The position numbers and the translations under genes are program-made. Shown one piece after another: positions 1 through 64,000 of a stretch of 64,000 nt of DNA (positions are counted from its first letter, which is position 1; every line of letters begins with the position of its first letter). The notes under the pieces were generated by a model. The model searched no databases. It was given only the letters and a program-made list of their open reading frames with translations, and was not told the DNA's origin. The stretch covers positions 1 to 64,000 of the forward strand of contig CAMYYY010000003.1 in the NCBI GenBank assembly GCA_947303715.1, read 5' to 3'. The stretch comes from an uncultured Bacteroidales bacterium. GTDB lineage: Bacteria; Bacteroidota; Bacteroidia; Bacteroidales; Bacteroidaceae.

Positions 1-19
1 TTCCCCCCCAATCCTTACC

Positions 20-60
20 CATCTCCCCTGCCGACATCGTTCGGCAGGGGAGATGTTTTT
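20..60 (+). terminator. Rho-independent terminator
   Basis: Perfect 14-bp stem ATCTCCCCTGCCGA / TCGGCAGGGGAGAT (21-34 / 41-54) followed by GTTTTT. Confidence 0.85.
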
Positions 61-197
61 CTTCACCTGGTGACTTTGGGAAACCGTATCAAAATCCCCA
101 ATCAGCCGGCCGAATCGGGGATTATCCGCAGGAATAGCCCTAACGGCTGTTCAGCAAACAGCAAACAACGCAGTTGCAACATCAAACGCTGAAAAAA

Positions 198-317
198 TCC
201 CAGCCTGTGGGAATAAAATCCCAGCCTATGGGACTTTTTTCCCATTTGATGGGACAATTATTCCATTTGATGGAATTTTTATTCCAGCCTATGGAACTTT
301 TTTTCCATTTGATGGAA
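198..317. repeat. Array of six 15-nt palindromes at exact 21-bp pitch (family A, copy 1)
   Basis: Units start at 198, 219, 240, 261, 282, 303: TCCCAGCCTGTGGGA, TCCCAGCCTATGGGA, TCCCATTTGATGGGA, TTCCATTTGATGGAA, TTCCAGCCTATGGAA, TTCCATTTGATGGAA. Confidence 0.95.
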
Positions 318-436
318 TTTTTGGGGAATTTGATTCTATCCGGGCAGTTGCTCAAGTTTCGGAAGTAAAAATGGGAGTTAAAATGGAAGTAAAAATGGAA
401 GTTATGCGCTTTGCGCAGGACAAATCTTGGAGCCAT

Positions 437-1342
437 TCATCCTCCTATCCTAACCTTCAGGCCGTGCGCGACAAGAAGCTCGAGACTACGTTGCTGGACG
501 ACTTCGGAAGGCGGTGACATGGGAATGCCGTTAGGGTTGTAGGTGGTGCCGAGCTTTTCGTGCTTGCCCTTGCCGATATCGTGGTAGATGAGCAGGTTGA
601 CTATTTCAGGTGGCGTGGCAAGCGAGGCAAGGAAACGGGCTGAGGCGCTGATGTTCTGCTCGTCGGCATTGACACCCTCGATAAGGGGAATGCGCACCCA
701 ATAGGGCACGCCGAGAGTGGCAACGAGGCGCAAACCATTGAGGATGCGTTCATTTCCCACGTCGGTATAGCGACGATGGAGGGCGGTATCCATGTGCTTG
801 AGATCGACAAGGAAGAGTTCACAACGTTGTGCAACACGGCGGATGACATCCTCAGAGGTATGGAGGGTGGTATCTACGGCACGATGGAAGCCGCGTCGCC
901 CCAGCTCATCAAGAAGCTGCATAGTGTAGTCAACATGCATAAGGGGCTCGCCTCCGCAAAGGGTGACGCCTCCTCCGCTGTCCTCCATGACTTTGCGCTC
1001 TTTCTCCACGACAGCCATCAGCTCGTCCATCTCCCATGCCCGCCCGCTCATCTTCAGGGCTGTTGTAGGGCAGGCGTCGGTACAAGCTCCGCAAAGAATA
1101 CAAGCGTTGGCGGTAGGACGGATTCCGTCAGGCGTCAGTTGCAGGGCACCCTGCGTACAGATGTCCACACACGTTCTGCAGCCGATGCACTTACTTTTCG
1201 TATAGAGCTTCTGCGCCTCGGCATGCTGTCCTTCGGGGTTGTGGCACCACACACATCGCAGTGGACACCCTTTCAGAAACAGCGTCGTACGGATTCCTGG
1301 CCCATCATTAAGGGCAAAGCGCTTGATGTCAAAGATAAGCAT
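437..1342 (-). CDS. Glycyl-radical enzyme activating protein (radical SAM, PflA-like), probable HypD activase
   Basis: N-terminal DGPGIRTTLFLKGCPLRCVWCHNPEG (CxxxCxxC-type radical SAM motif) plus ferredoxin-like CIGCRTC/CILCGAC clusters; adjacent to a glycyl-radical enzyme. Confidence 0.9.
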   Translation of the reverse strand: MLIFDIKRFALNDGPGIRTTLFLKGCPLRCVWCHNPEGQHAEAQKLYTKSKCIGCRTCVDICTQGALQLTPDGIRPTANACILCGACTDACPTTALKMSGRAWEMDELMAVVEKERKVMEDSGGGVTLCGGEPLMHVDYTMQLLDELGRRGFHRAVDTTLHTSEDVIRRVAQRCELFLVDLKHMDTALHRRYTDVGNERILNGLRLVATLGVPYWVRIPLIEGVNADEQNISASARFLASLATPPEIVNLLIYHDIGKGKHEKLGTTYNPNGIPMSPPSEVVQQRSLELLVAHGLKVRIGG

Positions 1343-1362
1343 AATTGGTTAATGGGTTTATT

Positions 1363-1560
1363 TTTCGGCCTCGCCGAAAGGTTTATTTCGGCCGTTAGCC
1401 GAGGTTTATTTTTTGACTGCGTCAAAAGGTTTAGGGGTTTATTGGTTTAAGGGTTTATTGGTTTAAGGGTTTAGGGGTTTAGGGTTTATTGGTTTAAGGG
1501 TTTATTGGTTTAGGGGTTTAAGGGTTTAGGGGTTTAGGAGTTTGAGGTAGGAGCGGCGGA
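1363..1560. repeat. Hairpin/GGTTTA array downstream of the four-helix-bundle gene (family B, left)
   Basis: TTTCGGCctcGCCGAAA (1363-1379), TCGGCcgttaGCCGA (1388-1402), TTTTGACtgcGTCAAAA (1411-1427), then a (G)GGTTTA-rich degenerate tandem repeat. Confidence 0.9.
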
Positions 1561-1900
1561 GAACGGTTAGCATCTTGGCAATGCTATTCACGTCCAGATG
1601 TATAGCATTTAGTTCTTTTTGAGAAATATAACCTAAGTCTTCAGCTAACTGCAACTGGCAATATGATTCCATCAATGACCCGTAGGCAATCTCTATGAAA
1701 TGAATCTTTTCCTTAGTGGACATCCTGCCACATCCCTCGGCGATGTTCGACGGCACAGAGATAGCACTTCTACGAAGCTGGTCACTGAGTCCAAAACGTT
1801 CTTCTAATGGAAAACTGCGTATCAGCAAAATAGACCTTTTTACAATATGAGCGCGATAATTGCCATACTTCCAACTTTTCAAACGAGAAGAGCTCTCCAT
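1526..1900 (-). CDS. Four-helix bundle protein (23S rRNA IVP / S23 family-like)
   Basis: 124 aa; LSDQLRRSAISVPSNIAEGCGR ... FIEIAYGSLMESYCQLQLAEDLGYI is the characteristic family pattern; not inside an rRNA gene. Confidence 0.85.
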   Translation of the reverse strand: MESSSRLKSWKYGNYRAHIVKRSILLIRSFPLEERFGLSDQLRRSAISVPSNIAEGCGRMSTKEKIHFIEIAYGSLMESYCQLQLAEDLGYISQKELNAIHLDVNSIAKMLTVLRRSYLKLLNP

Positions 1901-1953
1901 CTTTCATTGTTCCCATATTTCAACCAAAAACTAAACACTATAACTTATAAACC

Positions 1954-2077
1954 TCGGCGAGGCCGAACTAAACCTTCCACGAAGTGGAAACTAAACCTCC
2001 AGCTTTGCTGGAACTAAACCTTTCGGCCTTGCCGAAAACTAAACTACCGGCGAAGCCGAATTAAAACGCTTCGTTTT
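1954..2077. repeat. Array of six short triloop hairpins with AACTAAACC spacers (family B, right)
   Basis: TCGGCgagGCCGA, TTCCACgaaGTGGAA, TCCAGCtttGCTGGA, TTTCGGCcttGCCGAAA, CGGCgaaGCCG, AAAACGcttCGTTTT; the last lies in the final codons of hypD. Confidence 0.95.
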
Positions 2078-4421
2078 CGGTACGGGCGATGATTTCGTTT
2101 TGGAGCTGGGTGGTCATGTCGTTGAAATAGTCGGAATAGCCCGCAACGCGTACGAGCAGATCCTTGTAATCGTCGGGGTGCTGTTGGGCATCGAGCAGGG
2201 TAGGGGTATCGACGATGTTGAACTGGATATGATGGCCTCCCATAGAAAAATAGCTGCGGATGAAGGCGGCGAGCTTGCATAGGTCTTCCTCACGGCGGAG
2301 CAACGAGGGGACGAAGCGGACGTTGAGTAGCGTGCCGCCGCTCATTGTCTGGTCGAGTTTGCCAAGCGATTTGATGACGGACGTCGGGCCGTGGGTGTCA
2401 GCACCATGCGAGGGGGAAGTGCCGTCGCTGATGGCAAAGCGTGCGCGGCGCCCGTTGGGCGTAGCGTTACAGACAGAGCCGAAGTAGTTATGGCAGGTGG
2501 TACTGAGCATGTTGAGGTGCGTCTTGCCGCCGCGGGTGTTGGGATGTCCATCAATAGCACGGACGAGGTCGTTGTAGATGCGCACGGCAAGGTCGTCGGC
2601 ATAATCATCGTCGTTGCCGAAGAAGGGGGTGTGGTTCATGATGTATTGGCGCATAACCTCCTGTCCCTCAAAGTCGGTGTCGATGGCTCGAAGGAGTTCG
2701 TCCATTGTATAGCGGTTCTCTTCGAAGACATGCTTGCGGAGGGTGGTAAAGCAGTCGGTTGTGGTGCCGAGGCCAGTACATTGGATGTATTGTGTGTTGT
2801 AGCGTGCGCCGCCGCTATAGTAGTCCATGCCTTTCTCGATGCAGTCGTCGATGAAGAGGCTGAGGAACGTGGCGGGGGCATAGAGGCTGAACATGCGCTC
2901 GATGTAGTTGTTGACGGCCAGCTTCATATTGACGAAATGAACCATCTGCTTGTGCCAAGCCTCATACAGTTCGTCGAAGTTTTTGAAATCTCTCGGGTCG
3001 CCGGTTTCCAATCCCAGTTTCTTTCCTGTGATGGGGTCGATGCCATTGTGTAGCGTTATCTCGAGGATTTTCGGGGTGTTCAGATAGCCTGTGAGCAGAT
3101 AGGCTTCCTTGCCGAAGGCGCCTACTTCGATACAACCCGAGCAACCGCCTTCGCGGGCATCCTCGAGGCTCTTCCCTTGGCGGACGAGTTCCTGTACATA
3201 GACATCAGGGTTGAAGACACTAGGGTAGCCATAACCTTTACGGATGACGCGGCAGCCGGCAATCAGGAAGCGGTCAGGAGTCTCGCGGCTGATGTGGATA
3301 GAGAGGCCGGGCTGTAGTTCATGCAATTCCTCCTGAATCTCCAGGATGATGTAGGAAAGCTCGTTTGTGGCGTCCTTGCCTTCGCGGTCGATACCGCCAA
3401 TGTTGATGTTGGTAAAGTCGTTGTAGGTGCCGCTCTCCAACGCCGTGATGCCAACCTTGGGTGGCGCGGGTTGGTTGTTGAATTTTATCCAGAGGCACGA
3501 GAGGAGTTCCTTGGCTTTGTCGCGGGTGAGGGAGCCGTCGGTAAGTCCTTGTTCGTAGAAAGGACGGAGGTGTTGGTCGATGTGTCCTGGGTTCATGGAA
3601 TCCCAGCCGTTGAGTTCGGTGACTGTGCCGAGGTGCACGAACCAATACATCTGTATGGCTTCCCACAGGTTGCGTGGGGCATGGGCGGGGACATTATGGC
3701 AGACTTCAGCAATCTGCAATAATTCGGCACGGCGTTGCGGATTTTGCTCGTCGGCAGCCATTTTCTCTGCCAGTTCTGCATGGCGCTCAGCCAAAAGGAT
3801 AGCGGCATCGCACGAGATGGCCATAGCCTCCAGCTCCTGTTGGCGGTCAGTGGCAATAGGATCGTTGATGTAGTCGAGCGAGGCAATCTTTTCCTCTATG
3901 CGGCGGCGCACGTCGAGCAGTCCCGTGTGGTACATCTTTCCATCCATGGCGGTATGCCCGGCGGCACGCTGTTCCATGAACTCCGTGAATACGCCAGCGT
4001 GATAGGCTTTTTCCCACTCCTTCGATACATGGCTGAAGATGCGTTCACGTTGTGTTCGTCCCTGCCAGTAGGGGATGACTTCGCGCTCATAGGTGTCAAT
4101 GTCCGTTTGGCTGATGTGGTAGGGCTGCAGCTCGCGGGTATCGAGTACGTGAAGGTCCTCTACGCTATGACACGTCAGTTCGGGAAAGGTGGGCACGGCC
4201 TTGGGCTTGGGGCCGCGTTCGCCAACGATAAGTTCATCATCGCCGATATAGATGGTCTTCTTTTTGCAGATTTCATAGAAGTTACGAGCGCGGAGGATGC
4301 AGTTGGGCATCTTGCCATAATTCTCCTTATAGAAAGCTGTTTCTATGAGGGCTCGCTCGATGGTAAGCGTAGCCGGAGTGTCGAGACTCTGCTGATGCAG
4401 GCGCTGGATGCGATCGTTCAT
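2061..4421 (-). CDS. hypD: Glycyl radical enzyme, likely trans-4-hydroxy-L-proline dehydratase
   Basis: 786 aa PFL-like; REGGCSGCIEVGAFGKEAYLLTGYLN active-site region and C-terminal VRVAGYSDYF glycyl-radical loop. Confidence 0.8.
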   Translation of the reverse strand: MNDRIQRLHQQSLDTPATLTIERALIETAFYKENYGKMPNCILRARNFYEICKKKTIYIGDDELIVGERGPKPKAVPTFPELTCHSVEDLHVLDTRELQPYHISQTDIDTYEREVIPYWQGRTQRERIFSHVSKEWEKAYHAGVFTEFMEQRAAGHTAMDGKMYHTGLLDVRRRIEEKIASLDYINDPIATDRQQELEAMAISCDAAILLAERHAELAEKMAADEQNPQRRAELLQIAEVCHNVPAHAPRNLWEAIQMYWFVHLGTVTELNGWDSMNPGHIDQHLRPFYEQGLTDGSLTRDKAKELLSCLWIKFNNQPAPPKVGITALESGTYNDFTNINIGGIDREGKDATNELSYIILEIQEELHELQPGLSIHISRETPDRFLIAGCRVIRKGYGYPSVFNPDVYVQELVRQGKSLEDAREGGCSGCIEVGAFGKEAYLLTGYLNTPKILEITLHNGIDPITGKKLGLETGDPRDFKNFDELYEAWHKQMVHFVNMKLAVNNYIERMFSLYAPATFLSLFIDDCIEKGMDYYSGGARYNTQYIQCTGLGTTTDCFTTLRKHVFEENRYTMDELLRAIDTDFEGQEVMRQYIMNHTPFFGNDDDYADDLAVRIYNDLVRAIDGHPNTRGGKTHLNMLSTTCHNYFGSVCNATPNGRRARFAISDGTSPSHGADTHGPTSVIKSLGKLDQTMSGGTLLNVRFVPSLLRREEDLCKLAAFIRSYFSMGGHHIQFNIVDTPTLLDAQQHPDDYKDLLVRVAGYSDYFNDMTTQLQNEIIARTENEAF

Positions 4422-4497
4422 AAGAATGAAAATGAAGAATGAAACTTTAATCTTTAACCTTTAACCCTTAATCTTTAACCTTTAATCTTTAACCCTT

Positions 4498-5877
4498 TTA
4501 TCCCCTCACTTCTTCCATTTCCTCGGGGGTCATGGGCTTGTACTGAGTGCCGAGGCGTCGACAGCCGTCGGCGGTGATGAGGTAGTCCTCTTCGTTGCGT
4601 AGTCCGCCCACGTGACGCCAGCGGTCAATGGCATCGTAGCAGAGGAATTCCTTGTGCCGACCCTCTGCCCGCCAGCGGTCTATCAGCTCGGGAATGAAGT
4701 AAATGCCGGGCTCAATTGTGAAAACGAATCCGGGTTCAAGTGGCCTTGCCAACCGAAGTGACTTGATGCCGAACAACGTGCTCTTCGGTTCTCCGTCATA
4801 GCCAACCCATACTTCACCGAGGTTTTCCATATCATGGACATCAAGCCCCATCATGTGGCCTACGCCGCAAGGGAAGAACAGGGCATGGGCGCCAGCCTCA
4901 ACGGCATCGCTCATGTCACCTTTCATCAGTCCGATACTCTTCATGCCTTCGGCGATGGTGGTACAAGCCTTGCGGTGGACATCGCGGAACGGAATGCCCG
5001 GTGCCAGCATCGCCACTGCCGCGCGGTGGGCCTGCAGGCAGATGTCAAATACCGTACGCTGCCGTTCGTCGAACTTTTTCCCGACGGGACAGGTCGAGGA
5101 AAGGTCTCCGCAGTAGTGGCTTCCCACCTCTGCACCGGCATCAAGGAGGAACATTTCCCCCTCCTGAGCGGTGTGGATATAACCGTGGTTGTGGAGTGTC
5201 TGTCCGTGGGTGGTAGCGATGACGGGGAAGGATATGTCACCTCCACCCTGCTGAGCAATAGCCGTGACGGCCGCTCTTACCTCCGCTTCGTGAATACCTG
5301 GCCGTACCATACGCATCATAGCCACGTGCATGGCCACGGAGACATCGACAGCCTTGTCAATCTCGGCTATTTCCTCAGCCGACTTGTGGTTACGCATATC
5401 TACCACAGCGCGAATGAAGGGGATACTGGCTCCTGCAGCCTGTGCAGCAGGGGGAATACCCAACCATTCAAGCAGCTTTACTTGATGCTCTCCGCGATAG
5501 GGTGGCAGGTAATGGATTTGCTGACCTTTTAAATAATCTCCCAGCTTATTCAGGGGTAAGGTCTCGCTGACGCCGACCTGCGCTGCCTTTTCTGCCAATG
5601 GGGGTTGCGTGCCCATCCAAACGATGTCGTCTATGGTGGGGTCGTTGCCGAAGATGATCTCGCGGTCCTCATCGATGTCAATGATGGCTGCCAGCCCTTC
5701 GCAATCGAGTCCGAAAAAGTAAAGGAATGTCGAGTCTTGTCGGAAACTATAGGTGTTGTCAGCATAGTTCATGGGAGCCTGGTCGTTCCCAAGGAAGAGC
5801 AGCCTTCCGCTGCCAACGCGCTCCTTAAGCATCCGTCTCCGCTGGATATAGGTTTCTTTGCTAAACATAATCTTCAA
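4498..5877 (-). CDS. pepP: M24 aminopeptidase P family (Xaa-Pro aminopeptidase)
   Basis: Creatinase/aminopeptidase fold with HNHGYIH, DAGAEVGSHYCGDLSST, GVGHMMGLDVHDME, TIEPGIYF metal-binding motifs. Confidence 0.9.
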   Translation of the reverse strand: MKIMFSKETYIQRRRMLKERVGSGRLLFLGNDQAPMNYADNTYSFRQDSTFLYFFGLDCEGLAAIIDIDEDREIIFGNDPTIDDIVWMGTQPPLAEKAAQVGVSETLPLNKLGDYLKGQQIHYLPPYRGEHQVKLLEWLGIPPAAQAAGASIPFIRAVVDMRNHKSAEEIAEIDKAVDVSVAMHVAMMRMVRPGIHEAEVRAAVTAIAQQGGGDISFPVIATTHGQTLHNHGYIHTAQEGEMFLLDAGAEVGSHYCGDLSSTCPVGKKFDERQRTVFDICLQAHRAAVAMLAPGIPFRDVHRKACTTIAEGMKSIGLMKGDMSDAVEAGAHALFFPCGVGHMMGLDVHDMENLGEVWVGYDGEPKSTLFGIKSLRLARPLEPGFVFTIEPGIYFIPELIDRWRAEGRHKEFLCYDAIDRWRHVGGLRNEEDYLITADGCRRLGTQYKPMTPEEMEEVRG

Positions 5878-5885
5878 TTATTTGT

Positions 5886-8800
5886 TTATTTGAATGCATT
5901 TTCACTAATGCCTTTGCCCGTGAGGGCGAGGTCGTCCATGTAACGTGGAACAGAACGTCCGAGGTATTTGTCTACATAAAGCTTGGCCAGATATTGGCTG
6001 AGCATGAAGCCGTGTCCGCGAAGGCCGGTGAGTAGGCCGACGTCGGGGTCAACGATGTATCGCGGCTCCATATAGTAACCTGCCCAGACAGCATGGAAGC
6101 TGACACTCTTCAAGTTGGGCAACCATGCGGCAAACATTTCGCTCACAATCTCGAGGAACTCGCGGCTGTTGTACTTCAGGTTTTGTCGTGCTTCGTAGGC
6201 ATCGCAGTCGGGCGAAGCACAGCCGATAATCTGTCCCGTATGGAGGAACTGCTGTCCATACACTGCCGAGAAGCCCTTGTAGTGGCGGCGGTCGATAATC
6301 ATGTCCAGGCTATCGCCGCCGGCGCCCATTAGGGGCAAACGACGGGTGATGAATGCTTGGTGCTTCACAGGATAGAGTTGGGTGTCGATGCCCAGCATAT
6401 CGGTGAACCGTTCTGCTCCAGGCCCCATGGCGTTTACGAAATGGTCGCAGACGTAGTAGGCATAGTGTCCGCCGTGTTCACGTACAAGGGCACGCGTGCG
6501 CCCGCCTTCCACTCGCTCGACGTGCATTAGTTCGCAATCCTCCATTACCGTGCCGCCGTGACCGATGCCCACCTGACGGACATATTCAATGGTACGTCCA
6601 GGTGTGGCCTGCCAGCAGCCACCCGAAATGAGGGCTGCACTATAGACGTTTTCATTGGGGTTCCAGTAAGGCGAAATGACACGATTGAAATCCTTTCGGT
6701 CAATCATATAAGCATCTGTTGCCCAAGCTCGCGAGGCATCGAGGGCGCGATAGGTGGCTTCGTCGTGGACGAGATTCACATAACGCGTCATCTTCAGGTC
6801 AATATTGCGGTCGGCTTGGATTGTACGGAAGATTTCCAGATTGTGGTTGGCAATGTCGGCAATGTCGGGATGCGAGAATGTAGGTCGTCCACCACCGATG
6901 CATCGCCACGATGAACCCCGTTCGTAGTTGATGAGCACGGGTTTCAGCCCTGCTTCGGCCATGTAGCGGAACGCTGCCGACCCTGCCATACCACCACCGG
7001 CAATCAGCACCGACACTTCCCGAACGGGCGTGTTTCCCTCGGGTAGAACAAAGACGTCCTTTTGTCCATCTTTAAAGACTTCGCCCAAAGCCACCTGGGT
7101 GGCGAGTGGGGCACGTGGTGACGAGTCGCCCGTCAGCTCAATGCCATAGGAGCGGAGCAACTGCCGGGCACGAGGCACGCAGCGTTTGCCGCGACAAGGT
7201 CCCATTCCCATACGGGTGATATGTTTCAACTCATCCACAGAGATATACTTCCTGTCGCCGATGACATTCAGGATGGTCTTGATGTCCACATCCTCGCAAT
7301 GGCATACGAAAGACTTCTTTTGGTCAACAAGTCCACAGGTCAATAGGTTACAGTCTGATTCCACTTGTTGACTTGTTGACTCGTTGACTTGTTGACCTTT
7401 CTCAATAAATCCTCTTACATTGGTTAGCGCATCTCCGCAGGGCGAAGTGGCTTGGATACGGAGCAGATTGGTTTTGTTGCTCTTTCGGAAGACTTTCTCA
7501 ATACGACCCTCACCGATAGGCTTGCCATTGTTGTCCACCAGCCACCCCGTAGCGCCGTCTTCCACTTTTCGTTCAATGGGGAGGAACACCCTGTTCTCTT
7601 TTAGGTCGTAGCCGAAGATGGCCAAACCTGGACAGTGTGTCACACAACTCATGCAGCCCACACATTTGTCATAGTCAACCACAGGAACATCGTGTGTGGT
7701 GGACTTGCTGATTGCTCCGTGTGGGCAATTGAATGTACACGGATTACAAGCAAAACCATAGAGGCAGTCGGCCACCACAAACGGTGCCTTTTCCCTGCGT
7801 TCCTTCGACGGCAGTTGCGGTTCCTGCAGTACGCGGATGGGACGCTGCTGCGAGTCGATGTAGTCGCGCGAAACGTTAAGGTATTCCTCATAATTCGTCC
7901 GCACTCCCATGGCTTGCGCCACCTCGTAGGCAGCCTGTCGTCCACGAAGGACGGCACTCGTTCCTTCGCCGATACGCACGGCATCGCCACAGCCATACAC
8001 GTTGGCTCCAAACACTTGGCGTCCTTTCGTGAGCAATTGGTTGTCTGGCAGCAACCCCGTACAGATATTGATGATATCGATGTTGTCGATAATCCGTTCC
8101 GTACCGGGGATGGGTTGGAAATTCTTGCATTGGCAGACCACGGCACCCGTTACTCCCGTGTGGTCAGCATTGGGGATGGCTTTCAGCAGCAGGTGTGAGG
8201 TGAGAATAGGAATTCCCAATCTGCGCACTCGGTTGGCCTGCACGGGAAAACCTCCTTCGTGGTCCATGCCTTCGAGGATGCTCACAATGGTGGCTCCTGC
8301 TTGTACGGCTTGATAAGAGGTAAGGTAGCCGATGTTCCCTGCACCTACGGTTAACACACGTTTTCCCAGCAGCGTATGTTCTTGGTTCATCATCTTTTGG
8401 AATACGGCGGCCGTATAGACGCCCGGCACATCGTCATTCTCGAAACAAGGCATGAAGGGTACGGCACCCGTCGCTACCACCAGATGATCAGCTTCGATGT
8501 AGCTGATTTCCTGTGTGAGGACATTCTTCAGGGCAATGCGTCGTCCTTCCAATAAATCCCATACCACCGTATCCAATAAAATACCCTCTGTGTCTTTTCC
8601 TGCAAGTTGATGGGCGATGTCAAAGCCACGCATACCCCCGAACTTCTGTTCTTTTTCAAAAAAGAAGAACTGGTGCGTTTGCATGTTGAACTGTCCACCT
8701 ACGGTGCTGTTGCTATCCACGACGAGATTGGGCACACCCCATTCCTTCAGTTGCTCACGACATGCCAAGCCCGCGGGCCCAGCACCGATGATTGCCACCG

Positions 8801-9164
8801 AAGTCTTGTAGATTTTAACTTGCTGACCAGTTTGCTTGCTGATCTGCTGGGTTGTTGGTTCTGCTTCGGGTAGCCAATCCTTAGGAATCTCACGTACTTC
8901 ATGTATACCGTCAATGGGCGTGATGCAGATTCGCCGTACTACACCGTCAACCAGCATTTCGCAGGCGCCACATTTGCCGATACCGCAGCCCAGGCTACGT
9001 CCGCGTCCTGTGAGACTATGTGTATGCACGGGGAACCCTGCTTGGTGCAGTGCCGCTGCTATCGTTCGTCCACGTTGTCCGCTGACAGTCTGTCCGTTGT
9101 ACTGGAAGGTTACAAGGTCTTCTTCAGGAAGAGTAAGGATGGGATGTTCTGTTATCTTATACAT
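5886..9164 (-). CDS. 1092-aa fused Fe-S/FAD amino-acid dehydrogenase-like oxidoreductase (SoxA-N 2Fe-2S + FAD/NAD + 4Fe-4S + BFD + DAO domains)
   Basis: CGIGKCGACEMLVDG; AIIGAGPAGLACREQL; CNPCTFNCPHGAI ... CVGCMSCVTHCP; VCHCEDVD ... GPCRGKRC; VSVLIAGGGMAGSAAFRYMAEAG. Confidence 0.85.
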   Translation of the reverse strand: MYKITEHPILTLPEEDLVTFQYNGQTVSGQRGRTIAAALHQAGFPVHTHSLTGRGRSLGCGIGKCGACEMLVDGVVRRICITPIDGIHEVREIPKDWLPEAEPTTQQISKQTGQQVKIYKTSVAIIGAGPAGLACREQLKEWGVPNLVVDSNSTVGGQFNMQTHQFFFFEKEQKFGGMRGFDIAHQLAGKDTEGILLDTVVWDLLEGRRIALKNVLTQEISYIEADHLVVATGAVPFMPCFENDDVPGVYTAAVFQKMMNQEHTLLGKRVLTVGAGNIGYLTSYQAVQAGATIVSILEGMDHEGGFPVQANRVRRLGIPILTSHLLLKAIPNADHTGVTGAVVCQCKNFQPIPGTERIIDNIDIINICTGLLPDNQLLTKGRQVFGANVYGCGDAVRIGEGTSAVLRGRQAAYEVAQAMGVRTNYEEYLNVSRDYIDSQQRPIRVLQEPQLPSKERREKAPFVVADCLYGFACNPCTFNCPHGAISKSTTHDVPVVDYDKCVGCMSCVTHCPGLAIFGYDLKENRVFLPIERKVEDGATGWLVDNNGKPIGEGRIEKVFRKSNKTNLLRIQATSPCGDALTNVRGFIEKGQQVNESTSQQVESDCNLLTCGLVDQKKSFVCHCEDVDIKTILNVIGDRKYISVDELKHITRMGMGPCRGKRCVPRARQLLRSYGIELTGDSSPRAPLATQVALGEVFKDGQKDVFVLPEGNTPVREVSVLIAGGGMAGSAAFRYMAEAGLKPVLINYERGSSWRCIGGGRPTFSHPDIADIANHNLEIFRTIQADRNIDLKMTRYVNLVHDEATYRALDASRAWATDAYMIDRKDFNRVISPYWNPNENVYSAALISGGCWQATPGRTIEYVRQVGIGHGGTVMEDCELMHVERVEGGRTRALVREHGGHYAYYVCDHFVNAMGPGAERFTDMLGIDTQLYPVKHQAFITRRLPLMGAGGDSLDMIIDRRHYKGFSAVYGQQFLHTGQIIGCASPDCDAYEARQNLKYNSREFLEIVSEMFAAWLPNLKSVSFHAVWAGYYMEPRYIVDPDVGLLTGLRGHGFMLSQYLAKLYVDKYLGRSVPRYMDDLALTGKGISENAFK
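7322..7398. repeat. In-frame imperfect palindrome of GTCAACAA repeats inside the 1092-aa oxidoreductase gene
   Basis: GGTCAACAAGT... and ...ACTTGTTGACTTGTTGACTCGTTGACTTGTTGACC; encodes the linker GQQVNESTSQQVESDCNLLTCGLVDQ. Confidence 0.75.
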
Positions 9165-9193
9165 GGTATTTTCTTTTGCTCCTTTCTTTCGCT

Positions 9194-10831
9194 TTATTCT
9201 GTATATTGGTTAGTTTTCGGATGCTTGCTGATTTGCAGGTCTGTTTCGGGGAAATACTCGGCGATGAGGGCATAGAGGTCAGGGTCGTAAGCACGCAGTT
9301 CTTCGCGGGTGTTCACGAAGTTGTGCTTGCCGTCGGGACGTGGCATCTCAGCGTTGACGTTGAACCAGTCCTGCACGCCCTCGGCCCAGTATTCGTAGAT
9401 ATCGACAGCCGCATAGGTGTTTACGAAACGTCCTTCGGATAGTGCTTTGTCAAGCAATGCTTGAAGACGGGAATTGATGTCGGGATGAACTTGCAGGATA
9501 CCCACCAGATGGATGGCGTGGGAAAACTCGTGAATGAGGATGTCCTCGGCATGATACTTATCTATTTGGTAAGCCAGCACGTTCTCCTCAGCACACGAGG
9601 TGAGTGGCAGTTCCAGGTCGCCTCCTAAACCTCGGGCACGGAGGTTCCAGTTGAGGGTGGTGTCATTACGCAGATTAGCATGTTCGGGGATGTCGGTAGT
9701 TCCCTCGTAGCGCGCCATCACAGCTAGACGGACATCCTTGTTGATCATGGCATCAAGAACGGGCTTGTCTAGCATGGAGGTCATGGCATAGACTGTGCGA
9801 TAGGCCTGCACCAGACAGCTGTCGGGCACTCGCCACGATGAAAGAATAGGTATGCCGTTGCAGTCGATGTACTTCTTGTAGAAGGCGGGATAGCCTTTTT
9901 CTTTGGGCACAGAGGTAATAACAGGGGTTGGGATTATGAAACTCCCTTCTTCGTCCGTTGGATTTGGGAGCAATGTGTCAGACGTATAAAGATTTACCTT
10001 CGGGTGCTTGCTTATTTGTTCGTCAATGGCAGGGAAATATTTGCTGATAAGGCGATATAGACGTGGATCGTAGCGCTTGAGGTCCTCACGCGTATTCACC
10101 CAATTGTGCTTTCCATCGGGAATGGGCATTTCGGCATTGACGTTGAACCAGTCCTGTACGCCCTCAGCCCAGTATTCGATGAAGTTTTCAAGGGCGTAGG
10201 TGTTCTGATACTTGCCTTCGGCGACGGCTTTGTCCATCAGCCGCTGAAGCTTCTGGTCGATGGATGGATCTACAAGGTTGATGCCCACCAGATGGATAGT
10301 ATGGGCAAACTCATGGATGAGGATGTCCTCTGCGTGGTACTGGTCTATTTGGTAGGCCAAGATGTTTTCCTCGGCACAGGTGGTTAGCGGAAGTTCCATT
10401 GTTCCTTCAAGGCCACGTGCACGGCAATCCCAGTTGAGGGTGGTGTCGTTGCGAAGATAGGCATGCTCGGGGATGTCGGTGGTACCCTCGTAGCGGGCCA
10501 TGACAGCCACACGCACATTGTGGGCAACCATCGAGTCAAGCACTTCGTGGGGCAGGCAGGAGGTCATGGCGTAGAGTGTCTTATAGGCTTGCACTAAACA
10601 ACTATCAGGCACGCGCCACGAGGACATCAGGTGAATGCCGTTGACATTGACATATTTCTTGTAGAAATCCGGCCAGCCGTAGGCTTTCGGAGGAGTCGTT
10701 ATGGTACACTCCGGCATATCCTCCCAAGAGAAGGAGGATTTTGGACGGCTCGTGCAGCCCACAAAAAATGCCATTATTAACAGCAGGAGAAGCCCTTCAT
10801 ATTTTCTCATGATATTTCTTCTTTTCTTCAC
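9194..10831 (-). CDS. Lipoprotein with two tandem HExxH (gluzincin-like) metallopeptidase-like domains
   Basis: Lipobox FFVGCTS; duplicated ~230-aa domain with HEFAHTIHLVGI and HEFSHAIHLVGI, each followed by EYWAEGVQDWFNVNAEMP. Confidence 0.75.
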   Translation of the reverse strand: MKKRRNIMRKYEGLLLLLIMAFFVGCTSRPKSSFSWEDMPECTITTPPKAYGWPDFYKKYVNVNGIHLMSSWRVPDSCLVQAYKTLYAMTSCLPHEVLDSMVAHNVRVAVMARYEGTTDIPEHAYLRNDTTLNWDCRARGLEGTMELPLTTCAEENILAYQIDQYHAEDILIHEFAHTIHLVGINLVDPSIDQKLQRLMDKAVAEGKYQNTYALENFIEYWAEGVQDWFNVNAEMPIPDGKHNWVNTREDLKRYDPRLYRLISKYFPAIDEQISKHPKVNLYTSDTLLPNPTDEEGSFIIPTPVITSVPKEKGYPAFYKKYIDCNGIPILSSWRVPDSCLVQAYRTVYAMTSMLDKPVLDAMINKDVRLAVMARYEGTTDIPEHANLRNDTTLNWNLRARGLGGDLELPLTSCAEENVLAYQIDKYHAEDILIHEFSHAIHLVGILQVHPDINSRLQALLDKALSEGRFVNTYAAVDIYEYWAEGVQDWFNVNAEMPRPDGKHNFVNTREELRAYDPDLYALIAEYFPETDLQISKHPKTNQYTE

Positions 10832-10837
10832 GCTAAA

Positions 10838-12733
10838 CTATTCATTCGTAACAGTTATGTTCCAATCTATCTGCACGGCTTTATTTCCATAGGCCAGCAC
10901 GATGTTTACTTTATAGTTCCCTGGAGCACATTGTGTGGGGTGTTTACCGAGGATGAAATGGAAATCGTCGTACGAGAGTTCCACATAGACAGAGCTGTCG
11001 GTGCCGTAGGGAGAAAGTGCTCCTTTGCTGTCGAACCAAAAGCCCAAGCCTTGGGCATCGCTTGCATTGGTGTCCCACTGAAGAACACCGTCTTGGTTGT
11101 GAGCCAGACGAAGAGTTCCTTCGGCCAGCAACGCAGGTATTTGCGATACGTCCACGTGCAACGTCTTCTCTATCACGGCGCAGTCATCAGCCGTGGGGTA
11201 GAAATTTATGCCGAAATGGTGTCCGTCCTGCGGATAGGTAACCGAGTAGGAGAGGGATGCCTCAATCGTAACCTCATTGGAGGGATTGGGTGTAGGCGTC
11301 CCGCCTCCCTGCGGATTCTCGTCATAGGCAGCGATGACGCTGTCGAGATAGTCAAATCGGTCGTTGAGCCAGAGGCGCAGACGCGACACCTGTTCAGCAG
11401 GGTTGTAGTTCCTGATTTGCCAGAGCGAGCAATCGGCACGCATGGCTGTGGCGATGACATTGTATGTGGCGTCGATGTTCGCCAGTACCGTTTCCTGCAT
11501 CTCGTCGCGCTTCTCTTGCCAACGCGCCTTGAAAGCACGGACAAACTCGGGCATTCCGAACAAACGGGAGAAAAACGGCGAAGGACCACTGCCGTAGGCT
11601 TCCCTTCCTGTGAAGGGCTGACGGCCGAGGATAAGCAGACGGGTATTCTCAAAATAGGTGTGTCCCCAACCCCAGTAGTCGTACATGTCGCCCCAGTTGT
11701 AGCTGAAGCCGCCGTCGCAGTCCCACACGGGGCCCATCGTCCAGCGTCCACCTAGGTCGCGGTGGATATAGACACTCCGGGCCGAAGGGTTATTGTCGAG
11801 CTCGACGTTAGCTATCACCTCTTGCACAATCAGGTAGTCAATCATGGAGCGGACATCCAGCAGGGTGTTGACCTTCTGCCAGTCAAGGCTGACGATGGCC
11901 TGCTCCAACTGGGCGAATTCGGTGCGTGCCCATTCCAATTGCGTAGCGTCAGGATGGACGGGCGATTTCACGGCTACTGCCATGCGGATGACTTCAGAGT
12001 AGAAGTTGTTGGTGGCCGAAGGCGCGTCGGCAGGCCCGTCGTTGATGTCGAGCGCCAGCAGGAGCCCGCCATCGGGGTCGATAGCTACGCGGTTGCCGCC
12101 CTGTTCCACTTGTTCCGTCACCATATACAATCCCATGTTCTGACCATTGAGCTTGACTGTGGCATAGCGTGAATGGTTGGTATAGGGAAGGCCTAACACG
12201 TGGGCCAGAGTAAATCCGACGTTGTTCATCATGTGAGTGACATCGCGGTAGTCGGCCAGCAATACCCAATCCCTGTTCTGCGCCATGCCAAGGAGGGGTG
12301 ATGGCTCATCGAGCTTGATGCGATAGGGCTTTTTGGGGTACCACTCCCATGTGGAGTTACCTCGGCCGCGAATCTGTCCGCGTCCTTCGTAGTCGTCAAA
12401 GATGCCGTTTCCATCGATTGTCACCTTGCAGGGGCGATAGTCAGCAGGGTCTTTCGAATCAACCTCCACTCGGTTGTCCGTCACGATGTCAATCGCTGCA
12501 AGGCCATAGACGAAATAGTTCACAGAGTCAACAGCAGGCGTGGGCTCTGGATCAATAATCGGCTCCTCTTCAGGCCGACATGCAGCGAGGAAAAGGAGAA
12601 GAAACAAAAGGAAAAGAGACCCACCCCTAACCCCTCCCATGAGGGAGGGGAAGTTCTCCCCCACATGGGGGAGCGGAGAGAGGGTCTTCTCCCCTCCCTT
12701 ATGGGAGGGATTAAGGGTGGGTATCCTTCTCAT
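10838..12733 (-). CDS. CotH kinase family lipoprotein (start uncertain: 12733 or 12640)
   Basis: YPKKPYRIKLDEPSPLLGMAQNRDWVLLADYRDVTHMMNNVGFTLAHVLG is CotH-like; lipobox LFLAACRPEE; ORF extends to 12805 over pruA. Confidence 0.8.
   Translation of the reverse strand: MRRIPTLNPSHKGGEKTLSPLPHVGENFPSLMGGVRGGSLFLLFLLLFLAACRPEEEPIIDPEPTPAVDSVNYFVYGLAAIDIVTDNRVEVDSKDPADYRPCKVTIDGNGIFDDYEGRGQIRGRGNSTWEWYPKKPYRIKLDEPSPLLGMAQNRDWVLLADYRDVTHMMNNVGFTLAHVLGLPYTNHSRYATVKLNGQNMGLYMVTEQVEQGGNRVAIDPDGGLLLALDINDGPADAPSATNNFYSEVIRMAVAVKSPVHPDATQLEWARTEFAQLEQAIVSLDWQKVNTLLDVRSMIDYLIVQEVIANVELDNNPSARSVYIHRDLGGRWTMGPVWDCDGGFSYNWGDMYDYWGWGHTYFENTRLLILGRQPFTGREAYGSGPSPFFSRLFGMPEFVRAFKARWQEKRDEMQETVLANIDATYNVIATAMRADCSLWQIRNYNPAEQVSRLRLWLNDRFDYLDSVIAAYDENPQGGGTPTPNPSNEVTIEASLSYSVTYPQDGHHFGINFYPTADDCAVIEKTLHVDVSQIPALLAEGTLRLAHNQDGVLQWDTNASDAQGLGFWFDSKGALSPYGTDSSVYVELSYDDFHFILGKHPTQCAPGNYKVNIVLAYGNKAVQIDWNITVTNE
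12616..12722. repeat. GC-rich palindromic element (family E, copy 1) at the CotH-like N-terminus
   Basis: GAGACCCACCCCTAACCCCTCCC ... GGAGAGAGGGTCTTC; encodes PTLNPSHKGGEKTLSPLPHVGENFPSLMGGVRGGS. Confidence 0.9.
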
Positions 12734-14358
12734 TATTTCATATACGTGTACCGGTAGTCCGTCGGGGTGACGAGCGTCTCCTTGATGCAGCGGGGCAACA
12801 CCCAACGGATGAGGTTGAACTCGCCACCAGCCTTGTCGTTAGTGCCGCTGGCACGGCTGCCTCCGAAGGGCTGCATGCCGACGACAGCACCCGTCGGACG
12901 GTCGTTGATGTAGAAGTTGCCAGCGGTATAGCAAAGGTCGTCGGCAATCTTCTGCACGGCCTGACGGTCACGGCCAAAGACAGAGCCGGTAAGACCGTAG
13001 GGCGATGTGGTGTCGAGCAGTTGGACAGCCTCGTCCACCTTGTCGTCGTCGTAAGGCCAAACAGTCAGCACGGGGCCGAAAATCTCCTCTTCCATCGTCT
13101 TGAAATGGGGATTGGTGGTTTCGATGACCGTAGGCTCAACGAAGTAGCCCTTACTCTTGTCGCGCTTGCCACCCATGACAATCTTCGCGTCGGCAGCCTC
13201 TTCGGCGTAGCGGAGATATGAGTCGATGTTATTCCATGAAGCCTCGTCAATGACGGCATTGATGAAGTTCATCGGGTTGCAGACGTCGCCCATCGTCACC
13301 TCGGCGGCCATGCGTTTCATCTCTTGCAGCACGGCGGGCCACAGGCTCTTGGGGATGTACATGCGGCTGGCGGCGGAGCACTTTTGTCCCTGGAATTCGT
13401 AGGCGCCGGTGAAGGCAGCCCAAGCGACTTCCTTGACGGGACTGGAGGGATGGACGAAGATATAGTCCTTGCCGCCTGTCTCGCCCACGAGGCGCGGATA
13501 GCTGACGTAACTGGCGATGTTCTCGCCCACGCTCTTCCACAGCGTCTGGAAGGTTCCGGTAGAGCCGGTGAAGTGGATGCCGGCGAGGTTCTTGTCGGCG
13601 CAACAGATCTTGCCGATGAGGGAGCCCTGACCAGGGAGGAAGTTGACGACACCAGCGGGCAGTCCGGCCTCTTCGTATAGTTTCATCAGGTAGTAGTTGC
13701 TGAGGGTAGCCGTTGATGAGGGTTTCCAGATGGTGGTGTTGCCCATCAGCACGGGCGTCATATTGAGGTTGGAGGCAATGGACGTAAAATTGAACGGGGT
13801 GACAGCCAGCACGAAGCCTTCGAGCGGGCGGTATTCCGTGGAGTCGATGACGCCTGCGCCGTCCTTGGGCTGGATGGCATAGAGTTTCGAGGCATAGTGG
13901 ACATTATAGCGGAAGAAATCGATGGTCTCGCAGGCGGAGTCGATTTCAGCCTGATAGATGTTTTTGCTCTGTCCGAGCATCGTGGCGGCATTGAGGATGG
14001 GGCGGTACTTGGTGGCGAGCAGTTCGGCGCACTTCATGACGATGGCGGCACGAACTGTCCAGTCGGTGTTGGCCCATTGTTTGTGAGCCTCCATAGCGGC
14101 ATCGATAGCCATGCGGATTTCCTTCTCACCCGCCTTGTGGTAGCGAGCAAGGACGTGACCGTGGTCGTGGGGGCAGACCACCTCAGCCACATTACCCGTG
14201 CGGATTTCCTTACCTCCGATGATGAGGGGGATATCGACGACGGTGTTCATCTGACGCTCCAGCTCAGCCTCAAGGGCGATGCGCTCGGGCGAGCCTTTCA
14301 GATACGCTTTCACCGGCTCATTAGCCGGAACGGGGAATTGTACAATGGCATTTTTCAT
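12733..14358 (-). CDS. pruA: L-glutamate gamma-semialdehyde (1-pyrroline-5-carboxylate) dehydrogenase
   Basis: ALDH superfamily, 541 aa; ETGGKDYIFVHPS, GQKCSAASRMYIP, EEIFGPVLTVWPY and PFGGSRASGTNDKAGG typical of PruA/RocA. Confidence 0.92.
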   Translation of the reverse strand: MKNAIVQFPVPANEPVKAYLKGSPERIALEAELERQMNTVVDIPLIIGGKEIRTGNVAEVVCPHDHGHVLARYHKAGEKEIRMAIDAAMEAHKQWANTDWTVRAAIVMKCAELLATKYRPILNAATMLGQSKNIYQAEIDSACETIDFFRYNVHYASKLYAIQPKDGAGVIDSTEYRPLEGFVLAVTPFNFTSIASNLNMTPVLMGNTTIWKPSSTATLSNYYLMKLYEEAGLPAGVVNFLPGQGSLIGKICCADKNLAGIHFTGSTGTFQTLWKSVGENIASYVSYPRLVGETGGKDYIFVHPSSPVKEVAWAAFTGAYEFQGQKCSAASRMYIPKSLWPAVLQEMKRMAAEVTMGDVCNPMNFINAVIDEASWNNIDSYLRYAEEAADAKIVMGGKRDKSKGYFVEPTVIETTNPHFKTMEEEIFGPVLTVWPYDDDKVDEAVQLLDTTSPYGLTGSVFGRDRQAVQKIADDLCYTAGNFYINDRPTGAVVGMQPFGGSRASGTNDKAGGEFNLIRWVLPRCIKETLVTPTDYRYTYMK

Positions 14359-14402
14359 GTGATGAATTGTTTTTTATGGGGTTATACTTTTTGACTAATT
14401 GG

Positions 14403-14511
14403 GGAGTTCAGGAGTTCAGGAGTTGCAGGAGTTCAGACGAATGTGTCGTATGTTCTGTGTCGTTGCAAAACTATTGTCTGTAACTCCTGAACTACTGAAC
14501 TCCTATACTCC
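14403..14511. repeat. REP-like inverted repeat (family H, copy 1)
   Basis: Arms GGAGTTCAGGAGTTCAGGAGTTGCAGGAGTTCAGAC / GTCTGTAACTCCTGAACTACTGAACTCCTATACTCC. Confidence 0.9.
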
Positions 14512-15558
14512 TTTTATCAGGTGTTCTGCAATCTGTACGGCGTTAAGGGCGGCACCCTTGCGGATTTGGTCACCCACAATCCAGAAGCTCAGCCCGCAGT
14601 CGTCGGTGAGGTCCTTGCGGATGCGCCCTACATAGACGGGATCTTTTCCGGACAGGAACAGCGGCATGGGGTAAGGGAGACCTTCTTCCCGTTCCCCCGT
14701 GAGGGCTCCCCTCCCTTCATGGGAGGGGTTGGGGGTGGGTCTCTCATCCATCAGCACCAGACCCTCGCCCTTGGCAAAGGCTTCGCGGGCTTCTGCAACC
14801 GTGATGGGGCGTTCGGTTTCCACCCACAGGCTCTCGCTATGGCTGCGCAGAGCCGGTACGCGGACGCAAGTGGCGCTGACACGGATGTCGCTATGCATAA
14901 TTTTGCGCGTTTCGTTATACATCTTCATCTCCTCCTTCGTGTAGCCGTTGTCGGTGAAGACGTCGATTTGCGGAATGAGGTTGAAGGCGAGCTGATAGGC
15001 AAACTTGTTGACGGTGACGGGCTCGCCAGCCAGCACCTGACGATACTGCTCGTAGAGCTCAGCCATAGCCTGCGCTCCTGCGCCGCTGGCAGCCTGATAG
15101 GTGCTGACGTGGACGCGACGGATGTGGCTCAGCCCCTCGATGGCCTTCAGCGCCACCACCATCTGGATGGTGGTGCAGTTGGGGTTGGCGATGATGCCGC
15201 GCGGACGGACAAGGGCATCGGCGGCGTTCACCTCGGGAACCACCAGAGGAACGTCCTCGTCCATGCGGAAGGCGCTACTGTTGTCGATCATCACGGCGCC
15301 GTAGCGGGTGATGGTGTCGGCAAACTTGCGCGATGTCCCCGCTCCAGCCGACACAAAGGCGTAATCGACGCCCTTGAAATCGTCGTTGTCCTGAAGCAGA
15401 CGGACCGTAACGTCCTTGCCGCGGAAGGGGTATGTGCGTCCTGCACTACGCTCGCTGCCGAACAGCAGCAGTTCGTCGACGGGGAAATTCCGCTCACTCA
15501 ATACACGGAGCAATTCCTGCCCCACGGCGCCGCTGGCGCCTACTATAGCGATTCTCAT
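14503..15558 (-). CDS. asd: Aspartate-semialdehyde dehydrogenase
   Basis: [46 protein letters not shown]; carries an in-frame [22 protein letters not shown] insertion. Confidence 0.93.
14677..14742. repeat. GC-rich palindromic element (family E, copy 2) inside asd
   Basis: GAGACCTTCTTCCCGTTCCCCCGTGAGGGCTCCCCTCCCTTCATGGGAGGGGTTGGGGGTGGGTCTC. Confidence 0.9.
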
Positions 15559-15730
15559 CTTGTTGTCTTATTGACGGGTTTGACTTGTTGCCTTTTTTCT
15601 CTGTTTAAAGATTTGCAAAGTTACGACGAAAAATCCCATTCTCCAAACATTCTCTGTGAAATTAACATTAATCAATGCTCACCCCTTTTTTATATAATAA
15701 AGAGTTTGGGCAATACGTTATTCATAGAGA

Positions 15731-17128
15731 ATGGTCTCATCCATTCCCGAAAAAAAGATGAAAAGAAAACAGTTTCCCTTTCTGCTTTTGTTAGCAGCCA
15801 CGTTTGTGGTGGGCTGCAACAGAACAGCCTGCGACGTGGTTTGTCCAAACAAGCAGCAACTTGATTGGGCTGAGGCTGAGGTGGGTGTGCTCATCCACTT
15901 CGACATGCCCGTGTTCGACGACACCTATAATTTCCGCCGCTGGGGCACACACCCTGATGTCTCCGCATTCAATCCCTCCGACCTGAATACCGACCAATGG
16001 CTCAAGACAGCCCAGCGCCTTGGGGCGAAGTACGCCGTGCTGGTGGCCAAGCATTGTAGCGGTTTCAGCCTGTGGCCTACGGAGGCTCACGACTATAGCG
16101 TGAAGAACTGCCCCTGGAAGGGAGGGCAGGGCGACGTCGTGGCTGACTTCATCGCCTCGTGCCGGAAGTACGGCATCCGGCCGGGCATCTATGCGAGCAC
16201 TACGGCCAACGGCTATCTGTACGTCGATAATCCAGGCCGTGTGCAATCCGGCTCACCCGTGTCGCAGGAAGAGTACAACGCCATCGTCGTCCGTCAGCTT
16301 ACTGAGCTCTGGAGCAACTATGGCGACTTGTTCGAAATATGGTTTGACGGAGGCGTGCTCTCTCCCAAGGAGGGTGGTGCCGATGTGCTCTCGCTTGTCA
16401 AGAAGCTGCAGCCCCATGCCATTCTCTTTCAGGGTCCTTACGGGCACGACAACCTCATCCGTTGGGTAGGCAACGAGTCTGGTACGGCTCCCTATCCCTG
16501 CTGGGCCACAGCCGACTCCACGACCAATGCCGACGGCGTGCGCGTGGTGGAGGGACTGCATGGCAGACCCGACGCCCCCTTCTGGTGTCCTGGCGAATCA
16601 GACTTCACCCTGCGCTACAATTGGTCGTACCAAGGCGGCTGGTTCTGGCACGAAGGGCAGGACCACATGATGTTCTCCGTCGACGAGCTGATGAAGAAGT
16701 ACGAGACGAGTGTCGGGCGCAACACCAACATGCTGCTGGGCGTTGTCATCGACAATCGCGGGCGTGTACCTGATGCTGACGTGGAGCGTATTGCCGCCTT
16801 TGGTAACGCTATTCGTAAGCGCTACGGCACACCTGCCGCACAGACTTCTGGCAAGGGCGACGAACTGACGCTGAGCCTCCGCTCGCCCATTCGGACGGAC
16901 AGGATAATCCTACAGGAGGACATCCGTCGGGGGGAGCGCGTGCTGGCCTGGCATCTCGAAGGCATACGCCCCGACGGTACCGTCGTGACGCTCTGCGAAG
17001 GCACGAATATCGGTCATAAGCATATTGCTACGTTCGTCCCTGTTGAAGTGAAGGCTGTACGTCTCGTCGTCGATGACAGGAAAGCCCGTCCTCACATCCG
17101 CAACCTCTCTGTCTTCCCTGCGGAATGA
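15731..17128 (+). CDS. Alpha-L-fucosidase (GH29), secreted lipoprotein
   Basis: WGTHPDVSAFNPSDLNTDQWLKTAQRLGAKYAVLVAKHCSGFSLWPT, EIWFDGG; lipobox FVVGCNR. Confidence 0.9.
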   Translation: MVSSIPEKKMKRKQFPFLLLLAATFVVGCNRTACDVVCPNKQQLDWAEAEVGVLIHFDMPVFDDTYNFRRWGTHPDVSAFNPSDLNTDQWLKTAQRLGAKYAVLVAKHCSGFSLWPTEAHDYSVKNCPWKGGQGDVVADFIASCRKYGIRPGIYASTTANGYLYVDNPGRVQSGSPVSQEEYNAIVVRQLTELWSNYGDLFEIWFDGGVLSPKEGGADVLSLVKKLQPHAILFQGPYGHDNLIRWVGNESGTAPYPCWATADSTTNADGVRVVEGLHGRPDAPFWCPGESDFTLRYNWSYQGGWFWHEGQDHMMFSVDELMKKYETSVGRNTNMLLGVVIDNRGRVPDADVERIAAFGNAIRKRYGTPAAQTSGKGDELTLSLRSPIRTDRIILQEDIRRGERVLAWHLEGIRPDGTVVTLCEGTNIGHKHIATFVPVEVKAVRLVVDDRKARPHIRNLSVFPAE

Positions 17129-17519
17129 CTTGTGTCGCCTGCATTTTGTTACCCTATCTATAGCCGATATTTCTTCCGCTATATATAGAAAGGTGTGGAA
17201 AATGCCTTTTTTCCTTCATAATCTGTCATAATCCTTCACTCGTTTTCAGTTCATAATCAACAACTTTGACAGATTGAAGGATATGAAGGAGAAAATTAAA
17301 CTTTTTTTATTTTTCGGAAGTAAAAAAGGAAGTAAAAGTGAAAGTAATGCCAGCTGTGCTGGCAGGAAGTAAAAGTGGACGAATGCCCTGAAATGCCGAA
17401 AAGAATACTATCGTCCTGCGCGTAGCGCATAACTCCCTTTTTAACTTCCACTTTTACTTCCCTTTTTACTCCCATTTAAAAATTAGCGACTGCCCCAACA
17501 GCCCTTGCTTCCCCAAAGA

Positions 17520-17597
17520 TTCCATCAAATGGAAAAAAAGTTCCATAGGCTGGAATAAAAGTTCCATCAAATGGAATAAAAATTCCATCAGCTGGAA
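17520..17597. repeat. Array of four 15-nt palindromes at exact 21-bp pitch (family A, copy 2, inverted orientation)
   Basis: Units start at 17520, 17541, 17562, 17583: TTCCATCAAATGGAA, TTCCATAGGCTGGAA, TTCCATCAAATGGAA, TTCCATCAGCTGGAA. Confidence 0.95.
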
Positions 17598-17795
17598 TTT
17601 TTCCAGCGTTAGGCGTTGTTGTTGCTAAATTTGTTAAACGTTTGCGAGTGTCTTAAAATAATAGTATCTTTAATCCCCCTTTAGGGGCTTTTAGATAGGC
17701 TGTGGCTCGGAACGTACGTAACAGCGAGCGCAAAGCAAACTCGTTTGCTCTGCCGAGTCGTGACGGATGAAGACGAAGTCAAAATTGCAAATAAA

Positions 17796-17827
17796 TTTGC
17801 ATTATCGCTCGCCTTGACCTATCTTTG
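17796..17827 (+). promoter_or_regulatory. Bacteroidetes sigma-ABfr-type promoter for the antiporter
   Basis: TTTGC (17796-17800), 19-nt gap, TATCTTTG (17820-17827). Confidence 0.75.
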
Positions 17828-17839
17828 CAGCCTGAAATT

Positions 17840-19948
17840 ATGATTACTGACCCGACGCTCATCTTCGCGGTGGTGCTGGCTATCATCCTGACGGTACCCC
17901 TTGTGTCGCGCAAGCTGCGCATCCCCCATCTGGTGGGGATGATTGTGGCGGGTGTGCTGGTGGGCGAGCATGGGCTGGGGCTGTTGGCACGCGACAGCAG
18001 CTTCGAACTCTTCGGCAAGGTGGGTCTCTACTACATCATGTTCCTCGCCAGCCTTGAGCTGGACATGGAGGGCCTCCGCAAGAACCGTCGTCGTGGCATC
18101 GTCTTCGGCATTCTCACCTTCCTTATCCCCTTTGCGGTAGGGCTGCCTGTGGGGCTGTGGGTGCTGCGGCTGGGGCTGCCAGCCGCGTTGCTGCTGTCGT
18201 GCATACTGGCGTCGCACACGCTGGTCAGCTATCCCATCGCAGGGCGCTACGGACTGGGGCGTACGGATTGTGTCACCATAGCCGTCTGCGGCACCATGAT
18301 TGCCCTGCTGCTCGCCCTCGTCATCCTGGCGGTCATCGCTGCGGGTGTCGAGGGGCGGCTGGAGCCCTCGTTCCTTGTCTGGATGGGGGTGAGGACGGGC
18401 ATCTATGCCGTCATCATCTTCCTTGGCTATCCGAGGCTGACACGCTGGTTCTTCAAACGTTATGGCGATAACATCACGCAGTTCATCTTCGTGATGACGC
18501 TGATGATACTGAGTGCCGCCCTTGCCGATGCTGCTGGGTTGGAGGGACTGCTGGGTGCCTTCCTCGCCGGACTGGTGCTCAACCGCTATATCCCCCACGT
18601 GTCGCCCCTCATGAACCGCATCGAGTTTGTCGGTAATGCCCTGTTCATTCCTTATTTCCTGATAGGTGTGGGCATGCTCATCAATATCTCTGCCCTTTGG
18701 CAGTCGTTTGCCGGCATTGTTGTCATCGCCGTGATGCTCATTACGGCTCTTGCCACCAAGTGGGCTGCGGCCTGGCTGACGCAGAAATCGCTGCATCTGA
18801 AGGGCTACGAGCGGGAGATGTTGTTCGGCCTTAGCTCTGCCCATGCTGCTGGCGCGCTGGCGATGGTGATGGTGGGCACGCGCCTCATGCAGGCCGACGG
18901 CATGCCCCTGATGGACGATAACGTGATGAATGGCGTGGTTGCCATGATTCTGGGCTCGTGCATCGTCAGTTCTGTCGCTACCGAGCACGCCGCCTTCCGC
19001 ACAGCGAAGAAGGAGGCCTCTCCTTACAGACCCACCCCCAACCCCTCCCGTGAAGGGAGGGGAGCCCTCCCCCTTACGGGGGCGCGGGGAGGGGGTCTCC
19101 AGGAGGGAACGGGCCTCTTGGGCGATAGCCTGATGGTGGCTATCAATAATCCTGATAATGTGGATGATTTGATGAATACCGCCATCCTCATGCGTGGCCC
19201 GAAGGCGACGGGTGAGATTGTGGCGCTCCACGTCTCCATCGACGGCGCCGACTCTGAGCGCCGGCAGGAGCGGGGACGCGAGAACCTGCGCCGTGCGGCT
19301 GCCATCGGAGCCTCTGCCGACGTGCCCGTCGTCACCCAGAACCGCCTCGGCACCAACCCCGCAGGCAGCATCCTCCATGCCTTCAAGGAGGCTGATGCCA
19401 AGGAGCTCATCCTCGGCCTCCACCAGAAACGCAACTTTGCCGACTCGTTTCTGGGGACGACGCTGAACCATATTGTCGAAGGTACCCATCGCCAGGTGGT
19501 CATCGTGAAGCACCTGATGCCCGTCAACGTCGTCCATCGCCTTGTTGTGGCCATTCCGGCGGAGGCGGAGAGCGAGTTGGGCTTCTACCGTTGGCTCGAA
19601 CGCCTCTGCAACATCGGCGAGCAGCTGGGCTGCCGTGCCGATTTCCACGGACATCCCCAGACGCTCCGTCTGGTGAGCGACTACATCCGTACCCGTCATC
19701 CCAACATGCGCTTCCAGCTTATCGATATGCCTGACTGGAACGACCTGCTCACCACTACCGAGAACCTCAGCTTCGACCATCTCTTCGTGCTCGTCAGCGC
19801 CCGGCGTGGCAGCCTCTCGTGGCAGCCTTCTTTCGATAATCTGCCCACCCAGCTGATGAAGTATTTCATGGGCAACAGCCTGATGATCATCTATCCTGAA
19901 CAACGTAGCGATGCTCCTTCCACTACCTTCACCAACCCCATCCCCTAA
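17840..19948 (+). CDS. Cation:proton antiporter (Kef/NapA-type CPA2) with C-terminal UspA-like region
   Basis: LRIPHLVGMIVAGVLVGEHGLGLL, GLEGLLGAFLAGLVLNRYIPH, FFLIGVGM-type helices; family E insertion at 19028-19100. Confidence 0.88.
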   Translation: MITDPTLIFAVVLAIILTVPLVSRKLRIPHLVGMIVAGVLVGEHGLGLLARDSSFELFGKVGLYYIMFLASLELDMEGLRKNRRRGIVFGILTFLIPFAVGLPVGLWVLRLGLPAALLLSCILASHTLVSYPIAGRYGLGRTDCVTIAVCGTMIALLLALVILAVIAAGVEGRLEPSFLVWMGVRTGIYAVIIFLGYPRLTRWFFKRYGDNITQFIFVMTLMILSAALADAAGLEGLLGAFLAGLVLNRYIPHVSPLMNRIEFVGNALFIPYFLIGVGMLINISALWQSFAGIVVIAVMLITALATKWAAAWLTQKSLHLKGYEREMLFGLSSAHAAGALAMVMVGTRLMQADGMPLMDDNVMNGVVAMILGSCIVSSVATEHAAFRTAKKEASPYRPTPNPSREGRGALPLTGARGGGLQEGTGLLGDSLMVAINNPDNVDDLMNTAILMRGPKATGEIVALHVSIDGADSERRQERGRENLRRAAAIGASADVPVVTQNRLGTNPAGSILHAFKEADAKELILGLHQKRNFADSFLGTTLNHIVEGTHRQVVIVKHLMPVNVVHRLVVAIPAEAESELGFYRWLERLCNIGEQLGCRADFHGHPQTLRLVSDYIRTRHPNMRFQLIDMPDWNDLLTTTENLSFDHLFVLVSARRGSLSWQPSFDNLPTQLMKYFMGNSLMIIYPEQRSDAPSTTFTNPIP
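19028..19100. repeat. GC-rich palindromic element (family E, copy 3) inside the antiporter gene
   Basis: CAGACCCACCCCCAACCCCTCCCGTGAAGGGAGGGGAGCCCTCCCCCTTACGGGGGCGCGGGGAGGGGGTCTC; encodes RPTPNPSREGRGALPLTGARGGGL. Confidence 0.95.
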
Positions 19949-20087
19949 TGATTTACTAGTTGACAATTTACGATTGATTTAATGTTTTAGATATTTCATA
20001 AATAAAGCCGCGCAATGTGTAAATTACCAAATAATCAAATTAGTAAATAAATCGTAAATAGTAAATCGTCAAATCGTAAATCCCTTT

Positions 20088-20858
20088 ATGTATTCTTGGC
20101 AGCAACGAACGGAACAACTTTTTGGCCCCGATAAAATGGAGCACCTGCGTCGTGCCCACGTCCTTGTGGTTGGCGTTGGAGGCGTGGGTGCCTATGCTGC
20201 CGAGATGCTTTGCCGTGCCGGCATTGGCGAGATGACGCTTGTGGATGCCGATACCGTGCAGCCCTCGAACATCAACCGCCAGCTCCCTGCCACACATTCT
20301 ACCATAGGCCGTCTGAAAACCGACGTTATGCAGGAGCGTCTGCTTGCCATCAACCCTGCGTTGGTGCTCCACACGCTTCCCGTCTTTCTCACGGAGGACT
20401 ATATTCCCTCCCTGTTCAACACTCCTTTTGATTTCGTTGTCGATGCCATCGACACCATTGCTCCGAAGTGCGCCCTCATCATCGAAGCCCACCTCCGTCA
20501 TATTCCCATTATTTCCAGCATGGGAGCCGGCGCCAAGAGCGACATCACGAAGGTGCAGTTCGCCCGTCTTGAGGATACCTACCACTGTGGTCTCAGCAAG
20601 GCCGTCCGCACCCGACTACGCAATCTATGCAAAAAGACCCTCTCTGAGGGGGAGGGCCTCCCCTCCATCACGGGAGGGGTTGGGTCTCTCTTAAAAACCC
20701 CCGTTGTGTTCTCCTCTGAGCAGGCAGACCCTAAAGCCATCCTCACCGTTGAAGGCGAGCGTAATAAGAAGTCCACCACGGGTACCGTCAGCTACATGCC
20801 GGCTGTCTTTGGCTGCTACCTTGCCGAATATGTCATACAGCAATTAATTAATAGTTAA
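20088..20858 (+). CDS. tcdA: tRNA threonylcarbamoyladenosine dehydratase (ThiF/E1-like)
   Basis: RTEQLFGPDKMEHLRRAHVLVVGVGGVGAYAAEMLCRAGIGEMTLVDADTVQPSNINRQLPA; family E insertion KKTLSEGEGLPSITGGVGS. Confidence 0.93.
   Translation: MYSWQQRTEQLFGPDKMEHLRRAHVLVVGVGGVGAYAAEMLCRAGIGEMTLVDADTVQPSNINRQLPATHSTIGRLKTDVMQERLLAINPALVLHTLPVFLTEDYIPSLFNTPFDFVVDAIDTIAPKCALIIEAHLRHIPIISSMGAGAKSDITKVQFARLEDTYHCGLSKAVRTRLRNLCKKTLSEGEGLPSITGGVGSLLKTPVVFSSEQADPKAILTVEGERNKKSTTGTVSYMPAVFGCYLAEYVIQQLINS
20634..20691. repeat. GC-rich palindromic element (family E, copy 4, opposite orientation) inside tcdA
   Basis: AAGACCCTCTCTGAGGGGGAGGGCCTCCCCTCCATCACGGGAGGGGTTGGGTCTCTC. Confidence 0.85.
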
Positions 20859-20952
20859 AGATTAAGAGTTAAATATATTCCCTATTCATCGTTACGTTTT
20901 CAGAGCTATTTTTCTTAACTCTTAATTCTTAACTCTTAACTAAAATAAGAAT

Positions 20953-21612
20953 ATGATTTCCCTTTCCCACATTACCAAATCCTTTGGCTCCCTGCAAGTG
21001 CTGCGGGGCATTGACCTTACTGTTGCCGATAGCGAAATCGTCAGCATCGTCGGCCCCAGCGGAGCCGGCAAGACCACGCTGTTGCAAATCATCGGCACGC
21101 TCGACCGCCCCGACTCGGGCAACGTGGTCATCGACGGCGTCGATGTCTTCAGTCTTCGCGACAAACAGCTCTCAGCCTATCGCAACGAGCATATCGGCTT
21201 CGTTTTCCAGTTCCATCAGCTGCTGCCTGAGTTTACGGCTGAGGAAAACGTCATGATGCCTGCCCTTATTGCAGGGCGCAGCATGCACGATGCCCATCGC
21301 GATGCCCGTGAGCTGTTGGATTTCCTCCGCCTTGCAGAACGTGCCGACCATAAGCCTGCTGAGCTCTCAGGAGGCGAGAAACAGCGCGTAGCCGTAGCCC
21401 GTGCCCTCATCAACCATCCCTCTGTCATCTTGGCCGACGAGCCCTCGGGCAGCCTCGACACGCAGAACAAGCAGGAGCTCCACCAGCTTTTCTTCGACCT
21501 CCGCGCCCGTTTCCAGCAGACGTTCATCATTGTCACTCACGACGAAACCCTCGCCGCCCTCACTGATCGTACCATCCGCCTCGTCGATGGCCAAATCGTC
21601 TCTGCTAACTAA
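20953..21612 (+). CDS. ABC transporter ATP-binding protein, LolD-like
   Basis: Walker [11 protein letters not shown], signature [15 protein letters not shown], Walker [13 protein letters not shown]. Confidence 0.92.
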
Positions 21613-22002
21613 AACTAAAAAATGTTATTTTGCAATACGAAAAAAAAGAAAAAGCAATAATTGTTATTGTTGAGTCCGCACGCGTTTGATTCCCGAGGAC
21701 AAAGCGACGTTGACCCCTGAAAAATGTTTTGCCCCCCTTTATAGTCCTGACCGACGGGATCATTGTTGTTTTGCCCTATTATCTCTTGAGTTTCATATTG
21801 TGGACGCTCTTGTCTTTTAACTCAGTGCAAGGTTGATTAGAAAAGAGTCTTTTTTTACCGGACGGTGGATGACATACTTCAACTCTTTTTTACATGCATG
21901 AGAAGATATAGTGGTGCATACGTGTTAAAAATTACGAACGAAAGTGCCACTCTACGTTTATTTGAACTAACTTTGCATTCCTATAATCTAAAACAAGCGA
22001 GA

Positions 22003-23067
22003 ATGAAATCATTTAGAACCTTTTTGACGCTGGTGACGCTGGTTGGACTGGTGCTGACGGGCTGCCGCGACGAGGCTGTGACGACGTTCACGGGCTCTTA
22101 TACCTACAAGACGGGTGGGCAACTGAAGGTGCTGCCTACGGTGCTGACAGGCGATTCGGTAGATGCCGTAGCAGCCTGCTCGGCGCTGAGCGGCTATGGC
22201 CTGGCGAACCTCTGGGTTCCCCTCACGCCGGAGTCGGGCGAGATGACGATGGTGTATACGAATGAGGCGAAGGACAGCGTCATCCTGACGTTCACGGCGC
22301 TGATGGGCGACCTCTGCACACTCACAGGCACGCTTTCAGGCGATACGCTGACGCTATCAGGCAAGGACACGAAGTCCATGCAGATTACCGACGGCAACGG
22401 CTCGCTGGGCGGAGGCTTTGTTACCGTCAGCGGCGAGGGCAAGCTCTACGACGAACTGCTCATCCTCAACCTCAGCTACGAAGGCGCATTTACCTCGACG
22501 GCTACAGGACGTAGCACGGAGATGACTATCGTGGAGAGCCGCGTACAATGTGTGGCGCAGACGCTGTCGCCGCACCTCATCCCCCTTTCCTCTTATTATA
22601 AGACGGGCGGACAGGTAAGGCTGATGCCTACGGTGCTGACGGATTCGCTGGTAAACGCTGTGGATGCCTGTTCGGCGATTTGCGGCTTCGACATGAAGGA
22701 TCTCTGGCTGGCTCTGAAGCCTGAGGCTGGAGCGCTGAACATCGTCGGCACAGATGGCGACGGAGAGACGCTGACGCTCTCGTTTAACGCGCTGTTGGGC
22801 GACGTCTGCACGCTGGGCGCTACAGCGTATGGTGAGAACCTCGTCCTGACGGGCAACAACACAAAATCCATGCAGGTGACAGACGGCGACCAGACGCTGG
22901 GCGGAGGCATCGTTACCGTCAGCGGCAGCGGCAAGCGCACCGACGGCCTGCTCCTGCTCGACCTCGATTACCAAGGGACATTCACCTCCACCGTCACAGG
23001 ACGTCCCATCGAGATGACGATTCTGGAAAGCAAGGTACAGTGTAATGCGAAGAGAAAAGAAAAATGA
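22003..23067 (+). CDS. Secreted lipoprotein with two tandem homologous domains (function unknown)
   Basis: Lipobox VLTGCRD; repeated YKTGGQLKVLPTVLT...AVAACSALSGYGLANLW / YKTGGQVRLMPTVLT...AVDACSAICGFDMKDLW. Confidence 0.75.
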   Translation: MKSFRTFLTLVTLVGLVLTGCRDEAVTTFTGSYTYKTGGQLKVLPTVLTGDSVDAVAACSALSGYGLANLWVPLTPESGEMTMVYTNEAKDSVILTFTALMGDLCTLTGTLSGDTLTLSGKDTKSMQITDGNGSLGGGFVTVSGEGKLYDELLILNLSYEGAFTSTATGRSTEMTIVESRVQCVAQTLSPHLIPLSSYYKTGGQVRLMPTVLTDSLVNAVDACSAICGFDMKDLWLALKPEAGALNIVGTDGDGETLTLSFNALLGDVCTLGATAYGENLVLTGNNTKSMQVTDGDQTLGGGIVTVSGSGKRTDGLLLLDLDYQGTFTSTVTGRPIEMTILESKVQCNAKRKEK

Positions 23068-24293
23068 GATTCAAGATTTCAAATAAAAGTGGAATTATGA
23101 GTGAACAGAGATCAGTGAACAGTGAACAGATAATACTTATGCAATCAGATGGAGAACATTCATCTGATCACTGTTCACTGATCACTGTTCACTCATTTGT
23201 CAGTTTGAATGCCCTTTTTAAGGTTTTTGTCTTAGTCTTGGGTTTTAGTTTTCTTATGGCTTGTCAGCATGGGGATAAGAAGACGGTAGAGGCCTTGGAG
23301 GGGCGGATCAGTCAGGCTATTGGTGTGCGGCGTAATTCGCGAACGGAGCCTGTGAAGGTGAGTGTGCAGGCTGTCCGTCCAGCCGAGGGCGGTAGTCTTG
23401 TTGGTTATGTGGGGCGTGTGGAGCCTACGCGTAGCACGCTGGTCTCGCTGCCTCATGGTGGAACGCTGGTCTCGCTGCGGGTGCGCGAAGGGCAGCGCGT
23501 CAACAAGGGCGACATCCTGGCGGAGGTGAGGAACGAATCCCTTCAGGCTGCCTACGATATGGCTGCCAGCACGTTGCATCAGGCTGAGGACGGCTTTGCC
23601 CGTGTGCAGAAGGTCTATGACAGCGGCAGCATTACGGAACAGAAATACATAGATGTGCAGACTCAGCTGGAGAAAGCCCGCTCGGCAGAGCAGGCTGCCC
23701 GTAGTGCCTTGGATGAATGCCTTGTACGTGCTCCGTTTGCCGCTACGGTGAGCGAGGTGATGGGGCATCAGGGCACGCAGGTGACTGCCCTTGCGCCGTT
23801 GGTGCGCCTGGTGGATGTGGGACGGATGGAGATCACGTTTGCCGTGCCTGAGGGTGAGCTGGCTTCGCTCAGCATAGGCGATAGCGCTACGTTGACGGTG
23901 CCGGCGATAGAGAAGACGTTCCCTGCCGTGTTGAAGGTGAAAGGTGTGGTGGGCTCGGAGCTATCGCACAGCTACGACTGCACGTTGGGCGGCCTGCCCG
24001 AGGTGGAAGGGCTTATGCCCGGTATGGTCTGCAAGGTCGGCATCACTACAGGCAAGCGCAAAGGAGGCGTCCTCGTACCCGCTTCGGCCGTGATGAATGA
24101 CCGTGAGGGACGCTACGTCTGGACAGCCGACAGCACAGACATCGTGGGCAAGCGCCGCGTCATTGTCGATGGCTTCTCGGGTCACGACGTAATCGTTACA
24201 GCAGGCCTTACGGAAGGAGAGCTCGTCATTGTGCAAGGCTCACAAAAAGTTTCCACGGGAATGAGGATTAAGGCCTTAATAATGAAGAATTAA
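23064..24293 (+). CDS. RND efflux periplasmic adaptor subunit (MFP/HlyD), start uncertain
   Basis: VGRVEPTRSTLVSLPHGGTLVSLRVREGQRVNKGDILAEV lipoyl/barrel-sandwich region; lipobox SFLMACQ. Confidence 0.88.
   Translation: MRFKISNKSGIMSEQRSVNSEQIILMQSDGEHSSDHCSLITVHSFVSLNALFKVFVLVLGFSFLMACQHGDKKTVEALEGRISQAIGVRRNSRTEPVKVSVQAVRPAEGGSLVGYVGRVEPTRSTLVSLPHGGTLVSLRVREGQRVNKGDILAEVRNESLQAAYDMAASTLHQAEDGFARVQKVYDSGSITEQKYIDVQTQLEKARSAEQAARSALDECLVRAPFAATVSEVMGHQGTQVTALAPLVRLVDVGRMEITFAVPEGELASLSIGDSATLTVPAIEKTFPAVLKVKGVVGSELSHSYDCTLGGLPEVEGLMPGMVCKVGITTGKRKGGVLVPASAVMNDREGRYVWTADSTDIVGKRRVIVDGFSGHDVIVTAGLTEGELVIVQGSQKVSTGMRIKALIMKN
23097..23196. repeat. Inverted repeat of GTGAACAG units over the adaptor 5-prime region (family G)
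   Basis: Arms 23097-23131 ATGAGTGAACAGAGATCAGTGAACAGTGAACAGAT and 23162-23196 (its near-perfect reverse complement). Confidence 0.9.
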
Positions 24294-24324
24294 AAATGAA
24301 AAATGAAGAATAAAATGGTTAGCA

Positions 24325-24769
24325 TAATGAAAAATGAAGATAAATAGTGCAAATCATGGAAAATGAGAATATAGTTTTAACAAAAACAGAAGCCTACGCT
24401 ATACGGATCATAAAATTGTATCGTTATCTACAAATAGAAAAAAAAGAAAAGATAATGTCAAAACAACTTCTCCGTTGCGGAACTAGTGTCGGTGCAAATT
24501 TAACGGAAAGTAATGACGCTATTAGCCATGCTGAATTCATTTCCAAAACACAAATCGCTTTGAAGGAATGTTCAGAATCCCTCTATTGGTTGAAATTATT
24601 AGTTTCCACGGACTATCTGACTCAAGAACAATACGAAGCCATCGCTACTGATGGTAAAGATATACAGCATCTCCTTATCGCTATCCTTAAATCAGCAAAA
24701 TCAAACCCACATGATTGGTGATCATATTATTCATCATTCGTCAGTACTATTTTTTTTCATTTTTCATTA
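24325..24769. repeat. 24-nt inverted repeats bracketing the second four-helix-bundle gene
   Basis: 24325-24348 TAATGAAAAATGAAGATAAATAGT vs reverse complement of 24746-24769 TAATGAAAAATGAAAAAAAATAGT (22/24 identical). Confidence 0.85.
24356..24721 (+). CDS. Four-helix bundle protein (23S rRNA IVP / S23 family-like)
   Basis: MSKQLLRCGTSVGANLTESNDAISHAEFISKTQIALKECSESLYWLKLL is the typical family signature. Confidence 0.9.
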   Translation: MENENIVLTKTEAYAIRIIKLYRYLQIEKKEKIMSKQLLRCGTSVGANLTESNDAISHAEFISKTQIALKECSESLYWLKLLVSTDYLTQEQYEAIATDGKDIQHLLIAILKSAKSNPHDW

Positions 24770-24788
24770 CAAAAGATAGTATATCGTT

Positions 24789-27700
24789 GTGAAGTTGCGT
24801 CCGAAAACAAGCCTTGAGGGTGGCATCGCAGGATGGGTGCGCTCGTCAATCCGGCAGAACAGGCTGGTGCTCATTGTAGTGGCCGTGCTGGTGGGTGCCG
24901 GAGCGTACGGGCTTGTTCGGATGAACAAGAACGAGTTTCCCTCGTTCGTCATCAAGCAGGGGCTTGTGGCTGGCGTCTATCCCGGCGCTACGGCTGCCGA
25001 GGTGGAAGAACAGCTGACGAAACCGCTCGAGGAGATGCTGATGGCCTACGAGGAGGTGGACCGCGAAAGCCTAAGCAGCGTTACCAAGGACGGTATCTGC
25101 TATATCTATGCGGACCTTACTTGCAGCCAAGACAAGAAGGACGAGGTGTGGAGCAAGATCAAGCTCGGCTTGCAGACGCGCCGTGCCACCCTGCCTGCCG
25201 GCGTGTTGGCGGTGGCTGTACTGGACGACTTCAGCAGCGTCACCTCCATGCTCATCGCCATCGAGAGCGACGACAAGGGTTATGCCGAGCTACAAGCTAT
25301 AGCGGAATGGCTCTCTGAGCGCCTTCGTACGCTGCCGGCATTGGCAAGCGTTTCCATCCTCGGTGCGCAGGAAGAGGAGATAGCTGTCACCATCGACAGA
25401 GAGCGTATGTCGGCGTATGGGTTAAATCCCGCTACGCTGATGCTCAATTACCAGACGTCGGCCTTAGGTATTCCAGCGGGTACTTTCAGCGCAGGATATA
25501 CGAACGCCCCCATTCATGTACATAGCACGGTGAGCAGTGAACGTGAAGTGGCTGAAAAGATTGTCTGGAGTGATCCGTCGGGAGGTGTGGTGCGGCTGAA
25601 GGACATCGCCCACATCGAGCGTCGCGTCAAGGAGCCCGAGCAGTTCGTTTCCTACAACGGGCATACCTGTCTGGTGCTGAATATCGTGATGCGTCCGGGC
25701 AACAACATCGTTCGCTTCGGACATGATATTGAGCGCTTGTTGGATGACTATATGACGGAGTTGCCCCAGAGCGTTGTGCTGAGTCGCGTCAGCGACCAGC
25801 CGCGCGTCGTGGAAGACTCGGTCTATTCGTTCCTCACCGACCTGCTTATCTCCATGCTGGTGGTTATCGCCGTCATGCTGCTGCTGTTCCCTCTCAAGTC
25901 AGCCCTTATCGCCAGCTCCGGTCTGCCCGTCATCACGGCAATCACCATAGCCATCATGTACTTTACGGGCATGGAACTCAATACGGTGACGTTGGCCTCG
26001 CTCATTGTGGTGTTGGGTATGATTGTCGATGATTCCATCATCACCATGGATGGCTATATGGTCAAGCTGGGGCATGGGATGGAACGTGTCGATGCTGCCT
26101 GTGCCAGCGCCAAGGAACTCTTCGTGCCCACTTTCACGGCTACGCTGGCCATCAGCCTCATGTTCTTCCCGGCTAAATACGTCATCACGGGCTATCTGGG
26201 CGATTTCATTAAGCTGTTCCCCTGGGTGATAGCCATCGCGCTGATGATGTCCATCGTCTATGCCGTTACCGTCGTTCCCATTTTGGAGACACATTTCATC
26301 GGCGAGGCCTCAAACTCCCAACGAAATGTCATCAGCCGTATGCAGCAGCGGCTCTTCCGTACCATTGACAAGGTTTATGCCCGAGCTCAGGCCTTCTGCT
26401 TCCGCCGTCCGGCGCTGACGCTGGGTATGGGCCTCGTTGCCGTAGCTTTAGGTGTGTGGATGTTCCTGCATACCAATATTCAGATGATGCCGCTGGCCGC
26501 CCGAGACCACTTCGTGGTGGAGATGGAGGTGCAGGGAGGTGCAGGCACCAGTCGCACGCAGCAACTCTCTGATTCGTTGCAGCACTTGATGCTGCAGGAT
26601 GCCCGAGTGGTCTCCTGTACGGCTTTTACGGGTACGGGCGCACCTCGTTTCAATGCTACTTATACACCCATTCTGCCTTCGTCGGCTACGGCGCAGATTA
26701 TAGTTAAGACTACCTCGACATTGGCTACGGAGGCCTTGTTGCGTAAATTCGAACGGCAATATGAACACGTCTTTCCCGATGCCCTCATCCGCTTTAAGCA
26801 GATGGACTATCAGGCTGTGGTAGCCCCTATGGAGGTAACTCTCAAAGGGTCTGATCGTGAAACACTGGTGGCGGCTGCGGACAGCATCCGTGCCTATATG
26901 GCTTCACTCACGGAGTTGAAATGGGTGCACAGCGATTGTGCCGACTTCCGTCCTACGGTGGAGGTGACGCTTGACGATGACGAGGCTTCGCGCCTCGGTG
27001 TGAACAAGGGGACACTGGCGTTGGCGCTAGCGGGCTCGTTCGGCGGACAATCCATTGCTACGCTCTGGGAGGGAGATACAAAGGTACCCGTGCGTCTCTA
27101 CAACGAAGGCATAGGCGAGGGCATGGACTACGAAACGGTGTCCAATCAGCTTATCCCCACGGCTCTGCCAGGTATCAGCGTGCCGCTGCGTCAGGTAGCC
27201 GAAGTGCAGCCCGACTGGCAGCCTGTCCAGTTGGGGCGTGCGTCCAGTATGCCTTCGGTGACCATCCGAGCCGACATGAAGAATGGACAGAGCCAGCCCG
27301 CAGCCATGAAGAAGGTGAAGCAGTATGTGCAGGAACGCGTCGTACCCATCTTGCCCGAAGGCACGAAGGTCGTTTATGGCGGTCTTTCGGCTATGAATAA
27401 GATGGTTCTCCCCGAGATTGTTTTGGCGTTTATTGCGGCGGTAGCGGTATTGTTTATCTTCCTGCTGTTTCATTTCAAGAAAGTATCGGTGGCGCTGCTG
27501 ACGATGGCGATGAGCATGCTCTGCTTGTTTGGTGCTTCGATTGGTCTCTGGGTGTTCCGGCTTGATTTTGGCATGACGGCCGTGCTGGGGCTTATCAGCC
27601 TGGTGGGAATCATTGTCCGTAATGGTATCCTAATGTACGAATATGCCGAGAAACAACGCTTTGAGCAAGGCGTCGATGTGAAGACGGCTGCTATGGAGGC

Positions 27701-27902
27701 TGGTAAGCGGCGCATGACACCTATCTTCCTTACCTCATGTACCACGGCTCTCGGCGTGCTGCCCATGGTGATTCGCGGCGATTTGCTCTGGCAGCCGATG
27801 GGGGTGGTTATTTGCTTTGGTACGCTTCTCTCCATTGTGCTTATTGTCCTCATTATGCCCGTCTCCTATTGGCAACTGTTTAAAATGAAGAATGAAAAAT
27901 GA
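24789..27902 (+). CDS. Efflux RND transporter permease (GTG start)
   Basis: 1037 aa AcrB-like; YPGATAAEVEEQLTKPLEE, GMIVDDSIITMDG, FGMTAVLGLISLVGIIVRNGI. Confidence 0.92.
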   Translation: MKLRPKTSLEGGIAGWVRSSIRQNRLVLIVVAVLVGAGAYGLVRMNKNEFPSFVIKQGLVAGVYPGATAAEVEEQLTKPLEEMLMAYEEVDRESLSSVTKDGICYIYADLTCSQDKKDEVWSKIKLGLQTRRATLPAGVLAVAVLDDFSSVTSMLIAIESDDKGYAELQAIAEWLSERLRTLPALASVSILGAQEEEIAVTIDRERMSAYGLNPATLMLNYQTSALGIPAGTFSAGYTNAPIHVHSTVSSEREVAEKIVWSDPSGGVVRLKDIAHIERRVKEPEQFVSYNGHTCLVLNIVMRPGNNIVRFGHDIERLLDDYMTELPQSVVLSRVSDQPRVVEDSVYSFLTDLLISMLVVIAVMLLLFPLKSALIASSGLPVITAITIAIMYFTGMELNTVTLASLIVVLGMIVDDSIITMDGYMVKLGHGMERVDAACASAKELFVPTFTATLAISLMFFPAKYVITGYLGDFIKLFPWVIAIALMMSIVYAVTVVPILETHFIGEASNSQRNVISRMQQRLFRTIDKVYARAQAFCFRRPALTLGMGLVAVALGVWMFLHTNIQMMPLAARDHFVVEMEVQGGAGTSRTQQLSDSLQHLMLQDARVVSCTAFTGTGAPRFNATYTPILPSSATAQIIVKTTSTLATEALLRKFERQYEHVFPDALIRFKQMDYQAVVAPMEVTLKGSDRETLVAAADSIRAYMASLTELKWVHSDCADFRPTVEVTLDDDEASRLGVNKGTLALALAGSFGGQSIATLWEGDTKVPVRLYNEGIGEGMDYETVSNQLIPTALPGISVPLRQVAEVQPDWQPVQLGRASSMPSVTIRADMKNGQSQPAAMKKVKQYVQERVVPILPEGTKVVYGGLSAMNKMVLPEIVLAFIAAVAVLFIFLLFHFKKVSVALLTMAMSMLCLFGASIGLWVFRLDFGMTAVLGLISLVGIIVRNGILMYEYAEKQRFEQGVDVKTAAMEAGKRRMTPIFLTSCTTALGVLPMVIRGDLLWQPMGVVICFGTLLSIVLIVLIMPVSYWQLFKMKNEK

Positions 27903-27920
27903 AGAATAGGATGTCTTTTA

Positions 27921-28093
27921 GGAGTTCAGTAGTTCAGGAGTTGCAGGAGTTCAGACTAATGTCTTGTATGCAGCATCCTAAACTTTTGACTTCGCCTTCT
28001 CTTGTCACGACTCGGCAAAACGAGCAAGCTCTTTTGCTCTCGCTGCTCCAAGATTTGTCTGCAACTCCTGAACTCCTACAACTCCTGAACTCC
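27921..28093. repeat. REP-like inverted repeat (family H, copy 2) between the RND permease and tolC
   Basis: GGAGTTCAGTAGTTCAGGAGTTGCAGGAGTTCAGAC ... GTCTGCAACTCCTGAACTCCTACAACTCCTGAACTCC. Confidence 0.9.
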
Positions 28094-28114
28094 AGAATAA
28101 AAAAGAAGAATAGA

Positions 28115-29515
28115 GTGATTATTAGGAGAGTAGGACTGCTATTTTTTTTCTTTGTCCATTGTGCATTAGCGGGTGCCCAATCCTTGTCCCTTTCGCTTGA
28201 GGATTGTCTGACTATGGCTCAGCAGGGTAGTGTGACACAGCAGAATGCCCGCCTTGGTATCCTTGCTGCTCAAGCACAGCGTGGCGAGGCGCAAACGTTG
28301 TGGTTCCCTAATGTTCAAGCACGGGCATTGGGCTTTCAGGCTTTCAGCCCCCTGCTGACTATCGGACTGAGCGATGTTCTCGGCTATTCCGATGGCGCGA
28401 ATATGCTGCGCTACTATTTGGAAACGCAAGGAAATCTTTACGGTATCAATACTTCCTACGCCTCCCTTCTGAACGGCTATACTACTGCGCTTACCCTTAC
28501 CCAACCGCTCTATGCGGGGGGACGTATTGTCAATGGAAATCGTCTGGCGGCGCTTGGCGTGGAGGCGGCAACGCTGAAGGCTAACGTGGCCGTACGTGAT
28601 AATCGTCTCTCGGTGGGACAGAAGTATTGGCTTGTGGTTTCGCTGGAGGATAAGCAGCAGGTGTTGGATGCGGGTCTGCAACTACTCGATACCCTTATGC
28701 GCGATGTGCGCTCGGCGATGGATGCAGGGTTAGCCCTGACGTCTGACCTTATGCAGGTGCAGTTGCGACGTGATGAGTTGATTAGTGATAGCCTGCGTCT
28801 TGCCAGCGGCCTACGCCTCGCCCGGCAGGATCTGCTGAATACCATTGGAGACCCACCTCCTACCCCCTCCCGTGAGGGAGGGGAGGCTCTCCCCCTTGCG
28901 GGGGAGCGGGGAGAGGGTCTTGTCCTCACTACACGACTTACTGATTTGGAAGCGCCAGAGCAGTATTATGTGCCTGAGGAAGATGCTGCTGCACGTGCAG
29001 ATGAAGCGCAGCTGCTTTGGCTTCAAGTGAAGGCCAAGCAGTTGGAACGTCGGATGGTTTTGGGTGAAGCCTTGCCCGAGGTGGGATTGGGAGTCACATA
29101 CGGCTATGGACGTATGCTATCGAATTCTCCACGTAGTAATGGCTTAGTGTTTGCCACTGTCAGCGTGCCGATAACGGATTGGGCAAAGACCTCGCGAAAG
29201 ACGCGGCGTGTGGGCTACGAGATGCAGCAGGCCGAGAACGAGCAGGCCTATTTATCTGAACAGCTCGTACTGCGTGTTCGTCAGGCATGGGAAGAGCTTG
29301 TTCTCTGCTGGCAGCAACTGACGGTGGCTGAACGTTCGGTGGAAACGGCCCACACCTTGTTTTTCCAGTTGGAGCGTAGCCATGCCGCGGGGATGACAAC
29401 TACGGCCGAACTCCTGCAAGCTGAACTGACTCTTCGCTCAGCGCAGAATACGCTTGCCGACCGCCGCATCGCCTACGCAGAAGCGCTCTCACGCTACCGC
29501 GTTCTGACGGAATAA
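28115..29515 (+). CDS. TolC family outer membrane efflux protein (GTG start proposed; ORF opens at 27899)
   Basis: Signal peptide VIIRRVGLLFFFFVHCALAGAQS, then LSLEDCLTMAQQ...; family E insertion PPPTPSREGGEALPLAGERGEG. Confidence 0.87.
   Translation: MIIRRVGLLFFFFVHCALAGAQSLSLSLEDCLTMAQQGSVTQQNARLGILAAQAQRGEAQTLWFPNVQARALGFQAFSPLLTIGLSDVLGYSDGANMLRYYLETQGNLYGINTSYASLLNGYTTALTLTQPLYAGGRIVNGNRLAALGVEAATLKANVAVRDNRLSVGQKYWLVVSLEDKQQVLDAGLQLLDTLMRDVRSAMDAGLALTSDLMQVQLRRDELISDSLRLASGLRLARQDLLNTIGDPPPTPSREGGEALPLAGERGEGLVLTTRLTDLEAPEQYYVPEEDAAARADEAQLLWLQVKAKQLERRMVLGEALPEVGLGVTYGYGRMLSNSPRSNGLVFATVSVPITDWAKTSRKTRRVGYEMQQAENEQAYLSEQLVLRVRQAWEELVLCWQQLTVAERSVETAHTLFFQLERSHAAGMTTTAELLQAELTLRSAQNTLADRRIAYAEALSRYRVLTE
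28847..28921. repeat. GC-rich palindromic element (family E, copy 5) inside tolC
   Basis: GGAGACCCACCTCCTACCCCCTCCCGTGAGGGAGGGGAGGCTCTCCCCCTTGCGGGGGAGCGGGGAGAGGGTCTT. Confidence 0.95.
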
Positions 29516-29535
29516 AGAATCATTGACAAAAACTT

Positions 29536-29582
29536 AATTCCAAGCACATGGATTATCGAATCCACGTGCTTGGAATTCTTTT
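29536..29582. terminator. Probable bidirectional terminator between convergent tolC and argH
   Basis: AATTCCAAGCACaTGGATT/AATCCAcGTGCTTGGAATT hairpin followed by CTTTTTT. Confidence 0.75.
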
Positions 29583-29644
29583 TTCACGTGCTTGGAATTG
29601 AAATAAGCTCAAATCTATTTTTGATTAGCGAGAACTCTGTGTCC

Positions 29645-30940
29645 TTATAGATGGAATGGGGCGATGACTTCGTCGAACTTGCGGCGGATGGCATCGGTGC
29701 AGAGGTTGCCAATGGAGCCTTCGTGGGTGTGGTTGACGGTGCGCGTGGGACGGTAGGTTCCATCCTGCACGGCATGGCCGACGGTTTTGTAGGCTTCACG
29801 GAAGGGGGTGCCAGAGAGGACGAGGCGGTTGACATCCTCGACCGTGAAGAGGTAGTCGTAGCGGGAATCGTCAAGAATATCGCGACGGACACGGATATGC
29901 TGCAGCATGAAATCGCAGATTTGCAGACAGCCGGAAATCTGGCCAAAGGCGGGGAAGAGAACATCCTTGAGGAGCTGGAAGTCGCGCTGGTAGCCGAGGG
30001 GGAGGTTGGTGGTCATAAGGGCAACCTCGTTAGGGAGGCTCTGCAGACGGTTGCACTTGGCGCGCATAATCTCAAAGACGTCGGGATTCTTCTTGTGAGG
30101 CATGATGCTGCTGCCCGTAGTGAGCTCGTCAGGGAAGGAGATAAAGGCGAAGTTCTGACACATAAAGAGACAGACATCCATGGCGAAACGCCCGAGGGTA
30201 GCTGCGATGGCGCTGAGAGCGGCAGCGATAGCGCGTTCGGTCTTTCCGCGGCTCATCTGGGCAGCAACGACGTTGTAGTGGAGCGTGGAGAACTCCAGCA
30301 GCTCAGTTGTCATCGTGCGGTTGAGAGGGAATGACGAGCCGTAGCCGGCGGCGCTACCCAGCGGGTTTTGGTCGGCTATGGCGTAGGCGGCAGCAAGCAG
30401 ACGCAGATCGTCAACGAGCGTCTCGGCGTAGGCACCAAACCAGAGGCCAAACGATGAGGGCATGGCCACCTGCAGATGGGTATAGCCTGGCATAAGGATG
30501 TCCTTGTACTGCTCGCTGAGGGCTTGCAAACGCTCGAAGAGGGTAGCTACATCACGGGCAGTCTCGCGCAGCTTATCGCGGAAAAAGAGCTTAAGGTCGA
30601 CTAATACCTGGTCGTTACGGCTACGGCCAGAGTGAATCTTCTTGCCGATGTCGCCCAAACGCTGAGTAAGCAGTTGTTCCACCTCGCTGTGGACGTCCTC
30701 GACGCCTTCCTCGATGGTAAAGCGTCCGGCATCAATATCATCGAGGATGTTCTGCAGCCCATTGAGCAGTAAGGGCAGTTCGTCTTTGCCGAGCAGTCCA
30801 ATGGATTCCAGCATTCGGATGTGGGCCATGGAGCCGAGCACGTCGTAGCGTGCCAGCTGCAAGTCCAAATCACGGTCGTTACCTACAGTAAAGTTCTCTA
30901 TCAGTTTGTCAGGCTCGTAGCCTTTGTCCCAAAGCTTCAT
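29645..30940 (-). CDS. argH: Argininosuccinate lyase
   Basis: IHSGRSRNDQVLVDLKLF, GSSIMPHKKNPDVFEIMRAK. Confidence 0.95.
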   Translation of the reverse strand: MKLWDKGYEPDKLIENFTVGNDRDLDLQLARYDVLGSMAHIRMLESIGLLGKDELPLLLNGLQNILDDIDAGRFTIEEGVEDVHSEVEQLLTQRLGDIGKKIHSGRSRNDQVLVDLKLFFRDKLRETARDVATLFERLQALSEQYKDILMPGYTHLQVAMPSSFGLWFGAYAETLVDDLRLLAAAYAIADQNPLGSAAGYGSSFPLNRTMTTELLEFSTLHYNVVAAQMSRGKTERAIAAALSAIAATLGRFAMDVCLFMCQNFAFISFPDELTTGSSIMPHKKNPDVFEIMRAKCNRLQSLPNEVALMTTNLPLGYQRDFQLLKDVLFPAFGQISGCLQICDFMLQHIRVRRDILDDSRYDYLFTVEDVNRLVLSGTPFREAYKTVGHAVQDGTYRPTRTVNHTHEGSIGNLCTDAIRRKFDEVIAPFHL

Positions 30941-31264
30941 TAAAATTAAGAATTAAGAATTAAAAATTTTGTCTGCGACGCTACACGAATAATCGCGAAT
31001 TAATCATTAATAATATATTTGTGAATAATTCGTGTCCAATCGTGGCTATTCGTGTTACACCGTAGGTAATAGAAAACATTTCTATCAGTTTGTCAGGCTC
31101 GTAGCCTTTGTCCCAAAGCTTCATTAAGAATTAAGAATTAAAAATTAAAAATTTAGTCTGCGACGCTACACGAATAATCGCGAATTAACCATTAATAATA
31201 TATTTGTGAATAATTCATGTCCATTTGTGGCTATTCGTGTTACACCGTAGGTAATAGAAAATGT
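30897..31264. repeat. Direct tandem duplication (~184 bp x 2) spanning the argH start codon and leader
   Basis: TCTATCAGTTTGTCAGGCTCGTAGCCTTTGTCCCAAAGCTTCATTAA... at 30897 and again at 31081, nearly identical through GTTACACCGTAGGTAATAGAAAA. Confidence 0.95.
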
Positions 31265-31277
31265 ATTTTCTTCATAA

Positions 31278-32315
31278 CTATAGATTGATGTCCTCCAAAA
31301 GGGCAATGTAGGTTTTTATTCCGTTTTCGATTTCGCTGAGGAGGATGTATTCATCAGCGGTGTGGGAGCGGGCGGAATCGCCGGGGCCAATCTTCAGCGT
31401 GGTGAAGGCAGGGAGTACCGTCTGGTTGCTGGTAGTGGGAGAGCCGTAGGGGGTAAGGCCGAGGCTGAGACCGCGCTGAACGATGGGGTGGGCGAGGGGA
31501 ATGTGGGAACTGCTGTGTCGTAGCGAACGGGGCACGACATCGCAGCGGACGTGCGCCTGTATTTCGGCAAGGATTTCGGGGTTGGTATACATGCCGTTGG
31601 GACGGACATCGACGACGAAAGAGCAGGTGTCGGGCACGACATTATGCTGCGTGCCGCACTGGATCATGGTGACGGTCATCTTAACCTCGCCGAGGTAGTC
31701 GGACGTTTTGGGGAATCGGTAAGTGCGGAACCAATTGATATCCTCAATAGCCTCGTAGAGCGCATTGACGCCCTCGCCCCTTGCAGCGTGTCCGCTGCGG
31801 CCGTGAGCGGTGCAGTCAAGCACCATCAGTCCGCGTTCGGCTACCGCCATCTGCATCTGCGTAGGTTCGCCGATGATGCCGAGGTCGAAGGGGCCTATGT
31901 CGTCGAGGATGCTCTCGATGCCTCCCTGTCCACAGACCTCTTCTTCGGCCGTGGCGCAATAGATGAAACGACAAGGCTGGGGATGCTTTGACAGTTCGAT
32001 GAATGTGGCCAGCAGAGCGATGAGCGAACCGCCGTCGTCGTTGCTGCCTAAGCCGTAAAGGCGGTCGCCTTCAATGACGGGGGTGAAAGGGTCGCGGGTA
32101 TAGCCAGCAGCAGGACGCACGGTGTCGAGGTGTGCATTGAGGAGGATGACAGGGCGGCCGTCGCCGCGTCCAGGTTGCTCCACCCACACGTTGTTGCCCT
32201 TGCGATGGACATCAAGGCCCTGTGCCTTCATCCATGCTTCCAGACAATCGCACGCTGCCGCTTCTTCACGGCTGAAGGACGGGATGGATATGAGGGATTT
32301 GAGTAAATCAATCAT
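31278..32315 (-). CDS. argE: M20 family acyl-ornithine/citrulline deacylase (ArgE-type)
   Basis: LLNAHLDTVRPAAGYTRDPF, GLGSNDDGGSLIALL, CATAEEEVCGQGG. Confidence 0.87.
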   Translation of the reverse strand: MIDLLKSLISIPSFSREEAAACDCLEAWMKAQGLDVHRKGNNVWVEQPGRGDGRPVILLNAHLDTVRPAAGYTRDPFTPVIEGDRLYGLGSNDDGGSLIALLATFIELSKHPQPCRFIYCATAEEEVCGQGGIESILDDIGPFDLGIIGEPTQMQMAVAERGLMVLDCTAHGRSGHAARGEGVNALYEAIEDINWFRTYRFPKTSDYLGEVKMTVTMIQCGTQHNVVPDTCSFVVDVRPNGMYTNPEILAEIQAHVRCDVVPRSLRHSSSHIPLAHPIVQRGLSLGLTPYGSPTTSNQTVLPAFTTLKIGPGDSARSHTADEYILLSEIENGIKTYIALLEDINL

Positions 32316-33075
32316 TGTTTATGGTTGTGCCAGAATTGAGGTTTACTGCACTGGTGATAACGACACTGGTGACGCCGGCATCAAGGGCAGCGAAGGCATT
32401 GTGGAATTTGGGCAGCATGCCTCCTGAAAGGGTGCCATCGGCTACAAGGGCGTTGTATTGGGTGCGGTTGATGCGGGGGATGACGCTCTCCTCGTCTGCC
32501 GGATTGGATAGCACGCCCTTCTTCTCGAAACAGAAGGTGAGTGTGACATCGTAATAGGGTACTAGTCCTTTGGCTACCTCAGCAGCGATGGTGTCGGCAT
32601 TGGTATTGAGCAGTTGCCCCTTCCCGTTGTGGGTGAGTGGAGCCATTACGGGCACAAACCCTGCTTCAAGTAGCGTGTGGAGCGCCGCGCCGTTCACTTT
32701 TCGTACATCACCGGCAAAGCCGTAGTCGATGGGTACGGAGGGACGCTTGTCGCTGCGGATGCAGTCGAGGTCGGCGCCTGTCAATCCGATGGCGTTCACC
32801 CCCATGGCCTGCATGCGAGCTACGATGTTCTTGTTCACCAGTCCACCATAAACCATCGTGACGACTTCCAACATAGCCTCGTCAGTGATACGCCGCCCGT
32901 CCAGCATCTTTGTCTCGATGCCAAGCCGTGCTGCCATAGCCGTAGCCGAGCGTCCGCCGCCATGAACGAGAACCTTATGTCCTTCTACGGCAGCAAATTG
33001 CGCTAGGAATGTCCGCAGTGAAGAATCGTCCTCCACGACAGCTCCGCCGACCTTGATGACGGTTACTTTCTCCAT
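32308..33075 (-). CDS. argB: N-acyl-glutamate kinase
   Basis: VIKVGGAVVEDD, VLVHGGGRSATAMAARLGIE, LLNTNADTIAAEVAKGL, LSGGMLPKFHNAF. Confidence 0.93.
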   Translation of the reverse strand: MEKVTVIKVGGAVVEDDSSLRTFLAQFAAVEGHKVLVHGGGRSATAMAARLGIETKMLDGRRITDEAMLEVVTMVYGGLVNKNIVARMQAMGVNAIGLTGADLDCIRSDKRPSVPIDYGFAGDVRKVNGAALHTLLEAGFVPVMAPLTHNGKGQLLNTNADTIAAEVAKGLVPYYDVTLTFCFEKKGVLSNPADEESVIPRINRTQYNALVADGTLSGGMLPKFHNAFAALDAGVTSVVITSAVNLNSGTTINND

Positions 33076-33076
33076 C

Positions 33077-34039
33077 CTATAGCGACTCTAACATTCGTTT
33101 AATGACTACCTGCGCAGAGATTTCGCGGTTGGCGGCTTCAGGGATGACGAGGCTCGTGGGGGCTTCGATGACATCGTCTGTGACAATCATACCGCGGCGT
33201 ACGGGCAGGCAGTGCATGAAGTGGGCGTTGTTCGTTACGGCCATATGGGCAGCGTCGATGGTCCAGCCCATATCTTTCGATAGCACTTTGCCGTAGTCCT
33301 CAGGACGGGTGACGCCTGGGCAACTCCAGTTCTTGGCATAAACGAAGTCAGCTCCTTCAAGTGCTTTCATCTGGTCGTACTCCACACAGGCTTTGCCGAC
33401 AAACTGCGGATCAAGTTCGTAGCCCTCAGGATGGGTGATGACGAAGTCGACGTCGGCGGCATTCATCCATTCGGCGAACGAGTTGGGGACTGCCTGCGGC
33501 AAGGCCTTTGGGTGGGGCGCCCATGTAAGGACAACCTTCGGACGTGCTACAGTCTTATGCTCCTCAATGGTGATGAGGTCAGCAAAGGCCTGCAGAGGGT
33601 GTACGGTCGCGGTTTCCATAGCGAATACGGGACGTCCGCTGTAACGCACGAACTGCTGCACGATGGTTTCGGCATAGTCGTAACTGCGGTCGGTGAGTCC
33701 GGCAAAGGAACGCACGCCAATGAGGTCGCAGTAAGAGCCCATGACAGGGATTGCCTCAAGAAGATGTTCACTTTTATCGCCGTCCATGATAACGCCACGC
33801 TCGGTTTCCAGTTTCCATGCGCCGGCATTCACATCCAACACAATGACGTTCATGCCCAGATTCATGGCTGCCTTCTGGGTGCTGAGACGAGTGCGAAGTG
33901 AATTGTTGAAGAAGATCATCAGCAAGGTTCTGTTCTTGCCGAGTGTGTCGAATGCGAAACGGTCTTTCTTTATTTCGTGGGCTTCCCGCAGCGCCTGCTG
34001 CAGATTGCCGAGATCCTGAACGTTGAAGAATGTTTTCAT
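33077..34039 (-). CDS. argF': N-succinyl-L-ornithine carbamoyltransferase (SOTCase-type)
   Basis: FFNNSLRTRLSTQKAAMNLGMNVIVLDVNAGAWKLETERGVIMDG, EAIPVMGSYCDLIGVRSF, WAPHPKALPQAVPNSFAEWM resemble Bacteroides SOTCase. Confidence 0.9.
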   Translation of the reverse strand: MKTFFNVQDLGNLQQALREAHEIKKDRFAFDTLGKNRTLLMIFFNNSLRTRLSTQKAAMNLGMNVIVLDVNAGAWKLETERGVIMDGDKSEHLLEAIPVMGSYCDLIGVRSFAGLTDRSYDYAETIVQQFVRYSGRPVFAMETATVHPLQAFADLITIEEHKTVARPKVVLTWAPHPKALPQAVPNSFAEWMNAADVDFVITHPEGYELDPQFVGKACVEYDQMKALEGADFVYAKNWSCPGVTRPEDYGKVLSKDMGWTIDAAHMAVTNNAHFMHCLPVRRGMIVTDDVIEAPTSLVIPEAANREISAQVVIKRMLESL

Positions 34040-34078
34040 TTTTATCTATTTTCCAGTGGTGACAACGTGTAATCTCCG

Positions 34079-34870
34079 TTATATCTTTGGCATGGATGCG
34101 CGGAGACCACGGATGACAGATGCGCTGAAACCGGCCTCTTCCATGGCGGCGAGGCCACGGATAGTGAGTCCGGCAGGTGTGGTGACGTGGTCGATCTCCA
34201 CTTCGGGGTGATTTCCGTTCTTTTGAAGCAGTACCGAAGCGCCCTTGAGCGTTTGGATGACCACCTTTTGCGCATCAGAGGCATACAGTCCTAATTCGAT
34301 GCCTCCCTCCATGGCTGCACGGATGTAACGCATGGCATAGGCGATGCCGCAGGATGCCACGACGAGGCCAGCGTTCATGAAACGCTCTTCGACAAACATG
34401 GTCATGCCCAATGTATCGAATACGCTCTTGACGGCATTGTTCTGTTCCTGTGAAGCGCGTGTGGAGCAGATGAACGTCATGCTCTCCTGCACGGCGATGG
34501 CCGTATTGGGAATGATGTAGAAGACGGCAGGAAGTTTTCCGTCGGGACGGGCAAACAACGAACTGATTTCTTCTGTGCCCATGCCACCGACTACAGAGCC
34601 AATCATTTGATGGTCGTAGTCGAGTACATCGCGGAAGGTATCGACGGCAGCTTGTGCGCGCCAGGGTTTCACAGCGATGATGATAAGATCAGCACCTTGA
34701 ATAGCTTCCGCATTGTTATAGGAGATGTTGAGGCGGGGGCACTCTTCCTTTAGGGGCTCGAGTTTACCTTTGGATATGTTGGTGATGGTGACGTCAATCT
34801 CTTCTCTTTGTGCCAGACCTCTTGCCATGGCACTGCCGATGTTTCCGGCTCCAATGATGGTAATCTTCAT
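34079..34870 (-). CDS. proC: Pyrroline-5-carboxylate reductase
   Basis: MKITIIGAGNIGSAMARGL, IIAVKPW, IPNTAIAVQESMTF. Confidence 0.92.
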   Translation of the reverse strand: MKITIIGAGNIGSAMARGLAQREEIDVTITNISKGKLEPLKEECPRLNISYNNAEAIQGADLIIIAVKPWRAQAAVDTFRDVLDYDHQMIGSVVGGMGTEEISSLFARPDGKLPAVFYIIPNTAIAVQESMTFICSTRASQEQNNAVKSVFDTLGMTMFVEERFMNAGLVVASCGIAYAMRYIRAAMEGGIELGLYASDAQKVVIQTLKGASVLLQKNGNHPEVEIDHVTTPAGLTIRGLAAMEEAGFSASVIRGLRASMPKI

Positions 34871-34897
34871 ATGGGGATTGTAGGGGTTGGTTTCGTG

Positions 34898-36022
34898 TTA
34901 TACAATTGCTTCGTTGAAGGCGGTGAGGAATTGATCCGCCTGTTCGATGGTGAGGCAGAGGGGAGCCAAGAGGCGAATCATGTTTTGTCCGGCTACGCCC
35001 GTGAAAATGTGGTCATCAAAGAGAAGCTTGCGGCGTAATGGAGCCACATCCTCGTTCATCTCGATGCCAATCATCAGCCCTCTTCCGCGAACTTCCTTGA
35101 TGCGGGGCGAGGAAGGGATGTGAGATTTGATGTATTCGCCAACACGATAGGCATTGTTGATGAGACCTTCGTCTTCGATAATGTCCAGCACGGCTAGTGC
35201 TGCAGCCATAGCGAGATAGTTGCCGCCGAACGTAGTGCCGAGCATCCCTTTACGGGCTTGGAATTGAGGAGCGATGAGGATGCCGCCGCAGGGGAAACCG
35301 TTGGCGATGCCCTTGCCCATTGTGATGATATCGGGGCGTATGTTATCCCATTGATGCGCAAAGAAATGGCCTGTACGGCCATAGCCGCTCTGCACCTCAT
35401 CGAGGATGAGTGCAGCACCGTAGGTGTGGCATAACGTCTGAAGCTCCTGCATAAAGGAGGTGTCGGGTACGTGAATGCCTCCACAGCCTTGGATGCCTTC
35501 GATGATAACGCCAGCTACGTCTCCCTGCATAAGTGCCTTCTCCACACCCTCTGCATCGTTTAGGTCGCAGAATGTGACCTTGTGATTGGCGTTGAAGGGG
35601 GAGACGATGGCGGGATTGTCCGTGACAGCTACGGCACCACTGGTACGTCCGTGGAAACTGCGGTGGAAGGCGATGACGCGGTCCTTGCCCGTATGGAACG
35701 AGGCCAGTTTCAGCGCGTTTTCGTTTGATTCGGCGCCGGAGTTGTCGAGGAAAAGACTGTACTCCTCGTAGCCGCAGGCCTTGCCTAACCGTTGTGCCAA
35801 TTCGGCTTGAAGGGGGTTGACCACGCTATTGGAATAAAAGCCAATGCGGTTAAGTTGCTCTGTGAGAACTGCGATATAGCGGGGATGGGAGTGGCCGATT
35901 GAGATGACGGCATGGCCGCCATAGAGGTCAAGATATTCCGTCCCCTTGTCGTCCCACACACGGCAACCCTCTGCCTTGACGGGAACGACATCAAAAAGGG
36001 AATATACATCGAATAGATTCAT
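34898..36022 (-). CDS. argD: Acyl-ornithine aminotransferase (class III PLP)
   Basis: LDLYGGHAVISIGHSHP, FHGRTSGAVAVTDNP, ALILDEVQSGYGRTGHFFAHQ, ITMGKGIANGFP. Confidence 0.92.
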   Translation of the reverse strand: MNLFDVYSLFDVVPVKAEGCRVWDDKGTEYLDLYGGHAVISIGHSHPRYIAVLTEQLNRIGFYSNSVVNPLQAELAQRLGKACGYEEYSLFLDNSGAESNENALKLASFHTGKDRVIAFHRSFHGRTSGAVAVTDNPAIVSPFNANHKVTFCDLNDAEGVEKALMQGDVAGVIIEGIQGCGGIHVPDTSFMQELQTLCHTYGAALILDEVQSGYGRTGHFFAHQWDNIRPDIITMGKGIANGFPCGGILIAPQFQARKGMLGTTFGGNYLAMAAALAVLDIIEDEGLINNAYRVGEYIKSHIPSSPRIKEVRGRGLMIGIEMNEDVAPLRRKLLFDDHIFTGVAGQNMIRLLAPLCLTIEQADQFLTAFNEAIV

Positions 36023-36034
36023 ACAAAAGATTTA

Positions 36035-36991
36035 TTAGAAGGCGCTGGCTTTGAGTCGTAAACCCGTGTGCTCATCAAGGCCGAACATAAGATTCATGTT
36101 CTGCACAGCCTGTCCGCTGGCACCTTTCAGAAGGTTGTCTATCACAGAGCAAATGACAAGTTTCGTTCCATGCTTCTCCAGAGAGAGCAAGCATTTGTTG
36201 GTGTTGACGACCTGCTTGAGGTCCACGCTGCGAGGGCTGACGAAGGTGAAAGCGGAGTTGCGGTAGTAATCGGTGTAGAGTTGCTGAGCCTCCTCTTCGC
36301 TGAGAGGACAGTCCGTGTGGACGGTAGCGAAAATACCCCGTGCAAAGTCACCTCGTACAGGAACAAAGTTGAGTATTGGCGTCGTTCCTTGCAGCAGGGA
36401 AAGGTTGCGAGTGATTTCCTTCAGGTGTTGATGTTCAAAGACTTTATAGGCGGAAAGGTTATCTGTACGCCAGCTGAAGTGGGTCGTAGCAACGGGTTTG
36501 ACGCCTGCTCCTGTGGAACCCGTAATGGCAGTGATGCTGACCTCGTTCGTCAGCAGTCCCTGAGTTGCTAAAGGTAACAACGCTAACTGGATGGCAGTGG
36601 CAAAGCAGCCTGGATTGGCGACGAGGGTGGCGGAGACAATCTTCTCCCGCTGCCATTCGGGTAGGCCATAGACGTATCCCTCCGATTCGTTGCGGTAGTC
36701 CTGCGCTAGGTCAATGACTTTCAACCCTGAGGGACGCTTATTCTCCTGCCAAAAGGCCGTACTGGCGCCGTGGCCGGAGCAGAGGAAGAGAACGTCAATG
36801 GCATCAAGGTCGTAGGATGAGGAGAACACCAGTTCCGTTTCGCCGAACAGACCACTATGCACGTCCGTTATGGGTAATCCGGCCTGACTGCTACTGTGGA
36901 TGAATACAATTTCAGCTTCAGGATGGTTAATGAGCAGACGAAGTAATTCGCCTGCCGTATATCCCGCTCCACCAATGATACCAATTCTCAT
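36035..36991 (-). CDS. argC: N-acyl-gamma-glutamyl-phosphate reductase
   Basis: MRIGIIGGAGYTAGELLRLLINHPEAE, NPGCFATAIQLALLPL, STGAGVKP. Confidence 0.94.
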   Translation of the reverse strand: MRIGIIGGAGYTAGELLRLLINHPEAEIVFIHSSSQAGLPITDVHSGLFGETELVFSSSYDLDAIDVLFLCSGHGASTAFWQENKRPSGLKVIDLAQDYRNESEGYVYGLPEWQREKIVSATLVANPGCFATAIQLALLPLATQGLLTNEVSITAITGSTGAGVKPVATTHFSWRTDNLSAYKVFEHQHLKEITRNLSLLQGTTPILNFVPVRGDFARGIFATVHTDCPLSEEEAQQLYTDYYRNSAFTFVSPRSVDLKQVVNTNKCLLSLEKHGTKLVICSVIDNLLKGASGQAVQNMNLMFGLDEHTGLRLKASAF

Positions 36992-38205
36992 GATTCTATT
37001 TTCTTCATCTCCTCTTCGTGGTTTGCATAATAGACTCGTAGAGGAGTGGAAGTTACTTTGATAAAGCCCTTGGCATCATCGGACGTCCAACCCTTCTGCA
37101 TTTCGCCGTATTCGCCGAACTTCGTCTTTACAAGATCGTTGTCTGACTCCACACCGACGGTGAAGAAAGAATAGGGGCGGAGTTCCATAATGACGGTGCC
37201 TGTAACGTTGCGTTGGCTGCTCTCCAGCATGGCCTCGATGTCGCGCATGACGGGTTCAAGGTACTGGCTCTCGTGGAGGAACATGCCATACCAGTTGGCT
37301 ACTTGATCTTTCCAATACTGCTGCCATTTGCTGAGCGTGAATTTTTCAAGGAATTTATGAGCGGCAATGATGAGCATGGGGGCAGCGGCTTCGAAGCCTA
37401 CACGGCCCTTGATGCCGATGATGGTGTCGCCCACGTGCATATCGCGACCAATGCCGTAGGGAGCAGCGATGCTTTCCACCTTCTGGATGGCCTTGACACC
37501 GTCGGTAAACGTCTCTCCGTTCACTCCCGTTAGTTCGCCGTTTGTGAACTGCAAGCGGATCTCCTCGCTACCCTGCTTTTCAATCTGCTTTAGGTAAGCT
37601 GTTTCGGGCAGTCCCTTGGCCGAGTCGAGGATTTCGCCTCCGCAGATGCTGGTGCCCCACAGACCTACATTATAGGAGTATTTCAGTTTCTTGAAGTCGG
37701 CAGGGAAGCCGTGCTGATTCAGATAGTCAGTTTCGAACTGGCGGGTAAGCGCCATGTCGCGCGTCAGCGTGATGATTTCCACACCCGGAGCCATGACGAG
37801 GAACGTCATGTCAAAGCGAACTTGGTCGTTGCCTGCCCCTGTGGATCCGTGGGCGATGGCATCGGCACCGATTTCCTTTGCATAGCGGGCGATGGCCATG
37901 GCCTGAAAGATGCGCTCCGATGAAACACTGATTGGATATGTGCCGTTACGAAGCACGTTGCCATAAATCATATAGCGCAGGCTCTTCTGATAGTATTCAC
38001 GGGTAACGTCAAGCGTTACGTAGGCTTTGGCGCCCAGTTTGTAGGCATTCTCTTCGTTGGTCTTGAGCTGCTCGGGTGAGAAACCTCCTGTATCTGCGCA
38101 AGCGGCATACACCTCGTAGCCCTTTTCCTTCGTTAGGTACATCACGGTGAACGACGTATCGAGCCCACCGCTGAATGCTACAACCACTTTCTTCTTCTTT
38201 TCCAT
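36988..38205 (-). CDS. argG: Argininosuccinate synthase
   Basis: KVVVAFSGGLDTSFTVMYL, AHGSTGAGNDQVRFDM. Confidence 0.94.
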   Translation of the reverse strand: MEKKKKVVVAFSGGLDTSFTVMYLTKEKGYEVYAACADTGGFSPEQLKTNEENAYKLGAKAYVTLDVTREYYQKSLRYMIYGNVLRNGTYPISVSSERIFQAMAIARYAKEIGADAIAHGSTGAGNDQVRFDMTFLVMAPGVEIITLTRDMALTRQFETDYLNQHGFPADFKKLKYSYNVGLWGTSICGGEILDSAKGLPETAYLKQIEKQGSEEIRLQFTNGELTGVNGETFTDGVKAIQKVESIAAPYGIGRDMHVGDTIIGIKGRVGFEAAAPMLIIAAHKFLEKFTLSKWQQYWKDQVANWYGMFLHESQYLEPVMRDIEAMLESSQRNVTGTVIMELRPYSFFTVGVESDNDLVKTKFGEYGEMQKGWTSDDAKGFIKVTSTPLRVYYANHEEEMKKIES

Positions 38206-38209
38206 AATG

Positions 38210-38818
38210 CTAACTCCTCTTAAAAAGTTTTCCTAAAAACGATCTTTTTGCCTTATTATTACCATTTTTCTTATTGTCAGCGGTGTGCGGGTCGAACATC
38301 ATGCCTGTGCAGAGGCAGATGCGTCGGTCGTTGCGGCAGAGCACATCGTAGTTACAACATCCCTCACAGCCATGCCAGAACTCGTCGTCCTTCGTCAGGT
38401 CGCTCAGGGTAACGGGCACATAGCCCAGTCGGAGATTCATCTTCATGACGGCGGGCGATGTGGTGATGCTGAAGATCTTGGCATACGGGAAGCGCTCCCG
38501 TGCCAACTGGAATGTTTTCTCTTTGATGCGCGATGCAAGTCCCAGCAGGCGATATTCAGGGTCGACGATAAGTCCAGAAGTGGCTACGAAGTCGCCGTGT
38601 CCCCAGCATTCGATATAACTAAAACCCACCAGACGGTCGCCGTCCAGCGCCACGACAGCCTTGCCGCCCTTCATTTTGTCAATAATATATTCCGGCGTAC
38701 GCTTGGCGATGCCTGTTCCGCGCTGTTGGGCCGATTCGTAGATGAGCCGACAAATGTGCTCAGCATACTTCGCATGCGATTCATTCGCATACATGACAAT
38801 GATATTCTTAGCTTCCAT
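38210..38818 (-). CDS. GNAT N-acyltransferase leading the arg operon (candidate glutamate N-acyltransferase)
   Basis: 202 aa GNAT pattern GLIVDPEYRLLGLASRIKEKTFQLARERFP; 5-prime of argG. Confidence 0.75.
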   Translation of the reverse strand: MEAKNIIVMYANESHAKYAEHICRLIYESAQQRGTGIAKRTPEYIIDKMKGGKAVVALDGDRLVGFSYIECWGHGDFVATSGLIVDPEYRLLGLASRIKEKTFQLARERFPYAKIFSITTSPAVMKMNLRLGYVPVTLSDLTKDDEFWHGCEGCCNYDVLCRNDRRICLCTGMMFDPHTADNKKNGNNKAKRSFLGKLFKRS

Positions 38819-39030
38819 GAATAAAAACTGAATATTTTTAGAAAATGACGCGGCAAAATTACATAAAAAAACCGTTCCTTCGCATAAAGTTTACATTTAT
38901 TTTTCGGAAATCCCGAAAAAACCTGCATAACCCCATATTCTTTCACAAAAACAATATCGGAAAAAGGAAAAAAAATTTGCATTTTCGTTTAGTACGCACT
39001 ACTTTTGCATCGAATATTTTTACGAAGAAG

Positions 39031-39957
39031 ATGAATAAGGTTTTGGAGATCCTTAAGTCCAAGAAGTTTTGGACGGAGTGGTTGGTGATGACGGTCGGTA
39101 TGTTTATTGCTGCTGCGGCCGTCTATTATTTTTTGGTTCCCAGTAAGTTGGTTGTGGGCTCTATTAGCGGTTTGTCCATTGTGATTGCCGGTGTGATGGA
39201 AGCCGCAGGTATCCCTGTAAAGGTATCCATCATCGTGCTTATCATCAATGCGGTGCTACTGCTACTAGCGTGGCTGCTGATAGGGAAGGAATTCGGTGCT
39301 AAGACGTTCTACACAGCGCTCATCCTCGGTCCGATGATGGATGCGTGGGAGGCTATCTATCCCTATACGAAATTCCTGACGGAGCCTGGGCAGACGAGCG
39401 TAATGAATGATCCGTGGTTTGACTTGCTTTGTTTCGTGTTGGTGCTGAGTGCCTCACAAGCTATCATGTTTCGCATCAATGCCTCTACGGGTGGATTAGA
39501 TATTCTGGCAAAGATTGTCAACAAGTATTTCCACTTCGAGATAGGTACTAGCGTAACAATAGCCGGAGCCATCATCTGTCTGACGGCTTTTGCCATCAAC
39601 CCGTTTCAAATGGTCATCATTGGCTTAATCGGTACATGGATAAACGGCATCGCGGTCGATTACTTCACGGCAAGCCTCAACAAACGGAAGCGTGTATGCA
39701 TCATTACGTCAGACTATGAGCGTGTGCGCAAATTTATTATCGAGGACATCTGTCGCGGGTGCAGTCTCTACGACGTGACGGGTGGCTACAGCGGCGAGCG
39801 CGGCGTGGAAATCCAGACGTTGCTGACGCAGAATGAGTTTTCAGACCTGATGAAGTTCATGCGTGACAACAAGATTACGGCCTTCATCACGGCGGGTAAT
39901 GTCAGCGAAGTTTATGGTACGTGGCATCCGCATAAGAAATTAAAAGTTAGAAATTAG
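39031..39957 (+). CDS. YitT family membrane protein (DUF2179 C-terminus)
   Basis: PSKLVVGSISGLSIVI, RINASTGGLDILAKIVNKY, C-terminal DVTGGYSGERGVEIQTLLTQNEFSDL. Confidence 0.88.
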   Translation: MNKVLEILKSKKFWTEWLVMTVGMFIAAAAVYYFLVPSKLVVGSISGLSIVIAGVMEAAGIPVKVSIIVLIINAVLLLLAWLLIGKEFGAKTFYTALILGPMMDAWEAIYPYTKFLTEPGQTSVMNDPWFDLLCFVLVLSASQAIMFRINASTGGLDILAKIVNKYFHFEIGTSVTIAGAIICLTAFAINPFQMVIIGLIGTWINGIAVDYFTASLNKRKRVCIITSDYERVRKFIIEDICRGCSLYDVTGGYSGERGVEIQTLLTQNEFSDLMKFMRDNKITAFITAGNVSEVYGTWHPHKKLKVRN

Positions 39958-39965
39958 AATAAAAA

Positions 39966-40976
39966 ATGGATTTACTGAGTGAAATCGTTTTGCGTGCAAA
40001 AGCACACAAACAGCGCATCGTCCTGCCTGAAGGTACGGAGGAGCGTACTTTGAAAGCCGCCGACCGTATTCTGGCCGACGAAGTTGCAGACCTTATCATT
40101 ATCGGCAAGCCTGCAGAGATACATGCCCTTGCCGAGAAGAACGGCCTCACACACATCGACAAGGCCGTTATTATCGACCCAGAGAACCATCCGAAGCGCG
40201 AGGCGTATGCGCAGTTGCTGTTCGAGCTTCGTCAGAAGAAAGGGATGACGCTGGAACAGGCGCAGCAGTTGGTACTTGACCCGCTCTATCTGGGCTGTCT
40301 GATCATCAAGGCAGGCGATGCCGATGGACAGTTGGCTGGTGCCCGCAACACAACGGGTAACGTACTGCGTCCCGCGTTGCAGATAATCAAGACTGCCCCT
40401 GGCATCTCGTGTGTGAGTGGCGCGTTCATCATGGTGACGCAAACGCCGCAGTACGGCGAGAATGGCGTGCTGGTGTTTGCCGACTGCGCTGTTACGCCGG
40501 TGCCTGATGCTGTGCAGTTAAGTGAGATTGCCGTCAGTACTGCTGACACCGCGCGTGCGGTGGCTGGCTTCAATGATCCACGTGTGGCCATGCTGAGCTT
40601 TTCTACGAAGGGTTCTGCTAAGCATGAGGTGGTTGATAAGGTGACTACGGCGCTGGCTTTGGCCCGCGAGAAGCGTCCCGAGTTGAAGATTGACGGTGAA
40701 TTGCAGGCTGATGCCGCCCTCGTGCCGTCGGTGGGTGCCAGCAAGGCTCCGGGCAGCGATATCGCAGGAAAGGCAAACGTGTTGGTATTCCCCAACCTCG
40801 AGGTGGGTAACATCGCTTACAAACTCGTGCAGCGCTTGGGCAATGCTGAGGCTATCGGCCCCATCCTGCAGGGTATTGCACGTCCCGTCAACGACCTCAG
40901 TCGCGGCTGCTCGGTGGATGACGTCTATAAGATGGTTGCCGTCACCAGCTGCCAGGCTTACGCTGCAAAGATGTAA
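39966..40976 (+). CDS. pta: Phosphate acetyltransferase
   Basis: IVLPEGTEERTLKAADRIL, SFSTKGSAKHEVVDKV, DGELQADAALVPSVGASKAPGSDIAGKANVLVFPNLEVGNIAYKL. Confidence 0.95.
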   Translation: MDLLSEIVLRAKAHKQRIVLPEGTEERTLKAADRILADEVADLIIIGKPAEIHALAEKNGLTHIDKAVIIDPENHPKREAYAQLLFELRQKKGMTLEQAQQLVLDPLYLGCLIIKAGDADGQLAGARNTTGNVLRPALQIIKTAPGISCVSGAFIMVTQTPQYGENGVLVFADCAVTPVPDAVQLSEIAVSTADTARAVAGFNDPRVAMLSFSTKGSAKHEVVDKVTTALALAREKRPELKIDGELQADAALVPSVGASKAPGSDIAGKANVLVFPNLEVGNIAYKLVQRLGNAEAIGPILQGIARPVNDLSRGCSVDDVYKMVAVTSCQAYAAKM

Positions 40977-41034
40977 ATGGCAAAAACCAAATCGTATAAT
41001 TAATCGTATTAGTAAATCGTCAAATCGTAAATAA

Positions 41035-42240
41035 ATGAAGATATTGGTTCTTAACTGCGGGAGCAGTTCCATTAAATACAAGTTATTCGATATGACCGAC
41101 AAGTCCGTCCTTGCGCAGGGCGGCATTGAGAAGATTGGTCAGAAAAACTCATTCCTCAAATTGAAGTTGCCTTCGGGCGAGAAGGTGACATTGGAGAAGG
41201 AAATTCCTGAACATACCGCCGGTGTGCAGTTCGTTTTCGACGTGCTCACGGGCAAGGAGTATGGTGTACTGAAGTCGCTCAGCGAGTTGGATGCTGTCGG
41301 CCACCGCATGGTGCATGGCGGCGAGCGCTTTAGCCAGTCCGTCCTACTCAACAAAGAGGTGCTGGATGTCTTCGCCTCGCTCTCCGATCTGGCTCCGCTC
41401 CACAACCCCGCTAATCTGAAGGGCGTTGATGCCGTCACTCGCATCCTCCCGAACATTCCTCAGGTGGGCGTCTTTGATACTGCTTTCCATCAGACCATGC
41501 CAGACTACGCCTACATGTATGCTATCCCCTACGCGATGTACGAAAAGTACGGTATCCGACGCTATGGTTTCCACGGTACCAGCCACCGCTATGTGTCGCA
41601 GCGTGTTTGCGAGTTCCTTGGCATCAGTCCAAAGGGTACGCGCATCGTCACCTGCCATATTGGCAATGGCGGTAGCGTAGCTGCTATCAAGGACGGCCGC
41701 TGTATCGACACCAGCATGGGCCTCACACCTCTCGAGGGTTTGATGATGGGCACCCGCTCGGGCGATATCGACGGAGGTGCTGTCACCTTCCTCATGGAGA
41801 AGGAAGGGCTGACACCCGAGGGCGTTTCCACGTTCCTCAACAAGCAATGTGGCCTGCTGGGTATCTCCGGCAAGACGGATATGCGTGAGGTGAAGCACGC
41901 CAAGCTCGTCGAGGGCGATGACCGCGCCCGACTGGCTATTGACATGTACACTTATCGTTTGCGTAAGTACATTGGTGCCTATGCTGCGGCCCTCGGTGGG
42001 GTCGATATCATCGTCTTCACGGGTGGAGTGGGCGAGAATCAGGACGATATTCGTCAGATGACTGTCACGGGCCTGGAGTATCTGGGCCTCAAACTCGATG
42101 AGAAGGTCAATGCCGCTAACCACGGGGACGAAGAGGTCATCTCCGCTCCTGACTCGAAGGTGAAGGTTTGCGTCATCCCTACCGACGAAGAATTGATGAT
42201 TGCTACCGACACGCTGACAATAGTTAAGGGCAGAGAATGA
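41035..42240 (+). CDS. ackA: Acetate kinase
   Basis: MKILVLNCGSSSIKYKLFD, GHRMVHGGE, YGFHGTSHRYVSQR, CHIGNGGSVAAIKDG. Confidence 0.97.
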   Translation: MKILVLNCGSSSIKYKLFDMTDKSVLAQGGIEKIGQKNSFLKLKLPSGEKVTLEKEIPEHTAGVQFVFDVLTGKEYGVLKSLSELDAVGHRMVHGGERFSQSVLLNKEVLDVFASLSDLAPLHNPANLKGVDAVTRILPNIPQVGVFDTAFHQTMPDYAYMYAIPYAMYEKYGIRRYGFHGTSHRYVSQRVCEFLGISPKGTRIVTCHIGNGGSVAAIKDGRCIDTSMGLTPLEGLMMGTRSGDIDGGAVTFLMEKEGLTPEGVSTFLNKQCGLLGISGKTDMREVKHAKLVEGDDRARLAIDMYTYRLRKYIGAYAAALGGVDIIVFTGGVGENQDDIRQMTVTGLEYLGLKLDEKVNAANHGDEEVISAPDSKVKVCVIPTDEELMIATDTLTIVKGRE

Positions 42241-42270
42241 GCTAAAACGTAATTCATTATTTAAGATAAA

Positions 42271-43224
42271 GTGAACTCCATTTACCAGCAGCTGGCCAGT
42301 CTTGACAACGTCAGCATCAACTACAGCGCAGGAGGTGTCATCAACATCATTCTGGCTGTTATCATGTACGGCGTTTCGCTTGGTATTCAGCCGCGCATGT
42401 TCCGCAAAGTGTTTGCTCAGCCGAAGTCTATTCTGCTTGGTCTGTTCGGCCAATGGATTGCCCTGCCCGCCCTGACATTCCTTGTCATCGTTATCTTCGA
42501 CAAGTTCATCCCGCCCATGGTGGCCATGGGCATGATATTGGTGGCATCGTGTCCGGGCGGAAACATCTCGAACTTTATGACTTCGTTTGCCAAGGGCAAC
42601 ACGGAGCTTTCCGTTTCCATGACGGCTGTCTCCACCTGCATGGCGCCCATCATCACCCCTGGCAACTACGCTCTGTGGGGCTCGCTCTACAAGAACTTCC
42701 TTTGCCGGCACGAGATTGTCGATGCCAACACATGGCTCGTCATTCCCTTCTGGAATGTGTTTGAGACGGTGTTCATCCTGTTGGGCATACCCCTTGTGCT
42801 TGGTCTGCTGACGACGCGCTTCCTGCCGAAAGTGGCAAAGGCGCTCTCCACGCCGCTGCGCTACATCAGTCTTTTGGTGTTCGTCGCCATGGTGCTGGTG
42901 ATGTTCTTGAGCAACAAGGAGAAATTCGTCGAGTTCATCAAGTACATCTTTATCATTGTCTTCTTCCACAATGCGCTGGCTTTGCTGACGGGCAATACGA
43001 TAGCGCGTCTCGGGCGACTGCCTGTCCGTGACCGCCGTGCCCTCACCATCGAGGTCGGCATCCAGAACTCCGGCCTCGGCTTGCTGCTGCTTTTCAATCC
43101 CGCCATCTTCCCCCAAACGGGCATTGGCGGTATGCTTTTCGTTACGGCTTGGTGGGGCGTATGGCACATCGTTTCCGGCCTTACCGTCGCCTCCATCTTT
43201 AGGGCAAAGGAACTCAAATCGTAG
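42271..43224 (+). CDS. Bile acid:sodium symporter (SBF) family protein, GTG start
   Basis: GMILVASCPGGNISNFMTSFAKGNTELSVSMTAVST, EVGIQNSGLGLLLLFNPAIFP. Confidence 0.88.
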   Translation: MNSIYQQLASLDNVSINYSAGGVINIILAVIMYGVSLGIQPRMFRKVFAQPKSILLGLFGQWIALPALTFLVIVIFDKFIPPMVAMGMILVASCPGGNISNFMTSFAKGNTELSVSMTAVSTCMAPIITPGNYALWGSLYKNFLCRHEIVDANTWLVIPFWNVFETVFILLGIPLVLGLLTTRFLPKVAKALSTPLRYISLLVFVAMVLVMFLSNKEKFVEFIKYIFIIVFFHNALALLTGNTIARLGRLPVRDRRALTIEVGIQNSGLGLLLLFNPAIFPQTGIGGMLFVTAWWGVWHIVSGLTVASIFRAKELKS

Positions 43225-43231
43225 ATAAACT

Positions 43232-44605
43232 ATGCGCCAGCATATACAAGACGACGACCGCCTCTACACCTTTCTGCTCCCCGTCGTGAAGCGGACTGCA
43301 AGGCGTTGCTTCCGCCAGTTCCAAGTGAGCGGATGGGAGCGTGTGCCGCAGGATGGCAGCGTCATCTTCGTCACCAACCACACCTGTTCGCTCATGGATC
43401 CGTTGGTGATGCTGTTGGCCGAGGGAAAGAAGGTGGTCTTCATGGCGCGGGCCGACATGTTCCGCCGTCCTTCCGTCGCTCGCATCCTGCGCTGGCTCCG
43501 CATCCTGCCTATCTACCGCATCCGCGATGGCGTCAGCGCCGTCAAGTCGAACAGCGAGGCTATCGCTGAGGCTGTTGGCGTTCTGCATGACCGTTGTCCG
43601 CTTTGCCTTTATCCCGAGGGCACCCATCGTCCCAAACATTCGCTGTTGCCCCTCGGCAAGGGCGTCTGCCACATCGCTTTCGAGGCTGCCCGCGAGATAG
43701 GCGACGCCTGGCCCGTCTATATCGTCCCTGCGGGCATCGAGTACAGCGATTACTTCCGCTTCCGTCCTGACATGGAGTTGCAAATTGGCGAACCCATCAA
43801 TGTCACGGAGTTCGTGAAGAAAAGCCTCCCCCTTACCCCTCCTAAAGGAGGGGAGGCCAGCGGAGGTAATCAGTCCCCCCTCCTTCAGGAGGGGCAGTGG
43901 GGAGGCTCTGCCCGTGCCATGAACGCACTCCGCGAGCGGATTGCGGAGGGCATGCGGCCGCTCTTTACGTGGATTCCCGACGACGATGACTACGACGCCA
44001 TCTTCGAGCTGACCAAGCTCAGCGCAGCAGCACAGAAGGAGACGTCATCGCTTGACCGACGGCGCGACTACAACCAGTCCTTCATCGCCCGACTGCTTGC
44101 CCGGCGTGAAGCCGAACCCGAAGCCGCTCGCGGACTTTTTGCCGATGCTCTCCAATTTAAAAAGGAACGCGAGCGCGCCCGCGTGTCGGTCTATTCCACC
44201 CGCGTCTCTACGGCGAAGCGTTCTCTTGTCTTGCGGACCCTGCTCGCCCTTGTTTTGCTACCCGTTTGGTTGGCGTGTGCTATTGCTAGCCTGCCTGTCT
44301 GGTTCCCAGCCGAGTTACTGGCGGCCAAGGCGAAGGATGCCGCTTGGCGCAATACCCGCCGCTTTGGTATTTGCTTTATCTTGAAGCCCCTGCTGACAAT
44401 AATGGTAGCCATTTTGGCGTTCTTTTTCCTTCCTTGGTATTTCGCCCTATTCCTGACGATTCTCTTCTTCCTATGCCTTCCCTTAAAGGCCACTTACGAT
44501 GGCGCTGAGCGTTTGCGCCGCCTCATTTCCGACTGGCGCTGGCTCTTCCATCCCCGTCTTCGCCGCCTTTATGACAAACTCCCATTTGACGCGGTTAAGA
44601 ATTAA
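43232..44605 (+). CDS. 1-acyl-sn-glycerol-3-phosphate acyltransferase (PlsC-like)
   Basis: VIFVTNHTCSLMDPLVML (NHxxxxD), LYPEGTHRPKHSLLPLGKG. Confidence 0.88.
   Translation: MRQHIQDDDRLYTFLLPVVKRTARRCFRQFQVSGWERVPQDGSVIFVTNHTCSLMDPLVMLLAEGKKVVFMARADMFRRPSVARILRWLRILPIYRIRDGVSAVKSNSEAIAEAVGVLHDRCPLCLYPEGTHRPKHSLLPLGKGVCHIAFEAAREIGDAWPVYIVPAGIEYSDYFRFRPDMELQIGEPINVTEFVKKSLPLTPPKGGEASGGNQSPLLQEGQWGGSARAMNALRERIAEGMRPLFTWIPDDDDYDAIFELTKLSAAAQKETSSLDRRRDYNQSFIARLLARREAEPEAARGLFADALQFKKERERARVSVYSTRVSTAKRSLVLRTLLALVLLPVWLACAIASLPVWFPAELLAAKAKDAAWRNTRRFGICFILKPLLTIMVAILAFFFLPWYFALFLTILFFLCLPLKATYDGAERLRRLISDWRWLFHPRLRRLYDKLPFDAVKN
43822..43908. repeat. Divergent in-frame palindromic element (family E') inside the acyltransferase gene
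   Basis: AGCCTCCCCCTTACCCCTCCTAAAGGAGGGG ... CCCCTCCTTCAGGAGGGGCAGTGGGGAGGCT; encodes LPLTPPKGGEASGGNQSPLLQEGQWGGS. Confidence 0.9.
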
Positions 44606-44673
44606 GGGTTAAGAGTAAAGAAAAATTGAACAGAAACAGGATATTATCTGTACAGCGTAAGGGAATAAAAAGT

Positions 44674-44757
44674 TTTTCATCGCAGTGAAAACAATCTTTC
44701 ATTGCAGTGAAAACATTTAACCATCGCAATGAAAACATTTAATCATTGCGATGAAAG
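44674..44757. repeat. Four tandem short hairpins at 22-bp pitch (family C)
   Basis: TTTTCAtcgcagTGAAAA, TTTCAttgcagTGAAA, CATcgcaATG, TCATtgcgATGA; centres ~44682, 44704, 44726, 44748. Confidence 0.85.
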
Positions 44758-44799
44758 AAAACCGGTAGGCCTCTTCTGCATCGCAGACAAAGCAAATCA

Positions 44800-44842
44800 A
44801 AAAAAGTAGAGACGTTATAATATGGCGTCTCTACCTTTTTTT
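44800..44842 (-). terminator. Hairpin terminator between the acyltransferase and tlpA-like genes (A-tract left, T-tract right; possibly bidirectional)
   Basis: AAAAAA GTAGAGACG...CGTCTCTAC CTTTTTTT. Confidence 0.8.
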
Positions 44843-44874
44843 ACTCCTCGTAGCCGTTGACCTTCAATCTTCGC

Positions 44875-45936
44875 TCATTTGCCAAAAACATCTTGTAGTT
44901 TCGTTTTTAGTTGCGTTCCATAGATGTTGCGTGCTATAATTGTGCCATCTGGTGCAAAGAGGATAGTATGAGGGATAGCATCTATACCGTAAAATGTGCT
45001 AGGAGTATCTTGAGCATTAATGATTTGCGGATATGGAATGTCCAGTTCAGAGATGGCTTGTTTTGTTTTTTCAGGTTCGTCACGGACGGCAATGCCAAGC
45101 ACCGTAAGCCCCTTTTCCTGATACTGCTGATGGATGGCTATCAAGTCGGGTATTTGTTGTCGACACGGGCCACACCATGAGGCCCAGAAGTCTGCAAGTA
45201 CGTAATTCCCGCGGCCAACAAAATCGGACAAGTGTGTCTTTTTTCCATTGTACTCAACCGAGAAATCTACAAACTGTTTGCCTATCCAGGTCTGTGCACA
45301 AATTTCCATCTTTGCTTTTGTTTCTGAAAGAAAGCTGGCAAGTCTGGGATTATCGTTAAACTTCGGATTCATCTTCCCAAGTAGTTCGAGCCAGAGTTCT
45401 GGCGGCAAGGATACAACAGCTATATCGGTCAGTATATTCACTCCAAGCATGTCGTTTGTATGGTGGCTGATAAAGTCAAAGATAAGTTTATTTCCTATCG
45501 AATCGGCCTCTTCCTCACTTCGTTTGCCACTTTTAAGATCTTCTACGTTCTGTTTAATTGCAAGGTTGAACCGATTGAGTTCGTCGCATATGTGAGTACC
45601 GCTTAATCGCAATTTTCCATCTTCGTCGCAGCCGTCCATGTGGGTTGTTCCCTTGTCAATGTAAAGGGTATATCGTTGAAAACTATTGTCATCGGCTTCA
45701 ATCATGCAAATACACATATCCGTGAGCCTTCCCTTGACGGGTTGCATCACGCCATTTTCTACTTGTGCCTTGGCTATAGTATCAGTTGTTAGCAAGTCAA
45801 TAATATGCACGGCTCCCGTATAGTCTGGTTTTCCGATGTTGCCTTCCACGCAATAATTTGTGTACTGTTTCTGACATGCCACCAATATTACTAGCAATGT
45901 CATTAATAATGCTAAATCCTTTGTTATGATTCTCAT
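44875..45936 (-). CDS. TlpA-like thiol-disulfide oxidoreductase lipoprotein with N-terminal DUF4369-like domain
   Basis: LADFWASWCGPCRQQIPDLIAIHQQYQEKGLTVLGIAV; lipobox VILVACQ. Confidence 0.88.
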   Translation of the reverse strand: MRIITKDLALLMTLLVILVACQKQYTNYCVEGNIGKPDYTGAVHIIDLLTTDTIAKAQVENGVMQPVKGRLTDMCICMIEADDNSFQRYTLYIDKGTTHMDGCDEDGKLRLSGTHICDELNRFNLAIKQNVEDLKSGKRSEEEADSIGNKLIFDFISHHTNDMLGVNILTDIAVVSLPPELWLELLGKMNPKFNDNPRLASFLSETKAKMEICAQTWIGKQFVDFSVEYNGKKTHLSDFVGRGNYVLADFWASWCGPCRQQIPDLIAIHQQYQEKGLTVLGIAVRDEPEKTKQAISELDIPYPQIINAQDTPSTFYGIDAIPHTILFAPDGTIIARNIYGTQLKTKLQDVFGK

Positions 45937-46157
45937 TTTCTCTTTTAATTCCTCTTTCAATTATCAGAAACTTTCTTTCTCTTTCTATTAGACAAGGCGA
46001 GAAAAAAAAGGTTGCAAAGTAAACTACAATTGTGCCCTTGTTAAAAACAAAAAATAGGGTTACGGAATCTAAACATTACAAGGTGAGAGGTTAAAGTGGC
46101 TTGCAGCGCCAGACCTTTCTCTAACCTCTCACTTCTAACTTCTCACTTCTAACTTCT

Positions 46158-47174
46158 TTACCCCTCGTAGCCGTTGGGGTTGTTCTTCTGCCAGTTCCAG
46201 CTGTCGCGGCACATTTCGTCGATGCCGTACTCGGCTTTCCAGCCCAGTTCGCGCTCGGCCTTGGCAGGGTCGCTGTAGCAGGTGGCGATGTCGCCCGGAC
46301 GACGGGGCTTGATGGCGTAGGGGACGGGGACGCCGTTGACGCGCTCGAAGGCGTGGACGATGTCAAGGACGCTGTAGCCGTGGCCGGTGCCGAGGTTGTA
46401 GATGGCGAGGCCGCACTTGCGCTCGATGGCCTTGAGGGCGCTGACGTGGCCGCGAGCAAGGTCAACGACGTGGATGTAGTCGCGTACGCCGGTACCGTCG
46501 GGGGTGTCGTAGTCGTTGCCGAAGACGCCCAGCTCGGGGCGCTTGCCGACAGCCACCTGGGTGATGTAGGGCATGAGGTTGTTGGGGATTCCGTTGGGAT
46601 TCTCGCCGATACGGCCGGAGGGATGGGCGCCGATGGGGTTGAAGTAGCGCAGCAGCACCACGTTCCACTCGGGGTCGGCAGCCTGCATGTCCATCATAAT
46701 CTGCTCGAGCATGCTCTTCGTCTGGCCGTAAGGATTGGTGCAATGGCCCTTGGGGCACTCCTCGGTAATGGGAATTTGGGCGGGGTTGCCATAGACAGTA
46801 GCGGAGGAGGAGAAAATGATGTTCTTGCAGCCGTGCTCGCGCATGACGTCAAGCAGAACCAGCGTACCAGAGATGTTGTTCTCGTAGTATTCAAGGGGCT
46901 TGGCGACGCTTTCGCCGACGGCTTTCAGTCCGGCAAAGTGGATGCAGGCGTCGAAGGTGAACTGGCTGAAGACCTCCTCGAGGCCCTTGCGGTCGCGGAT
47001 ATCGACTTGCATGAAGGGAATGACGGCTCCGCAGATGGCAGAGACGCGTTCGAGCGACTTGGGGTTGCTGTTGCACAGGTTGTCGATGACGACCACTTCG
47101 TGGCCTGCGTTGTGTAATTCAATCAAGGTGTGGGAGCCAATGAATCCGGCTCCGCCGGTGACGAGAATCTTCAT
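46158..47174 (-). CDS. galE: UDP-glucose 4-epimerase
   Basis: MKILVTGGAGFIGSHTLIELHNAGHEVVVIDNLCNS, YGQTKSMLEQIM. Confidence 0.95.
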   Translation of the reverse strand: MKILVTGGAGFIGSHTLIELHNAGHEVVVIDNLCNSNPKSLERVSAICGAVIPFMQVDIRDRKGLEEVFSQFTFDACIHFAGLKAVGESVAKPLEYYENNISGTLVLLDVMREHGCKNIIFSSSATVYGNPAQIPITEECPKGHCTNPYGQTKSMLEQIMMDMQAADPEWNVVLLRYFNPIGAHPSGRIGENPNGIPNNLMPYITQVAVGKRPELGVFGNDYDTPDGTGVRDYIHVVDLARGHVSALKAIERKCGLAIYNLGTGHGYSVLDIVHAFERVNGVPVPYAIKPRRPGDIATCYSDPAKAERELGWKAEYGIDEMCRDSWNWQKNNPNGYEG

Positions 47175-47342
47175 GGAATTAATTGAAAAATAAAATTAAG
47201 AATTAAAGATTATGTCTGCGACGCTACATGAATCATCACGAATGAACCATGAATCATTCATAAATAAAAAAGTATTCGTGATAAATTCGTGTTCATTTAT
47301 GGATATTCGTGTTACGCCGTAGGCATTCGTGAAAATAAAGAA

Positions 47343-47960
47343 CTAACTAAAAAACTCTGCTATACCTTTGTCCATGCCGCTGAAACCCATGAAGGCCAAA
47401 GCGAGGAGTCCGGCCACGATGAGGGCGATGGCCATACCTTGCATGCCCTTCGGGATGCGGACGAGGCTGAGTTGCTCGCGGATGCCGGCAAAGACGATGA
47501 GGGCGAGGGCAAAGCCGATGGCGGTAAAGAGGGCGTAGAGGGTCCCCGTCAGCAGGTTGGGTTCGAGGCCTTGGGCATTATAAGTGCCGTTGGCGACGAG
47601 GATGCTGACGCCGAGGATGCAGCAGTTGGTAGTGATAAGCGGGAGGAAAACACCCAGCGCCTGATAGAGCGCGGGGCTGAGTTTCTTCAGCACAATTTCG
47701 ACCGTCTGCACCAGCGCAGCAATGACAAGGATGAACACAATGGTCTGCAAGTAGCCCAGCCCGAGGGGATTGAGCAGCCAAACTTGAAGCAGATACGTCA
47801 CGACGGTGGCAATGACTAGCACAAAGGTGACGGCAAGGCCCATGCCCTTAGCGGTCTCAATCTTCTTCGACACGCCGAGGAACGGGCAGATGCCGAGGAA
47901 CTGGGACAATACGATGTTGTTGACCAGAATGGCGGAGATGAATATCAGTATGTATGCCAT
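47343..47960 (-). CDS. rnfA: Electron transport complex subunit RnfA
   Basis: LVNNIVLSQFLGICPFLGVSKKIETA, TTNCCILGV. Confidence 0.95.
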   Translation of the reverse strand: MAYILIFISAILVNNIVLSQFLGICPFLGVSKKIETAKGMGLAVTFVLVIATVVTYLLQVWLLNPLGLGYLQTIVFILVIAALVQTVEIVLKKLSPALYQALGVFLPLITTNCCILGVSILVANGTYNAQGLEPNLLTGTLYALFTAIGFALALIVFAGIREQLSLVRIPKGMQGMAIALIVAGLLALAFMGFSGMDKGIAEFFS

Positions 47961-47965
47961 GACGT

Positions 47966-48547
47966 TTATTTCTTAACAAGGTTGAACAGGGCAATGAGGA
48001 AGCCGAGGGTGATGAAAGCACCGGGGGCAAGGACGAACACCAGCATGTTGGTGGAGGCTGGCAGGATGGTGAGACCGAAAATGGAGCCTGTGCCCAGCAG
48101 CTCGCGCAGCGCACCCAACAGGGTGAGGGCAATGGTGAAACCAAAGCCCATGCCCAGACCATCAAAGAGCGAGGGCACGGGGCGGTTCTTGGCGGCGAAG
48201 GCTTCGGCGCGGCCCAGAATGATGCAGTTCACTACGATAAGCGGGATGAAGAGGCCCAGCGTGGCGTAGAGTTCGGGAAGGAAAGCCTGCATGAGCATCT
48301 GCAGCGCCGTGACAAACGAAGCAATGACGACAATATAGGCAGGAATGTGTACCTTGTCGGGGATGAGGTTGCGGAGCAGCGAGATGACCACGTTCGAGCA
48401 GACGAGCACGAACGTAGTGGCCAGACCCATCGACATACCGTTGATTGCCGATGAGGTGGTGCCCAGCGTAGGACACATACCCAGCAGGAGGACAAACGTG
48501 GGGTTCTCCTTGATGATACCGTTGAGAAAAACTTTCAAATTGTTCAT
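47966..48547 (-). CDS. rnfE: Electron transport complex subunit RnfE
   Basis: NGIIKENPTFVLLLGMCPTLGTTSSAINGMSMG, IVVNCIILGRAEAFA. Confidence 0.95.
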   Translation of the reverse strand: MNNLKVFLNGIIKENPTFVLLLGMCPTLGTTSSAINGMSMGLATTFVLVCSNVVISLLRNLIPDKVHIPAYIVVIASFVTALQMLMQAFLPELYATLGLFIPLIVVNCIILGRAEAFAAKNRPVPSLFDGLGMGFGFTIALTLLGALRELLGTGSIFGLTILPASTNMLVFVLAPGAFITLGFLIALFNLVKK

Positions 48548-48566
48548 AGTGTGTACCTCCTATTCG

Positions 48567-49241
48567 TTAATCGTGATGCTGTGAAGTGGCTGAGGTGGCA
48601 GCGTCGGCCTGTTGGCCGCGGAAAACATTATAGGCATTCTGGACGGCACGCAGGAAGGCGCGCGAGGTGATGGTGGAGGCGGTGATGGCATCCACGTCGC
48701 CCCCGTCCTTGCTGACAGTAAGCTTGCTGGTGGTGGGGTTCATGCCGACGATATTGTGGTTGCCTGCAGGGTCGGGATTGCCGAAAAAAACCTTCGAAAA
48801 GCCGCCCACCTTCTTCTCCGATGAGGTGGAGGCAGTGCGGAACCATTCGCCGGCACGAGCGCCGAGGCCAGGAGTCTCGGCGTGTTCCATAACCTGATAG
48901 CCCAGAATCTCGCCGTCGTTGGCAAAGCCCACGAGTACGACGATGTCGCCGCCAAAGCCCGCCTTGTCGGTGGAGCGGATAGCCGTTCCGGCATAGGAGC
49001 CGTCGGCGCAGGTGACGGCAAACAGCGTGTAGCCGTCCTGTTCCGTTTCCTTAACAGATACTTCTTCGCCCGCATCGATGCGGAGCACGGACTTGATGCC
49101 GTCGGACTGGTTCTTTTCCTTAATGGTCTTAATGGGCTCTTGAGTGACGCTGTTGATGAAGGCCAGCAGCGCAGCCGCTACGAGCGCAATAATGGTGAGC
49201 GAAAACACCATATTCTTCAGGGATGATGTAAGCCGTTTCAT
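48567..49241 (-). CDS. rnfG: Electron transport complex subunit RnfG (FMN-binding)
   Basis: Signal anchor plus DAITASTITSRAF (S/T-x-A-T-x-S/T flavinylation-like motif); between rnfE and rnfD. Confidence 0.93.
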   Translation of the reverse strand: MKRLTSSLKNMVFSLTIIALVAAALLAFINSVTQEPIKTIKEKNQSDGIKSVLRIDAGEEVSVKETEQDGYTLFAVTCADGSYAGTAIRSTDKAGFGGDIVVLVGFANDGEILGYQVMEHAETPGLGARAGEWFRTASTSSEKKVGGFSKVFFGNPDPAGNHNIVGMNPTTSKLTVSKDGGDVDAITASTITSRAFLRAVQNAYNVFRGQQADAATSATSQHHD

Positions 49242-50212
49242 TTCTTGACCTCCTTTGCAAAGCGTTTGGGTTTACAAGCATTGTTGATGAGCGGAGTGAA
49301 GCCGTTCATGATGAGAATGGCGAATGACATTCCCTCGGGGTAGGAGCCGAACAGACGGATGCAGACGACAAGGAAGCCGATGCAAGCGCCATAGATGAGC
49401 ATGCCCTTGTGGGTCATGGGCGAGGTGACGTAGTCCGTAGCCATAAAGACGGCTCCGAGCATCATTCCACCAGCCAAGAGGTGCTTGAGGCTGAGCAGGC
49501 AAATGTCGGCAAAGGGCATCTTGCCTTGGATGATGTAGAAGACAACGCCGAATACAAAGGCGCTGCAGAGAATGCTGACGGGGATGTGCCAGCTGATGAC
49601 CTTGGCGATAAGCAGGATGACGAAGCCGACGAGGAGCAGTAAGGCGCTTACTTCGCCCAGCGAGCCGCCGATGTTACCGAAGAACAGGTCGCCGAGGTTG
49701 GCGCCCTGGAGGTCAGCTAATGGTGTAGCTCCCGTTGTGGCATCGGCATAGACGAAGGGGTTCTGCTGATGGGGCTCGGGCCAAGTCGTCATTTTCACGG
49801 GGAAGGAAATGAGCAGGAACACGCGGCCCAGCAGAGCAGGGTTGAAGATGTTGTTACCCAAGCCTCCGAAAGACATCTTGCCCACGCCGATGGCAAACAG
49901 CGCACCCATTATAATAATGTAAAGCGGCAGGTTGCTCGGCAGGTTAAACGCCAGCAGCAGGCCTGTGACGATGGCCGATCCGTCGGAAAGCGTCGTCTTG
50001 TTGTTCTTAAGAATGTACTTGTTGATAGCCCACTCAAACAGCATGCACGAGGCTACCGACGTGAGCGTCACAATTACTGCCCCCAAGCCGAACACATAGA
50101 ACGACCAGAGCATGGCGGGCAGCAGGGCGACAACGACCCAATCCATGTTCCGCCGAATGCTGTCGCCGCTGTGTACATGGGGCGACAGGGATACTTTCAG
50201 TTTATTTGACAT
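49238..50212 (-). CDS. rnfD: Electron transport complex subunit RnfD
   Basis: SPHVHSGDSIRRNMDWVVVALLPAMLWS, DATTGATPL, MATDYVTSPMTHKG. Confidence 0.95.
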   Translation of the reverse strand: MSNKLKVSLSPHVHSGDSIRRNMDWVVVALLPAMLWSFYVFGLGAVIVTLTSVASCMLFEWAINKYILKNNKTTLSDGSAIVTGLLLAFNLPSNLPLYIIIMGALFAIGVGKMSFGGLGNNIFNPALLGRVFLLISFPVKMTTWPEPHQQNPFVYADATTGATPLADLQGANLGDLFFGNIGGSLGEVSALLLLVGFVILLIAKVISWHIPVSILCSAFVFGVVFYIIQGKMPFADICLLSLKHLLAGGMMLGAVFMATDYVTSPMTHKGMLIYGACIGFLVVCIRLFGSYPEGMSFAILIMNGFTPLINNACKPKRFAKEVKK

Positions 50213-50243
50213 AATGCGATTTACTATTTTGATGATTTACTGT

Positions 50244-51575
50244 TTACGATTTGGCTGCACGGGCGCGGATAATTCCTCCGACGGTGCCCTTGCCCATGCG
50301 AATCCAGTCCAGAAGCGGACGGTGGGCAGGACAGGTGAACTGGCAGCTGCCGCACTCGATGCACGTCATGATTTGTTCAGCCTCAGCACGCTCCCATTCG
50401 GTGTGCTCAGAGAGTTTTTGCAGCAGATAGGGCTCCAGTCCCATGGGGCAGACGGTGACGCACTTCGAGCAACGGATGCAGGGTTGTGCCTCGCCGCGCA
50501 AGGATTCCTTCTCTGTCATCAGCAGGATGCCGGAACTGCCCTTGCAAACGGGGACGTCGGTGTTGAGCAGCGCCTTGCCCATCATGGGGCCGCCACCGAT
50601 GACCTTTCCTGTATCCTCGGGCATGCCGCCTGCTTTCTCAATGAGCATGCTCATGGGAGTGCCCATGCGAGTGAGCAGATTCTTCGGTTCAGCCACGCTC
50701 TTGCCCGTGACGGTGACCACGCGTTCGAAGAGGGGCTTATTCTTCATCACGGCCTCGTAGATGGCGAAGGCGGTGCCGACATTCTGCACGATAGCGCCCA
50801 CGTCGGCGGGTAATGCCGGCGGATTGGGAACCTGACGGTTGACGACAGCATCGATAAGCTGCTTCTCACCTCCCTGTGGATATTTTACACGGAGCGGGCA
50901 AACCTCTATGCCGACAAAGCCTTTGGCTTTTTCCTGCATGAGGGCAATGGCATCGGGCTTGTTGTTTTCAATGGCTATGTAGGCTTTCTTCACGCCGACG
51001 GCTTTCATGATGAGGTTGACACCAATGAGGATTTCTTCGGACTTCTCCATCATCAGGCTGTGGTCAGCTGTGAGATAAGGCTCGCATTCAACGGCGTTGA
51101 TGATGACTACATCGACGGGTGTGCGGGGACTGAGTTTGACATGAGCAGGGAAGCAAGCGCCACCCATGCCAACGATGCCCGCCTCCTGTATGCGAGCCAC
51201 AATTTCCTTTGGCTCCAGGGGCGTATCGTGAACGATATTCGTGCTACGGTCGATACTCGGTTCCCATTCGTCGCCATCCACATCGATGATAATGGCGGGC
51301 TTGCGATAGCCGCTGGCATCAATGACTGTGTCAATCTTGGCTACCTTGCCAGATACGGATGAGTGGATGGGGGCTGAGACAAAACCTCCAGCATCGGCAA
51401 TCTTCGTGCCCACTTTCACAAGGGCACCCTTGGCAACGCAAGGGACGGCAGGGGCACCGATATGCTGCGATAAGGGAAATATGGCCTGCTTGGGCAGATC
51501 CATGACCTCAATCTTCTTTCCCGCTGACAGCTTGTTTTCTTCGGGATGAACTCCTCCTATTCTGAATGTTTTCAT
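50244..51575 (-). CDS. rnfC: Electron transport complex subunit RnfC
   Basis: GGVHPEENK, GIVGMGGACFPAHVKLS, CIRCSKCVTVCPMGLEP, CIECGSCQFTCPA. Confidence 0.95.
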   Translation of the reverse strand: MKTFRIGGVHPEENKLSAGKKIEVMDLPKQAIFPLSQHIGAPAVPCVAKGALVKVGTKIADAGGFVSAPIHSSVSGKVAKIDTVIDASGYRKPAIIIDVDGDEWEPSIDRSTNIVHDTPLEPKEIVARIQEAGIVGMGGACFPAHVKLSPRTPVDVVIINAVECEPYLTADHSLMMEKSEEILIGVNLIMKAVGVKKAYIAIENNKPDAIALMQEKAKGFVGIEVCPLRVKYPQGGEKQLIDAVVNRQVPNPPALPADVGAIVQNVGTAFAIYEAVMKNKPLFERVVTVTGKSVAEPKNLLTRMGTPMSMLIEKAGGMPEDTGKVIGGGPMMGKALLNTDVPVCKGSSGILLMTEKESLRGEAQPCIRCSKCVTVCPMGLEPYLLQKLSEHTEWERAEAEQIMTCIECGSCQFTCPAHRPLLDWIRMGKGTVGGIIRARAAKS

Positions 51576-52528
51576 AGGCTCGGATTTTCGGACGCCTCCT
51601 TGGGCGCGGTTTCAACGGTAGGGATAACGACTTGGACGGGCTCAACGGCAGGAGCTGCAGCGTCTGCATTCGGAGCGACTGGAGCTTCTGCTTTCGGCTT
51701 GCGTGGCGGGAAGTTCATGGCTATAATGGAGCCCTGCGGACAAGCCTCTTCGCACTTGCGGCAGAGACGGCACTTCGTCGGGTCGATGTAGGCAAGGTTG
51801 TTCTCTAATGTGATGGCTTCGAACTCGCAAGTCTTTACGCATTTGCCGCAGCCAATACAGGCAGCGGCGCACGCCTTTTTCGCGACGGGACCTTTTTCCT
51901 TGTTGACACAGCGCACTACCATCCGACGGCCTTTCTTGCCCATCGGACGGAGTTCGATGATGTTTCTCGGACAAGCCTTTGTGCAAGCCCCGCAAGCGGT
52001 ACACTTTGTTTCGTCTACCTCGGGCAGGCCTGTTTCAGGATTCATGTGGATGGCGTCAAACGGACAAGCGGCTACACAATCGCCACAGCCCAGACAGCCG
52101 AAGAAACAGCCCGTTTCGCCGCCTGCCGTGTTGTGGGCAATACGGCATGTGTGGACGCCGTCGTACTGCACCGTACGGGGGCGGTTGGCGCAAGTCCCGT
52201 TGCAGCGCACGACGGCTACTCGCTGTTCACCTGCCTCAGCCGTCATGCCAAGAATTTCAGCCACTTTCTCCATTACCGGCTGACCGCCCACCGGACAGAG
52301 CTTACCTTCCAGCGAGCCTTCCCCAGCTGCCTTGACGCAGGCCTCAGCAAAGCCGCCACAGCCTGGGAAGCCACAGCCGCCACAATTGGCCTGAGGTAAC
52401 ACCTCGGCCACTTGAGCAATGCGCGGGTCTTCCTCAACGGCAAACTTCTTTGCTATCAGGAACAGTACCGCAGCCAATACCAGGCCCAGCACTCCCAACG
52501 CAATTACTGCTACTAAAATTACATTCAT
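51572..52528 (-). CDS. rnfB: Electron transport complex subunit RnfB
   Basis: LPQANCGGCGFPGCGGFAEA and multiple CxxCxxCxxxCP clusters. Confidence 0.95.
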   Translation of the reverse strand: MNVILVAVIALGVLGLVLAAVLFLIAKKFAVEEDPRIAQVAEVLPQANCGGCGFPGCGGFAEACVKAAGEGSLEGKLCPVGGQPVMEKVAEILGMTAEAGEQRVAVVRCNGTCANRPRTVQYDGVHTCRIAHNTAGGETGCFFGCLGCGDCVAACPFDAIHMNPETGLPEVDETKCTACGACTKACPRNIIELRPMGKKGRRMVVRCVNKEKGPVAKKACAAACIGCGKCVKTCEFEAITLENNLAYIDPTKCRLCRKCEEACPQGSIIAMNFPPRKPKAEAPVAPNADAAAPAVEPVQVVIPTVETAPKEASENPSL

Positions 52529-52553
52529 AACCTATTGTTTTTATTTCTGAAAT

Positions 52554-52973
52554 TTATTCATCTACAACGTGGAAAGAAAAAACCGTACGAAGCCTGTCCT
52601 TGAAAAAGCTGAGTCCGATGTACCACGCGGCTACTGCAGCTACACCAGCTAATGCGCTGACAGGCTCGCTGGCATCAGTCAGTTTTGTGGCAAGAACTAT
52701 AACTGCTATCAGCAGCACCAAAGGATAGAGAAATGCCAGTCGAACGGCTTTCATACCGTACTTTGATGTTCCCTCTATTGTCACCCTTTGTCCGACGGAG
52801 AAACGTCCCACATCAGATGCTGTTGCTTCAATCAATTTCTCTTTACTTTCTGCAGCGTGGCACAAACCTCGCGCACCGCAAGCTGCGCAGGCCGATGTCT
52901 GCACAATGCGTACCATCAACTTGCTCGCTTCCACGCTCTCCACAACACCTGAATGTCGTATCTTTCCTGCCAT
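52554..52973 (-). CDS. rseC: SoxR-reducing system RseC family protein
   Basis: GKIRHSGVVESVEASKLMVRIVQTSACAACGARGLCHAAESKEK; first gene of the rnf operon. Confidence 0.9.
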   Translation of the reverse strand: MAGKIRHSGVVESVEASKLMVRIVQTSACAACGARGLCHAAESKEKLIEATASDVGRFSVGQRVTIEGTSKYGMKAVRLAFLYPLVLLIAVIVLATKLTDASEPVSALAGVAAVAAWYIGLSFFKDRLRTVFSFHVVDE

Positions 52974-53244
52974 CAGACTACTCTTTTCCTGCCTTCAGCC
53001 CCTTTAACGGTACATTTAGCGTGCGAAGTTACTACTATCTGCGCGAAACACCAAATTTATTTCCTTTTTTCTGTTGTTTTTCCATGTTTTGTGTAAGGGA
53101 AATTTTTTCTTCGTACTTTTGCTTTTTTTTCTAAAATATATGATGTATCTTTGCGGTTGAAATGAAAAATGTTTATCTTTGCCCACGGAAAAGTTACTGA
53201 CAATTGAAAAACAAATAGTATAAACCTATAAAAAGTAGAAAATT

Positions 53245-53454
53245 ATGATTCAACCACTATTTCTCGGCAGTATCGGTATGCCGGAATTGATTATCATCTT
53301 CATTATTGTGTTGCTCCTATTCGGTGCAAAGAAAATACCTGAATTGATGAATGGGCTTGGCAAGGGAGTCAAGAGTTTCAAGAAAGGAATGAAGGAGGTA
53401 GAAGACGAAATAGAGAAAATCGATACCGATATCTCTGACGAATCTAAGAAGTAA
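53245..53454 (+). CDS. tatA: Sec-independent translocase subunit TatA/E
   Basis: [42 protein letters not shown]. Confidence 0.95.
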
Positions 53455-53510
53455 ATCCAAACAAAAAGACTGATACCATTTTTTTATTAACTTTATTAAT
53501 CCAATTCCGT

Positions 53511-54998
53511 ATGTCAGAAAAAATTTCGAGAAGGGAATTCCTTCAGCGTGGTACGGCAGCAGCTATCGGCCTGACCGTAGTTCCTAACACCATTTTGGGC
53601 AAGAGCCATGCACACATCGCACCCAGTGACAAACTGAACATTGCAGGTGTCGGTGTCGGAGGCATGGGTAATGCTAACCTCCGCAACATGGAGAGGACGG
53701 ACAACATCGTCGCTCTCTGCGATGTCGACTGGGATTATGCAAAGGATGCCTTTGGACGTCATCCCCAAGCTAAGAAGTACAGAGATTTCCGCAAGATGTA
53801 TGACGAGATGGGCAAGAGCATCGATGCCGTGCTCGTCGCTACTCCCGACCACACCCATGCCATCGTGGCTGCCAATGCCATCGCAATGGGCAAGCACGTC
53901 TATGTGCAGAAACCGTTGACCCACACCGTCTATGAATCACGTTTGCTCACCAACTTGGCAAAGAAGTATCAGGTGGCTACGCAGATGGGTAACCAGGGTG
54001 CTTCATCCGAAGACTCCGACCTCGTTTGCGAATGGATATGGAACGGCGAGATTGGCGAAGTCACCCGCGTGGACTGCGCTACCGACCGTCCTCTCTGGCC
54101 GCAAGGTCTGAATACTCCTACCGAAAGAATGCCTATTCCTTGGGGACTTGGCGGCCCTGAAGGTTGGGATCTCTTCCTTGGTCCGGCTAAGTATCGTCCT
54201 TACAATCGTGCCTACCATCCTTGGGATTGGCGTGGCTGGTGGGACTATGGCACGGGTGCTCTCGGCGATATGGCTTGCCACATCATGCAGGTTGCCTTCA
54301 AGTCGCTGAATCTGCTCTATCCGATTAGCGCTGAGGGTTGCTCCACTCCGTTGTTCCCCGACTGTGCCCCCAACGCCCAGCATGTTAAGATTACTTATCC
54401 CGCCCGCAAGAAGTTCCACAAGGTCAACATGCCTCAGGTGGAAATCCACTGGTATGACGGCGGTCTGCTGCCCGAGTTCCCGAAGGGCTGGGAGGCTGGC
54501 AAGAGCCTCATGCGCGAAGGCGGTGGCGTCACCATCTTCCATGGTACGAAGGACACCCTCGTCTGCGGTTGCTATGGCCAGAAGCCGTTCCTCGTCTCCG
54601 GCCGCGTGCCCAAGGCTCCGCAGGTGGAGCGTCGTGTCGGCACCAGCCACGAGCAGGATTGGATCCGTGCCTGCAAGGAGAGCCCCGAAAATCGTGTTCC
54701 CACCAAGAGCGACTTCGCATTCAGCGGCCCGTTCAATGAAATGGTTGTGATGGGTGTGCTTGCCGTACGTCTGCAGGGCCTGAACCGTCCTCTCCAGTGG
54801 GATGGCCTCAACATGCGCTTCACCAACATCGGCGAGAACGAGGAGCTGAACCTGAAGCAGACCGAGATGAAGGTTATCGACGGCGACCCGAAGATGACAA
54901 CCATCGACCACAAGGTCAATGCAATGGCCTACGCACAGGAACTCATCAAGCACACCTATCGTGAAGGTTGGACGCTGCCTGATATGCCTACGTTTTAG
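53511..54998 (+). CDS. Gfo/Idh/MocA family oxidoreductase with Tat signal
   Basis: Twin-arginine SRREFLQRGTAAAIGLTVVPNTILG; GVGVGGMGNANLRNM, VLVATPDHTHAIVAANAIAMGKHVYVQKPLTHT. Confidence 0.92.
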   Translation: MSEKISRREFLQRGTAAAIGLTVVPNTILGKSHAHIAPSDKLNIAGVGVGGMGNANLRNMERTDNIVALCDVDWDYAKDAFGRHPQAKKYRDFRKMYDEMGKSIDAVLVATPDHTHAIVAANAIAMGKHVYVQKPLTHTVYESRLLTNLAKKYQVATQMGNQGASSEDSDLVCEWIWNGEIGEVTRVDCATDRPLWPQGLNTPTERMPIPWGLGGPEGWDLFLGPAKYRPYNRAYHPWDWRGWWDYGTGALGDMACHIMQVAFKSLNLLYPISAEGCSTPLFPDCAPNAQHVKITYPARKKFHKVNMPQVEIHWYDGGLLPEFPKGWEAGKSLMREGGGVTIFHGTKDTLVCGCYGQKPFLVSGRVPKAPQVERRVGTSHEQDWIRACKESPENRVPTKSDFAFSGPFNEMVVMGVLAVRLQGLNRPLQWDGLNMRFTNIGENEELNLKQTEMKVIDGDPKMTTIDHKVNAMAYAQELIKHTYREGWTLPDMPTF

Positions 54999-55057
54999 TA
55001 TTGTGACTAGTCTAATCGCATAAGACATTATACCTTATTAATAATAAAGAAAAGACA

Positions 55058-55873
55058 ATGAAAAAATTCATTTTCGTATTAGCTTGCATGAGCCTTGCTC
55101 TGCTCGCTATTTCCTGTGGCAACAAACCAAAGGAATCCAAGAAGGAGGTCGCCTTTGAAGTGGCTGGAAAGCAGTTTACGGTTGATAAGGACGGCTATGT
55201 CACCATCTTTGACGGCAAGTCGCTCGATGGTTGGCGCGGTTACGGTAAGGATCATGTTCCCTCACGCTGGGGTATCGTTGACGGTTGCCTTGCATTCAAG
55301 GGCAGCGGTACTGGCGAAGGTCAGACCAACGAGGGCGGCGACATCATTTTCGACCACAAGTTCAAGAACTTCACTCTCGAATTTGATTGGAAGGTCGAGA
55401 AAGGCTCTAACTCCGGTGTCTTCTACCTTGCACAGGAGGTTAAGACACCCGATGGCAAGCACTATGAACCCATTTACATCTCCGCTCCTGAGTATCAGAT
55501 TCTCGACAACGAGAACCATCCCGATGCACAGCTGGGTGTTGACGGTAACCGCAAGTCGGCTTCGTTGTATGATATGATTCCTGCTAAGCCTCAGAACGCT
55601 AAACCTTATGGTGAGTGGAATACAGCTAAGATCATGGTCTATAAAGGCACTGTCGTTCATGGCCAGAATGGTCAGAACGTCCTTGAGTATCACCTCTGGA
55701 CTCCGAAATGGACTGAGATGCTGCAGGCCAGCAAGTTCAGCGAGGAGGCTTGGCCCACCGCCTTCAAGCTCCTCAATAACTGCGGTGGTGACAACCACGA
55801 AGGCTTCATTGGCTTCCAGGATCATGGCGACAACGTCTATTTTCGTAACATCCGCGTTAAGCTGATGGACTAA
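55058..55873 (+). CDS. DUF1080 (3-keto-disaccharide hydrolase-type) lipoprotein
   Basis: GYVTIFDGKSLDGWRGYGKDHVPSRWGIVDGCLAFKGSG; GGDIIFDHKFKNFTLEFDWKVEKGSNSGVFYLAQEV. Confidence 0.9.
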   Translation: MKKFIFVLACMSLALLAISCGNKPKESKKEVAFEVAGKQFTVDKDGYVTIFDGKSLDGWRGYGKDHVPSRWGIVDGCLAFKGSGTGEGQTNEGGDIIFDHKFKNFTLEFDWKVEKGSNSGVFYLAQEVKTPDGKHYEPIYISAPEYQILDNENHPDAQLGVDGNRKSASLYDMIPAKPQNAKPYGEWNTAKIMVYKGTVVHGQNGQNVLEYHLWTPKWTEMLQASKFSEEAWPTAFKLLNNCGGDNHEGFIGFQDHGDNVYFRNIRVKLMD

Positions 55874-55886
55874 ATCCAGGACAGTT

Positions 55887-56768
55887 ATGAAAAAATCATT
55901 GTCAATACTTCTTCTTCTCGTGCTTGCAGCTCCCACTTTCGTGAGCTGCGGCACGAGCCAGAAGGCTCCTCAGAAGAAGGAACTGGGTCTGCAGTTCTAC
56001 TCCATGCGCGACACATTGTTCCGCTCCAAAGGTAACTATCTGCCCATCATGGAGCAGGTGGCTTCGTGGGGCTACACCACGCTTGAAGCAGCTGGCTACG
56101 ATAACGGCAAGTTCTACGGCAGTACGCCCGAAGAGTTCAAGGCAAATGCTGAGAAGGCTGGCTTGAAGCTCCTCTCCTCGCACGCTGGCCGTGGTCTGAG
56201 TCGTGAGGAATTGGCTGCCCATGACTTTACCGCTGCTATGGAATGGTGGAAAACAGCTATTGCCGCCCACAAGGCTGCGGGCATGAGCTACATCGTTACC
56301 GCTGGTATTGGAGTGCCTGAGACTATTGCCGACCTGCAGACCTATTGCGACTACTTCAATGAGGTGGGCAAGATGTGTGCTGCTGAGGGCATCCAGTATG
56401 GCTATCACAATCACTCGCACGAGTTCCGCAGAGTAGAAGGCAAGGTCATGTACGACTACATGATTGAGCACACCGACCCGAAGTATGTCTTATTCGAGAT
56501 GGACGTCTATTGGGCCAACATGGGTGGAGCTGCTCCCGTGAACTACTTCAAGCGCTATCCGGGCCGTTTCAAACTGCTCCATATCAAGGATGAGTGCACG
56601 CTTGGCGAAAGCGGCATGGTGGGCTTCGACGCCATCTTTAACCATGCAGACGAGGCCGGACTTGAGCACCTTATCGTCGAGGTGGAGTGTGATCCGTACC
56701 CCAGCGTTAAGGAGAGTGCTGACTACTTGCTCAACGCTCCTTGGGTAAAAGCATCGTACGCAAAGTAA
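55887..56768 (+). CDS. Sugar phosphate isomerase/epimerase (AP-endonuclease-like TIM barrel) lipoprotein
   Basis: LGLQFYSMRDTL, EGIQYGYHNHSHEFRRVEGKVMYDYMIEHTDPKYVLFEMDVYWANMGG. Confidence 0.88.
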   Translation: MKKSLSILLLLVLAAPTFVSCGTSQKAPQKKELGLQFYSMRDTLFRSKGNYLPIMEQVASWGYTTLEAAGYDNGKFYGSTPEEFKANAEKAGLKLLSSHAGRGLSREELAAHDFTAAMEWWKTAIAAHKAAGMSYIVTAGIGVPETIADLQTYCDYFNEVGKMCAAEGIQYGYHNHSHEFRRVEGKVMYDYMIEHTDPKYVLFEMDVYWANMGGAAPVNYFKRYPGRFKLLHIKDECTLGESGMVGFDAIFNHADEAGLEHLIVEVECDPYPSVKESADYLLNAPWVKASYAK

Positions 56769-56783
56769 TAACTTTTTTATCTT

Positions 56784-56888
56784 GGAGTTCAGGAGTTGCA
56801 GTAGTTCAGGAGTTGCAGACAATAGTATAGGAATCCGCATACAGGACATTGGTCTGCGCTCCTGTAACTCCTGAAACTCCTGAACTCC
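56784..56888. repeat. REP-like inverted repeat (family H, copy 3)
   Basis: GGAGTTCAGGAGTTGCAGTAGTTCAGGAGTTGCAGAC ... GTCTGCGCTCCTGTAACTCCTGAAACTCCTGAACTCC. Confidence 0.92.
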
Positions 56889-56941
56889 ATATTATTTAAC
56901 TCTTAATTCTTAACTTTTTTAATTCTATATCAAAAAGTATC

Positions 56942-57754
56942 GTGGACGAGAAGTCAATGTCCTTTTGGGATCATTTGGAGGTCTTTCGCGGGTCGTTGGT
57001 CCGCATAGTCGTCGTTCTGTTGGTCTTCATGGTCATCAGTTTCATTGCTATGCCTTATATCTATACTCCCGTTATCCTCGGTCCTACTCACGGTGACTTC
57101 TTTCTCTATCGGCTGCTGCCTATCTTCAAACCCGATTTTTCCTGCGAGCTCATCAATATTAATGTGGCCTCGCAGTTTATGACTCACGTCACCACCTCCT
57201 TCTGGCTGGCACTTGTCCTTTCGTTTCCTATCCTTATCTGGGAATTGTGGAAATTCGTCAGCCCTGCGCTCTATAAAAACGAGTCACGTCCCGTCGGCTT
57301 CGCCTTCCTTTTCGGCACCGGCATGTTCTATCTGGGTTGCCTCATCAGCTATTGCATCATTTTCCCCTTTATGTTTCGTTTCTTGACGGAGTACGAACTC
57401 AGTAGCGAGATTACCAACCAGATAAACCTCAATTCCTATATGCACAATTTCCTGATGATGATTTTCGTCATAGGACTTGTGTTCGAGCTGCCTTTGCTCA
57501 TCTGGGTGCTGTCCAAGCTGGGCATTATCGACCGTTCCTTCCTTCGCAAATACCGTCGCCACGCCATTGTCATTTTGTTGGTGCTGGCTGCTATCATAAC
57601 CCCTTCAGGCGACCCCTTCACGCTGATGGTTACCTTCACGCCTCTCTATCTTCTCTATGAACTCGGCATCGTCCTCGCTCGTAAGCCTGAACCTGAGGAG
57701 CCTGACGAGGATGAGAAGGAGGAGTCTGACAAAACGCCTGTAAAGACGGAATAG
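56942..57754 (+). CDS. tatC: Twin-arginine translocase subunit TatC (GTG start)
   Basis: SFWDHLEVFRGSLVRIVVVLL, multi-TM, AIITPSGDPFTLMVTFTPLYLLYELGI. Confidence 0.94.
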   Translation: MDEKSMSFWDHLEVFRGSLVRIVVVLLVFMVISFIAMPYIYTPVILGPTHGDFFLYRLLPIFKPDFSCELININVASQFMTHVTTSFWLALVLSFPILIWELWKFVSPALYKNESRPVGFAFLFGTGMFYLGCLISYCIIFPFMFRFLTEYELSSEITNQINLNSYMHNFLMMIFVIGLVFELPLLIWVLSKLGIIDRSFLRKYRRHAIVILLVLAAIITPSGDPFTLMVTFTPLYLLYELGIVLARKPEPEEPDEDEKEESDKTPVKTE

Positions 57755-57846
57755 TTTTTTAGTTAAGAATTAAGAGTTAAGAGTTAAGAAAGATAGTGCT
57801 GCTATCGATATGCATAGCAACCGTAGCCTTTTTTCTTGACTCCTTA

Positions 57847-59244
57847 TCAGTTTTTAACTTCTCGTTTTATTCGTCCTGTGGCGGCAACAATCACGCTCGT
57901 TACGGGCGAGAGGTAATTGAAGAAGCAGTAGGGGAGGTAAGCAAGCGTGGCAACGCCGAGTACGGTACTCTGCACCAAACCACACGTGTTCCAAGGAACC
58001 AGCACGCTGGTGACGGTAGCGCCGTCCTCGCAGGTGCGGCTCAACAAGCGCGTTTCATATCCACGCTCGCGATAGACATCCTTAAAGAGGGAGCTGGTAA
58101 GGATAATGCTCAGGAACTGGTCTGCCATAGCAATATTGCAGAAAATGCCCGTCAGAACGGTAGATGCTATCAGGGATGCCGTTCCGCGAACGAAGTGGAG
58201 CAGAATCTCCATCATGTCGCGCAGCACCCCCGTAGCCGTGACAACACCACCAAAGACCTGCGCGCAGATGATAAGCCACACGGTAGGCATCATGCCTGCC
58301 ATGCCGCTCGTATGCACCAGCTTGTCCAATGCCGGAACTCTTGTCTGTATCTGTGTGGAGCCGTAGATGACCTTCATGATGCCTTCGTACCAGCTTCCTT
58401 CCGCAATCTGGGCGATTAGCGTCGGCTGCCAGACGATAGCCACGATGGCTGCCATCAACGATGCCAGGAACAGCACCACCATAGCAGGCCAACGTCGGGC
58501 AATCATCACACCCGTCAGCACAGGCACCAGCAGGAGCCAAGGCGAAATCGTGAATGTCTCGTTCAGCTGGCTCAGGAATCCCACTTCGCTACTACCCTCC
58601 ACCTTCATCAGCAAGCCCGCTACCAAGAAGATGATTAGCGAAATGCAGAACGTAGGGATGGTAGTCTTCATCATGTAACGGATATGCGTGAACAACGGCG
58701 TGCCCGACACGCTGGATGCCAGCACCGTAGTGTCTGAGAGAGGGGAGAGTTTGTCGCCAAAGTAGGCTCCCGTAATGATGCTGCCTGCCACCCAGCCGTC
58801 GTCGAATCCGTGGGCACGTCCGATGCCCATCAGTGCCACGCCGATAGTAGCTACCGTAGTCCACGACGAGCCTACCATCACACTCACCAACGCGCAGAAC
58901 AGACTGCTGCTGACGAGAAACCATTCAGGACGCAGAATCTGGACACCATAGTAAATCATCGTGGGCACGATGCCCGATACCATCCACGTGCCGCCTATGG
59001 CACCTATCAGCAACAAGATGATGATGCTGGGCATACAGCTGGAAATCTTTGCCGTCATCTCGCGCTCCAGCGCCTCCCACTTTACCCGTCTCACCAGATA
59101 CCCCACCAGCGCGCAGACGGCAGAGGCCAAGAGCAACGAAACCTGCGTAGCTCCATCCAAGGCATCTGTGCCGAAGACCGATACACACGTCGCAATCAGC
59201 GCTATGAGTGCTGCAAAGGGAATCAACGAAAGATACTTCTTCAT
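57847..59244 (-). CDS. Na+/H+ antiporter NhaC family
   Basis: GTWMVSGIVPTMIYYGVQIL, GSIITGAYFGDKLSPLSDTTVLASSVSGTPLFTHIRYM, TGIFCNIAMADQFLSIIL. Confidence 0.92.
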   Translation of the reverse strand: MKKYLSLIPFAALIALIATCVSVFGTDALDGATQVSLLLASAVCALVGYLVRRVKWEALEREMTAKISSCMPSIIILLLIGAIGGTWMVSGIVPTMIYYGVQILRPEWFLVSSSLFCALVSVMVGSSWTTVATIGVALMGIGRAHGFDDGWVAGSIITGAYFGDKLSPLSDTTVLASSVSGTPLFTHIRYMMKTTIPTFCISLIIFLVAGLLMKVEGSSEVGFLSQLNETFTISPWLLLVPVLTGVMIARRWPAMVVLFLASLMAAIVAIVWQPTLIAQIAEGSWYEGIMKVIYGSTQIQTRVPALDKLVHTSGMAGMMPTVWLIICAQVFGGVVTATGVLRDMMEILLHFVRGTASLIASTVLTGIFCNIAMADQFLSIILTSSLFKDVYRERGYETRLLSRTCEDGATVTSVLVPWNTCGLVQSTVLGVATLAYLPYCFFNYLSPVTSVIVAATGRIKREVKN

Positions 59245-59272
59245 ATCCTTGTCTCTTTCCAAATCTGCCGAC

Positions 59273-59312
59273 AAAGATAGGGTGAGCCGAGCGAAAAAGC
59301 AAATTTATTTGC
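59273..59312 (-). promoter_or_regulatory. Promoter for nhaC-like gene; shares an extended block with the antiporter promoter at 17.8 kb
   Basis: Reverse complement reads TGCAAATAAATTTGCTTTTTCGCTCGGCTCACCCTATCTTTG. Confidence 0.7.
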
Positions 59313-59475
59313 ATTTTTCAGAGGCGATCCCTATCTAAAACGGGGCGAAGCTCCGTTAAAGATAGCGCAAGGCGAGCTGAGCAAGCCCCCCTATTTTATT
59401 CCCCTGCTCTATCCATTTATTCCCCTATTCTAAATTTTTATTCGCCTATTCTATTTTTTTATTTGCCTACTCTAT

Positions 59476-59521
59476 TTATAAACAGCGCCCCTGTTTATAT
59501 AAACACGGGCGCTGTTTATAA
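59476..59521. repeat. 46-nt near-perfect nested palindrome
   Basis: TTATAAACAGCGCCC-c-TGTTTATATAAACA-c-GGGCGCTGTTTATAA; only one mismatched pair. Confidence 0.95.
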
Positions 59522-59588
59522 GAACCATCAAACGTCGGAAAAAAACGAAAGAACTATAGTGCTTTTTTCCGCGAAATCGCCGAAAACC

Positions 59589-59686
59589 GTGTAGATTGTG
59601 TAGATAGTGTAGATAAAACTCTCCATCTACACGCCCCAAACAACAATGATTCAGTCCAATACCTCGTTCGTGTAGATTGTGTAGAT
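59589..59686. repeat. Cluster of six GTGTAGAT octamers (5 direct, 1 inverted)
   Basis: Direct at 59589, 59598, 59607, 59670, 59679; inverted ATCTACAC at 59625. Confidence 0.92.
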
Positions 59687-59901
59687 GTTTTACAAACTTT
59701 TTTTCAGATATTCAAAATTAGAGAAAAGATCAAAAATCTCAAAAAATATTTGAAAAATAATTTGGTTTATAAAATAAACTGATTTATCTTTGCGCCGTGA
59801 TTCGAACACAAAACCGCCAAACCGACTCTTTCTGCAGGAGGGAAGGGGAGGCAAAGAGAATTAAAAACAAAGTAGTTAAATCAAAAAAAAGAAAAGAAAC
59901 A

Positions 59902-60522
59902 ATGGAAGAAAATGAGAACTTGACTGCAGAGCGCAGTTTGGAAATTATTCGTGAATCGATTGAGCAAAGCCGCCGTGCAATGAGTAAACATGCTGGTACG
60001 CCCATGATTTGGTGGGGGTCGATGGTGGTAGTATTTAGCCTGCTGATTGCCTACCTGTGGAACCATCATGGGGGCCCAGCGTGGAATGTGCTTTGGTTTG
60101 TGATGACGATAGTGGGCTTCATCGGGAACCGGCTATTGGATAAACACAAAAAACCTGTCCCCAAGAACATCATTGGTAGCGTCATTTCGAAGGTATGGCT
60201 TACGTTTGCAATCTTCGTTTGCGGAATTGGCCTGATTTTCTGTCTCGCCGGATTCGGCGTTATATCTCTGGAATGGATTGCTCCGTCCTCTGGTATTCCT
60301 TTAACCAGTATTATTACCTTTGTCATGGGAATGGCGAGCACCTTAACGGGCTTTATCTTGAAAAACCGCTTCGTTCCTATTTGTAACATTATTGCCGGCA
60401 TAGGAGGCTTCTTCCTCGCACAATGTTATTTGGGTGGTGAACAGCTCTTGGTTATGGCTGCTGTGGCTGTCATCGGGCTTGTTATTCCTGGTATCATCTT
60501 GAATATCCAAACGCGAGAGTAG
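59902..60522 (+). CDS. Multi-TM inner membrane protein of unknown function
   Basis: ATG 59902 preceded by AAAAGAAAC; cytoplasmic helix ERSLEIIRESIEQSRRAMSKHAG followed by several TM helices; promoter-like TTTGG-19-TATCTTTG at 59761-59792. Confidence 0.7.
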   Translation: MEENENLTAERSLEIIRESIEQSRRAMSKHAGTPMIWWGSMVVVFSLLIAYLWNHHGGPAWNVLWFVMTIVGFIGNRLLDKHKKPVPKNIIGSVISKVWLTFAIFVCGIGLIFCLAGFGVISLEWIAPSSGIPLTSIITFVMGMASTLTGFILKNRFVPICNIIAGIGGFFLAQCYLGGEQLLVMAAVAVIGLVIPGIILNIQTRE

Positions 60523-60533
60523 GAGGACGGCTT

Positions 60534-60824
60534 ATGTTTCAACCATTAGATCCTTTGCTGCACTCAGAGTTGCGCTTGGCTGTAATGTCGCTGCTCGTAA
60601 GTGTTGAGGAAGCAGAGTTCCCCTATATCAAAGAGCAGACGGGAGCTACGGCAGGTAATCTGAGCGTACAGCTTGACAAACTTTCGGAAGCGGGCTATAT
60701 TGCGGTGGAGAAGACATATAAAGGCAAGAGGCCTTGTACCATTTGTCGCATTACCCCAGCTGGACTAAAGGCGTTTGAAGGCTATGTCGATGCCTTGAAA
60801 AGCTATCTGGAAATCAGTAATTAG
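60534..60824 (+). CDS. Winged-helix transcriptional regulator (MarR/ArsR-like)
   Basis: 96 aa; ELRLAVMSLLVS...TGATAGNLSVQLDKLSEAGYIAVEKTYKGKRPCTICRITPAGLKAFEGYV. Confidence 0.85.
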   Translation: MFQPLDPLLHSELRLAVMSLLVSVEEAEFPYIKEQTGATAGNLSVQLDKLSEAGYIAVEKTYKGKRPCTICRITPAGLKAFEGYVDALKSYLEISN

Positions 60825-60900
60825 GCCCCTGCTATTATTAAGGCAATGACGCGAATAGTTATTCTATCCGCGTCGTTGCCTATCGTGAATAGGATGTGAA

Positions 60901-63255
60901 TTAAAGCTTCACTTCTACTTCTTTGCCTGTATAGGTGATAGTTTGGCTGTGAGGAGTGTCCTTCCCGATGAGGACAATTCGGAACTGGCGCGTATCGAGC
61001 ATGCCTTTGTAGGAGCCTCGACGTGGAGCGATGGTGAGACGATGGGCAGCATCATTCCATGTAAAAAGGATTTCCGTGAATTGTCCCTTCTCATAATTGT
61101 AGCTGTCGCCTTCATCTTCGTAGAGGGTGAAGGTGCCGTTGGCGCCTGGGTAGATGCGGATTTCGAGGTCGTCCCAGGATTTTTCGCCGACATACTGCAT
61201 CTCAGGCCCGAGGGGCAGGATGCTGCCAGCACGAACAAACATGGGGACACGGTCCAGCGCCGTCTCGAAGGTGACGTCCTGACCGCCCTTGTAGCGCTGG
61301 CCCGTCCAGAAGTCGTACCACACGGCACCCTTGGGCAGGTACTTCGTGGCGGTCTTCGTGGCCGTGAAGTCGATGACGCCGGCTGGGGAGCTCTCCGTAG
61401 CGTTCTGGCGGTTCCAGCCCGTCATGGCGTCGGTGCGGACGATGCGCTCCTCGGTGTATTGCGGATTGACGATGGGGCAGGCGAGGATGTCGTGGCCGAA
61501 GAGGAACTCGTCCGTCATGTCCCACACCCTGCGGTCGGCCTTGAAGTCGGCAAAGAGCGGGCGCATATAGCTGTCGTTGTTGCGGGTGACCTGCCAGGCG
61601 AGGCTGTAAAGATAGGGTATCAGGCGGTAGCGCAGGCGGATCTGCTTCTCGATGGCGTCATAGACGGGCTCGCCCTTCTGGCCGAACTGCCATATCTCGC
61701 GCGGAGCATCGGCACCGTGACTGCGGAAAACGGGACAGAAGAGCGCGTACTGCATCCAGCGCACGTAGAGTTCTTGGAATTGTGGGTTCCTGGGTGCCGA
61801 ACCGCCTCCGCGCGTGTTGTACGAGCCGCAGAAGAAGCCCCCGATATCGGTATTGAAGTTGGGGTTTCCTGTCAGCGAATAACTCAATCCTGCAGGCACC
61901 TGCTTACGCAGCATATCCCACGAGGAGTTCACATCGCCGCTCCACATATTCGAGCCATAATGTTGCTGGCCGGCGAAGCTGCTTCGCGTCATGATGAAGA
62001 CGCGCTTTTCGTTCTCGGAATTCCCGTAGTCCTTGCGTTGTGATTGATAGATGCCTCTGACAGTTTCCAAGGGGAAGGCGTTACGCTGAGAGCGCCATGT
62101 GCCGCCATAGACGGGGTGGTCGTAGTCGCTCTCCTTGGGGTTGAAGAAGTCGGGGTCTGTCGAGTCCATCCACCATGCATCGGTACCGTAGTCGTAGAGC
62201 CGTTTCAGATATTTCCAATAGATATCGCGTGCCTCAGGGTGGAAGGCGTCGTAAACTTTCACTCCCGATGGATAGTCCATTATAGGAGGCCAGACATGAG
62301 AGATGCCGCTTTGAGGCCAGGTCTCAATGGGCAACAGCAGTCCTTTCTCGTTGAGCTCGCGGAACTGCTGCGTCATGGGGCCGAAGCTCGCCCAGATGCT
62401 GATCATGAAGTGGGCGTGTTTCTTGTGCATGTTGTCAATCATCTGCTTGCCGTTGTTGAATTCCTCGGCCAGGAAGTCCATGGCGTTCCAGAGGTAGTTC
62501 GAGCCCCAGTACTGCCAGTCCTGGATGATACCGTCGAGGGGCACTTCCAGCGCGCGGTATTGGTCGACAATGCCTTCCGTCTCGCGCGCGGTCTTATAGC
62601 GCTCCTTCGATTGCCAGTAGCCGTAGGTCCACAGCGGGAACATGGGCACATCGCCACTCAGATAGCGCATTTGTGCGATGACGCCGTCTGCCGACTCGCC
62701 ATACATAAAGTAGTAGTCGATACCTTCGCCAACCTCCGAGTCGAAGGTCATGCCTTCGGCGTTGTCCTCAAAAAGAGTGGGTGAGTAGTTCTCCCAATAG
62801 AGTCCCCATCCCTTGATGCTCTGTAGGACGTTCTGGAAGTCCTCAAGGTTCGACTGTTCCATACGTTTTCGTTCACCACGACGATTCATTTTCCCGTTTT
62901 GTATGGTTCCCAGTCCGTAGATAGCTTCGTCTTTGTCCAAGGTGAAAGTCTGTCGGGCTTCATTGACAACGCAGTCTTTTTCTTTCAGAAGAACTTTCCC
63001 TTTGGCTGTCAGGAAAGTCAGATTTCCCTTGGAGTCCTGTTTGACAGTCAGCTCGCTGCTCTTCCATGTGTTCCCCGTCTGTTTTACTGTCAAGTCCTGG
63101 GGCTTAGCGGTAATCACGAGTGTCTTTGTCGGCTGCCCCTTCACAATGTGTACAATAGTTGGCGTAAAGAACTCAATCTTCACATTCTGTGCCATACTGA
63201 TTGTCGATGAAAGCAGAGCCAACGATGCCGTCAGCAAAAAAAATCTTTTTTTCAT
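60901..63255 (-). CDS. Glycoside hydrolase family 31 (alpha-glucosidase/xylosidase type), secreted
   Basis: DAWWMDSTDPDFFNP catalytic region, WSGDVNSSWDMLRKQV, signal peptide MKKRFFLLTASLALLSSTISMAQ. Confidence 0.92.
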   Translation of the reverse strand: MKKRFFLLTASLALLSSTISMAQNVKIEFFTPTIVHIVKGQPTKTLVITAKPQDLTVKQTGNTWKSSELTVKQDSKGNLTFLTAKGKVLLKEKDCVVNEARQTFTLDKDEAIYGLGTIQNGKMNRRGERKRMEQSNLEDFQNVLQSIKGWGLYWENYSPTLFEDNAEGMTFDSEVGEGIDYYFMYGESADGVIAQMRYLSGDVPMFPLWTYGYWQSKERYKTARETEGIVDQYRALEVPLDGIIQDWQYWGSNYLWNAMDFLAEEFNNGKQMIDNMHKKHAHFMISIWASFGPMTQQFRELNEKGLLLPIETWPQSGISHVWPPIMDYPSGVKVYDAFHPEARDIYWKYLKRLYDYGTDAWWMDSTDPDFFNPKESDYDHPVYGGTWRSQRNAFPLETVRGIYQSQRKDYGNSENEKRVFIMTRSSFAGQQHYGSNMWSGDVNSSWDMLRKQVPAGLSYSLTGNPNFNTDIGGFFCGSYNTRGGGSAPRNPQFQELYVRWMQYALFCPVFRSHGADAPREIWQFGQKGEPVYDAIEKQIRLRYRLIPYLYSLAWQVTRNNDSYMRPLFADFKADRRVWDMTDEFLFGHDILACPIVNPQYTEERIVRTDAMTGWNRQNATESSPAGVIDFTATKTATKYLPKGAVWYDFWTGQRYKGGQDVTFETALDRVPMFVRAGSILPLGPEMQYVGEKSWDDLEIRIYPGANGTFTLYEDEGDSYNYEKGQFTEILFTWNDAAHRLTIAPRRGSYKGMLDTRQFRIVLIGKDTPHSQTITYTGKEVEVKL

Positions 63256-63373
63256 GTCTTTTTTGTTATATTTGGTATTAATGCTTGCAAAGATACGATA
63301 TTTTTTTATCAAGTCAAAGTGATAAATGGAGTTTTTTTGTATTTTTGCAGCGGAATATTAAAAGTCGAAAGCT

Positions 63374-64000
63374 ATGCAACTCCTTCGGATTCTCGGAATA
63401 AACCTTCTTGTATGGGTGCTGGTAGTCATTGGGACTATGCCAGCCGTAGCGCAACCCCGTCAGAAAGCTTATTTTGCTGATGGCTATCACGGAGGAGTTT
63501 ATGGACATTATCCGTTGGAGTGGTACACACAGTTTATGATAGACCAGTTGCAGCAGCATCCCAAGTGGAGGATTGGGCTGGAAATAGAGCCTGAGACGTG
63601 GGACTCGGTGAAGGTGCATACGCCGGAGGCTTACACGCAATGGCAACAGGTTGTTGTGGAACCTCAAGTGGAATACACCAATCCCTCGTATGCGCAATCC
63701 TATTTATATCCTGTGCATGGCGAAAGCATCATCCGACAGTTTCAGTACGGTATGCGCAAGATGTGGGAGCACTTCCCTACAATGGCTTTTACTACCTACA
63801 GCGTTGAAGAGCCTTGCTTCACTAGTTGTTTGCCGCAGATCTTATCACAACTGGGTTTCCGTCATGCCGTGTTGAAGTGTCCCGACACCTGCTGGGGAGG
63901 CTATACGGAAGCCTTCGGCGGAGAATTGGTTAACTGGATCGGACCCGATGGAACCTCCCTGCTTTCTGTGCCGCGGTATGCTTGTGAGACCTTGCAGGAG
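63374..64000 (+). CDS. N-terminal fragment of a secreted GH38-like alpha-mannosidase-type protein (runs off the window)
   Basis: Open frame ATG 63374 to window end: MQLLRILGINLLVWVLVVIGTMPAVAQPRQKAYFADGYHGGVYGHYPLEWYTQFMIDQLQQHPKWRIGLEIEPETW...; not in ORF track because the stop lies outside. Confidence 0.6.
   Translation, partial: MQLLRILGINLLVWVLVVIGTMPAVAQPRQKAYFADGYHGGVYGHYPLEWYTQFMIDQLQQHPKWRIGLEIEPETWDSVKVHTPEAYTQWQQVVVEPQVEYTNPSYAQSYLYPVHGESIIRQFQYGMRKMWEHFPTMAFTTYSVEEPCFTSCLPQILSQLGFRHAVLKCPDTCWGGYTEAFGGELVNWIGPDGTSLLSVPRYACETLQE

Follow-up and report, generated by a model that had tools for sequence, protein, structure and literature searches.

Phased palindromes in the window

The six 15-nt palindromes at positions 198–317 of the window (the whole 64 000-nt stretch of DNA that was analysed) represent a single copy of an intergenic family scattered through each carrier genome in about ten or more copies; although they lie beside the hydroxyproline operon, they are not one of its features. 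We consider it slightly better than an even chance (probability roughly 0.55) that this dispersed element is an array of dyads bound cooperatively by a protein on the same face of the helix. Dispersed repeats in the Bacteroidales are mostly unannotated, and invariant arms held in strict phase provide ready-made bait with which to find a new protein of DNA organisation or regulation. The array and the features discussed with it are as follows:

175–197, + strand: left flank (..CAACATCAAACGCTGAAAAA), conserved; an outer unit, degenerate yet in phase, that the dispersed copies share (flank comparison across copies)
198–254, + strand: units 1–3, starting at 198, 219 and 240, with arms TCCCA/TGGGA (TCCCA-N5-TGGGA subfamily)
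261–317, + strand: units 4–6, starting at 261, 282 and 303, with arms TTCCA/TGGAA (TTCCA-N5-TGGAA subfamily)
318–350, + strand: right flank (TTTTTGGGGAATTTGATTCTATCCGGGCAG), likewise conserved; an outer unit, degenerate yet in phase (flank comparison across copies)
361–425, + strand: 12-nt tandem repeat (GGAAGTAAAAAT)n with a GCGC-TTT-GCGC hairpin, a separate repeat adjoining the array
17520–17597, − strand: second array of four TTCCA-N5-TGGAA units exactly 21 bp apart, in opposite orientation to the first

Each unit of the first array consists of 15 nt and a 6-nt linker, with perfect complementarity of the 5-bp arms in all six and, as the preliminary description had stated, no slippage from the first start to the last. 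The centres GCCTA and TTTGA, which had been described as alternating, are both present but do not alternate strictly, the order being GCCTG, GCCTA, TTTGA, TTTGA, GCCTA, TTTGA. In the right flank, TTTGAT recurs 21 bp beyond the TTTGAT of the last unit. Phased palindrome runs of at least four units (periods 15 to 40) were absent from 60 simulated windows of the same dinucleotide make-up, while the real window contains runs of six and four, and TTCCAN5TGGAA was observed eight times against 0.08 expected. The sequence CCA-N5-TGG, which is kept in both subfamilies, is also the PflMI recognition sequence, possibly by coincidence.

A dispersed family with invariant arms

The genome of the window (G000; 91 contigs totalling 3.03 Mb, with 88% completeness) was read as sampled stretches, and a collection of 39 arrays (149 units) was assembled from it, from the congeners G008, G011 and G016, and from G031, which belongs to another genus. 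Spacing is exactly 21 bp in 39/39 arrays, i.e. two helical turns in every copy examined, and a search for irregular spacing in other genomic copies returned none. Adjacent TTCCA pairs number 20 in G000, 33 in G008 and 30 in G016, with none in the remaining 16 of the 19 genomes of the genus that were examined, while TCCCA pairs are found in these same three genomes and also in G011, there without TTCCA. That only 4 of the 19 genomes carry either form counts against the same-face binding reading. Several arrays stop at contig ends, as is typical of repeats, and the array flanks contain further degenerate in-phase units.

The arms are TTCCA/TGGAA in 122 units and TCCCA/TGGGA in 24, the other three having one arm mismatch, so that 742 of 745 arm base pairs across the 39 arrays are Watson–Crick, and no unit among the 149 shows the T/C change in a single arm only. 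The compensated stem change described previously is thus real and perfect, yet it amounts to a single pair (T-A or C-G, positions 2/14), and the TCCCA units mostly form contiguous blocks of three, with a few in pairs; this implies few independent events and makes the change weak evidence for a stem. The centre is freer, with 29 distinct cores tolerated among the 149 units and the core pair 6/10 being Watson–Crick in just 48% of them. The 6-nt linkers are nearly all A/T (GC 0.00–0.02 at the four inner positions). Such almost purely A/T linkers, phased at 21 bp, could in principle curve the DNA intrinsically as helically phased A-tracts, with no specific protein involved. We regard this as very improbable, as it leaves the near-invariant arms unexplained and as neither the arrays of G031 nor the Verrucomicrobiota dyads described below have A-tract linkers.

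Genomic context

The first array lies 120 bp beyond the stop of the HypD activase gene (437–1342, − strand), the product of which scores below the cut-off of NF043069 and above that of the subfamily TIGR02494; HypD itself (2061–4421) scores above the NF043068 cut-off. The proximity to the hydroxyproline operon, given earlier as a downstream position, is real, but the operon merely neighbours this one copy, most others lying by unrelated genes. No common Pfam family was found among 31 proteins flanking arrays, and no regulon of related neighbour genes was seen. A different 21-bp array (AGAATCAGCTTCT units) stands beside the activase gene in G008 and G011, and a 22-bp array (CGAAACGTTTCG) in G017; we do not claim replacement at one site of this locus, since the remaining intergenic region differs from that of G000.

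Arrays are oriented at random with respect to both the left gene (11 same strand, 15 opposite) and the right gene (12 same, 14 opposite), and the genes on either side of the intergenic arrays are co-directional (13), divergent (6) or convergent (5). This randomness, including the copies between divergent genes, argues against an RNA or single-stranded DNA element, by which we mean either a string of transcript hairpins (serving 3′ stability or termination, or REP/BIME-like) or the substrate of a transposase that recognises hairpins. Such an element would account for the perfect arms and the compensated T-A/C-G pair, for an array folding energy (MFE) with z of about −6, for terminator-like matches at 198–233, and for the copies that lie 2–30 nt from a stop codon, same-direction gene pairs included. 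We nevertheless consider it unlikely: individual hairpins have little stability (−2.9 to −6.0 kcal/mol), the best whole-array RNA fold pairs across units instead of forming a hairpin string, the Rfam covariance models gave no match above gathering score, the helical phase is exact and no RAYT/Y1 transposase gene was found in three carriers. Specifically, Y1_Tnp (RAYT) genes were absent from G000, G008 and G016 (each 88–89% complete), which disfavours a RAYT/REP system, and one match was detected in G011. The arrays resemble REP/BIME in being dispersed, clustered intergenic palindromes, and differ from them in this lack of the transposase gene, in their strict helical phase and in their 5-bp arms.

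Two further repeats were observed near the arrays. The (GGAAGTAAAAAT)n repeat with its GCGC hairpin is multi-copy in the genome, being found beside both TTCCA arrays of the window (the second time at 17413–17480, adjoining the array at 17520) and alone elsewhere. Hairpins with unrelated stems and a constant GGTTTA / ACTAAACC linker occupy 1360–1550 and 1925–2060, flanking a gene (1526–1900) for a TIGR02436 four-helix-bundle protein that also weakly matches Avd, a retroelement protein; similar hairpin blocks occur in G017.

Evolution of the arrays at orthologous loci

For the majority of arrays, two or three species carry an array at the orthologous position, and array contents have been exchanged in place: at the 17520 locus, G000, G016 and G008 carry three different arrays within similar flanks. 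Unit number also differs between orthologues (6 versus 7, 4 versus 6 and 2 versus 4). Between orthologous arrays of equal size, differences were found at 0/550 arm positions, 7/275 core positions and 6/234 linker positions, compared with 70/1280 in the near and 239/3724 in the far flanks (5.5–6.4%); the contrast between arms and core plus linker (13/509) gives a Fisher P of 7e-5, from pairs that are not fully independent. Arm conservation could partly be a product of gene conversion, and on the same-face binding reading the arrays were spread and homogenised by recombination.

The main rival to same-face binding holds that the family is a BrickBuilt-like MITE or minisatellite, i.e. a non-autonomous dispersed repeat whose inner units are amplified and homogenised by recombination, without cellular function. 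The precedent is BrickBuilt of Porphyromonas gingivalis, in which 23-nt tandem repeats lie inside an intergenic MITE present in 19 copies (PMC4596501). The arrays share with it the multi-copy and always intergenic nature, an inner tandem array of helical-scale unit, conserved flanks and the same bacterial order. Near-identical four-unit arrays at many loci, conserved flanks around varying unit numbers and an array-less allele all agree with such an origin; in the last case, one G016 locus contains an array and a second 21-bp array that are both missing in G011 (218 versus 54 nt between aligned blocks). However, conservation is stricter in the arms than in cores and linkers, and three species share the orthologous position of many copies, giving little sign of recent movement. 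The 21-bp units form a strict dyad, unlike the 23-nt repeats of BrickBuilt, and BrickBuilt has IS-like terminal inverted repeats, whereas terminal repeats with target duplications are not established for the arrays. On this evidence we hold a functionless mobile repeat to be possible but on balance doubtful.

Helical phasing in Verrucomicrobiota

When one genome per species was scanned for pairs of TTCCAN5TGGAA dyads separated by 0–20 nt, at least 120 stretches matched, mostly from Verrucomicrobiota plus a few rumen Bacteroidales. Among the matches listed, dyad spacings cluster at 21–22 and 30–33 with none at 24–28, they follow a 10.5-bp turn (R = 0.91, mean phase 0.02 bp), and two- and three-turn gaps are mixed in 16 of 142 arrays. 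The linkers of these mostly verrucomicrobial arrays are unrelated to one another and are not A-tracts. Quantised spacings joined by unrelated linkers indicate that spacing is set there by phase and not by linker descent. A DNA-binding array and a string of hairpins had both been offered as explanations in the preliminary description; the quantisation at two and three turns favours the former and renders the latter less likely.

The dyad centre is G/C in 97–99% of Verrucomicrobiota sites while Bacteroidales cores vary, and because of this difference in composition we do not claim homology between the two sets of dyads; the proteins presumed to bind them need not be homologous. No report of the motif sequences, or of such arrays in Verrucomicrobiota, was found in the literature searched. 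Carriage by phages was considered too, but the 36 viral stretches, which show scattered spacings alongside phased ones, speak neither for nor against it.

A proposed same-face protein array and a candidate binder

Invariant arms, free cores, random strand and two- or three-turn quantisation together fit dimers arranged on one face of a duplex. We propose that the element, taken as 15-bp dyads TYCCA-N5-TGGRA that A/T-rich 6-bp linkers keep at a spacing of exactly 21 bp, acts most likely as double-stranded DNA, each dyad being bound by a putative homodimeric sequence-specific protein. Successive dimers would lie on one helix face and bind cooperatively, probably with bending or wrapping of the DNA at the linkers. 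The outcome would be a local nucleoprotein patch, perhaps an insulator, a nucleoid anchor or a broad regulator, independent of orientation and of specific neighbour genes. On this view whole 21-bp units are gained and lost and contents swapped by recombination between copies, while selection would maintain the arms and the phase.

Known phased systems offer partial parallels. Plasmid iterons and partition centromeres are two-turn phased repeats that are bound cooperatively. They occupy one replicon locus, whereas the arrays are scattered over the chromosome in many copies beside unrelated genes and not at a single locus beside rep or par genes. NrdR boxes have another motif, occur only in pairs and lie at ribonucleotide reductase promoters. 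Like the dyads they are short palindromes, and binding of the NrdR repressor is governed by the helical phase of the two boxes (PMC12051234).

Among candidate binders, Lrp-family dimers recognise imperfect inverted repeats of 13–17 bp whose centres are separated by two or three turns (PMC2995911). The arrays are akin to Lrp/AsnC operator arrays in their inverted repeats of this size range, two- or three-turn spacing and serial sites on one face (PMC2995911), a geometry seen in the 15-bp dyads at 21 bp and in the 21–22 and 30–33 spacings of Verrucomicrobiota. Lrp sites, however, are AT-rich at the centre and mostly degenerate, whereas the dyads have near-perfect arms and cores that are not AT-rich (Bacteroidales core GC 0.41–0.60 versus 0.46 in the flank), the A/T-rich part being the linker; unlike Lrp/AsnC operators, the arrays are also dispersed whatever the neighbouring gene. 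AsnC/Lrp genes are present at one to two per genome in 19/19 genomes of the genus, carriers and non-carriers. The recognition helix of paralogue B is identical in carriers and non-carriers, and the form of paralogue A found in the four carriers is nearly the same in G017, which is without arrays. Since the sites lack an AT-rich centre and these genes do not clearly track the arrays, membership of the Lrp family is not claimed, and Lrp/AsnC stays a candidate binder to which distribution and recognition helix lend no support.

Other arrays with a period of 21–22 bp

Tandem Repeats Finder (TRF; intergenic, non-nested repeats of period 15–40) assigned a period of 21 or 22 bp to 16/25 intergenic repeats in 462 kb of G000, to 26/33 across 684 kb of DNA from the family's other genera and to 1/8 across 314 kb from other families within the same order, and found no intergenic repeat of period 15–40 in a 50-kb stretch of Escherichia coli. 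The family value has a probability of about 3e-23 under a uniform spread, which is a crude null. The excess in the own genome and in other genera makes a link between repeat growth and helical phase directly testable. The sequences of these repeats differ from genome to genome, and palindromicity was significant in 6 of 51 intergenic 21–22 bp arrays by a weak test, so their common trait is the period and not the dyad. A tentative extension, which we think rather less probable than not, is that intergenic tandem repeats across the family are kept at two turns whatever their sequence, with lineage-specific half-sites, the TTCCA array being one case. If true, this would point to a nucleoprotein system, as yet undescribed and evolving fast, that reads helical phase and serves as a nucleoid organiser or an array-making element.

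TTCCA arrays also form mosaics with other array families, abutting different 21-bp arrays in L182 (9815–9950; CTACTCTGTCATTTCAACGCA) and L031 (1513 onward; AGAGCAGGCCTCT). At 59394–59520 of the window, two 21-bp tandem arrays other than TTCCA, TTTTATTCCCCTACTCTATTT and TATAAACACCGCCCCTGTTTA, lie side by side. Another palindrome, TTTCATYGCRATGAAA, forms an array phased at 22 bp at 44677–44756 of the window and at 3070–3149 of L195, and further phased palindrome arrays consist of CAACGCGTTG (L246, L188 and L194) and GTCACCGCGGTGAC (L233). Intergenic 7-bp tandem repeats are numerous in the window (e.g. at 4445, 20913, 46120 and 57763) and may have a helical period as well, three units making 21 bp. 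The window also contains a 185-bp tandem duplication at 30897–31261, with two copies that are 96% alike.
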